Source: a virus
IMG/VR virus record: IMGVR_UViG_3300024517_000085
Location: 1 to 29,237 of that record
Reading direction: 5' to 3' (one strand)
Length of the DNA stretch: 29,237 bases
The position numbers and the translations under genes are program-made. Every line of letters starts with the position of its first letter. Positions within the stretch are counted from its first letter, which is position 1. Below the pieces are notes generated by a model that made no database searches, was not told the DNA's origin, and saw only the letters and a list, made by a program, of their open reading frames with translations. Shown here piece by piece: positions 1-29,237 of this stretch.

Positions 1-1
1 G

Positions 2-1861
2 CCTGAGAAGCTGCTACACGTCGTCTGGGATCAGAGCGGCGACGACCCCGAGGGCATGAGCATCCTGCGGCCCTGCTATGCGGGCTGGAAGTCTCGCCGG
101 CTGATGCTCAAGTTGGAGGCAACCGGCTTTGAGCGCGGGGCCTTTGGGATCCCTTATGTCGAGGTCGATCCGACAGCGCGCACGGGTGACAGCGCTTCAG
201 TCAACGAGATCCTGCGCGAGCTTCGCACGGGTGCCAGGGCGTGGGCAGCGTTCCCTCCGGGATATACGTTGAAGTTTGCCGACTTCCCCTTCAAGGGTGC
301 CGATCTGCGCGAGGCTCGGATCGCTGCAGGCCAGGACATGGCCCGCGCTGCGCTGGCCCCGTTCCTGTTCACAGGTGAGAAGGCCGGCGCGTACTCTCTG
401 ATCCAGGGCCAACAGGACTTCTTCACCATGGCGCTCCAGACCGCTGCGGACATGATCGGCGCGGCGCTCAGCCATGGCAGCGACTCCCTGATCCAGCGGC
501 TGTGTCGGTGGAACTACAACCGCACCGAGGGCTTCCCCAAGCTGGTGCCCGGCTCGATCAGCATTGGCGACCCCAAGCAACTGGTCGAGGCGATCAAGAT
601 GGCAGCAGAGGGCGGGGCGCTCCTGCCTGATCGCGGCATCGAGGAGTCCGTGCGCGCTGCGCTGGGGCTGCCTGAGTTGCCGGAACACGAGAGCCGCGAG
701 GAGCAGGAACACCGCCTAATCAACGCGCGGCCCGCAGAGGTCAGAACTGAGGTGGAGCAGATCGAGCGAACCGAGGTCAAGAGCAAGGGGCCCGCGATCA
801 CAGAGATCACAGACGATCAGGCCGACGACACCGAGCGCGAGGCCAAGGAGATGGAGGCATTGGCCGAGAGCCTGCGCCGTCCCGTTGCTGTGAGCGGTCG
901 CGAGCTACGCGAGGAGGAGCGTTACGTGCGCCTTGACGAGACGCTCGCGCCCATGGTCAGCGTCAAGGATGCGATGGCCCAGGCTGCCGAGGACTGGCGC
1001 GAGGAGATCGCAGACAGATACGCCGACCGGATGGCCAGGGCTGGCGACCTGATCAAGATGCGCGGCGCGGACGTGCCAGACGTTGGCAAGCTGGGCGAGG
1101 CGTTCCGGGTGGAGTTGCGCAAGGCGTACCGAGCGGGCAAGGCGTCGGTGCGCGAGGAGATGGATCGGATCTCTGCCTCGCCCGATCTGCTGCCTGCGCT
1201 TGAGGCTGGTGACTTCGAGGTGACCCGCGACGACATCGAAGTAGACCTGCCGGGCGAGACTGAGACGCTCAGCGAGCAGACCGCATTCTCATGGACCGGC
1301 CAGCAGCGAGGGGGCCTCACTGGCCTGCGCTACCTGACCAGCCTGGGCGATGGTGTGCCCCTGCTGCTGGCTCCCGCGGGCCGCAAGGTTGAGGCCAAGA
1401 AGCCCAAGGCCGCGGGCGAGTCGGTCGCAGATGAGATCATCCCCGAGGACGCTGTGGAGAATGTGGCGCGGACCTCTGCCCTGGCTGCTGCTGACCGCGT
1501 CAAGGCCGCCAGCATCACGGCGGTGCAGTCTGGCAGCATCGGCGGCGTGATGGAGACGAGCGCTATAGCGGAGACGGTGGCGGGCGCTGTGCGCGAACTG
1601 AGCCCAGGCGCTGATCTGGTGCAGGCGCAGCGCGACACCAACACGATCTTTGGGCTGGGCCGCATGCAGGAGGCGCGAGCCGAAGGAGCCGAGAGCGGCA
1701 TCCGATCCGCCATGCTGGAGAGCAGCACCTGTGACGTGTGCCTCAGCAAGGATGGCGCTTCCTTTGAGATCACCGAGCTTGACGAGTACGCCACCCCGGA
1801 TCCTGATTGCTTCGGCGGCGATCAGTGCAACTGCATCGTGATATTTGTGCCGAAGGGATAG
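2..1861 (+). CDS. Portal protein fused to Mu gpF-like minor head protein (5' partial)
   Basis: The reading frame is open to the left edge of the window. The residues before the first internal ATG at 56 (a KLLHVVW...DDPEG stretch) fit a portal protein, so the gene starts outside. The first ~240 residues resemble the C-terminal part of the Mu gp29/DUF935 portal family (G-SILRP-Y--W--K pattern, then a Q--FF--AL segment and a helical end). From about residue 240 the protein is charged and helical, and it ends with a CxxC, DG and C...CNC pattern (about 575-595, counted from the ATG at 56). That pattern is typical of the C-terminus of Mu gpF-like head morphogenesis proteins. In Mu these are two genes; here one frame covers both. 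The portal forms the DNA entry ring and gpF is a minor head protein. The protease gene follows after 3 bases. The portal call is good; the F-like call rests mainly on the cysteine-rich end. Confidence 0.8.
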   Translation, partial: PEKLLHVVWDQSGDDPEGMSILRPCYAGWKSRRLMLKLEATGFERGAFGIPYVEVDPTARTGDSASVNEILRELRTGARAWAAFPPGYTLKFADFPFKGADLREARIAAGQDMARAALAPFLFTGEKAGAYSLIQGQQDFFTMALQTAADMIGAALSHGSDSLIQRLCRWNYNRTEGFPKLVPGSISIGDPKQLVEAIKMAAEGGALLPDRGIEESVRAALGLPELPEHESREEQEHRLINARPAEVRTEVEQIERTEVKSKGPAITEITDDQADDTEREAKEMEALAESLRRPVAVSGRELREEERYVRLDETLAPMVSVKDAMAQAAEDWREEIADRYADRMARAGDLIKMRGADVPDVGKLGEAFRVELRKAYRAGKASVREEMDRISASPDLLPALEAGDFEVTRDDIEVDLPGETETLSEQTAFSWTGQQRGGLTGLRYLTSLGDGVPLLLAPAGRKVEAKKPKAAGESVADEIIPEDAVENVARTSALAAADRVKAASITAVQSGSIGGVMETSAIAETVAGAVRELSPGADLVQAQRDTNTIFGLGRMQEARAEGAESGIRSAMLESSTCDVCLSKDGASFEITELDEYATPDPDCFGGDQCNCIVIFVPKG

Positions 1862-1864
1862 ACC

Positions 1865-3445
1865 ATGAACGACCAGATCAACCTCGCAGTTTGGACGACG
1901 GCCTACGTCAACGACCTGCCCGATAGCGCCTTCCTATACATCTCGCCCGGCGGCGAGGAGGACGACGACGGCAAGACCAAGCCGCGCTCGCTGCGCCACT
2001 TCCCCTACCGCGACAGCAAAGGCGACGTTGACCTGCCGCACCTGCGTAACGCCATCGGCCGGATCCCGCAGTCCACCGCTCCCGGCTTGACCGCTGAGAA
2101 GATGCGCGCCCTGCAGGACAAGGCCCGCGAGATGCTGCGCGCCGAGTCCGAGGACATGGCCGAGCCTGACGAGGAAACCAAGCGCAAAGAGCGCGAGGCC
2201 CAGGAGGAGGCGCTGCGCAAGAGCCGGGCGGGAGTCAAGGCAGACCCCAGCAAGACCGGGCGCGGCATGGGCAACCCTGCGACGCGGCGCTACTACTCCG
2301 AAGGCTACTGGTCCTCACCGCTGCTGCTGAGCGAGGGCCCCGAGTCCTGGGTCGAGGTGGTGCGCTCTGGCACCTTCTACGGCAGCACCGGGCCGAAGCC
2401 TCGCAAGGTCGAGTTGACCGATGCCGACGTATACGCGATGGCGCGCAACTATGAGACGGTGCTGGCTGAGCAGTGGTTCTCTGGCGGTGCGCCGGTCGGC
2501 TACAATCACGCGCTCGCCGCTGGCAACATGGACCCAGCCAGCACCAAGGCCGCAGCCAGGATCAAGGCTGTCGAGGTGCGCCCCAACGACAAGGGCGGGG
2601 TTAGCCTGTGGGGTCTGTTCTCGTGGACCGACGAAGGCGCGCAGCGAGTCAGCGCGAAGGAGTTCGCTGGGATCTCCGCTGAGCTTATCCCGCCAAAGGT
2701 TGCAACCAGCAAGCAAACAGGGCAACCGCTGCCCGGCTACTTGATCGTGGGAGCTACCCTCACAAACCAGCCCTTTGTGCCATCCATGGCGCGTCCTACC
2801 GTTTTTTCTGATTGCGCTATGCAAGCAATTGATCAACCTGTTAGGCTCGCGCCTACAGACTCAACCCCGAGCCGGATCCACCTCTCTGAGGCTGTGCCCG
2901 CTCCCCAGGAGAACACCCCGATGACCGACATCCTCCTCAAGCTGGCCGAGGCCACCGGACTGCCCACAGAGGCACCCGAGTTGCTGGCCGAGGTGCGGCG
3001 ACTCCAGACCGAAGCCGAGAAGGTGACGGTCCTCACGGAGACGCTGGAGACGGCAACCAAAGAGGTCGAAGGCCTCCGCGACCGCAACTCGATCCTCGAA
3101 GAGCGCGAGAAGGTCCGCACCCTGGACAGTGCCTGCACCATCGGCCGGATCGCTCCCGCAGAGCGTGAGGACTATTGGCAGGTGTGTCAGACGCTGGGCG
3201 AGGAGAAGGCCAACCGCATCTTTGCAGAGGGCCGCTTGCCGGTCGGTCGCGAGACTTCCGAAGCCGACGCGCCCTCGGCAGTGACCCCGCTCGGAGCCAT
3301 CGAGGCCGAGGTCGAGGCGCTTGCCGAGAAGATCCACGGTGATACCAACCTCTCCGAGGCCGCCGCCTATTCTCAGGCGATGTCCACGGTCCTCGCTGAC
3401 CCCACCAAGCTCGCGGCCTACGAAGCCGAGAGCCTCGACCAGTAG
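1865..3445 (+). CDS. Mu gpI-like prohead protease with C-terminal scaffold
   Basis: Protease that matures the procapsid and carries the scaffold as its C-terminal half. Residues 1-95 form a small domain (TAYVNDLPDS, PRSLRHFPY, VDLPHLRNAI) often found at the start of phage protease-type proteins. Residues ~140-305 match the Mu I family: VGYNHA near 211, a LWGLFSWTDEGA block near 248, AGISAELIPP, then GATLTNQPF near 296. From residue 353 a coiled-coil, Glu-rich scaffold follows, with an internal start (separate entry). It is placed between portal and capsid genes, as in Mu. The 526-residue length fits a protease-scaffold fusion. The ATG lies 3 bases after the portal stop. The family call is strong; the exact catalytic residues cannot be assigned by eye. 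Confidence 0.85.
   Translation: MNDQINLAVWTTAYVNDLPDSAFLYISPGGEEDDDGKTKPRSLRHFPYRDSKGDVDLPHLRNAIGRIPQSTAPGLTAEKMRALQDKAREMLRAESEDMAEPDEETKRKEREAQEEALRKSRAGVKADPSKTGRGMGNPATRRYYSEGYWSSPLLLSEGPESWVEVVRSGTFYGSTGPKPRKVELTDADVYAMARNYETVLAEQWFSGGAPVGYNHALAAGNMDPASTKAAARIKAVEVRPNDKGGVSLWGLFSWTDEGAQRVSAKEFAGISAELIPPKVATSKQTGQPLPGYLIVGATLTNQPFVPSMARPTVFSDCAMQAIDQPVRLAPTDSTPSRIHLSEAVPAPQENTPMTDILLKLAEATGLPTEAPELLAEVRRLQTEAEKVTVLTETLETATKEVEGLRDRNSILEEREKVRTLDSACTIGRIAPAEREDYWQVCQTLGEEKANRIFAEGRLPVGRETSEADAPSAVTPLGAIEAEVEALAEKIHGDTNLSEAAAYSQAMSTVLADPTKLAAYEAESLDQ
2921..3445 (+). CDS. Nested scaffold protein (internal in-frame start)
   Basis: An in-frame ATG at residue 353 of the protease gene is preceded by AGGAG at 2907-2911, nine bases upstream. 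This is a proper ribosome-binding site inside a coding sequence. It would produce a separate 174-residue protein beginning MTDILLKLAEATG. The product is helical and acidic, with heptad-like Leu/Glu repeats (about residues 15-65) followed by an AEREDYWQVCQ segment. In Mu the protease gene I and scaffold gene Z have the same arrangement, and lambda C/Nu3 is analogous. The role is inferred: core of the procapsid, removed by the protease. Confidence 0.7.
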   Translation: MTDILLKLAEATGLPTEAPELLAEVRRLQTEAEKVTVLTETLETATKEVEGLRDRNSILEEREKVRTLDSACTIGRIAPAEREDYWQVCQTLGEEKANRIFAEGRLPVGRETSEADAPSAVTPLGAIEAEVEALAEKIHGDTNLSEAAAYSQAMSTVLADPTKLAAYEAESLDQ

Positions 3446-3454
3446 GAGCGCACG

Positions 3455-3859
3455 ATGTCAACACCCTTCAATCCCACCCTGGTGATCACGCGCAAGTGTA
3501 ACGCCGACATCTCGTCCTCTGACTGGCTGCTCGTGAGTTGCGTTGGCGACGACGACATCGAGGTAGCCGGGACCACATCAACGGCCACAGGCGATCTGTG
3601 CATCGGCGCACTCACCAACGACGTGGCCGCGGGCACCGCCGCCAATCCGGTCAGCGTGCCGGTTCAGTGCGGCGGCATGATCAAGGTGCTGGTTGGCACT
3701 GGCGGGATCACCGCTGGCGATCTGGCGATGGCTGCCGCGGACGGCACCGCCATCGACGTGGCCACCGGCAAGTATGCCTTCGGGATCGCCCTTGAGACTC
3801 ACGCGGCTGGCGATGTCGGCGCGTTTTTGTTCGCACCCAGCTACTACGAGGAAGGCTAG
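3455..3859 (+). CDS. Capsid decoration-like protein
   Basis: A 134-residue Gly/Ala/Thr-rich beta protein between protease/scaffold and major capsid genes. The pattern (KCNADISSSDWLLVSCVGDDD, IGALTNDVAAG, then GGITAGDLAMAAADGTA and GIALETHAAGD) resembles small head decoration or DUF2190-like proteins that pin the capsid lattice. No signal peptide or membrane segment is seen. Start chosen at ATG 3455, with GGAG a few bases upstream. The fold and position support a head role; the exact family is uncertain. Confidence 0.6.
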   Translation: MSTPFNPTLVITRKCNADISSSDWLLVSCVGDDDIEVAGTTSTATGDLCIGALTNDVAAGTAANPVSVPVQCGGMIKVLVGTGGITAGDLAMAAADGTAIDVATGKYAFGIALETHAAGDVGAFLFAPSYYEEG

Positions 3860-3890
3860 CCTCACCGGCTCGCACTAGGAGAATCAGACC

Positions 3891-4847
3891 ATGGTTAATA
3901 TTCAAGGCCTCGTTAATGACCGGATGCTCACCAACTACACGCGGTTGTTGGGCCCCTCGCTCGGTAGCTTCATCGCGGACGGGATCTGCCCAAGCGTGGA
4001 CGTGTCCACCAAGACGGGCCAGTTCTACTCCGTCGCGGGCGGGTTTGCTTCGGCCTCGCCGGGTCACGATCTGATCATCGCAGACGGTCAGGACTCGCCC
4101 CTTCAGATCAGCACCTCGGTGAGCAAGGTCACCGGCTGGGACGTCAACGTCAACGGGCTGGGCGTGAAGATGAATAAGAGCAGCGCCGAGTATGCCCAGG
4201 GCAACGGGCTCGACCTTCGCAAGGCCAACGCCGCGGTGCTGGCACGGCAGTGCATGATCCACCGCGAGCGCACCGCCGCCGCGCTGATCTTCAACGCAAC
4301 CACCTTCTCGGGCTACACCGCCGCGCTCTCTGGCTCTGACCAGTGGGACAACGCAGCGAGCGACCCGATCAGCAAGGCGCAGGACGCGCGCGACTCGATC
4401 ATCACCAACAGCGGCGAAGTTCCCAACGTCGCGATCATGGGCTATGAGGTCTACAAATCGCTCAGGCAGCACCCGCTGATCCTGGAGTACACCAGCCGCA
4501 CCGCCAACACGGCGGGCGTCCTGACCAACGACGACCTCGCGCGGGCCCTGGACGTTGACACCATTTGGGTGGGTAAGGCCGTCGCCAATTCCGCCTATGA
4601 GGGTCAGACGGAAACCAACGCCTTCATCTTTGGCAAGTTCGTACTCTTCGCCCACATCAAGAGCAGCCCGGCAGCGATGACTCCGCAGAGTTGCCTGCAG
4701 CGGTTCCGCATGGCCGGCAGCACGGACGGTGCCGTGAGGCGCTGGGAGCCCACGCCGTATGTCGAGCAGATTGACATGCTCTGGAACGACCAGTTCGCAG
4801 TCCCCACTCCCGCCCTGGGCTACCTGTACTCCACCGCCGTCAGCTAG
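3891..4847 (+). CDS. Major capsid protein
   Basis: A 318-residue protein in the standard place after scaffold and decoration genes. It forms the head shell, probably with the HK97 fold. The N-terminus (LVNDRMLTNYTRLLGPSLG) and the middle (ATTFSGYTAALSGSDQWDN..SDPISKAQDARDSI) fit capsid proteins seen in Mu-like heads: a helical spine region, then NVAIMGYEVYKSLRQHP, a signature of capsid A-domains. The C-terminal part (RRWEPTPYVEQIDMLWNDQFAVP) is also capsid-like. AGGAG at 3877-3881 serves the ATG. No long N-terminal delta domain is present, consistent with a separate scaffold. Confidence 0.8.
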   Translation: MVNIQGLVNDRMLTNYTRLLGPSLGSFIADGICPSVDVSTKTGQFYSVAGGFASASPGHDLIIADGQDSPLQISTSVSKVTGWDVNVNGLGVKMNKSSAEYAQGNGLDLRKANAAVLARQCMIHRERTAAALIFNATTFSGYTAALSGSDQWDNAASDPISKAQDARDSIITNSGEVPNVAIMGYEVYKSLRQHPLILEYTSRTANTAGVLTNDDLARALDVDTIWVGKAVANSAYEGQTETNAFIFGKFVLFAHIKSSPAAMTPQSCLQRFRMAGSTDGAVRRWEPTPYVEQIDMLWNDQFAVPTPALGYLYSTAVS

Positions 4848-4856
4848 GAGGCCGTC

Positions 4857-5216
4857 ATGGCTGAGACACTTCTCTATCAAGGCGTTGCGGTCAACCCCGC
4901 CAACGGTCTGCGCGTGCGCCTCGGGCACAACGTCGAGACGCTCGCGGGCACCAAGACTCTGCTGCCACAGGACGCGCAGTTCCAACTGCTCGACTGTGAC
5001 GGAGGCGCGCGGCAGGTCAACCTTCCGGCGGAGGAGGCAAGCCAGGGCTTGTTCTTCGTCATTAAGAACGTGACGGCCGCAACCCATGCGATCACGGTCA
5101 AGGATGACGCTACTGTCCCGAATACCATTGACTCCATCTCGGCAGTCTCCTTCGGGATCTTCGTCTGTGACGGCGACTCCTGGGTGAGTGCGGTCGGTGA
5201 CGTTGACTTCGGTTAG
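4857..5216 (+). CDS. Small structural protein after capsid
   Basis: A 119-residue beta-rich protein with a strong AGGAGG site just before its ATG. Segments such as DGGARQVNLPAEEASQGLFF, then FVIKNVTAATHAITVKDD, look like a compact beta-sandwich of the kind found in minor structural or fibre-associated proteins. It sits directly after the major capsid gene, so a head decoration or head-fibre base role is plausible. I do not recognise a specific family, and there are no catalytic or membrane features. Confidence 0.55.
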   Translation: MAETLLYQGVAVNPANGLRVRLGHNVETLAGTKTLLPQDAQFQLLDCDGGARQVNLPAEEASQGLFFVIKNVTAATHAITVKDDATVPNTIDSISAVSFGIFVCDGDSWVSAVGDVDFG

Positions 5217-5239
5217 CCACCCCGCATAGGAGCGCCCCT

Positions 5240-5602
5240 ATGAGCCACGAAGTAGCACCCGGTCAAGAGTTGATCCACAGCGGTCGCCGCTATCCCGCCG
5301 GGGCCCTCGCCCCTGCCGGCTGCGACGTCGCCACCCTCAGCGCCCTGGGCGTGCTGGTCGAGGTGGTCGAAGCCAAACCGCCAGCCAGACCCGAGCCAGA
5401 GGCTGTGCGAGTCAGCGCCCGCGGAGGCTTCAACCCCGAGGACCCGGCGACCATCAAGCACGTCACGATCAAGGCGCTGCCTGCAGCCCTGGCTGGGGTG
5501 TCTGACCTGGACACGTTGCGCGCCATGCACTCGGCCGAGTCCCGCAAGGGTGGCCGCGACGCCATCGAGGAGCGCATTGGTGAGTTGGAGATCGCAGAAT
5601 GA
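5240..5602 (+). CDS. Head-tail connector region protein (Mu gp35-like position)
   Basis: A 120-residue protein with an AGGAG site before the ATG. The N-terminal 45 residues (HSGRRYPAGALAPAGCDVAT) look like a small beta barrel. The C-terminal 45 residues (LAGVSDLDTLRAMHSAE...GRDAIEERIGELE) form a short helical motif that recurs in small proteins of Mu-like head clusters and may bind partner proteins. Its stop overlaps the start of the next small gene (ATGA). Function is inferred only from position between capsid and neck genes. Confidence 0.5.
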   Translation: MSHEVAPGQELIHSGRRYPAGALAPAGCDVATLSALGVLVEVVEAKPPARPEPEAVRVSARGGFNPEDPATIKHVTIKALPAALAGVSDLDTLRAMHSAESRKGGRDAIEERIGELEIAE

Positions 5603-5775
5603 AGCTCCGCGCCCTGTGCAAACTTAGCCATGGAGGGGCCCAGCTTGCCCCTGGTGACGTTTTCGAGGAGCAAAGCGACCACTCCGCGGCCAAGCTGCTC
5701 GGGCGTGGCTGTGCGGCGCGTGTAGCGCCTGAGAAGAAGGCCGCCAAGAAGAAGGCCAAGGCCTCCGAAGAGTAG
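5599..5775 (+). CDS. Small basic head-region protein, 58 aa
   Basis: A short gene starting at the ATG that overlaps the previous stop as ATGA, and followed by the next gene after 9 bases. The 58-residue product begins MKLRALCKLSHGG and resembles the N-terminal barrel of its upstream neighbour (G-x-x-L-APGD-F). It ends in a Lys/Ala tail (PEKKAAKKKAKASEE) that could touch DNA or acidic surfaces. Position and coupling support a real gene. It may be a partial paralogue of the upstream gene. No function can be named. Confidence 0.6.
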   Translation: MKLRALCKLSHGGAQLAPGDVFEEQSDHSAAKLLGRGCAARVAPEKKAAKKKAKASEE

Positions 5776-5784
5776 GAGAGCGCC

Positions 5785-6279
5785 GTGGCATACAACGCAG
5801 ATCTAGCCACGGCCACTTCAATGGCTCCGCAGCTTGGCACCCTGAGCGCAAGCAGCACCCCAACCAGCACACAGGCAACAGTGGTTTGGACTGGTGCCTA
5901 TGACAAGGTGCGCGCGGCTCTGCTGGCGAACGGTATCAGCAGCAGCATCACAGCATCCACAGTGGCCGAGGCATGGGCGCAGCGCTGTGAGATGATGCTC
6001 ACATCGGGAGAGGTGCTGCTGGCCAAGGGATCCATCGGTGTCAATGCGGAGAGTACCGGGCCGGCGCTGATCAAGATGGGCGACACGATGATCGAGAGCC
6101 TGCCGACGATCCGAATCATGCTGCTCGACAACGGGGCCACCGCCGACAACGGCAGCACGGACTCCCGCATGGGCAGCCACTGGACGCGCGCCAAGGATCC
6201 CGATTGGGATCCCACTCCCGGCGGCGATGACGTGCCCTATGCTGCCGTCCCCATCTGGCCGGATAACTCGGACCTCTGA
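5785..6279 (+). CDS. Head-tail adaptor-like protein
   Basis: A 164-residue protein starting at GTG with an AGGAGAG site upstream. It lies where Mu-like phages carry the gp36 neck adaptor, just before the G-like morphogenesis gene, and its stop overlaps that gene's ATG (TGATG). The sequence has a helical centre (AWAQRCEMMLTSGEVLLAKG, then a GPALIKMGDTMIE helix) and an extended, Trp-rich C-terminus (SHWTRAKDPDWDPTPGG). Such a layout fits a connector between portal and tail. No named family is recognised with confidence. Confidence 0.5.
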   Translation: MAYNADLATATSMAPQLGTLSASSTPTSTQATVVWTGAYDKVRAALLANGISSSITASTVAEAWAQRCEMMLTSGEVLLAKGSIGVNAESTGPALIKMGDTMIESLPTIRIMLLDNGATADNGSTDSRMGSHWTRAKDPDWDPTPGGDDVPYAAVPIWPDNSDL

Positions 6280-6998
6280 TGGCTGGCTCGACCGCCTACG
6301 GATCGGGGCTGGGCACCCTCTCGGCTGCCATGAGTCAGGCGCGGCGCGGCGGCTCAGAGCCGGGGCGTATGTTCACGATCAAGATGGAGCCCGCGCCGAC
6401 TGAGATCCAGGCCCGCTTTGAGCAATGGGCGGCGCTGATCGATGACTTCGAGCCGGTCTTTGATGACGTCGTCAAGTTGTTTCGGAGCCACGAGGGCCGG
6501 CAGTTTCGCACCCAGGGCAAGATCACCGGCCCGCGCTGGCCGAAGCTCTCCAAGAAATACGCAAGGTGGAAGCGTAAGCACTTCCCGGGTCGCCCGATCC
6601 TGGTGGCCACCGGGGCGCTCCGGCGGGCGCTGGTAAAGGGTGGCTCGGGATCTATCGGTGGCAAGAAGGGCGAGCGCGGCGACGACTGGATCGAGGTCGG
6701 CATCGATCCAGACAGCGACGTCGGATCCTATGCCGAGGCGCACCAGTTCGCGCGAGGCCCGGCCTATCGCCGGCAGCGTAAGCCGCGCCCGCCTGTGCGC
6801 TGGGATCCGTCTGTATGGGACAAGGGGATCAAGTCGGTAGGCAAGGGCGGCACGGTGCCGCTTGGGACAGCCGTCGCGCAGATGTTCCAGGCGCACATAG
6901 TCAAGGCCCGCAAGCAGGCGCACGCTGACGTGCTGTTCTCTGACAACTTCAACTTCCAGAAGATGCGGCGCGGCGTGCTGCGGCTCAAGACCCGGTGA
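6279..6998 (+). CDS. Mu gpG-like virion morphogenesis (tail completion) protein
   Basis: A 239-residue basic protein of the phage virion morphogenesis / tail completion (gpG, P2 S-like) family. Family hallmarks are GPRWPKLSKKYARWKRKHFPG near residues 86-105, then RPILVATGALRRALVKGG, and a later EVGIDPDSDVGSYAEAHQFA block near 145-160. These proteins act at the head-tail junction or on tail completion. The ATG overlaps the previous stop. The tail terminator candidate follows immediately. Confidence 0.8.
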   Translation: MAGSTAYGSGLGTLSAAMSQARRGGSEPGRMFTIKMEPAPTEIQARFEQWAALIDDFEPVFDDVVKLFRSHEGRQFRTQGKITGPRWPKLSKKYARWKRKHFPGRPILVATGALRRALVKGGSGSIGGKKGERGDDWIEVGIDPDSDVGSYAEAHQFARGPAYRRQRKPRPPVRWDPSVWDKGIKSVGKGGTVPLGTAVAQMFQAHIVKARKQAHADVLFSDNFNFQKMRRGVLRLKTR

Positions 6999-7002
6999 TC
7001 AT

Positions 7003-7524
7003 GTGGCAACCTTCACCGAGAGGGCAGTCGATGCGCTCTATGACTACATCAACGACGGATCAACCGGGCTCAACGCTGAGACGCTGCCGGCCCTGCGCAC
7101 CGCCCTGGGCATCACCACCGCAGACCTGCCGGACGTGGCGACCGTTGAAAAGTGGTACCACCGAGCAGCCCAGGCAAACGCCTTCCCCTACATGTCGATC
7201 ACCGTGGACAGCACCAGCGGAGAGGCTGAGGCCAACTCCCGCTTCTACGATGTCCGGCTACAGTTGGCGCTCGTGGTGCTTGATGCCAACATCGACGGCA
7301 ACGAGGTGGACGTTGTGACCGCGCTCTGGCGCTACGGCGACGCGCTACAGACGCTGTTCAAGCGGCGCACCGGGGCGGGCTCCCAGGGTTGGACCTTGGG
7401 AATGGCTAGCAACATCATTCGCAGTACAATAGACTCCCAAACGCCCGGCGCTGATCCGGGGTTGGCAGTCCCAAACGTGGCCCTGCTGAGTGACATCAGC
7501 ATCAGGATCGTCGAATCCTACTAG
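7003..7524 (+). CDS. Tail terminator-like protein
   Basis: A 173-residue protein starting at GTG 7003, just after the morphogenesis gene and before the tail tube gene. This is where tail terminator (lambda gpU-like / Mu gp37-like) genes sit. The sequence fits: an N-terminal helix (TFTERAVDALYDYINDG), a strand block (FPYMSITVDSTSG), SRFYDVRLQLALVVLD followed by a long helix (VVTALWRYGDALQTLFKRRTG), and a final ALLSDISIRIVESY strand. No obvious Shine-Dalgarno precedes the GTG, so coupling to upstream translation is likely. The name is inferred from position and fold pattern. Confidence 0.5.
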   Translation: MATFTERAVDALYDYINDGSTGLNAETLPALRTALGITTADLPDVATVEKWYHRAAQANAFPYMSITVDSTSGEAEANSRFYDVRLQLALVVLDANIDGNEVDVVTALWRYGDALQTLFKRRTGAGSQGWTLGMASNIIRSTIDSQTPGADPGLAVPNVALLSDISIRIVESY

Positions 7525-7536
7525 GAGATCGAGAAG

Positions 7537-9003
7537 ATGACCGGACCGAAGGTGGATATTGGTAGGGATCTCGTAGCCTTCACGGCGGCGCAGGCAGATT
7601 ACAACGTGGCCGACGTGGCTGGGGAGAGCTACCCGGAGGCGGCCGACGCCATCCGGGCGATCACCGGCAGCGCGGGCGGGACCATCGCGTACAACCCGCG
7701 CGAAGACAAGTTCGGCACCGCCACGGCTGTGCCCGGCATCGCTCAGAAGCGCACCGCAGAGGGCAGCCTGGAAGGCTACGTTATGCCGAGCGGGACGCGG
7801 ACGACTGCGCCAGACATTGACGAGATGTTGGCCACCAGCGGCTGGACGAAGGTGGACCGCAGTGGGACGACGACCACAGTCAGCGGCGGCAGCAGCACAG
7901 CGGCGCAGGTAGACCTTGCGTCCTCATCCGGCTTTGTGGTCGGAGACGCTGTGATCGTGGAGACGGGAAACGGGACCGCGCTGTATGAGATGCGCCGGGT
8001 CACCGCGATCGACACGGGCGGCACCAACATCACGGTCGAGCCGCCCCTGAGCTTCTCGCCAGCCGCGTCCGCGAACGTCAAGGGAGCCATTGCCTACAAG
8101 CCCAACGACACCCGCGACACGGACGAAGACAGCCTGTGCCTGTGGATGCTCAACAACAACAGCGCAGACAGGCTCGGCGGCTGGACTCCTGGCAGCACGT
8201 CGATCACCATGGGCGGCGAGGACGCGGCGCGCTTCTCGATCAGCGGCACGGCTCGCCGGCATGATCGGCTCTTTCAGACTGAGGTGGCGACCGAGCTAGC
8301 CACTACCGTGACGACGCTGGTGGTGAGCAATGCGCTCGCCTCGTCTGGCGATCTGCTCAACACCTACTGGACGCTTGACGACGCGGCAGCAGGAGGCAGT
8401 ACCACCGCAGAGACGGTCAAGGTGACGGCGATCAGCGGCTCGTCTTGGACGGTCACGCGGGGCCAGCTTGGAAACCCGGACCCCGGCACGGCCTGGGTGG
8501 TTGGAACTACGGTCACCCCGTACCGACCAACCGGAACCTATGCGGGCGACCCGGTGCCGGCGACCAGCGGACAGATGATCTGCGCGACCTACGGCAGCGC
8601 CACCGCCATCGAACTGCAGTGCAGTGAGTCCTCCCTTGAGTGCGGCTTCGGCCTTGCCTACCGCGAAGACATCATGGGCGACACCTACAAGGTGGGCGGC
8701 TATGTGATGAGCCCGCGCGAGGTAACCGCCACGCTCAGCGGCTGGACCCTGTTCGAGAACAACATGATCGCCGCCATGCAGGCCTTCCAGACCACCGACA
8801 TCGCCGGGGCAAGCTCCCAGCAGATCAGCGTGGCCGTGGTCTGTGGCCAGACAGAGGGCCAGATGTTTGGCTGGGTTGCGCCCCGGCTTCGCATGACGGA
8901 TCTGAGCCTGGACCGAGGGGCCGAGGAAGTGGCCCTTGACCTCGCCGGCCGATGCGAAGGCACCAGCAGCGGAGCAGATGAGATTATTTTGATGTTTGGC
9001 TAA
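7537..9003 (+). CDS. Major tail tube protein with two inserted beta domains
   Basis: A 488-residue protein placed between the terminator and the tail chaperones, so the tail tube subunit. AGGAG serves the ATG. The outer parts (first ~105 residues, and from ~345 to the end, VSVAVVCGQTEGQMFGWVAP) fit the tube core. Between them are two similar stretches that look like surface domains: residues ~112-185 (AAQVDLASSSGFVVGDAVIV ... RRVTAIDTGGTNITVEP) and ~245-325 (TTLVVSNALASSGDLLNTYW ... VKVTAISGSSWTVTRGQLGN). Both follow the 'value on threshold, then exchange' beta pattern common in decorated tail proteins. The protein is therefore longer than typical tubes. Confidence 0.65.
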   Translation: MTGPKVDIGRDLVAFTAAQADYNVADVAGESYPEAADAIRAITGSAGGTIAYNPREDKFGTATAVPGIAQKRTAEGSLEGYVMPSGTRTTAPDIDEMLATSGWTKVDRSGTTTTVSGGSSTAAQVDLASSSGFVVGDAVIVETGNGTALYEMRRVTAIDTGGTNITVEPPLSFSPAASANVKGAIAYKPNDTRDTDEDSLCLWMLNNNSADRLGGWTPGSTSITMGGEDAARFSISGTARRHDRLFQTEVATELATTVTTLVVSNALASSGDLLNTYWTLDDAAAGGSTTAETVKVTAISGSSWTVTRGQLGNPDPGTAWVVGTTVTPYRPTGTYAGDPVPATSGQMICATYGSATAIELQCSESSLECGFGLAYREDIMGDTYKVGGYVMSPREVTATLSGWTLFENNMIAAMQAFQTTDIAGASSQQISVAVVCGQTEGQMFGWVAPRLRMTDLSLDRGAEEVALDLAGRCEGTSSGADEIILMFG

Positions 9004-9032
9004 CCACCCACCCCAAACCACGGAGCGACCCT

Positions 9033-9443
9033 GTGGATCTTCAAGCCTGGAAACGACGCCGACTCATACCTACATGGGGCGGCAACGACACGGAACCCGA
9101 GCCATGCGCCATCCTATACCACCCTCCAAGCGTTGGCTGGATGGCCCGCTGGCGGGAGGTGGCGATGGCTGCCCCAACCCTCGACCCTCAGAAGTTCGCA
9201 GAGCGCACGGGGGAAGACGGCTTCGCCGGCAAGGTGAGCGCGTGGGGCGATCTGGTGCAGACCTTTCGCGAGGAGATGATCACCGCGCTGGTGGTGGGCG
9301 TCGAGAACCTCACGCTAGAGGGCCGCTCTGTGGACCTGTCCGAGGCGCTCGCCTTCGTGATGGACAACGAGGGGCTGCGCGAAGAGGTATTCGCGGCGCT
9401 GCTGGCGGAGGGGACACTCACCGATGCCGAGGGAAAAGACTAA
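9033..9443 (+). CDS. Tail assembly chaperone, short form (lambda gpG-like)
   Basis: A 136-residue acidic protein between the tail tube and tape measure genes. Tail chaperones there bind the tape measure during tail assembly. The sequence is typical: a short basic start, then helices (FAERTGEDGFAGKVSAWGD, FREEMITALVVGVENLTLEG, LREEVFAALLAEGTLTDAEG). Start GTG 9033 has GGAG upstream. An alternative ATG at 9165 has a better GGGAGG site and would give a product 44 residues shorter. The last codons contain a slippery heptamer that extends the product (next entry). Confidence 0.75.
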   Translation: MDLQAWKRRRLIPTWGGNDTEPEPCAILYHPPSVGWMARWREVAMAAPTLDPQKFAERTGEDGFAGKVSAWGDLVQTFREEMITALVVGVENLTLEGRSVDLSEALAFVMDNEGLREEVFAALLAEGTLTDAEGKD

Positions 9444-9859
9444 GGGCGGCGATTCAGTACACCGCCCACCCGTCTCCCACCGCCGAGCAGATCGATCTCT
9501 GGGGCGAGGGCTGGAAGGGTTGCAAGCTGTGGGGCTCGTGCGGCGGCACAAGGTGCCGAGGCGAGGGCAAGCCATGGCGATCACCAGCCAAGATCCCGTC
9601 CACCGGCCGGCGTCCTTCAGGCGTGCGCGCTGAGGATCGCAAGGTGGACCGCTGCCCGCTGACTGAGGTTCGCCCGGCTGAGTGGGGCATGCTCTCGATC
9701 TGGTCTGCGTGGCGACGCCTGGGCGGGATGCCTGGGCCCGGCAGCGTACAGGAGCAAGGCGCGCGGCTGACCGAGGCCCTGGGTGTGCTGGACTTCGAGC
9801 AGGACCTGATCCAGGCGCAGCAGGCTGAGGCCGCAGAGCGGAGGTCGCGCAATGGCTGA
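9033..9859 (+). CDS. Tail assembly chaperone, -1 frameshift product (lambda gpGT-like)
   Basis: Reading 9033-9437 in the first frame, then -1 from 9437 to the stop at 9857-9859, gives about 275 residues. The slip occurs on GGGAAAA at 9431-9437, whose zero-frame codons are GGA AAA. The extension has no start of its own near the junction and stays open until it overlaps the tape measure ATG at 9852. It has a Cys-rich start (WKGCKLWGSCGG, TRCRGEG) and a helical end (LTEALGVLDFEQDLIQAQQA). In lambda the T extension of GT binds tail tube protein while G binds the tape measure. The whole layout is the same here. Strong inference; no experiment visible. Confidence 0.8.
9431..9467 (+). promoter_or_regulatory. 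Programmed -1 ribosomal frameshift signal
   Basis: Slippery heptamer GGGAAAA (9431-9437) in the correct X XXY YYZ phase, and the G-frame stop TAA at 9441. A hairpin with six G-C/C-G pairs follows: GGGCGG at 9444-9449 with CCGCCC at 9462-9467, and a 12-base loop. The spacer between slip site and stem is six bases, the usual distance. Lambda uses the near-identical GGGAAAG. Confidence 0.85.
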
Positions 9860-12002
9860 GGGCATGAACCTAAAGCTGGGGATCAAGGGAGCCAACAAGG
9901 TCCAGCGCGAACTGAAGCAGACCGGCAAGGCCGCGGGCACCATGGGCCGCGGCATGCAGGGCGCGACGTCCTCAGCCGCTGGGCTCGGTGCGATGATCGG
10001 TCCCCAGGGTCTGCTCGTGCTGGGCGCTGCCGCGGTGACGGGCGGATTCTTGGTCGCAGCCAAGGCCGCCGAGACTCTGAGCCGCGCCTACGTCGGAGCC
10101 ATCAAGAAGACCTTTGAACTGTCCGAGCAACTCGACACCATCGGGAAGAAGGCCCGATCAATAGGCGCAGATCCTGAGCAATTCCAGGCACTGATCGGCT
10201 CGTTCGAGTTGGCGGGAGTCGAGGCCGGGCAGGCCATGAAGGCCCTGCAGAAGCTCAACCAGTCCATGGGCGAGGCGATGAAGGGGACGAAGTCCTATAC
10301 GGACGCCTTCGACGCTATGGGCCTGAGTGCCGAGACGCTGGCGCGCACCCCGTTAACAGAGCGGATGCTGTTGATCTCCCAGGGTATGTCTGAGATGGGC
10401 ACGCGCGCCGAGCAGAGCGCGCACGGATCGCTCGTCTTTGGCCGCGCATTTAAGGATCTGATCGTAGCCTTTGAGGATGGCCGCGCCGGGCTGCAGGCTG
10501 GGATCGATGACATCGAGCGCTTTGGCATCGCGACCAACGAGGACGTGCGCAACTCCGAGGATCTACGCGACGCGGTGCTGCGGCTTGAAAAGGCGTTCCT
10601 TGGCCTGAAGATGGAGGCGTTGGCCCCGCTGCTCGGCACGCTCACCGGGATCACCAACGCGCTCGCAAAGCTCATGGCGGAGATGGACGCCGACACCGTC
10701 GAGGAGTTCGGCACCGATCTGGCTACCTTCACCGCCGCGGCTGCCGTGGAGTTGCTGCGGCTGGGCGCTGCGGCTGAGGCCTTCGTGATCATGTTTGAGC
10801 CTGCGATCAAGGCTGCCGGGGCAACCGCTGCCCTGAGCATGGGACAGGTGAAGCTCGGCGTGAAGCTGGCGGCGTCGTCGCTGATGGATCTCAAGGATAC
10901 GGGCGAGGAGTTGGCAGCAGCCGAAGAGCGATGGGCGAAGCGCATCACCGTCGCCGAGAATGAGATCGCAGAGGCTCGGCGCAAGGCGGGGCTTGCCGTG
11001 TCGATCCCTACGGCTGCCGGCGCAGCCACGGGCGGGGACTTCCGATCCGACCTGACCGGCGGCGGCACAGGCACAGGCACGGGCGGCGGCGGCGGTGGCG
11101 GAGGTGGTCCCGCAGCGTCTGCGGCCTCGGCTCAGGTGTCTGCCGACGCGGCAGCCCTGCAGGCGTTCCGCGACAGTCTAGAGACGCGCCAGCAACTGGA
11201 GTTAGCCGCGCACCTGGAGCGGGTGGCGCTCATCGGGCGCACAGTCGAGGATCAGATCGAAGCCTACGCGCTGGAAGGTCAGTCCTATCAGCAGTATTTG
11301 GACACGGTGCAGGAGATGCAGGCGCGTCACGATGAGGATCTGCAGAGGCTCCGCGAGGAGAATGCAGCCAAGAGGAAGGCCGACACGCTGCTAGCATTGG
11401 AGGAGGATCGGGCGCTGCTGGACCAGAGCGTGGCCCTGGCTCAGGCGAGCATGGGCGCGGTGACCGGCTTTGCTGAGCTGGCTAATGCTGTGGTGACTAA
11501 GACCTATGGCGAGGGCACAGCGCAGCAGAAGAAGGCCGCCAAGGCCGGCTTTATTGTGGCCCAGGCAGCGAGCCTCGCATCGGCTATCGTGTCAACCTTC
11601 GCCGCCATCGCAAACGCCAACGCTACCCTCCCCTATCTGCCCCTTGGTCCCATCATGGCAGCCACCGCAGCGATCACGGGCGGCGCTCAGATCGCCGGCA
11701 TCGCGGCCACCACCATCAAGGGCGTCGGCGACGCGGGGATCCCGCCCGGTGCGCTGCGCGCTGCCGGACTCAACAAGCACACCACCATTGCGCTGCGGAA
11801 TGATGAGATGGTGCTGGACCCGGTCGGCACGCGGGCGATCAGCGAGATGCTGCAGCAGCGATCAGGCGGCGATCCGATCACCGTCAACACTGTGCTAGAG
11901 ATCGACGGGCAGGTGCTGGGGCAGACAGTCGATCAGCACCTGATCCGATCCTCTGAGCGCGGGCTGGCATACTCCAACCGCGAGAGATACGGAGGGGCCT
12001 GA
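9852..12002 (+). CDS. Tape measure protein
   Basis: A 716-residue Ala-rich helical protein, the longest in the window, directly after the G/GT genes. Tape measure proteins set tail length; at about 0.15 nm per residue a tail of roughly 105 nm would follow. N-terminal features are the helical LKLGIKGANKVQRELKQTGK and a hydrophobic LLVLGAAAVTGGFLVAA segment near 50-70, then LSEQLDTIGKKARSIGADPE, a classic tape measure motif. A Gly/Thr linker lies near residues 405-425, then a coiled coil, a second hydrophobic stretch (about 555-620), and the LNKHTTIALRNDEMVLDPVG end common to these proteins. GGAGG precedes the ATG. Confidence 0.92.
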   Translation: MAEGMNLKLGIKGANKVQRELKQTGKAAGTMGRGMQGATSSAAGLGAMIGPQGLLVLGAAAVTGGFLVAAKAAETLSRAYVGAIKKTFELSEQLDTIGKKARSIGADPEQFQALIGSFELAGVEAGQAMKALQKLNQSMGEAMKGTKSYTDAFDAMGLSAETLARTPLTERMLLISQGMSEMGTRAEQSAHGSLVFGRAFKDLIVAFEDGRAGLQAGIDDIERFGIATNEDVRNSEDLRDAVLRLEKAFLGLKMEALAPLLGTLTGITNALAKLMAEMDADTVEEFGTDLATFTAAAAVELLRLGAAAEAFVIMFEPAIKAAGATAALSMGQVKLGVKLAASSLMDLKDTGEELAAAEERWAKRITVAENEIAEARRKAGLAVSIPTAAGAATGGDFRSDLTGGGTGTGTGGGGGGGGGPAASAASAQVSADAAALQAFRDSLETRQQLELAAHLERVALIGRTVEDQIEAYALEGQSYQQYLDTVQEMQARHDEDLQRLREENAAKRKADTLLALEEDRALLDQSVALAQASMGAVTGFAELANAVVTKTYGEGTAQQKKAAKAGFIVAQAASLASAIVSTFAAIANANATLPYLPLGPIMAATAAITGGAQIAGIAATTIKGVGDAGIPPGALRAAGLNKHTTIALRNDEMVLDPVGTRAISEMLQQRSGGDPITVNTVLEIDGQVLGQTVDQHLIRSSERGLAYSNRERYGGA

Positions 12003-13201
12003 TGGCGCGCACAGCTTTCTTCTTAGATGACCGCTTCAGCGCGGAGGAGTCCAAGGTCACGGTCGGCCCCAACGGTGACGGCCCCAGCGCGCCCGTAGCC
12101 AATGCCCTGGACGACCGCCCGCGGGTAGTCTGGCAGTCAGGCCCGGGCGGCTATTACTCGATAGACGGGGACAGCGACTACATAGACATCAACGAGGGCG
12201 GCGGTGAGGTGGGCGTACACGTCGGCCACATCGTCGGCACCGGGGCCGCCATCGCTCAGCAGATCCAGGCCAAGCTCAACTCAAGCTCGCTGCTGTCGCT
12301 CACCTCCTACGTCGTCACCTACAGCGCGCAGACCGCACGCTTCAGCATCGCCGCCGGCAGCAACTTTGCGCTGCCCTGGAATACGGGCACGAACAACGCC
12401 ACCAGCGTCCGCCAGTGGCTCGGGTTCTCCAAGGTCGATCTGTCTGGAGCATCGTCCTACACCGCGCAGGAGAGGCGCTACGGCACCGACCACTGGGCGC
12501 TCTTTGATCTCGGGTCCGCGCTGTCGATCACTGTCGCGGCCTGCATCCTAGACGGTGGCGACGGCGTGGGCTGGAACGACGCCTCTGCCAGCGTCGTCCG
12601 CATCTACGCGCACACCTCGATCCTGAGCCAGACGGACAGGTTCAAGTGGCAGGACAACGCGGCCAAGGTGTTGACGTTCTCCGACCGCCCGGCCGAGGCC
12701 CAGAACAAGCTGCAGATCGCCTTCGATACAGGCGGCGCGGCGATGGGTTACCGATACTGGGCGTTCTCGTGGCGCTACTTTGACGAGGATCCCTATCATG
12801 CGGTGGGCATCCTCAAGGCATTGGACGAGTACAGCAGCAGCACGCGGCAGGTGTCCCAGCTTGAGGGGCATGGGCTGGTTGATTCAACGCGGGCGCTCAG
12901 CGTCGCGAGCTACTACCCGAGCCAAGCGCTGCAGGTCTGGCGCGCACCGCTGACCTTCGACAACTGGGAGGCGTCCGACTATCGCGACGTGGTGACCGAG
13001 GTGGTGCGCGAGGGTAAGGCCAGCGGCCTGATCTGGTCGCTCCGCTGGACCGGGATCGCAGATGGCACCTATGACGCAGACGAGGAGGCCGACAAGGGCT
13101 TCCTGCTGTGGGCGTCGCTGCAGCGCTATAGCCAAGACGACTACGGCGGCGCGGCGTCCGACTTCATCTCGGGAGAGATCACGCTTGAACAGGTGCGCTA
13201 A
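12002..13201 (+). CDS. Tail tip protein after tape measure
   Basis: A 399-residue beta-rich protein whose ATG overlaps the tape measure stop (TGATG), with GGAGGGG upstream. Residues ~75-140 carry a motif shared by several phage tail proteins: QQIQAKLNSSSLLSLTSYVV, YSAQTARFSIAAGSNFALPW, then RQWLGFSKVDLSG. The rest looks like a galactose-binding-type or other beta-sandwich (WALFDLGSALSITVAACI; KLQIAFDTGGAAMGYRYWAF). Position suggests a distal tail or tip component. Its stop TAA overlaps the next ATG. The exact role is inferred from order only. Confidence 0.6.
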   Translation: MARTAFFLDDRFSAEESKVTVGPNGDGPSAPVANALDDRPRVVWQSGPGGYYSIDGDSDYIDINEGGGEVGVHVGHIVGTGAAIAQQIQAKLNSSSLLSLTSYVVTYSAQTARFSIAAGSNFALPWNTGTNNATSVRQWLGFSKVDLSGASSYTAQERRYGTDHWALFDLGSALSITVAACILDGGDGVGWNDASASVVRIYAHTSILSQTDRFKWQDNAAKVLTFSDRPAEAQNKLQIAFDTGGAAMGYRYWAFSWRYFDEDPYHAVGILKALDEYSSSTRQVSQLEGHGLVDSTRALSVASYYPSQALQVWRAPLTFDNWEASDYRDVVTEVVREGKASGLIWSLRWTGIADGTYDADEEADKGFLLWASLQRYSQDDYGGAASDFISGEITLEQVR

Positions 13202-15333
13202 TGGCTGCCCCGGTCACGCTGCCGATTGACTGGAGCAAGCCCAACCTGCGCCTCGGCTACTTGGTCGAGGGTGTGTACCGTGACCCGGCGGGCGGTCGGC
13301 ATCTGGTGCGGTGGTGCGGTCCGAAGTCGCGCACCGGCAGCGGTATCAGCGCGCGGGCTGTGGTGGACGGGGATCCGATCTTCGATCCGCTCTCTGGCAC
13401 ATCGTCGGGAATCGCCCGGCCGACCTTGACGACGGCGCGCGTGCCCTTTGAGGCGCGGCTATCTCGGTGCATGGTTGATAAGACGCTTGGCACACTCAAG
13501 CAACACATCCAAGCGCAGTCTGACATCACGTTTAAGGTTGACATTGGTGACGACGACTTGGGCCGCGTCTCGACCTCGCCCCACTGGGTGGGTTATGACG
13601 GCGAAGCCCTGATCGATATGGCAACGCTCGGCAGGTGGCGCGGCCAGCCCGTGCTGTTCTCCATCGTGGACCTCGACAACGTCGATCACATGGAGGTCTT
13701 CGCCCGCGGCACCTGGGACCGCGACCCAACCAACATCAAGAGCGCTTCATTCAAGATGACCATCGACGCCCAGGAGGCGCTGCCGCCGACTCTCAACTGG
13801 CCCATGTATCAGGTGCCCAAGGCCTCGGCTGCGTCCGCGTGGACGACGGTCCCGCAGCCCTCTTGGGTTTCGGGGCCGTCCCCGCTCACGTCAAACGACA
13901 ACGCCCGCGCGCCCCTGTTCTACTACTTCAACGACGCGCACCCTGGCCTCTGGATGGGGCAGATCTACGGAGGCGCTCCGCTTGCTATCTCGCCCTCTCC
14001 CGATCCGCTCTGGCGCGAGTTGGTGCACTACGGATCTTCGGGCGGCGCGATTGGCTTTGAGTATCACTTTGTGCTGGTGTCGCCGCGCTTCGATCAGTTC
14101 TGCTACGACGTCGCCTTTGAAAATACCTCGGGCGAGGTGATCCTGGCGTCCGCGGTTGGCTATATCTTTGTCTTCAACAACGAGAACCCCAACTGGGGCC
14201 CGCTGGGAACCTGCGCCAAGTTCATGGTGTCGCCTGGATCGGTGGACTTCAGGGCGGGCCGCATCTTTGGGAGGGTCGCAGGCGGCCCCGGAGTCATCGC
14301 GCGGCGGGCGGCCTATGGCGCGCAGTTTCCCAGCGGGCTGACGGACCTGGGAACCAATGGCGGATCCGGCGAGGCCGTGCCGTACCAGTACGGAACCGGC
14401 GGCGATGTATGGGCGGAGACGGTCTTTGCGGAGATGATCACCAGCCTGCTCGGCGGTGAGTTGCTGCCCGGCTACAACACGATCCTGTGGGACTTCCTGC
14501 TGGCAGTCTACCCATACACCGCGAGCGCTCCGGGCTACGCTTGGCGGCGCTCATGCGCTGTGCCGGCACAACTGCAGGAGGAGCCCCTACAGTTCCGGCA
14601 CGTGATGGCCTCGTTCATGCAGACCATCCCGGCCGATCTGGTGATGCGGACAGATCGAACCTCGGACTATGAGCGCAAGTTCTGCGCGGTGCCCAGGCAG
14701 CAGCCAGGGGATCCCGCCGTCGCCACCTTCACCGAGGCCGACCTGTATCAAAGCACGCCGCCGCGGGGCGTTGAGCAGGAGGCGGATCCCGACGGGATCT
14801 ACAGCAACGAGATCACGATCACCACCTCGGACTTCTTCGACGAGCCAGACACCACCGAGGACGTCTTGGAGGTCCCTGATCGCCGGCTTCAGGAACTGCG
14901 CGACCTCTCCGAGCAGGGCTCTGCCAAGACCGGGCAGGTGATCACTGATGACGCGGCCTTCCTCGATTGGAACTGGCCCGAGGTGAGTGGGTTCCTTGGC
15001 GTTGCCTCTCTGCTCGCCACCGAGCGCTCACGCCCTCAGCCGGTGCTGAAGGCTATGCACGGCTACCCAAGTTTCCGCTTTGAGTTGGGCGACGTGATCG
15101 AGTATGACATCCGAGGGGTCTACAAGGGGCCCGGCCAGATCAGATCGTTGCTGCTTGATCTGGACAAGCAGGCCGTTACAGTGCGATCCTACCACCAGAT
15201 CGGCAGGGACCGGGGCGCGACCAGCGCGCAGGGCGCGGCCGACCTGATGGACAAGGGCGAGCAAGAGGCGGCAGGCGATAAGCCGGATCTGGACAGAATG
15301 ACGCTCGGGGTAGCGCGCCCCGCGCAGGATTAG
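13201..15333 (+). CDS. Tail tip/hub protein
   Basis: A 710-residue protein coupled to the preceding tip gene (TAATG). The N-terminal ~200 residues include HLVRWCGPKSRTG, IARPTLTTARVPFEARLSRC and VLFSIVDLDNVDHMEVFARG, a pattern seen in hub-type proteins of siphophages. The middle is Trp/Tyr-rich and beta-like. The C-terminal ~180 residues (EITITTSDFFDEPDTTEDV; FELGDVIEYDIRGVYKGPGQ; DKQAVTVRSYH) resemble the region after the hub in Tal-like or baseplate proteins. I see no cell-wall hydrolase motif. The tail role is good; the precise component is not settled. Confidence 0.6.
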   Translation: MAAPVTLPIDWSKPNLRLGYLVEGVYRDPAGGRHLVRWCGPKSRTGSGISARAVVDGDPIFDPLSGTSSGIARPTLTTARVPFEARLSRCMVDKTLGTLKQHIQAQSDITFKVDIGDDDLGRVSTSPHWVGYDGEALIDMATLGRWRGQPVLFSIVDLDNVDHMEVFARGTWDRDPTNIKSASFKMTIDAQEALPPTLNWPMYQVPKASAASAWTTVPQPSWVSGPSPLTSNDNARAPLFYYFNDAHPGLWMGQIYGGAPLAISPSPDPLWRELVHYGSSGGAIGFEYHFVLVSPRFDQFCYDVAFENTSGEVILASAVGYIFVFNNENPNWGPLGTCAKFMVSPGSVDFRAGRIFGRVAGGPGVIARRAAYGAQFPSGLTDLGTNGGSGEAVPYQYGTGGDVWAETVFAEMITSLLGGELLPGYNTILWDFLLAVYPYTASAPGYAWRRSCAVPAQLQEEPLQFRHVMASFMQTIPADLVMRTDRTSDYERKFCAVPRQQPGDPAVATFTEADLYQSTPPRGVEQEADPDGIYSNEITITTSDFFDEPDTTEDVLEVPDRRLQELRDLSEQGSAKTGQVITDDAAFLDWNWPEVSGFLGVASLLATERSRPQPVLKAMHGYPSFRFELGDVIEYDIRGVYKGPGQIRSLLLDLDKQAVTVRSYHQIGRDRGATSAQGAADLMDKGEQEAAGDKPDLDRMTLGVARPAQD

Positions 15334-15342
15334 GAGAGCGAT

Positions 15343-15918
15343 ATGCCGGGCGGCGTGAGTTATATCGGGGACCTCACCATTGTCGAGAGTGGCGGGGAAA
15401 TTACCAGCGCGAGCGTTGGAGATAAGGCGCTGCTGTCCACCGCAGCCGACGCCACCAGCATCGAAGTAAGCAGCAGCACCGGGAAGCTCGGGATCGTTGA
15501 CGCTGGATCGTCTCTGTCCTCCGGGGTTCAACGCTCGCAGATGAGCAAGCACGCGGGCTACTGGCTGCGCGGGGCGCTGGCAGTCTCTGCCGCCAACGCT
15601 GGCGTATTCCAAGTGGAGAACACCTACGGCAGCAACTTGTGCATATTGGATGTGGTGATCGAGATCGACACGGTGACCAGCGTCGGCGGAACCTCCTTGA
15701 ATGTGGGCGCGGGAGCCAACGCGGACACGGACTACGACAACCTGATAGACGGGCTGGCCCTCACTGCGGCCGGCGTTTACTCCAACGTGACCGACCCGGG
15801 ATCCAATGGTGGCCTTGGGCTCTGGTCCACGGGCGAGTTTATCAACGCCACCGCGAGCGCATCGCCCACCGCTCTGGTCGGCTTCTATGGGATCTATGTG
15901 GTAGACCTCACGTCCTAA
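15343..15918 (+). CDS. Tail appendage structural protein
   Basis: A 191-residue low-Lys, Gly/Ser/Ala/Thr-rich protein with an AGGAGAG site. The run of strands (GDLTIVESGGEITSASVGDK; ILDVVIEIDTVTSVGGTSLN; GADADTDY-like acidic turn; ALVGFYGIYVVDLTS) suggests an all-beta structural protein. It follows the hub gene and precedes other exposed proteins, so a fibre or tip decoration is likely. No family recognised. Confidence 0.55.
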   Translation: MPGGVSYIGDLTIVESGGEITSASVGDKALLSTAADATSIEVSSSTGKLGIVDAGSSLSSGVQRSQMSKHAGYWLRGALAVSAANAGVFQVENTYGSNLCILDVVIEIDTVTSVGGTSLNVGAGANADTDYDNLIDGLALTAAGVYSNVTDPGSNGGLGLWSTGEFINATASASPTALVGFYGIYVVDLTS

Positions 15919-15969
15919 CAACACCCGGCGTTGCCCAGCGAGCAGCAACGCCCTGCCTGGAGTCTCGAT

Positions 15970-16344
15970 ATGGCACAGACGATCCCCATCTATATCAACG
16001 TAGACACGATCACCTCGGCGACCCTGGCAGACGGGACCGAGACGGCCGAGGCTGCCATCGAGGTCAACGCGGGCGAGATCACCGCGGGCCTGCTGTGGGG
16101 TGTTCATGGTGAATTGTCCTCGACCGGCGGGCAGGCAATCGTGCGCGCCTGGAACGACGAGAGCAGCACGCGGGAACTCTACTCCGTGACGCTGGACTTC
16201 TCAGGCGGGCTCACGCAGGCAAGCGACCTGATGAGCGCGGCGGTCCCCTTCTTTGAGGCGGCGTTCTTCACCGTCGAAGGGGACAGCACCAGCACCGGAA
16301 AGACCATCGATCTGACCTTCTACGTTCAAGCCCTGCGGTACTAG
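15970..16344 (+). CDS. Small beta-rich tail protein
   Basis: A 124-residue beta protein (MAQTIPIYINVDTITSATLA; AAIEVNAGEITAGLLWGVHG; ELYSVTLDFSGGL; IDLTFYVQALRY). I chose ATG 15970 because GGAG at 15959-15962 lies seven bases upstream; the in-frame TTG at 15931 has no ribosome site. Position among tail-tip genes suggests a tip or fibre component. No family recognised. Confidence 0.55.
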   Translation: MAQTIPIYINVDTITSATLADGTETAEAAIEVNAGEITAGLLWGVHGELSSTGGQAIVRAWNDESSTRELYSVTLDFSGGLTQASDLMSAAVPFFEAAFFTVEGDSTSTGKTIDLTFYVQALRY

Positions 16345-17157
16345 GTGGGCGCGTTCCGCAATAGTCCGCGGCGCTCGACTGCTCAGGACAACCACATCCT
16401 GCGGGAGGCTCCGCGGCTCGGCTTTGATCCTCGCTTCCTAAGCACCGAGCTTCTTTGCTGGGTGCGCTCAGACTTGCGCGTCTCGTTGAATGGTTCGACC
16501 GTCTCCGATTGGGACGACAGCAGCGGCAGCGGCAACGACTTCGCCCAGGCGACCGCAAGCGCTCAGCCGTCGCTGGATCGCGGAGGCCTGGGAGGTCGCC
16601 CGCAGTTGTTCTTTGACGGGTCGGACGACCAGATCGGCGGCCCGGACCTATATGGCACCGTCTCCAGCAACGACGATTGGACGGTAGTGATCGTGACCGG
16701 CGAGGGGTGGACGCCGGGCGGCGCGGGCTCGTGGTACTACCATGGGCAACCCGCCGTCTGGACGACTCAGCCCACTGGCTGGGGCTATGCCGGATTCGGC
16801 ATTCCCAGCGGGACCTCTCCGCGGGCCGGCTTCTATAACGGGGCAGAATACAAGCAGGCGACTGGTCCCAGTAGCGTGGCTGCGGGCGTCGCCCTGATCT
16901 CTGCGGCGGTGTGTGACGGTGGCGACCTCACGCTGCGGATCAACGGTGAGGCTGGCTCCACAGTGGCATCGGCCGGATCGATCCAATCTTCAGCAACCGA
17001 CCTCACGCTTGGCAAGGGGTCGGACAACGTGAGCGCTAACTGGACTTGGTGGGATGCTGGCATGTCCGAGTTCATGATCTTCGATGGCGCACTAGATGAG
17101 GGAGAGATCGAGGCGCTTGAATCGTATCTTGGCGACCGCTACGGGATCCAGGTGTGA
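16345..17157 (+). CDS. LamG/concanavalin-like jellyroll tail protein
   Basis: A 270-residue protein whose GTG start directly follows the previous stop. From residue ~36 it matches the LamG/jellyroll pattern seen in many exported and phage proteins: LLCWVRSDLRVSLNGSTVSD, then WDDSSGSGNDFAQATASAQP, LGGRPQLFFDGSDDQIGGPD, and the closing FMIFDGALDEGEIEALESYL. Such domains bind sugars or adopt a lectin-like shell, so adsorption to a host glycan is a sensible inference. The first 35 residues are basic and probably attach it to the tail. Confidence 0.75.
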   Translation: MGAFRNSPRRSTAQDNHILREAPRLGFDPRFLSTELLCWVRSDLRVSLNGSTVSDWDDSSGSGNDFAQATASAQPSLDRGGLGGRPQLFFDGSDDQIGGPDLYGTVSSNDDWTVVIVTGEGWTPGGAGSWYYHGQPAVWTTQPTGWGYAGFGIPSGTSPRAGFYNGAEYKQATGPSSVAAGVALISAAVCDGGDLTLRINGEAGSTVASAGSIQSSATDLTLGKGSDNVSANWTWWDAGMSEFMIFDGALDEGEIEALESYLGDRYGIQV

Positions 17158-17459
17158 CCGTGCACTGGCTCGCGCTTCCCACCCTAGCAGCCGCGGAGGC
17201 CCGCGCTGCGGAGCTTTCCACGGCCATGGGGTACCCGCACCCATCCACGGGCACAGAGCGCTCCACGCTGCCCCAGGGGCACCCAACCAACGGAGAAGGC
17301 GCGGTACCCATCGGCCCGGCTGTCTGGTCCTGGGTCGCCGGCTCACCGATCGACATGGGATCCCTGTTGACAGATGCGGAGCGGGCTGCTTTGTATGACC
17401 GCGCAGAGATGGCTGCCGCGGGCTGGTATCGCGACGATCCCCAGCCGCCGGGAGGGTGA
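17154..17459 (+). CDS. Small protein after tail fibre gene
   Basis: A 101-residue protein starting at a GTG overlapping the previous stop (GTGA). It has a helical start (LPTLAAAEARAAELSTAMG), a Trp-containing middle (IGPAVWSWVAGSPIDMG) and a helix at the end (LLTDAERAALYDRAEMAAAG). No signal or membrane segment. It lies between the lectin-like tail protein and the lysis cassette. Tail-fibre chaperones often sit here, but there is no sequence proof. Confidence 0.5.
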   Translation: MTVHWLALPTLAAAEARAAELSTAMGYPHPSTGTERSTLPQGHPTNGEGAVPIGPAVWSWVAGSPIDMGSLLTDAERAALYDRAEMAAAGWYRDDPQPPGG

Positions 17460-17462
17460 TCC

Positions 17463-17747
17463 ATGACCAACCGAATAGACGCAGGCGCAGCGATCAAGGT
17501 GGCGCTGTGGGCGGTGCCGGTTCTCTTTGGCTTCGGTGCCACGTATCAGAGTCTCGCCGGGAGTAGCGCCCAGGTTGCCGAGGTCGCTGCAGGCCTTGAG
17601 CAGCACGAGGATCTGCGCGCCCACCCGGTGACCGAGGAGCGGATCAACACCATTCTCACCGAGCAGCGGGCGCTCCGCGAGGACGTCGCAGAGCAGGCGA
17701 TCTCCATCGCAGCAATTTGTCAGGCGACCGGGGCGATCTGCCGCTGA
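17463..17747 (+). CDS. Single-pass membrane protein of the lysis region
   Basis: A 94-residue protein with GGAGG before its ATG. Residues ~9-29 form one hydrophobic segment (IKVALWAVPVLFGFGATYQS). The remainder is a soluble helix with heptad character (EQHEDLRAHPVTEERINTIL; ALREDVAEQAISI) and two Cys near the end. Its stop overlaps the endolysin start (TGATG). This layout fits a holin-associated, antiholin or spanin-like protein. The family is not recognised. Confidence 0.6.
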   Translation: MTNRIDAGAAIKVALWAVPVLFGFGATYQSLAGSSAQVAEVAAGLEQHEDLRAHPVTEERINTILTEQRALREDVAEQAISIAAICQATGAICR

Positions 17748-18145
17748 TGCCACGCTTCAGCATGCGAAGCCAGACCCGGCTCAACACCTGCCACCCGGAC
17801 CTTGTGCGGCTCATGGAGGCCGTGATCGAGCATATCGACATCACGATCCTGTGCGGCCATCGCAGCACCGAGGAACAGGCCGAGCTACATAGCAAGGGCA
17901 TGACGAAGCTGGACGGATCGCCCGGCAAGATGAGCAAGCACAACCACAGCCCGAGCCTTGCCGCGGACTTCAGCCCGTGGCCGGTTGACTGGCGCGACCG
18001 CGAGCGCTGGATCGCTGCGGCCTACTACGTCAAGGCAACGGCAGACCAACTCGGGATCAAGATCAGACTGGGCGCGGATTGGAACGGGGACATGCGGTTC
18101 TCTGAGTCCTTCTTTGACGCGCCGCATGTGGAGATCGTGACATGA
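17747..18145 (+). CDS. Endolysin, L-alanyl-D-glutamate peptidase (M15C type)
   Basis: A 132-residue peptidoglycan peptidase that cleaves between L-Ala and D-Glu of the stem peptide at the end of infection. Family marks are FSMRSQTRLNTCHPDLVRL at the start (the usual 'S-R-L---HPDL'), GHRSTEEQAELHSKG at 37-51, the metal motif with H67 and D74 (SKHNHSPSLAADFSP), and the final ligand H127 in APHVEI. I chose ATG 17747, which overlaps the previous stop, over an upstream TTG at 17717 in the same frame. There is no signal peptide, so a holin is needed. Confidence 0.9.
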   Translation: MPRFSMRSQTRLNTCHPDLVRLMEAVIEHIDITILCGHRSTEEQAELHSKGMTKLDGSPGKMSKHNHSPSLAADFSPWPVDWRDRERWIAAAYYVKATADQLGIKIRLGADWNGDMRFSESFFDAPHVEIVT

Positions 18146-18297
18146 GCAAGAGGATCAAGGGCGCGCTGGCGTCCGCTGCCATTCTCGGGATCCTGGCCTG
18201 CATGGTGATCGTGCAGTGGCAGGGGCCCTCGGGCGACGACGACTCAGCCGGCGACGACGACAGCGCGCACGCCGACGACGACAGCGGGGCCCAGTGA
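18142..18297 (+). CDS. Small membrane protein with DDDSA repeats
   Basis: A 51-residue protein, ATGA-coupled to the endolysin. A short basic start (MSKRIKG) is followed by a hydrophobic segment (ALASAAILGILACMVIVQW, about 8-26), then an acidic tail made of GDDDSA-type repeats (GDDDSAGDDDSAHADDDSG). The Cys at residue 20 sits in a weak lipobox-like context (ILAC), but the hydrophobic stretch continues after it. A plain membrane anchor is therefore more likely than a lipoprotein. Position suggests a holin regulator or spanin partner. The function is not known. Confidence 0.6.
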   Translation: MSKRIKGALASAAILGILACMVIVQWQGPSGDDDSAGDDDSAHADDDSGAQ

Positions 18298-18659
18298 CTG
18301 CCGGCGACTACTTCGATCTGGCGGTGCGCTGCTGCGCCATTGGTGTCTGCAGCTACATCCTCGTGGGTCAGGTCATCAAGCCGGGCCTGCGTCTGATCGC
18401 TCGCTGGCGATCTACAGACGGCAAGCTCAGCCGCGGCCAAGAGGCGTTCTTCCGGTGGCTCACCCGCGCCCTGGCGGTGACGCTGGGCGCTGCGCTGGGG
18501 CTGCTGCCGCTCTGGCCTGAGTGGCTGCTGGCCTCGTGGGGTCCGCTGCTCGGCTGCCTGGGTGGCGGGCTCAGCCCCGGGATCTACGCCGCCACCAACA
18601 AGGCGCTACCGGCTGCGGTCGCTCGCGCCATCGGCGGCAAGGGATGCAAGCACCCGTGA
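18294..18659 (+). CDS. Holin-like multi-pass membrane protein
   Basis: A 121-residue protein starting at GTG that overlaps the previous stop (GTGA). Three hydrophobic segments are visible at ~8-27 (LAVRCCAIGVCSYILVGQVI), ~52-74 (LTRALAVTLGAALGLLPLW) and ~77-99 (WLLASWGPLLGCLGGGLSPG). The C-terminus is basic. Three membrane passes next to an endolysin fit a class I holin, the pore that times lysis. No named holin family is recognised. Confidence 0.6.
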   Translation: MTAGDYFDLAVRCCAIGVCSYILVGQVIKPGLRLIARWRSTDGKLSRGQEAFFRWLTRALAVTLGAALGLLPLWPEWLLASWGPLLGCLGGGLSPGIYAATNKALPAAVARAIGGKGCKHP

Positions 18660-19006
18660 ACGTCGCCGCCATCGTCTGCGCTGGGCTGGCTGTGGCGCTC
18701 GCTGTGGCTGCCTGGAAGTTCCCGCGGCTACGGGTCGCCCTGCTCGCTGCGGCTGCCTCTGTGGGCGGCGTGGCGGCTCTGCTGGTAGCGCTGGGCGGTG
18801 CCCGCGGCGACCTGGGCAGGGCCAAGCGCAGCGTGGCAGCGAAGCGCCAGATCAAGACAGCCGTCAAGGGCCACAAGCGGGCGCTTATCGCAGAGCAGAA
18901 GCGCATGGCTGAGGTGCAGGACAAGATCGACGCCATCACCGCGCCGCCCGAGCCCGAGGCGAAGCTGGATCTGGACGCTCTTGCCGACCGGATCAACAAG
19001 CGGTGA
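18656..19006 (+). CDS. Membrane protein with soluble coiled coil, lysis cassette
   Basis: A 116-residue protein. I use GTG 18656, which overlaps the previous stop; ATG 18644 would add four residues. Two hydrophobic segments (residues ~3-19 and ~25-46: VAAIVCAGLAVALAVAAW; VALLAAAASVGGVAALLVAL) are followed by a basic, then mixed-charge coiled coil (AKRQIKTAVKGHKRALIAEQ; KRMAEVQDKIDAI) and an acidic end. The inner-membrane anchor plus long helix resembles an i-spanin. The next gene could act alone as a u-spanin, so this may instead be a second holin-type protein. Confidence 0.55.
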   Translation: MNVAAIVCAGLAVALAVAAWKFPRLRVALLAAAASVGGVAALLVALGGARGDLGRAKRSVAAKRQIKTAVKGHKRALIAEQKRMAEVQDKIDAITAPPEPEAKLDLDALADRINKR

Positions 19007-19449
19007 GAGGCTCTGTGCTGGCTGCTGTGGCCTTCGTCGCCGTGGGGTGTGCCCATTCCCCGCCGCCGGTGGCCGGGCTGCTGGACGACTTCCCGAGGGC
19101 CTCGCTGCCCGATGTCCAAGAGCGAGCGCAGGAACCTGGGTGGTGCGAGGCCACCGCGCCCATCGGCCCGGGATCTGATCCTGGCTGCGTCGGCATGCTG
19201 GTGCCGCCGGGTCGCCTGGAGTTGCTGCTGGATGAGGGCGATCTGCTGGGCGAGTGTCGCAAGGCTCTGGACCTGAGCTATCACGGCAGGCAGTCGGATC
19301 GGGATCATGCGGTGAGCGTGGTGCAGGCTCGCGAGGAGCAGCTACGCATAGCCCGCGAGGTGCAGCCCCGGCTGTTTGCCTTCGGTGCTGGGGTCGGTGC
19401 AGGCGGCACGCTGATCGGCGTGCTGCTGATCGCTCTCGCCACCCGCTAG
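19003..19449 (+). CDS. Candidate unimolecular spanin (u-spanin)
   Basis: A 148-residue protein, GTGA-coupled to the previous gene. The N-terminus is a lipoprotein signal (MRGSVLAAVAFVAVGC) with the lipid-modified Cys at residue 16. The C-terminus is a membrane segment (LFAFGAGVGAGGTLIGVLLI, about 124-146). Between them is a periplasmic stretch with four cysteines in total context and a helical part (VVQAREEQLRIAREVQPR). An outer-membrane lipid anchor plus an inner-membrane helix in one chain is the definition of a u-spanin (T1 gp11 type), which fuses the two membranes as the last lysis step. It is the last late gene. Confidence 0.65.
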   Translation: MRGSVLAAVAFVAVGCAHSPPPVAGLLDDFPRASLPDVQERAQEPGWCEATAPIGPGSDPGCVGMLVPPGRLELLLDEGDLLGECRKALDLSYHGRQSDRDHAVSVVQAREEQLRIAREVQPRLFAFGAGVGAGGTLIGVLLIALATR

Positions 19450-19652
19450 GCTGGATCGCTAGCAGCCACCAACACATCACGCGCCCAGGTGGTGGTGCCC
19501 TTGCCTGCCTTCTTGGCTGCTGCTTGGATCTTGATCCACTTCTGATCGTTGATCCTGATGCTGCGGTGCCGCTCTACCATGTCAGGCGCGCACGCCTTGC
19601 GGCCTCGCTTGGGTTGTCCTGTGGGTTGTTCCTTGGGCTCTGCCTTCAGCAT
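19446..19652 (-). CDS. Small ribbon-helix-helix-like protein
   Basis: A 68-residue basic protein with AGGAG seven bases before its ATG. After a Lys/Pro-rich arm (AEPKEQPTGQPKRGRKA) comes RHRSIRINDQKWIKIQAAAK and TTTWARDVLVAA. A strand followed by two helices is the layout of ribbon-helix-helix DNA binders. It is the last gene of the minus-strand operon, and its stop shares the CTAG at 19446-19449 with the converging spanin gene. Regulatory role inferred. Confidence 0.55.
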   Translation of the reverse strand: MLKAEPKEQPTGQPKRGRKACAPDMVERHRSIRINDQKWIKIQAAAKKAGKGTTTWARDVLVAASDPA

Positions 19653-19697
19653 GTCAGTCTCCTGTGCCGGGCTGGCCGGCGGTTGTGGGGTGGGTGG

Positions 19698-20057
19698 TTA
19701 GTATCCAAACTCGGCGCGGTGCGCTGCGTCCCATGAGACCCACACAGCCCTCAGTTCGCGGGCGCTGTGCTGCCCGTCTGGCCTAACTGTGGTTTCGGTC
19801 CACTGGCACTTCACCCGGTCGCCGTCAGCGTGGAACACCTCGCGATGGTCTGGCCCATACACGATGCTCCGGGTGCGGTAGATCCGCGTCCCGTCCTCCT
19901 CGACAATGGCGTCACCCCGGCGCAGGGCCTTGGCCCGCTCCTCGCTGCGCGCCTTGGCGATGGTCGCCGGGTCCTTGCTCACGATCACGTGGATGGTGCG
20001 CGTAGTCTCAGACTCTGTGACCAGTGGATACTCTCTGCTGTGACTGTTCTCGCTCAT
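19698..20057 (-). CDS. Hypothetical early protein, 119 aa
   Basis: A charged 119-residue protein with a strong GGAGG before the ATG. Features are an Arg/Glu helix (ATIAKARSEERAKALRRGDA) and a beta-like second half (TRIYRTRSIVYGPDHREVFH; RVKCQWTETTVRPDGQ; ELRAVWVSWD). No metal motif, signal or membrane segment. It is the middle of three small genes behind the promoter at 20384-20412. Not recognised. Confidence 0.6.
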   Translation of the reverse strand: MSENSHSREYPLVTESETTRTIHVIVSKDPATIAKARSEERAKALRRGDAIVEEDGTRIYRTRSIVYGPDHREVFHADGDRVKCQWTETTVRPDGQHSARELRAVWVSWDAAHRAEFGY

Positions 20058-20069
20058 GGTGTCCTCCGT

Positions 20070-20083
20070 GCCCCTTTCGGGGC
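20070..20083 (-). promoter_or_regulatory. GNRA-loop hairpin in the leader of the 119-aa gene
   Basis: On the minus strand GCCCC GAAA GGGGC forms a 5-bp G-C stem with a GNRA tetraloop. It ends two bases before the GGAGG of the gene starting at 20057. It could protect the transcript or modulate access to the ribosome site. No U-run follows, so it is not a terminator. Confidence 0.35.
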
Positions 20084-20105
20084 GTGGCGTGGGTGGTTTC
20101 GGGCT

Positions 20106-20342
20106 CTAGCGAAGCACCACGGTGATGCCTGGGCTGCCACAATCTTCGCAATCCATCCAACCGGCTTGGTGGAGGGCCACCTCTCCCTTGGGTGCCGTGA
20201 CCGGTCCATCGTCTCGCCACTCGGCCCGGGGGTGCTGCCCCGGCTGGTGCATGGCCGCGATGTTTCCGGTGAATAGGGTGGCGCTGCAACAGTTACAAAC
20301 CATCTCGATTTGAGTGAAGCTCGTGGCGTTGGGGCTGGTCAT
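20106..20342 (-). CDS. Small zinc-ribbon-like protein
   Basis: A 78-residue protein. ATG 20342 is chosen because GGAGG lies nine bases upstream; an in-frame start farther out at 20375 has no such site. It has VCNCC at 15-19 and CEDC at 65-68, so a likely four-Cys zinc site, with His-rich sequence between (AAMHQPGQHPRAEWRDD). It is the first gene after the internal promoter. Function unknown. Confidence 0.6.
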   Translation of the reverse strand: MTSPNATSFTQIEMVCNCCSATLFTGNIAAMHQPGQHPRAEWRDDGPVTAPKGEVALHQAGWMDCEDCGSPGITVVLR

Positions 20343-20383
20343 GTTCTTTGTCCTCCGTGCCGCTTGATGCAGCAACTACAGAA

Positions 20384-20412
20384 ATCCTAGCCGTGGCTAC
20401 ATCAATGGTCAA
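20384..20412 (-). promoter_or_regulatory. Sigma70-type promoter for the three small genes
   Basis: On the minus strand a -35 box TTGACC (20412-20407, five of six consensus bases) is followed by 17 bases and a -10 box TAGGAT (20389-20384, four of six). The predicted start of RNA is near 20377, about 35 bases before the ATG at 20342. The surrounding ~60 bases are clearly more A+T-rich than the genes. Confidence 0.6.
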
Positions 20413-20472
20413 GCGTATCTACAACTTTATTTTGCCCAGTCACCGACAGCAGAGCAGTGCCACACATAGCAA

Positions 20473-20533
20473 CGCCCCGCGGAGGACACCAACGGGGCGC
20501 TGCTGGTCCGGCCCGGAGGTTGAGGGCGGGCCG
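20473..20533 (-). terminator. Two G+C-rich hairpins after the methyltransferase
   Basis: The first stem pairs 20509-20515 with 20527-20533 (7 bp). The second pairs 20473-20479 with 20493-20499 (7 bp, 13-base loop). They lie just after the methyltransferase stop and before the next promoter, where transcription would be expected to end. No run of U follows on the minus strand, so this is at best an atypical terminator. Confidence 0.35.
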
Positions 20534-20543
20534 AGGGGGAAGG

Positions 20544-20777
20544 TCAGCCTATCATGGGCTGCCTGAGATTGAAGAGCGGCGCGTCTCCAGTGATGCGGGC
20601 CTCTGCGATCTGGATGTATTCAGGATCAAGCTCAAAGCCCAGGAACCGGAAGCCCTCGCGCAAGGCTGCGATCCCGGTGGTGCCGCTGCCCGCGAAGGGG
20701 TCTAGGATCAGGCTGCCGGGTTGCCCGCCCACGAGCCGACACAGCCAAGACATCAAGTTGATCGGTTTTACAGTCAA
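20544..20777 (-). pseudogene. DNA methyltransferase, C-terminal fragment (SAM-binding motif I)
   Basis: The last ~77 residues of the methyltransferase: VKPINLMSWLCRLVGG, DPFAGSGTTGIAALREGFRF, LGFELDPEYIQIAEARI. This is the FxGxG SAM-binding region of beta-class DNA methyltransferases, directly continuing the HPT|VKP motif of the upstream part. The frame differs because of a 5-base excess between HPT and VKP. The only start is a TTG at 20777 overlapping the upstream TGA, without a ribosome site, so independent translation is doubtful. Either the enzyme is broken, it is made by rare restart or slippage, or the contig has an error. Confidence 0.75.
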
Positions 20778-22237
20778 GTAGGGTGCAGATTGAACACGAC
20801 ATCAGCCGTGCGACCTGCACCCGCTCGGGGATTCTGCATCCCCTTGGAGCCCTCCTTTCTTCCTACAGCGTCAGCCCCGGTTGCTTGCTTCTTCCTTTTC
20901 CCGCAGACGGCGCAGACGCTTTGACTTGACGACGATCCCGATGTGGCAGGGGCGGCATCGACCATAGAGCGGCCAGCCTTCCTTGCTGATGTACCAGTCG
21001 GCGGGGCCAACGGGCTTGAGGCATCCACAGACAGAGCAGGGCTTCCACCAGACACCGGCCCGAAGCTCGCACCCGCTGTGGATTCGCTTGTGGGTAACCC
21101 TGTCAACGGGTAGCAGGTTGCAGATCCTGTTGTCGAGTCTGTCTCCGTTGATGTGGTGGACGTCCCACCCGTCAGGGACTGGCCCGCTGGCCTGCTCCCA
21201 TGCCCACCTGTGGGCCATAACGAGCCGCCCGCCACGGTAGATCCTGTGGTATCCGGCCCGGCTGATGCTGCCCTCTCGGAGGTGGTGCTTTGGTTTCGGC
21301 CCGCGCTTTCCCATGTCGCCCCCTTCGGCTTACATGAGCATAACATGTTAGCGCGAGTTAAGCCCGCCTCACGCTCTGCCCTGGATGCCTTGGGGCACGC
21401 GAATACGTTGGCGGGCCATCGACCGAGGGACGATGATTCTATGTCCTGAAGCGGGGCCTTGGCGCTGCCGTAGATCGGGGAGTGGGTGTAACCTCCCACG
21501 GATCGCCCGCCTGGATCTTCCTGCGGCCCAGGCCAGCCAGATCGCTCGCCGTACCCGTAGCGGCACCCGTCGATATTCAGAGCGCCCGTGCCCCACTTCA
21601 GGACGTTTTCGGCGACTGTGCCATCCAGCGGCTTGCGGGCCAGGGCCCAATGTTCGAGGCAAGGCTTGAGCGCGGTGCCGTAGCCTTCCCAGGTGCGGGC
21701 GTCGTCGGTGGCTGGTGCTGTGATGGTGGCAGAAGCAAGACCCCCAAGGCCCGGGCCCCTGGAGTCAAGCACGCCCGCCTTGCCGTGGCCCGTGCGCTTC
21801 GGGGCGTGCCGGTTCAGCCCCACCACCTCACGCTCTGCGCCGTGATGCGCGTCGATGGCCTTGCCGACCGAGAGCGACTTCGGGAAGCCTTGCCACTGCT
21901 GGTGTGCGCCCAAGTCTCTGATCATCCACCCAGCATCCTCAAGCCCGCAGATCAATCGGTGGATCGTGCGCTGCCCGCCGAAGGCTACGATGTGCGCGCC
22001 GGGCTTGCAGACCCTCAGACACTCGCGCGCCCAGGTCACGCCGGGAACGGCAGCGTCCCACGCCTTGCCCATGAACCCGCCACCCTTGCGCCCGGTGTCG
22101 ATGTCGTCCCAGGTGCGGCACCGTCCGTCAGGGCTCAAGCCGTAGGGTGGATCTGTGACGATGGCATCTATGCAGGAGTCAGGGAGAGCGCGGAGCCTGT
22201 CGAGGCAGTCGCCTTGCTGGATGTCCCAGGTCCTCAC
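20774..22237 (-). CDS. DNA methyltransferase (N4-C/N6-A, beta-class order), interrupted
   Basis: Would transfer a methyl group from SAM to an exocyclic amine in DNA. Start GTG 22237 overlaps the previous stop and has GGAGG seven bases upstream. Residues 1-100 are typical: GDCLDRLRALPDSCIDAIVT, catalytic DPPYG at 29-33, FMGKAWD, CKPGAHIVAFGGQRT, then GFPKSLSVGKAID. The target domain follows, ending in ALNIDGCRYG and GRWPANVFACPKASRAEREA. From about residue 292 to 455 the frame runs through an inserted HNH gene and encodes a meaningless Ser/Thr/Gly-rich stretch. It then resumes with GADAVGRKEGS, NPRAGAGRT and NLHPT before a premature TGA. Motif IV before motif I gives the beta-class order. Activity in this state is doubtful. 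Confidence 0.8.
   Translation of the reverse strand: MRTWDIQQGDCLDRLRALPDSCIDAIVTDPPYGLSPDGRCRTWDDIDTGRKGGGFMGKAWDAAVPGVTWARECLRVCKPGAHIVAFGGQRTIHRLICGLEDAGWMIRDLGAHQQWQGFPKSLSVGKAIDAHHGAEREVVGLNRHAPKRTGHGKAGVLDSRGPGLGGLASATITAPATDDARTWEGYGTALKPCLEHWALARKPLDGTVAENVLKWGTGALNIDGCRYGYGERSGWPGPQEDPGGRSVGGYTHSPIYGSAKAPLQDIESSSLGRWPANVFACPKASRAEREAGLTRANMLCSCKPKGATWESAGRNQSTTSERAASAGPDTTGSTVAGGSLWPTGGHGSRPAGQSLTGGTSTTSTETDSTTGSATCYPLTGLPTSESTAGASFGPVSGGSPALSVDASSPLAPPTGTSARKAGRSMVDAAPATSGSSSSQSVCAVCGKRKKQATGADAVGRKEGSKGMQNPRAGAGRTADVVFNLHPT
20871..21314 (-). CDS. HNH homing-type endonuclease nested in the methyltransferase gene
   Basis: A 147-residue HNH nuclease of the phage homing type, in a different frame from the host gene. 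The HNH core is VHHINGDRLDNRICNL at 52-67 with H53/H54, N56, D58 and N62, followed by THKRIHSG (74-81). The N-terminal part has the familiar GYHRIYRGGRLVMAHRWAWE pattern. Zinc-binding Cys are at 93, 96 and 98 and at 120 and 123. The C-terminal tail is very basic (KSKRLRRLREK). AAGGGGG lies upstream of the ATG. Such genes cut an empty copy of their site and are copied in by repair. It fills nearly all of the ~480-base insert. Confidence 0.85.
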   Translation of the reverse strand: MGKRGPKPKHHLREGSISRAGYHRIYRGGRLVMAHRWAWEQASGPVPDGWDVHHINGDRLDNRICNLLPVDRVTHKRIHSGCELRAGVWWKPCSVCGCLKPVGPADWYISKEGWPLYGRCRPCHIGIVVKSKRLRRLREKEEASNRG

Positions 22238-22575
22238 CGCCGGGCCTCCCTGATCTCGATGGCCGATAGCTCGATCTCTCGCCCGCACGATCCGCACCGC
22301 CTCAGCCACTGGGCCGCCTTCAGCCGCCAGACCCTCGCGCAGTGGATGCACTTGGCCAGCCGCGAGCGCAGCAGGTAGGGGTTGGTGGGGTGCCTGAGCC
22401 TGTATTCGGGGATCCCGACCTTGTGCCTCCAGTAGCAGACAGATTGCGGGTTCACGTTCAGCCACTCGGCCACCTGCTGATCGCTCGCCATCGGGAAGGC
22501 CAACAGGACGTCGCCCAGGGCCCACCCTATAGAGGGGTAGGTGTGGCCCTTCCAGTGGACGCGCATGGGGCTCAC
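22234..22575 (-). CDS. HTH and zinc-finger protein
   Basis: A 113-residue protein, GTGA-coupled to both neighbours (a second start, ATG 22566, is possible). Residues 31-55 (SDQQVAEWLNVNPQSVCYWR) look like a helix-turn-helix of the terminase-small-subunit or resolvase type. A four-Cys zinc site follows: C76-x2-C79 and C94-x2-C97 (KCIHC; RCGSC). DNA binding is likely. It lies between the DpdA-like gene and the methyltransferase, so it may help target DNA modification or regulate it; that is inference. Confidence 0.6.
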   Translation of the reverse strand: MSPMRVHWKGHTYPSIGWALGDVLLAFPMASDQQVAEWLNVNPQSVCYWRHKVGIPEYRLRHPTNPYLLRSRLAKCIHCARVWRLKAAQWLRRCGSCGREIELSAIEIREARR

Positions 22576-23186
22576 GGCAGCGCGCCAAAGAGATGCTCCT
22601 GCCGTCTGCCAAGGTCCAGCCTCCGCAGTGTCTTACCAAAGCGCGTAACGCTGGTGCCGTCGAAGCTGTGCGCCCCGGCATCGTTGCACAGGTTGATCCG
22701 CTTCACACTGTTGACCCGCGCAACGTGGAAGTACGCGCCCCGCTCCTGCGCGAGCTTGCCCCAATGGCGCATCGTCTCCAGCTTCCACTCTGTTGTGCCG
22801 CCCAGGAAGATCCCGATCTCAGGCCCGATCAGGTGTCGAACGTCGCCGGGATCGATCCCGTCCTGCACCGCAAGCAGCGGCGGGGCAACGGCAGACACCC
22901 GATCAAGCCAGGACAGCGAGAAACGAAGCGACGACAGCCCACCCGCCACAATATCGGGCAGGGTGATCCAGTCTGCCCCGCGCCCCATCTTCGCCAACGC
23001 GCACTCAAAGGCTCCCACGTCGAACGGTTCGCCCCGCTGGTAGCAACTCCACGCCCCGTTGTCTAGAGCGTAGGGGAACCCCTCAGAGCGCAGCACAGCG
23101 CCCGCAACCACAAGCACCCGCCAGCCTGCCTCACGCATGGCGGCGAGTGTTGTGCGCGTTCCTGTTCTGCTGGCGTAGGCTTGCAT
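22572..23186 (-). CDS. dpdA: DpdA-like DNA transglycosylase (TGT superfamily)
   Basis: A 204-residue protein of the tRNA-guanine transglycosylase superfamily, DpdA type. DpdA swaps guanine in DNA for preQ0. Start ATG 23186 overlaps the cupin stop (TGATG); the longer open frame upstream is shadow sequence. Key motifs in order: YALDNGAW with D42 (the nucleophile position), TLPDIV with D78, LLAVQDG at 105-110, FLGGTTEWK at 128-135, HVARVNSVKRI at 154-164, and SFDGTSVTRFG at 174-184. It is shorter than typical DpdA proteins because the tRNA-binding domain of TGTs is lacking, as expected for a DNA substrate. QueC lies two genes upstream in the same operon, which strongly supports the role. Confidence 0.8.
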   Translation of the reverse strand: MQAYASRTGTRTTLAAMREAGWRVLVVAGAVLRSEGFPYALDNGAWSCYQRGEPFDVGAFECALAKMGRGADWITLPDIVAGGLSSLRFSLSWLDRVSAVAPPLLAVQDGIDPGDVRHLIGPEIGIFLGGTTEWKLETMRHWGKLAQERGAYFHVARVNSVKRINLCNDAGAHSFDGTSVTRFGKTLRRLDLGRRQEHLFGALP

Positions 23187-23527
23187 CACGCGCCAAGCTC
23201 CCGCCAAGACCAGCCGCGCCGCTGCGGCCCGCGGATGCAGAGAGTGAGGCACCCTCTTGGCCCCACGCGCAGGCTGTGCACTTCGGACGCTCTGCGGAAG
23301 GACGCGCGGCCGAGGGCCCGCCAACAGGCAGCACCGGGGCGGGCCTCTGAATAGCCCCCACGCAGCACCACCGTTACGAAGTCCCATGGGTGATCGTGAC
23401 CCTGGATCTTGGCTCCGCGCGCGAAGCGGTGCAGGTACACCCCGAGCGGGCGAGAGTCGAGCAGGGCCAGCCGCTCCATCGTGGGGCTGGCCGATGATTC
23501 GCTCGGGAAGATCGGACGCCACCTCAC
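23186..23527 (-). CDS. Cupin-fold protein between queC and dpdA
   Basis: A 113-residue single-domain cupin. I chose GTG 23527, which overlaps the QueC stop (GTGA). The pattern is GVYLHRFARGAKIQGHDHPW, then DFVTVVLRGGYSEARPG and a late VHSLRVGPRGCLTLCI followed by RRGWSW. This is a known small cupin type often found in phages, with likely metal ligands in the HDHPWDF and E-VHSL motifs. Its activity is not known. Being coupled between QueC and the DpdA-like gene suggests it acts on preQ0 or on the modified base, but that is inference. Confidence 0.7.
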   Translation of the reverse strand: MRWRPIFPSESSASPTMERLALLDSRPLGVYLHRFARGAKIQGHDHPWDFVTVVLRGGYSEARPGAACWRALGRASFRRASEVHSLRVGPRGCLTLCIRGPQRRGWSWRELGA

Positions 23528-24156
23528 GGTGCTAACTCCCGGCAGCGGATCCCCGCGCGGCACTCGTCACAGACACCGCAGGGGGCTGGGATGCCCCTCG
23601 CCCTAGCCTCGCACGCGCCGCAGGTTCCGCAGGGTTCCTCGCCGCCCGCGTAGCAAGACCATGAGAGATCGAGCAGCGCGGACCCTCCGTACCTCTGCGC
23701 GAACCGATATACCCCACGCTTGTCCAGGTCGATCAGCGGGGTAATGATCTTGCAGGGTGCCAACTCTGTCCGCATCTTGTCGAAGAACTCCGGGCGGCAG
23801 TCCTCAAACACCGCCCAGTCATCGCGACAAGACCCCATCACCACCGCATCTGGCCCCGGAAACAAGGCGGCAGCTTGGCGCAACATGATCGCATTGCGAT
23901 CCGGCACCACAACGCCGGCCCCGGAGAGCTTGCCTTCAAGGTCGGTGAGCGCGGATCCCGCAATCCGACCCAGCGGCACAAACCACTTGTTGACCCCGTA
24001 GACGTTGCACAGGCGAGACATGGCGACCCGCTCCCGCCCCTCGTGGCGCTGCCCATAGGTGAAGAACACCGCATCAACTGCGCGCCCGTATTCAATAGAG
24101 GCCCAGGCTAGGCAGGCTGCGGAGTCCATGCCGCCTGATAGTAAGACCCTGATCAC
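23524..24156 (-). CDS. queC: 7-cyano-7-deazaguanine synthase QueC
   Basis: A 210-residue ATP-dependent enzyme that turns 7-carboxy-7-deazaguanine and ammonia into preQ0. Start GTG 24156 overlaps the previous stop. Hallmarks: RVLLSGGMDSAACLAWA (PP-loop, residues 3-19), DAVFFTYGQRHEGRERVA, VVPDRNAIMLRQAAA, VMGSCRDDWAVFEDCRPEFF, ITPLIDLDKRGVYRFA, and the zinc site WSCYAGGEEPCGTCGACEAR. After it comes an extra CGVCDECRAGIRC cluster that ordinary QueC lacks. Feeding preQ0 to the DpdA-like enzyme is the obvious use here. FolE, QueD and QueE are not in the window, so earlier steps may come from the host or another part of the genome. Confidence 0.92.
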   Translation of the reverse strand: MIRVLLSGGMDSAACLAWASIEYGRAVDAVFFTYGQRHEGRERVAMSRLCNVYGVNKWFVPLGRIAGSALTDLEGKLSGAGVVVPDRNAIMLRQAAALFPGPDAVVMGSCRDDWAVFEDCRPEFFDKMRTELAPCKIITPLIDLDKRGVYRFAQRYGGSALLDLSWSCYAGGEEPCGTCGACEARARGIPAPCGVCDECRAGIRCRELAP

Positions 24157-24446
24157 GGCTTCTCTCCGCACTCCCAGCACCCGCCCGGATGGTGGTTGGT
24201 GGCGGCGCAGTGCGGGCAAGTCCAAGGCTCGCCCTCGCCACGGCAGATCGCGATCGTCTCCTTCATTGCCTCCGCGCAGTCCTGGCAGATCACCGAGACG
24301 ATCAGCACGGGCGGATCCATCTGCGCGCGAAGCTCGCACGGCACGGCGACGTTGACCCCGATCCGGTAGCTGCACCAATCGCAGACGCCGTCGCCCGCCT
24401 CGACTGCGTGATCGGCTGCCGCCTGCATCGACTCAAACGACCTCAC
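24153..24446 (-). CDS. Multi-zinc-ribbon protein
   Basis: A 97-residue protein, GTGA-coupled to RusA and to QueC. It has three clear CxxC pairs plus more Cys: C22/C25 (CDWC), C54/C57 (CQDC), C77/C80 (CPHC) and C90/C93 (CWEC), with single Cys at 37 and 68. Two zinc ribbons are likely. It may bind nucleic acid or a partner. No named family is recognised. Confidence 0.6.
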   Translation of the reverse strand: MRSFESMQAAADHAVEAGDGVCDWCSYRIGVNVAVPCELRAQMDPPVLIVSVICQDCAEAMKETIAICRGEGEPWTCPHCAATNHHPGGCWECGEKP

Positions 24447-24907
24447 CGCAGCGCCTCGACAGCATCGCCCCACATGAGGCGAACCTGGACGCTTGGGCCC
24501 TCGCCCTCTGCGCCGAATGTTTTCACGGCATGGACGGCGCAGATCGTGGAGTCGTCGCGCAGGATCCCCGCTCGCTGGATGGCGTCGGCCGCGCACTTGA
24601 TCACGTTGTCGAGGTCTGGCCTTGACGTGTGAACCACTCGCCCAGGGTCGCACTGGCAGGCTCGCTTGTGACTACAGATCAGCCGCTGCGGGCGCGTGAA
24701 GATCGCCACAACCGTGAGTTCACAGCCCTTGATCAGCATCGACCGGTCACCCCACTCGCGAGCCATCACCGCCGCGGCGTCCATCTCCCAGGACGCTGTA
24801 GGCTTCGGAGTGAAGGCGATCACACCCTTGCCGCGCCGGGCGAACCGGGGCCGCCCCTTGCCGACCGGCTGGCCGGGGATCGTGCATGTCCAGACCTGAT
24901 CGTTCAC
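24443..24907 (-). CDS. rusA: RusA-type Holliday junction resolvase
   Basis: A 154-residue endonuclease that cuts four-way DNA junctions made during phage recombination. Family motifs: PGQPVGKGRPRF at 11-22, RPDLDNVIKCAADAI at 97-110 with acidic D98 and D100, and ILRDDSTI at 115-122. Its length is normal. The ATG overlaps the previous gene's stop by four bases. Coupled to the Erf/SSB recombination genes upstream. Confidence 0.93.
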   Translation of the reverse strand: MNDQVWTCTIPGQPVGKGRPRFARRGKGVIAFTPKPTASWEMDAAAVMAREWGDRSMLIKGCELTVVAIFTRPQRLICSHKRACQCDPGRVVHTSRPDLDNVIKCAADAIQRAGILRDDSTICAVHAVKTFGAEGEGPSVQVRLMWGDAVEALR

Positions 24908-25194
24908 TTGCTGATCTCCAACTCCAGCGCCTCGACCTCAGCGCGCAGCCTGTTGCGGTCTGATCTCAGCCGGTGGATGTGCCACAGCAGGCCAGAGAGT
25001 CGCCCCGCCGAGATGTCGCAGCAGGCGCACTTCTCGCGATCATGGAATACCTCGGCGTCCCCGTAGTGGTCTGGCAACAACTCGGCGGCCTCCATCGGCT
25101 CGCTTCCAGTCGAGCGCCGGGAACTGCCAAAGCGGCTATAGCTCAGGCTCCAGGGTTGCGTTCCATCGTCGCACTCGTGATCGCGTCTGGACAT
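24904..25194 (-). CDS. Hypothetical protein with coiled-coil end
   Basis: A 96-residue protein with AGGAG before the ATG. The first half is polar (SRRDHECDDGTQPWSLSYSR), then CACC near residue 56, and residues ~65-96 are a strong helix or coiled coil (LLWHIHRLRSDRNRLRAEVE). It lies between SSB and RusA and its stop overlaps RusA's start. Not recognised; a small adaptor of recombination proteins would fit. Confidence 0.6.
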   Translation of the reverse strand: MSRRDHECDDGTQPWSLSYSRFGSSRRSTGSEPMEAAELLPDHYGDAEVFHDREKCACCDISAGRLSGLLWHIHRLRSDRNRLRAEVEALELEISK

Positions 25195-25203
25195 GTCAGG
25201 CTC

Positions 25204-25593
25204 CTACCAAGGGATGTCGTCGTCACCGACGGCGGTGGTGGTGGGTGGCTTGCGGTGCTGGCGCTCATCGGCTCCGATGTCATGGGTGCTGGGGCCGGCG
25301 TGGATCTCGACAGTCTCACAGGAGATGCCCAGATCCTGCCGCGTGTTGCCGTCTCGGTCGGTCCACTCGCGCAGGGTGAGCCGTCCACTCACGGTCACGC
25401 AGTCGCCCTTGGCCGCCTTGAGGAGGTCGGCGCTGGCGTACTGCGACCAGCAGACCACATCGAGCCAGATCGTCGGCTTCTCGCGGCCCTGGCCTACGGC
25501 GAGCCGCGCCTTGACGAACGTGCGGCTGTTGCCCTGCACCTCTTCGGGGTCGCGGCCCAGGTGCCCGGTGAATATGACTGTGTTGATCTTCAT
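25204..25593 (-). CDS. ssb: Single-stranded DNA-binding protein
   Basis: A 129-residue SSB. Start ATG 25593 overlaps the annealase stop (ATGA). The OB-fold sequence is typical: INTVIFTGHLGRDPEEVQGN, FVKARLAVGQ, KPTIWLDVVCWSQYASADLL, KGDCVTVSGRLTLREWTDRD. It ends in the acidic tip DDDIPW, the docking peptide for partner proteins (host SSB ends DDDIPF). Coats single strands during replication and annealing. Confidence 0.93.
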   Translation of the reverse strand: MKINTVIFTGHLGRDPEEVQGNSRTFVKARLAVGQGREKPTIWLDVVCWSQYASADLLKAAKGDCVTVSGRLTLREWTDRDGNTRQDLGISCETVEIHAGPSTHDIGADERQHRKPPTTTAVGDDDIPW

Positions 25594-26291
25594 CGTGTCG
25601 CCTCCTGCCTTCCGGCCTCGCCGGCTGCGTCTCGCATGAATGTGTAGGGCGTGCCGCCGTCGTTGCGCTCCTGCAGGGCTGCCAGCACGTCGCCGGGTCC
25701 GCCGGGGTCGGTGTGCATGCTCTGCCATGACCAGCAGCCGCCGGTCACCCACTGCAGCACATCGTCCGCTGCCTCCTTCGTCTCACAGCCAACCTCATCC
25801 TTTAGGATCTGCTTGATCTTGCCGAGTTGCTTATCTGCCATCATCTGCGCCTTGGTGGCGCGCGGTGCCGTGGGCTGCCGCGCCTTCGGCGGGGCGACGT
25901 AGCCCTGCCCGTTGCCGTCGTCATCCACCTGGGCGATCTGAGCCACTGCAGCCAACTGATAGCGGCGCAGGTAGGTGCTGATCGATCCTGTCTCGTGCTT
26001 GAGGTTGCGGGGTTCGCCCAGCGGCAGGGAGCAGCGCCCCACCTCCAGCCGCTCAGAGCCCCACAGGAGCGCCGTGGAGACCGTGATCCAGCCGTCGCCA
26101 CCGTCCACAGCCTGCAGCACCGCGATGCCCTCAGCGTTGAAGGCAGGCAGCGCCACGTCGCGCACCGCCGAGAGGTCGGCATAGTCACTCTTGAAGTGAG
26201 GGTTCTTTGCGTTCTTGATCGCGTTGTCCATGTTCGCCTGCGCCGCCGCTATCGCGGCTGCAAAGCTCTCGTGCTTCTTAGGTGTTGCCAT
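25590..26291 (-). CDS. erf: Erf-family single-strand annealing protein
   Basis: A 233-residue recombinase. The ERF core is evident: KNPHFKSDYADLSAVRDV at 29-46, GIAVLQAVDG, TVSTALLWGSERLEVGR, HETGSISTYLRRYQLAAVAQ and VDDDGNGQ. The C-terminal ~70 residues resemble partner-binding extensions. GGAGG lies upstream of the ATG. Together with SSB and RusA it forms the phage recombination set, used to circularise or repair incoming DNA. Confidence 0.92.
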   Translation of the reverse strand: MATPKKHESFAAAIAAAQANMDNAIKNAKNPHFKSDYADLSAVRDVALPAFNAEGIAVLQAVDGGDGWITVSTALLWGSERLEVGRCSLPLGEPRNLKHETGSISTYLRRYQLAAVAQIAQVDDDGNGQGYVAPPKARQPTAPRATKAQMMADKQLGKIKQILKDEVGCETKEAADDVLQWVTGGCWSWQSMHTDPGGPGDVLAALQERNDGGTPYTFMRDAAGEAGRQEATR

Positions 26292-26502
26292 GGGTGTCCT
26301 CCGTTGTGGCTGTGGCTATCAGGTGATGCGCGGTGCAGTCAGCGCAGCGCGCGGTGTAGGTGGATCGGCCATGCTCTGCGGTGACGTGCAGGGCGTCGGC
26401 CCCGCAGAAGTCACAGAGCGGCAGAGGCTCTAGCCCGGTGGCCTGCAGGGCGAGGCCGGGATCGTAGTCGCCCAGGGCGGCCTGGATGCGGCTGTGGCTC
26501 AC
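26278..26502 (-). CDS. Small zinc-ribbon protein
   Basis: A 74-residue protein starting at GTG that overlaps the previous stop (GTGA), and overlapping the annealase start by 14 bases. C30-x2-C33 and C53-x2-C56 (CDFC; CADC) form a probable zinc ribbon. No other hallmark. It may bind DNA or a recombination partner; inference only. Confidence 0.6.
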   Translation of the reverse strand: MSHSRIQAALGDYDPGLALQATGLEPLPLCDFCGADALHVTAEHGRSTYTARCADCTAHHLIATATTEDTHGNT

Positions 26503-26756
26503 TTGCTGGCCCGGTAGGAGCGGGCGAGCAGGAGCAGCAGGTTGGTGGCCCTGCCCGCCGTCTTGTCCACCCGGGCGAGGAGACCCTTTAGGATCGCTTC
26601 CTGGGCCAAGGCGCGGTTCGCCCAGCCTCGACGGCGGCGACCGTCGGATGTCGTCCAGAACCGCCCAGCCTCTAAGACCGAATAGGTGGGCTCGCGCTTC
26701 CAGTTGTTGGCCTCGGCTGGGATCTCAACGACCCGGGGCGCGTCTTCGTACTTCAT
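26499..26756 (-). CDS. Small early protein with YSVL-FW domain (copy B)
   Basis: An 85-residue basic protein. Start ATG 26756 overlaps the upstream stop (ATGA). The core, YSVLEAGRFWTTSDGRRRR followed by a W..RALAQEA helix, matches the C-terminal domain of the upstream neighbour (YSVLGPDGKFWRSATGKRRA). The two genes thus carry one shared domain. The remainder is a basic helix (TAGRATNLLLLLARSYRASK). Function unknown; basic residues suggest nucleic acid contact. Confidence 0.6.
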   Translation of the reverse strand: MKYEDAPRVVEIPAEANNWKREPTYSVLEAGRFWTTSDGRRRRGWANRALAQEAILKGLLARVDKTAGRATNLLLLLARSYRASK

Positions 26757-27217
26757 CGGCTGCGCCCCGTCCGCACGGCTGCCTCGGCCTTCGCGAGAGA
26801 CTGCCACGCGCGCCGCTTGCCGGTGGCGCTGCGCCAGAACTTGCCGTCCGGGCCGAGGACCGAGTAGGTGTCACGCGGTCGCCCGCGGCTACTGTTGGCT
26901 GCGACAGTCACGATCTGCGGGGCCTCCTCCGCTGCGGGATCAGGGAGCGCCTCAGCCTTGGGCTCAGCCTTCGGGCGGGCCGGTGGCTCAGCGTCTGCCC
27001 ACGGGCTGCCCATGATGGTGCCGCCACCGCAGACGCACTCCTCTGGTGGGGTCCGTCCGACCCGCTCGAACAGGTGAAAGCAGATCGGGCTGAGCGTGGC
27101 GCTGGCCTCGTTGCGGGTGGCTTCGGCATGGTGAGCCAGCCAATAGCCGAGGGTTGGGTCGATGCCTGCGACCTGCTCAGCGAGAGCAAGGATCCGCTTC
27201 TGTTCGTCTGGGGTCAT
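26753..27217 (-). CDS. Early protein with YSVL-FW domain (copy A), first gene of operon
   Basis: A 154-residue protein, first of the minus-strand operon, with GGAGG nine bases before the ATG. The N-terminus is helical (EQKRILALAEQVAG; GYWLAHHAEATRNEASATLS), with CVCGG near 61-65, a Pro/Ala/Glu linker, then the YSVL-FW domain shared with the next gene. It is expressed from the divergent control region. Not recognised. Confidence 0.6.
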   Translation of the reverse strand: MTPDEQKRILALAEQVAGIDPTLGYWLAHHAEATRNEASATLSPICFHLFERVGRTPPEECVCGGGTIMGSPWADAEPPARPKAEPKAEALPDPAAEEAPQIVTVAANSSRGRPRDTYSVLGPDGKFWRSATGKRRAWQSLAKAEAAVRTGRSR

Positions 27218-27259
27218 GGGTTGTTGTCCTCCGCAGGCGGGATGCCTGACAGGGTGAAC

Positions 27260-27287
27260 CTTACAGCAACGCTTTTTATTCTGTCAA
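27260..27287 (-). promoter_or_regulatory. Early leftward promoter
   Basis: On the minus strand a perfect -35 TTGACA (27287-27282), 16 bases, then -10 TGTAAG (27265-27260; four of six). The -10 box overlaps the left arm of the inverted repeat, so binding there should block RNA polymerase. Drives the operon starting at 27217. Confidence 0.65.
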
Positions 27288-27301
27288 CGTGCGTTGCTGT
27301 A
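27262..27301. promoter_or_regulatory. Operator: 11-bp inverted repeat in divergent control region
   Basis: TACAGCAACGC at 27262-27272 is the exact reverse complement of GCGTTGCTGTA at 27291-27301, with an 18-bp spacer that holds the leftward -35 box. A third, partial copy (GGTTGCCGT at 27320-27328, seven of nine bases shared) lies toward the regulator gene. The region is A+T-rich. A likely binding site set for the Cro/CI-like protein at 27343. Confidence 0.7.
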
Positions 27302-27342
27302 TTTCTTAGATTAGTCTACGGTTGCCGTGAAAGGGGGCTTCA

Positions 27343-27624
27343 ATGCCTGACAACGACAAGACACTGACACGGGGCAGCGTGCTGCTCAAACAATGGATCA
27401 AGGTGAAGGCCGGCAACTCTCAGCGCGCCTTGGCCGCCGACCTGGGTATCACTTCGGCTTCAATCAGCAACATGGTCACAGGCCGCAACGCGCCATCCAT
27501 GGGGCTGGCTGTGCTGATACAGGCCAGAACCCGGGGCGCGGTTCGCGTCTCCGATTGGCTGGACCCGGTGGCTTCGGCCAAGGTCGAGCAGATGACGCGG
27601 CTGGTGGGTCGGATCGATGGCTAG
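27343..27624 (+). CDS. Cro/CI-like HTH regulator
   Basis: A 93-residue DNA-binding protein with GGGGG upstream of its ATG. Residues ~18-60 form an XRE-type helix-turn-helix: LKQWIKVKAGNSQRALAADL, GITSASISNMVTGRNAPSMG. There is no protease or dimer domain as in CI, so it is Cro-like in size. It faces the early operon across the inverted repeat, and is expected to bind it. It overlaps the initiator gene by eight bases. Confidence 0.85.
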   Translation: MPDNDKTLTRGSVLLKQWIKVKAGNSQRALAADLGITSASISNMVTGRNAPSMGLAVLIQARTRGAVRVSDWLDPVASAKVEQMTRLVGRIDG

Positions 27625-28570
27625 AAAGCGCACCCTATCTCCTGAGTTCTTCCTGCACGAGGGGCTGGCGGGATGCTCTCCGCACGCGCGGCTGCTGTTC
27701 GCGTCTCTGTGGTGTCAGGCAGACCGGGAGGGCCGCCTGCTGTGGCTGCCCATGCAGGTCTACGGATCGACCTTCCCATGGGAGCCGGGCCTTGACGTCG
27801 GCGCGATGGCGGCCGAGCTTGAGGCTGTGGGTTGCCTGCGCCGCTATCGGCACAACGGCAAGCTATACGCCGACCTGCCCGGCTTCCTGGCGTGGCAGAG
27901 GCCCCACAGGAACGAGCCAGACAGCCGGCATCCGGGCGCTGCCCCGATAATGGCTGACCAAGAGTCGGACAATGGTCGGCCTGACGTCGGACAATGGTCG
28001 GCCGTCGCCCGCCTCTTATCCTCTGATCCTCTATCCTCTGATCCTCTATCCTCTGATCCTCTAGAGAACAAGATGTCGGCTGCGCCGCCAGCCGTGGAGG
28101 CTGCGCCACCACCAGCCATTCCACCTTCAGAGCCTCGCGAGTCTCAGAGAACAACCCAGGCACAACACCTTGACCAGCACTGGCGGCGCCTCAGCGGTGT
28201 CCGTCCCAAGCCCAAGTCTGCAGCCAGTAAGAAGCGGCTGGCCCGGTGGTCGCGGTATCTGAAGGATCACACGGTCGCGGAGCTTGAGCTGCTCACCGAA
28301 TACATCGCCGATTCGCCCTGGTGGCGCGGCGAGAACAACACCAGCAGCGACCTGCTGAAGGCTGGCCCCGGCAAGTGGCTCAACGACCCCGAGAAGGCCG
28401 AGGCCAGGATCAACGAAGCAAGGGCTTGGGAGGATGGCGGCAGGCAGTCACAGCCCAAGCCAGCCGCCACCAACCGCGCGCCATGGGAACGAACAGTTGA
28501 GGAGGTGGCGGCTGAGGCCGACGCCATCCTCCGAGCGAAGGGAATAGATCTCGATGCGATCACTATCTGA
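27617..28570 (+). CDS. O-like replication initiator
   Basis: A 317-residue protein. The N-terminal ~105 residues are a winged-helix DNA-binding domain typical of phage replisome organisers: MARKRTLSPEFFLHEGLAGC, ARLLFASLWCQADREGRLLW, ELEAVGCLRRYRHNGKLYAD, FLAWQRPHRNEP. A linker follows whose DNA holds repeats (separate entries), giving LSSDPLSSDPLSSDPL in the protein. Residues ~185-265 form the C-terminal helical domain (LARWSRYLKDH; SPWWRGENNTSSDLLKAGPG; KWLNDPEKAEARI) that would recruit the loader or helicase. As in lambda O, the origin appears to lie within the gene. Confidence 0.8.
   Translation: MARKRTLSPEFFLHEGLAGCSPHARLLFASLWCQADREGRLLWLPMQVYGSTFPWEPGLDVGAMAAELEAVGCLRRYRHNGKLYADLPGFLAWQRPHRNEPDSRHPGAAPIMADQESDNGRPDVGQWSAVARLLSSDPLSSDPLSSDPLENKMSAAPPAVEAAPPPAIPPSEPRESQRTTQAQHLDQHWRRLSGVRPKPKSAASKKRLARWSRYLKDHTVAELELLTEYIADSPWWRGENNTSSDLLKAGPGKWLNDPEKAEARINEARAWEDGGRQSQPKPAATNRAPWERTVEEVAAEADAILRAKGIDLDAITI
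27942..28003. repeat. Iteron array 1, 22-bp period
   Basis: Two exact 18-bp copies of GTCGGACAATGGTCGGCC at 27964-27981 and 27986-28003. A degenerate copy lies one period earlier at 27942-27959 (11 of 18 bases the same). The 22-bp period is not a multiple of three, so the two exact copies are read in different frames (SDNGRP and GQWSA). The conservation is therefore at DNA level. Likely binding sites for the initiator. Confidence 0.7.
28017..28061. repeat. Iteron array 2, three 15-bp tandem repeats
   Basis: Three exact tandem copies of TATCCTCTGATCCTC at 28017-28031, 28032-28046 and 28047-28061. Each contains ATCCTCT twice, so six heptamers are strung together. The array starts 13 bases after array 1, within the initiator gene. 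Its pyrimidine-rich strand bias resembles unwinding or loading segments of phage origins. Confidence 0.75.
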
Positions 28571-29117
28571 CGTTGTATCAGCCAACCTCCAACTCATCCG
28601 CTCGCGTACCCCGCCAGCGTCTGAGGCCGCGCTGTGGGTCGATGAGTTCAACCGCAAGATCGGCAGCATCGATCCTGAGCGCCTGCAGTCAGCATTCGAC
28701 GCCGCCCGCGAGGAGGCGGCAGGCTCAGGACGTTACCGCCCGCTCCACTTCGACGACATTCTCCGGGCCTTTCGGCGCACGCTCAGCACCGACCGGCGCG
28801 AGCAGGACGCACCGCCCAGCGTGCCCGACTGCCCGCGCAAGTGCGGCGATGGCAAAGTGATCGTGCTGGATGAGAAGGGCTACGAAGTCGTCGCCCTGTG
28901 CACCTGCGCCGCCGGCCAGTGGTGGGGATCTCTGCCTGCCTGGAGCCAGTACCCCACCGCCCTAGAGCTACTGCGCCGGCCCGGCTACACCGAGCCCGAG
29001 GCTGCTGGGGTGTCCCAAGCTCAGGCCGATTGGCTGCTGAACCGCACCGGTCAGGTCGGCGTCAAGGTGGCTATGGAGGAGTTCACGGCTGAGATGGATC
29101 GGCGGGCTGGGCGCTAG
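28554..29117 (+). CDS. P-like replication protein (helicase loader candidate)
   Basis: A 187-residue protein overlapping the end of the initiator gene by 17 bases. The first ~75 residues (SEAALWVDEFNRKIGSIDPE; LQSAFDAAREEAAGSGRYRP; LHFDDILRAFRR) resemble the helical start of phage replication partners. A zinc site C93/C97 with C116/C118 (CPRKC; CTC) follows. Pairing with an O-like gene suggests a lambda P-type helicase loader. The inference is based on order and size; no ATPase motif is visible. Confidence 0.55.
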   Translation: MRSLSDVVSANLQLIRSRTPPASEAALWVDEFNRKIGSIDPERLQSAFDAAREEAAGSGRYRPLHFDDILRAFRRTLSTDRREQDAPPSVPDCPRKCGDGKVIVLDEKGYEVVALCTCAAGQWWGSLPAWSQYPTALELLRRPGYTEPEAAGVSQAQADWLLNRTGQVGVKVAMEEFTAEMDRRAGR

Positions 29118-29199
29118 ACTGCGGGGCTGGTGGCAAGGTTTCTTTGTTTATCTCGTAGATACACCTTGTGCTTTGTTGTGGATACGCTAATCTCAAGTC

Positions 29200-29237
29200 A
29201 TGAGAGTTAAGCACTACACAATCGAAGCACCCGGCAG
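29200..29237 (+). CDS. Start of another gene (3' partial)
   Basis: ATG 29200 opens a frame reading MRVKHYTIEAPG to the window edge. No Shine-Dalgarno is visible in the 15 bases upstream. A TAATCT -10-like box at 29188-29193 would place the RNA start at the ATG itself, which would give a leaderless message. The 82 bases after the P-like gene are A+T-rich and contain nothing else recognisable. Confidence 0.4.
   Translation, partial: MRVKHYTIEAPG

Follow-up and report, generated by a model that had tools for sequence, protein, structure and literature searches.

We describe here a probable compact variant of the phage 7-deazaguanine modification system, in which QueC, a metal-cupin-like protein and a short DpdA/TGT-like transglycosylase are encoded by three overlapping genes. 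The three products probably produce a modified guanine and exchange it into nucleic acid, most likely the DNA of the phage itself. The cassette lies in a 29,237-base virus record, possibly incomplete, the whole of which is called the window. The observed cassette is real and goes beyond chance, and its transglycosylase represents a small, abundant branch, as yet little described, of a known enzyme family. The genes concerned are the following:

20544..22240, minus strand: N6/N4 DNA methyltransferase, read in two frames; an HNH ORF is nested at 20871-21314; context, outside the cassette
22234..22575, minus strand: small helix-turn-helix/zinc-ribbon-like protein, overlapping the end of the DpdA-like gene (HTH_23, E 0.0045, below the cutoff)
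22572..23186, minus strand: compact DpdA/TGT-like transglycosylase, 204 aa (phrog_15826, invariant residues, hhalign, model)
23186..23527, minus strand: metal-cupin-like protein, 113 aa, between QueC and the DpdA-like gene (phrog_4786, conserved residues)
23524..24156, minus strand: QueC (7-cyano-7-deazaguanine synthase), 210 aa, GTG start (PF06508, PDB 3bl5, motif alignment)
24153..24653, minus strand: Cys-rich protein, overlapping the QueC start (GTGA overlap; no family above the cutoff)
24443..24907, minus strand: RusA Holliday junction resolvase, in the same gene run (PF05866, E 4.2e-21)

The Cys-rich gene and the QueC start overlap in GTGA at 24156, QueC and the cupin-like gene in GTGA at 23527, and the cupin-like and DpdA-like genes in TGATG at 23188-23184, which suggests that the run is translationally coupled. 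The preliminary description had read QueC and the DpdA-like gene as a pair within one coupled operon, and this stands, with a single cupin-like gene separating the two and the overlaps tight. It had also stated that FolE, QueD and QueE are missing from the window, in agreement with our local HMM searches (E up to 1e-5), which found no QueD, QueE, FolE, YhhQ or QueF there; Pfam found no radical SAM protein in the window either. PHROG labels in the window include portal, head protease, scaffold, major head protein and tape measure, with no Mu label. An intron around the HNH ORF was considered and rejected, as Rfam gives no match in the window. A relative (50%) of the small helix-turn-helix/zinc-ribbon-like protein lies directly downstream of DpdA in one other locus (L013).

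QueC converts 7-carboxy-7-deazaguanine to preQ0 via the amide ADG. The identity of the window's QueC is secure, and most of its predicted catalytic motifs are kept: it matches PF06508 (E 2.8e-37) and the QueC of PDB entry 3bl5 (E 3.6e-19), and the motifs named in the preliminary description are all present in the translation, which contains SGGMDS, EDCRPEF and CY-x6-C-x2-C-x2-C. It has the canonical SGGxDS, VPxRN, Cys-rich zinc motif with Y after the first Cys, and conserved K. The zinc motif is spaced C-x7-C, not x8; YxQxHxxE retains Y, Q and H, with E shifted one place later; FEDC stands where the canonical protein has YPDC; and the score against NCBIfam TIGR00364 (113.9 bits) falls under the cutoff of 150.3. 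In the available part of PMC13329287, canonical QueC proteins make up cluster 1, and E. coli QueC with the Y131F substitution retains partial activity.

The compact protein matches phrog_15826, a family of "unknown function," at E 8.2e-44. No Pfam or NCBIfam model matches it, its single sequence finds no relative in the PDB up to E 10, and its profile (hmmsearch) finds none among PDB sequences, where the best match is a lyase at E 0.31. The motifs first reported for it (DNGAW, QDG, GGTTEWK, HVARVNS and SFDGTS) are all found in the translation, and D42, P77, D78, Q108, G129, G130, K135, H154 and D176 are invariant across a 65-row alignment. This alignment used 65 of 101 references (the window plus 100 loci), leaving out near-duplicates, four short sequences (L069, L128, L134 and L140) and two with an internal stop (L016 and L076); the tree was additionally made without L129, L141, L143, L086 and L097.

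Aligned by hhalign, the compact profile matched eight phage DpdAs with a probability of 76 over 144 columns and 11 bacterial TGTs with a probability of 72; a rerun with query-anchored columns gave 84 and 78, respectively, and none of 40 column shuffles reached the DpdA or TGT score. An epimerase barrel control gave a probability of 7; because this control itself scores above all 40 of its shuffles (25.5 versus at most 18.7), part of the signal is common to barrels. The eight-row DpdA set was built because the Saguaro DpdA as a single sequence gave a probability of 28 over 86 columns; the TGT set holds 11 of 12 loci (no frame with the motif in L166) and the epimerase set 9 of 10 (likewise for L177). 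Against TGT, VQDG aligns with VQGG, LGGT with IGGL and SFDGTSVTR with MFDCVMPTR, with D42 outside the local alignment and D78 beside a gap. The D, Q, GG and D positions of TGT, which we take to be catalytic or base binding, are kept on the predicted barrel of the compact protein. The C-terminal zinc site of tRNA TGTs consists of three Cys and one His; this region is absent here, since the protein ends 28 residues past D176, none of them Cys. H154, invariant in all 65 rows, lines up with the H of LHAFG in CAjan; the conserved histidine of DpdA is position 196 of the 9g protein in the available part of PMC6884629. Homology to DpdA, with the putative catalytic motifs in register, holds at the superfamily level only. 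The preliminary description was right in relating this TGT-superfamily protein to phage DpdA, but its comparison with CAjan-type phages has to be amended, as the 204-residue protein is not of that type: the CAjan DpdA has 306 residues and lies near QueD and FolE, and the window protein belongs to a separate compact lineage. CAjan and Rosebush-type phages are absent among the 21 phage records matched by its single sequence.

The model of the compact protein is a confident TIM barrel (pLDDT 95.3) that superposes on TGT with a Z score of 15.0 and an rmsd of 3.1 over 201 residues. Pyruvate kinases tie with or outscore TGT (Z up to 15.8), and Foldseek places epimerases first and TGT 25th; since TIM barrels with other functions tie with TGT, we did not accept the fold as proof of TGT function. 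Among 24 viral fold matches at E ≤ 0.001, the name queuine tRNA-ribosyltransferase is given to 6 and a different one to 1, and the remaining 17 carry no functional name.

Relatives of the compact protein were confirmed in 515 viral stretches. A 7-deazaguanine supply gene (QueC, QueD, FolE or YhhQ) lies at most 150 bp away in 28 of the 80 best viral loci; within 3 kb, one is found in 32 of the 80 viral loci and 5 of 55 genome loci, the other 48 and 50 showing none in that range, with many flanks cut. DpdA-type linkage to preQ0-pathway genes is thus present, though in a minority of loci. Among 50 whole contigs, QueC (PF06508) occurs in 17 and lies at most 150 bp from the DpdA-like gene in 15 of these, compared to 1.24 expected from random placement, and this adjacency occurs in two gene orders. 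PF01242 is found in 4 of the 50 contigs and abuts the gene in all 4, PF02592 in 2, adjacent in both, and FolE in 2, abutting in one. Beside the compact protein, QueC, QueD, FolE, YhhQ and QueF interchange; where a supply gene is present, there is mostly one and sometimes several. Viewed from the side of QueC, 17 relatives on viral contigs share their stretch with a compact DpdA in 4 cases, with a canonical DpdA in 3 and with neither in 10. In 22 Burkholderiaceae loci a DndC/PAPS-like gene lies close downstream instead (the DndC match was checked for one), and a literature search for DpdA with phosphoadenosine phosphosulfate reductase found no paper. Putative C5 DNA methyltransferases, judged by eye, lie near relatives in nine loci.

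The cupin-like gene, conserved in four contigs, seems to belong to the cassette. The triad QueC-cupin-DpdA recurs in three further contigs (L182, L023 and L180), with cupin-like proteins 71%, 60% and 57% identical to that of the window, and the HxH...E...H set (H44, H46, E61 and H84) is invariant, among other residues, in the four rows. The protein matches phrog_4786, "cysteine dioxygenase" (E 3.4e-20), and cupins are the top Foldseek matches of its model, which is weak (pLDDT 67.6). Because cupin relatives occur in 53 phage records, QueC link aside, we restrict the claim to the four-contig triad and rejected the cupin as a generic cassette marker. NCBIfam gave no match for a stretch of the other cupin neighbor (L026), and no title among the literature matches listed concerns a QueC/cupin/DpdA cassette.

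In the DNA modification cassette that we favor, phage QueC would turn host 7-carboxy-7-deazaguanine into preQ0 via ADG, with the host presumably performing the earlier steps, because their genes are absent from the window. The compact DpdA, a predicted pared-down TIM barrel with D42, D78, Q108, G129-G130 and the nucleophile D176 but lacking the C-terminal zinc region, would then remove guanine from phage DNA and put preQ0 or ADG in its place. Either before this insertion or after it, the base may be tailored by the cupin, and the phage would probably benefit by escaping nucleases that recognize guanine-containing sites. That the three genes form a pathway from host 7-carboxy-7-deazaguanine to an undescribed hypermodified guanine, with the cupin acting on the cyano or amide group, is a bolder proposal that we consider rather unlikely.

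A role in tRNA modification, with QueC raising preQ0 and the pair acting on host or phage tRNA in favor of phage translation, would fit the fact that TGTs are tRNA enzymes, that the compact profile matches TGT and DpdA about equally well, and that host QueC serves queuosine. We nevertheless hold it to be improbable, given the missing TGT zinc region, the position of the cassette among DNA genes (RusA, SSB, Erf and methyltransferase), the C5 methyltransferase-like genes near relatives, and the presence of relatives in mycobacteriophages, whose host genus is without a Q pathway according to the available part of PMC6884629. Slightly less probable again is that the pair attaches a deazaguanine to protein, as type IV CBASS Cap9/Cap10 do, in an anti-defense or moron function. 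That system likewise couples a QueC-like to a TGT-like protein: among PDB sequences the window's QueC is almost as close to Cap9 as to QueC (9nto, E 9.7e-16, versus 3.6e-19 and 7.1e-16 for QueC entries) and matches the PADLOC "QueC" model PDLC00911, and Cap10 is a TGT-family enzyme in the available part of PMC11996544. However, Cap9 carries the zinc motif CE(x)6CxxCxxCxD, compared to CY(x)6CxxCxxCxA in the window's QueC, which keeps VPxRN too, and Cap9 adjoins a CD-NTase in 67% of neighborhoods (both from the available part of PMC13329287), whereas none was found among the 10 flanking proteins (Pfam, E up to 1). The Cap9/Cap10 product is a protein conjugate in the accessible text of PMC13329287 and PMC11996544, while relatives of the compact protein pair with QueD, FolE, YhhQ and QueF, suppliers of free base. 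Cap10 is absent from the listed matches of the compact profile against PDB sequences, an absence to which we attach no weight.

We see still less reason to suppose that QueC merely boosts host queuosine or preQ0 while the barrel protein does an unrelated job. Singleton QueC-like proteins of phages can belong to other subfamilies, as the available part of PMC6884629 has it, but the close adjacency in 15 of 17 QueC-bearing contigs, in two gene orders, and the swapping of supply genes beside the same protein speak against this. Least probable of all is that a DpdA system has decayed here to an inactive remnant, as the broken frame of the adjoining methyltransferase and the incomplete pathway within the window might suggest; the catalytic positions do not vary among 65 relatives, the frames of QueC, the cupin-like gene and the DpdA-like gene are all intact, and other contigs preserve the cassette.

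Several kinds of neighboring genes tie PHROG 15826, a large family of "unknown function," to 7-deazaguanine chemistry. Many phages might need no more than a transglycosylase of about 205 residues plus a single supply gene or a few, leaving the remaining steps to the host, and this would explain some of the lone QueC, QueD or YhhQ genes of phages. The compact protein may represent a minimal enzyme for DNA base swapping, and the cupin is a candidate tailoring enzyme. A 2023 study reportedly describes further phage 7-deazaguanines.

The DpdA systems of CAjan, the Saguaro/Rosebush type and 9g resemble the cassette in the linkage of QueC to a TGT-superfamily enzyme and in the LD(S/N)GA, GG and S(V/C/F)D motifs, found in the same order. 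Yet known phage DpdAs have 300 to 363 residues (eight compared), against 204 here, and QueD, QueE or FolE lie nearby, in contrast to QueC alone with a cupin. Phages with a singleton DpdA (MED16, Salmonella 7-11 and Orion) would similarly rely on the host or the environment for 7-deazaguanine, but lack QueC according to the papers on them; they are absent among the 21 matched phage records. The DNA of MED16 and 7-11 contains some dADG, and modification was not seen in that of Orion. For MED16, with dpdA as the sole gene detected, dADG takes the place of ∼0.13% of G, and the enzymes tested were not noticeably affected, in the available part of PMC8306585. The same compact family includes the proteins annotated "DpdA-like tRNA-guanine transglycosylase" in Majeke (Fishburnevirus) and in Aoka and Sonali (Arthrobacter), with 34 to 35% identity over 70 to 77% of the query. 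Erythrobacter phage R6L is a further cultured phage with a member of this family. Majeke and Aoka have no QueC beside this gene, the supply gene being instead a transporter or QueF: Majeke gene 53 (Vut_1, YhhQ family) adjoins the annotated "DpdA-like" gene, as does the QueF-like gene 39 of Aoka, with YhhQ also beside it.

We show by sequence comparison that QueC and a predicted compact enzyme of the TGT superfamily, encoded in overlapping genes, form a recurrent pair. In the virus record of 29,237 bases, a minus-strand gene series in which most neighbours overlap encodes, among others, Erf, SSB, RusA, a Cys-rich protein, QueC, a cupin, the DpdA/TGT-like protein and a small HTH/zinc-ribbon-like protein; a DNA methyltransferase comes next. 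The coordinates and motifs of the preliminary description for the QueC/DpdA-like pair proved correct, and one single gene separates its members:

24156-23524, minus strand, QueC
23527-23186, minus strand, cupin
23186-22572, minus strand, DpdA-like gene

The overlaps at the gene joints read GTGA (24156), GTGA (23527) and TGATG (23188-23184), and PHROG names in the window include portal, head maturation protease, scaffold, major head protein, tape measure and endolysin. The N6/N4 methyltransferase (20544-22240, minus strand) lies in two frames, with the break at its HPT/VKP motif (20774-20777); an HNH_3 open reading frame (20871-21314) sits inside it in another frame, and a search of the window gave no Rfam match.

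From its motifs, we read the QueC protein (P0003) as a probably working but divergent QueC. It matches PF06508 (E 2.8e-37), the sequence of a solved QueC structure (E 3.6e-19) and also that of solved Cap9 (E 9.7e-16), and scores 113.9 against TIGR00364, under the cut-off of 150.3. Relative to the QueC signature in PMC13329287, P0003 keeps SGGxDS, YxQxH, VPxRN, the K and the C-rich zinc motif with its essential Y, has FEDC in place of YPDC, and carries the E of YxQxHxxE one place later. FEDC is common to five of six close relatives in the motif alignment, the contig L013 having FPDC; in E. coli QueC, Y131F partly retains activity, according to the same paper (PMC13329287).

The compact DpdA/TGT-like protein (P0001) has no Pfam or NCBIfam match and matches a single PHROG, 15826, of unknown function. 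Across a 65-row alignment of its relatives, D42, P77, D78, Q108, G129, G130, K135, H154 and D176 are invariant. Profile alignment relates this family both to eight phage DpdAs (prob 76 over 144 columns, pairing LDNGAW with LDSGAF, LGG with LGG or IGG, and SFDGTS with SCDSSS) and to eleven bacterial TGTs (prob 72, pairing VQDG with VQGG, LGGT with IGGL, and SFDGTSVTR with MFDCVMPTR, D42 lying outside the local alignment); when columns were anchored on the query instead, the probabilities were 84 and 78, respectively. None of 40 column shuffles per comparison came near the scores for DpdA (44.8 versus 28.2 for the best shuffle) or TGT (43.4 versus 20.7). Ribulose-phosphate epimerase, an unrelated barrel control, reached prob 7 and a score of 25.5 versus at most 18.7 for its own shuffles, so a small part of the profile signal is common to barrels. 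Because phage DpdA and TGT are linked to each other at only prob 2 by the same method, the compact family seems to be placed between them. We take the Z. mobilis TGT counterparts of the compact-family residues to be D102, D156, Q203, G229-G230 and the nucleophile D280.

The AlphaFold model of P0001 (204 residues; pLDDT 95.3, pTM 0.91) shows a TIM barrel, and 201 residues of it can be superposed on TGT (Z 15.0, rmsd 3.1). The fold by itself does not decide, since pyruvate kinases score Z up to 15.8. Of 24 matches in a viral structure library (E≤0.001), 6 bear the name queuine tRNA-ribosyltransferase and 1 a different name, while the other 17 carry no functional name.

A profile scan of viral contigs gave at least 515 relatives among at least 599 matching stretches, from which the best 80 were kept, and a one-pattern scan of species genomes gave 55 relatives in 68 stretches. 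When 50 whole viral contigs (L013-L062) were searched with Pfam, 17 had QueC; four had QueD, which abuts the DpdA-like gene in each of them. The preQ0-transporter family Vut_1 occurred in two, next to the DpdA-like gene in both, and GTP cyclohydrolase in two, abutting it in one. No QueF was above cut-off; radical SAM proteins occur in 5, two of them above cut-off and one of these two far from the DpdA-like gene. In total, 25 of the 50 have at least one 7-deazaguanine supply gene nearby, L055 and L056 counting only by a sub-cut-off radical SAM match. With local HMMs, a supply gene lies within 150 bp in 28 and within 3 kb in 32 of the 80 best viral loci (26 and 29 of 67 after removal of near-duplicates), in 4 and 5 of 55 species-genome loci, and in 3 of 8 annotated phage and plasmid loci at either distance; all 46 supply matches in these three sets share the strand of the DpdA-like gene. 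QueC is within 150 bp in 15 of the 17 QueC-bearing contigs (1.24 expected at random). Its side differs between lineages, some having it upstream and others downstream of the DpdA-like gene, and a quick 102-row tree implies at least six changes between QueC and other neighbour states. A YhhQ-family gene is the neighbour in annotated phages Majeke, ReqiPine5 and Aoka, the last also with a QueF-like neighbour. Against this pattern stand the 48 of 80 best viral and 50 of 55 genome loci with no supply gene within 3 kb, where flanks are often cut, and 22 Burkholderiaceae loci (L099-L128, among L093-L147) with a PAPS/DndC-like gene 53-139 bp downstream, at which local HMMs found no QueC. The L125 gene, the only one of the 22 so compared, matches DndC (TIGR03183) at E 2.1e-44 but under cut-off; PAPS-reductase-family genes also lie near relatives in R6L, pPME5 and ReqiPine5.

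In each of the window's nearest relatives in the tree (L013, L014, L020 and L023; SH-aLRT 82, not starred), QueC lies upstream. In the window and in contigs L023, L180 and L182 (L179 is the same contig), the cupin is flanked by QueC on one side and the DpdA-like gene on the other, with 57-71% identity and an invariant HxH...E...H set; no counterpart was found in L013, L014 and L020. Although the cupin model is of low confidence (pLDDT 67.6), its top structural matches are cupins, such as TM1459. Another cupin-like protein, judged by eye, adjoins the compact DpdA-like gene in L026, L032, L035 and L039 (median gap, 3 bp). There are hints that cupins joined the compact enzyme more than once. Among the seven contigs of this group besides the window (L013, L014, L020, L023, L180, L182 and L183; four under 20 kb), only L183 has QueD; neither QueD nor a radical SAM protein was found in L182 and L023 (∼38 kb each), nor FolE in L023 or a 10.6-kb stretch of L182. 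In contrast, where a QueC relative shares its stretch with a canonical DpdA (three cases: L191, L192 and L193), QueD and FolE are present there in every case. Ten further QueC relatives have neither DpdA type in their stretch.

TGT-family enzymes swap bases via a covalent Asp intermediate. Following known enzymes, QueC would turn 7-carboxy-7-deazaguanine, a precursor presumably provided by the host, into preQ0; DNA would be the acceptor of the swapped base, which the cupin may tailor, and the modification could protect against restriction. That the pair instead acts on tRNA is quite unlikely: P0001 ends 28 residues past D176 with no Cys in that tail and so is without the TGT zinc region, its neighbours are DNA-metabolism genes, and relatives occur in phages of mycobacteria, hosts that lack the Q pathway according to PMC6884629. 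Protein deazaguanylation of the Cap9/Cap10 kind, as in type IV CBASS, is also unlikely: the zinc motif of P0003 has CY, no CD-NTase turned up among the genes scanned, and supply genes swap beside the compact DpdA-like gene. Under the preferred reading, modification of DNA, any protective effect in this phage would depend on modification density: dPreQ0 replaces about 28-32% of G in CAjan and Rosebush (PMC6884629), whereas in MED16, where only dpdA was detected, dADG at ∼0.13% of G did not noticeably affect the enzymes tested (PMC8306585).

Phage 7-deazaguanine DNA modification is well established (PMC6884629), and compact relatives already carry a "DpdA-like" annotation in some actinobacteriophages. 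In a limited survey of listings of open-access articles, neither the compact family and its swapping supply genes nor the QueC-cupin-DpdA triad was found to have been described. A C5-cytosine DNA methyltransferase-like gene, judged by eye, lies no more than 3 kb from the DpdA-like gene in L013, L018, L020, L023, L044, L049, L050, L072 and L135 (median gap, 3 bp), and what we take by eye to be a nucleoside 2-deoxyribosyltransferase-like gene directly precedes a distant relative in L007 (5588-5980). On plasmids, relatives occur in 173 records, 146 of them from Pseudomonas, and reach 63% identity among the 20 matches listed, with the product "hypothetical protein."

Follow-up and report, generated by a model that had tools for sequence, protein, structure and literature searches.

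A putative replication origin of 11-bp iterons and a presumed unwinding element within the initiator gene of a phage

The stretch of DNA analysed here (the window) is a 29-kb linear virus record (IMGVR_UViG_3300024517_000085, 29,237 nucleotides), and it contains a replication initiator gene (27617-28570, + strand) encoding a protein of 317 amino acids. In a profile search the protein matched the PHROG annotation 'replication initiation protein' over residues 1-243 of 317 with an E-value of 1.2e-32 (PHROG 16167, 12556, 1408 and 2149), and no match was found in Pfam or NCBIfam. According to the AlphaFold2 model, residues 1-110 (27617-27946, + strand) form a winged-helix (wHTH) DNA-binding domain, which ends with WQRPHRNE..S..P and has a pLDDT above 90 over most of its length. 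It is followed by a linker of residues 111-174 (27947-28138, + strand), predicted to be disordered (pLDDT about 46-66), the coding segment of which holds the putative origin. The rest of the protein (28139-28567, + strand) is a helical region by the secondary structure of the same model and is presumed to contact the replisome; among relatives the C-termini differ, and some of them match primosomal, DnaD-like or O-like PHROGs. Two repeat arrays, described below, are both located in the DNA coding for residues 109-149.

A gene for an HTH_3/YdaS-like regulator (27343-27624) is located just upstream of the initiator gene, and an overlapping gene (28554-29117, + strand), encoding a protein of 187 amino acids without a family match in Pfam, PHROG or NCBIfam, is located downstream. 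In many relatives the position of this downstream gene is taken by DnaB or by a helicase loader of the DnaC-like or P-like kind, as seen from the synteny of F10, yong1, IME307, HK639, JBD44 and Pitbull. Two loci whose products are 66% (L016) and 98% (L017) identical to the 187-residue protein provided sequence only from downstream of the putative origin and were kept outside the origin comparison. Elsewhere in the window, the protein encoded at 23524-24378 (- strand) matched QueC (Pfam, E-value of 8.4e-37), and its neighbour at 22572-23522 encodes a phrog_15826 protein; these two may belong to a 7-deazaguanine DNA-modification pathway.

An earlier note on this DNA described an 18-bp repeat with a 22-bp period, in two exact copies and one degenerate copy, and this was confirmed: GTCGGACAATGGTCGGCC occurs exactly at 27964-27981 and 27986-28003, with a step of 22 bp, and a degenerate copy (11 of 18 positions matching) at 27942-27959. 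The third, degenerate 22-bp copy is opened by the degenerate outer iteron unit CCCCGATAATG (27942-27952, + strand), which was read directly. Array I (27953-28007, + strand) consists of five 11-bp iteron units of the GTCGGACAATG type arranged as 22-bp doublets, in the order GCTGACCAAGA / GTCGGACAATG / GTCGGCCTGAC / GTCGGACAATG / GTCGGCCGTCG from 27953, and TRF reported a period of 11 at 27964-28001. When as many as 3 mismatches in 16 bp were allowed, no further copy of the iteron turned up in the window besides the two exact ones. The longest exact repeat of the iteron zone is 18 bp, whereas 2000 synonymous-codon shuffles of the gene gave at most 14 bp (0/2000 reached 18). The copies of the 18-bp repeat are read in different frames (SDNGRPD and VGQWSAV), because 22 bp is not a whole number of codons. 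The frames and the shuffles together bear out the view that array I is conserved as DNA and not as a protein repeat. Most likely the repeats are built from a unit of 11 bp, with two iterons in each 22-bp repeat; this reading rests on the family described below, since the strict 11-bp lag in the window alone is not significant, being equalled by 11 of 30 synonymous shuffles. The 18-bp repeat at 22-bp steps is thus present as described, but 11-bp iterons appear to be its better description in the light of the lag-11 signal of the family.

Array II (28012-28063, + strand) comprises three 15-bp repeats made of the 7/8-bp units TCTATCC and TCTGATCC, of the GGAT type on the bottom strand, and is presumed to be a DNA unwinding element. 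All three tandem repeats reported to follow the first array were found to be exact, TATCCTCTGATCCTC occurring three times without error at 28017-28061. They are in frame and encode LSSDP three times, with perfect codon identity (30/30 at a lag of 15; 2000 synonymous shuffles gave a mean of 20.3 and a maximum of 28). GC makes up 50% of array II and 65% of the window. Of all 50-mers in the 29 kb, the one at 28015, which coincides with array II, is the least stable.

Two single scans of IMG/VR gave 377 and 524 relatives of the initiator. Relatives are found in phages of Pseudomonas, Escherichia, Vibrio, Bordetella, Myxococcus, Streptomyces, Mycobacterium, Gordonia and other hosts, as well as in plasmids, mostly non-mobilizable, two of which have phage-type gene content. 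These two (L304 of Klebsiella, 69.9 kb, and L305 of E. coli, 39.4 kb) carry the initiator with iterons and array II, and the initiator module may also serve plasmid maintenance in them.

Alignment on the N-terminal domain included 297 loci, of which 166 remained below 80% identity and 90 below 65%. For the latter, non-redundant set, self-matching at each lag in the 100 nt after the domain was compared with synonymous-codon shuffles. The largest excess was at lag 11 (self-match of 0.374, +0.066 over the shuffles, t = 10.1), and lag 22 gave a further peak (t = 6.2); the lag-11 signal occupies 20-110 nt after the domain. The C-terminal part and a first control in the early wHTH were flat, without a lag-11 signal; a second wHTH control had a weak excess at lags 11/22 (t about 5), perhaps owing in part to L035 and L050. 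In these two loci (L050 on a Pedobacter contig), iteron-like GCACCATGC units also occur inside the wing-coding DNA, as an insertion. Taken gene by gene, lag 11 exceeded all 30 shuffles in 41 of the 90 relatives. The register is seen in the iteron cores too: 54 of 86 spacings between ACGCGT cores are exactly 11 and 9 are 10, and 32 of 38 spacings between cores of the ID-P class are multiples of 11. Neither array is clear in a few relatives (e.g. Mx8, L009, L174 and L214). The initiator linker of L009 and L174 has an HNH nuclease domain inserted at the origin zone, and that of the Myxococcus phage Mx8 (L053) a T5orf172/MUG113, GIY-YIG-like nuclease domain, the arrays being hard to see in all three; a homing-type insertion at the putative origin is possible in these cases.

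The iteron core varies with the residues that follow a conserved Q (Q94 in the window) at the end of the DNA-binding domain. At least two ACGCGT sites were found in 35 of 39 genes with the motif QxIN[NPHG][RK]E and in 2 of 127 others (Fisher 5e-29), although p-values for this association are too optimistic, as class members share descent; when the IN-RE members are limited to those with less than 60% mutual identity, only 6 remain, and 3 of these have at least two ACGCGT sites. Of 33 genes that lie outside the IN-RE class yet share at least 48% identity with a member of it, 31 are without ACGCGT; the other two have INSRE and LNPRE, which nearly match the motif. Other classes have cores of their own: CACTGA/CAGTGA-type in the QKINRP class (7/7), TCGCGA or CGCGAG in the ID-P class, GAAGCA in the ISGKE class and GCACC in the PH..E class. 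A phage-type Klebsiella plasmid fetched after the classes had been set combines HQKINRPS with CTCAGTGA-type units at 11-bp steps. The initiator of the window belongs to the QRPHRNE group, with whose other members it shares GWCRACCAAAG-like iterons, as judged by eye. The pairing of iteron sequences with the motif that follows the conserved Q may be regarded as a testable recognition code.

In the family, array II is formed by tandem 5-9-bp units, which are mostly of the GGAA type on the coding strand (GGAAGGGAAAGG, GGAACAGG) and of the TTCC type in the PH classes (CTGATTCC), the TCTGATCC/TCTATCC units of the window being of the TTCC kind. In 66 of the 90 relatives it exceeded every one of the 30 synonymous shuffles, and in 42 of the 45 genes that could be scored it begins after the iterons. 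From about 0.13, the absolute purine skew climbs to a peak of 0.35 at 90-110 nt, and the top strand is purine-rich at array II in 97 of 109 non-PH genes. This purine-rich strand is the coding one in nearly all non-PH classes and often the non-coding one in the PH classes. The array II zone contains the least stable 40-mer in 35 of the 90 genes, where 17% would be expected. Rather than being AT-rich, array II is often GC-rich (GGAAGGGAAAGG, GGGGAACA) and constrained in sequence, with GG pairs every 5-9 nt on one strand. The possibility that it follows the C-terminal domain or the helicase partner was tested and found no support: its type is shared in 77% of cases when the C-terminal cluster differs and in 16% when the DNA-binding class differs. 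Because the type of array II tracks the DNA-binding class, the wHTH and both arrays behave as one cassette, through function or linkage.

Synonymous positions were compared in 59 pairs of closer relatives, a test that is conditional on alignable identical residues and includes two pairs of duplicate loci. Where residues are identical, different codons are used in 43% of cases in the wHTH and 40% in the C-terminal part, compared with 19%, less than half as often, in the origin zone, and codon change in the origin zone is below that of the wHTH in 54 of the 59 pairs. Since synonymous changes are few here and the linker is predicted to be disordered, selection most likely acts on the DNA of the origin zone.

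Taken together, the segment 27942-28063 is very probably the self-encoded replication origin of this phage, with iterons and an unwinding element in linker-coding DNA. The proposal of the earlier note that two arrays within the initiator gene make a probable origin finds its support at the level of sequence analysis: in the PHROG assignment, the recurrence of both arrays at a fixed position in the majority of the diverse relatives, the covariation of motif and iterons, the synonymous conservation and the instability of array II. The helicase loader and helicase genes directly downstream in relatives were also counted in favour of this reading; the GC skew of the window, a 29-kb linear fragment, has no usable turning point at the locus. 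According to the proposed mechanism, the N-terminal winged helix would bind the 11-bp iterons of array I, and with about one iteron per helical turn the protomers might align on one face of the DNA. The assembled initiator complex would then melt the adjacent strand-biased array II, one strand of which would probably be held via its short repeats, as the Rep proteins of RK2 and F and DnaA suggest, while the C-terminal domain and the product of the next gene might recruit the replicative helicase.

Several other explanations of the arrays were considered. Winged-helix proteins often autoregulate, and, with a regulator gene of the HTH_3/YdaS type just upstream, the arrays could be operators through which the initiator or that regulator controls transcription, replication starting elsewhere. 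This appears unlikely, as the sites are about 330 nt inside the gene, an adjoining melting-prone and strand-biased array II would be superfluous for an operator, and phage-type plasmids share the same layout. It is even harder to credit that the arrays are by-products of replication slippage, or repeats at the protein level, in an unconstrained linker: the predicted disorder of the linker and the in-frame 15-bp array would fit, but the copies of array I are in different frames, the 11-bp period is kept while the sequence changes with the DNA-binding domain, and synonymous sites are conserved. Slippage and protein-level repeats were both rejected on the basis of the frame and of the synonymous shuffles, which fail to reproduce the repeats. 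A diverged lambda O-type origin, which would place the initiator within the lambda O family proper, would account for the same gene position and for iterons followed by a strand-asymmetric region; it is very doubtful, since profile comparison by hhalign, in which lambda O and P22 gp18 each entered as a single sequence, gave a probability of 0.3%, by which homology was rejected, and since the iterons of lambda and P22 are 18 bp at 20-24-bp steps, without the 11-bp register.

A further reading is a variant of the preferred one and compatible with it. Array I would be the binding site, as above, and array II, instead of being simply a weak duplex, would be a strand-specific site of the initiator on single-stranded DNA, an entry site of primosome or primase, or a G-rich strand that folds on being displaced. 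The constrained and often GC-rich sequence, the regular GG pairs on one strand and the way in which the type follows the DNA-binding domain over the C-terminal cluster are in its favour. Physical linkage of wHTH and arrays could, however, yield an identical association, and in the window no stretch is less stable than array II. This variant is a real but somewhat less than even prospect.

If the reading of 27942-28063 as an origin is extended to the relatives, a more general proposal is that a very widespread class of phage origins is located within the initiator gene and comprises double-strand iterons, one per helical turn, with a sequence that depends on a short specificity motif at the end of the winged helix, and a strand-polar tandem array of 5-9-nt GGAW/TTCC units, read as a single strand or folded and not simply AT-rich, in an exchangeable cassette of wHTH and arrays; we hold the chances of this proposal to be evenly balanced. 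If it is true, the origin and the specificity of the initiator would be predictable from sequence for very many phages. Few phage origins have been mapped, and here the initiator, its putative binding sites and a presumed site of melting can all be read from a single gene, which belongs to a family with hundreds of IMG/VR matches and no Pfam model. The strand-polar and often non-AT-rich array II also leads to a direct question on how origins open. The location of an origin inside the initiator gene is already known for lambda O, P22 18 and RepA_N. Judging from the open-access literature searched, three features are new: the common 11-bp register of the iterons, the strand polarity of the second array and the correspondence of motif and iterons across a large phage family. 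No earlier account of 11-bp iterons within phage initiator genes came up in that search, which mostly did not extend to subscription journals. Repeats have been noted in the O-like gene of phage MD8 (PMC8508860); in mycobacterial RepA prophages the origin was suspected to lie within repA, with no repeats identified in the region (PMC7157519).

The proposed arrangement of double-stranded binding sites beside short direct repeats is shared with RK2 (TrfA), F (RepE), the DnaA-trio of oriC and ori2 of Vibrio (RctB), where the repeats of the unwinding element are recognised in single-stranded form, on one of the strands (PMC4081077, PMC10797057). The unwinding repeats of these systems are AT-rich, while the presumed ones described here are purine/pyrimidine-biased. 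To our knowledge, none of these origins lies within the linker of its initiator.

As proposed for the present case, the origin is located in the middle of the initiator gene in lambda (O, ori-lambda), P22 (gene 18) and Stx phages, direct-repeat iterons are followed there by a strand-asymmetric, melting-prone region, and the next gene encodes a helicase loader or helicase, as in the relatives described here (PMC7466680). Unlike here, lambda and P22 have 18-bp iterons at 20-24 bp and an AT-rich DUE, and no protein homology was detectable. The comparison with lambda gene O drawn in the earlier note therefore holds as an analogy, with iterons and a putative unwinding region inside the initiator gene, but not as homology.

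RepA_N plasmids (pSK41, pTZ2162) encode an initiator with an N-terminal winged helix and have origin boxes in the centre of rep; the linker encoded by ori is dispensable as protein, and the C-terminus is exchangeable and host-specific (PMC5703833). Their origin lies in the linker-coding part of rep (PMC5703833), a position that the putative origin of the window fits. The four top-ranked PDB fold matches found by VIA-align are RepA_N structures (4pql, 5kbj, 4pt7 and 4pta; Z of 7.3-7.9, rmsd of 3.5-3.9 over 98-107 residues), but by a narrow margin, other winged helices reaching 7.1. Comparison of the wHTH profile with PDB sequences gave chance matches only, with zinc fingers on top; the HQ.PH..E stretch resembles zinc-finger linkers (Aart, E-value of 1e-7), which was taken as chance, the predicted structure being a winged helix. 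The RepA_N model PF06970 had no match in the window protein or its relatives in a Pfam search. Unlike RepA_N, the family described here occurs in phages of Proteobacteria, Actinobacteria and others, and has 11-bp iterons and a GGAA/TTCC array. With sequence homology to lambda O or RepA_N below detection, the likeness of this putative origin to both would be one of working mode.
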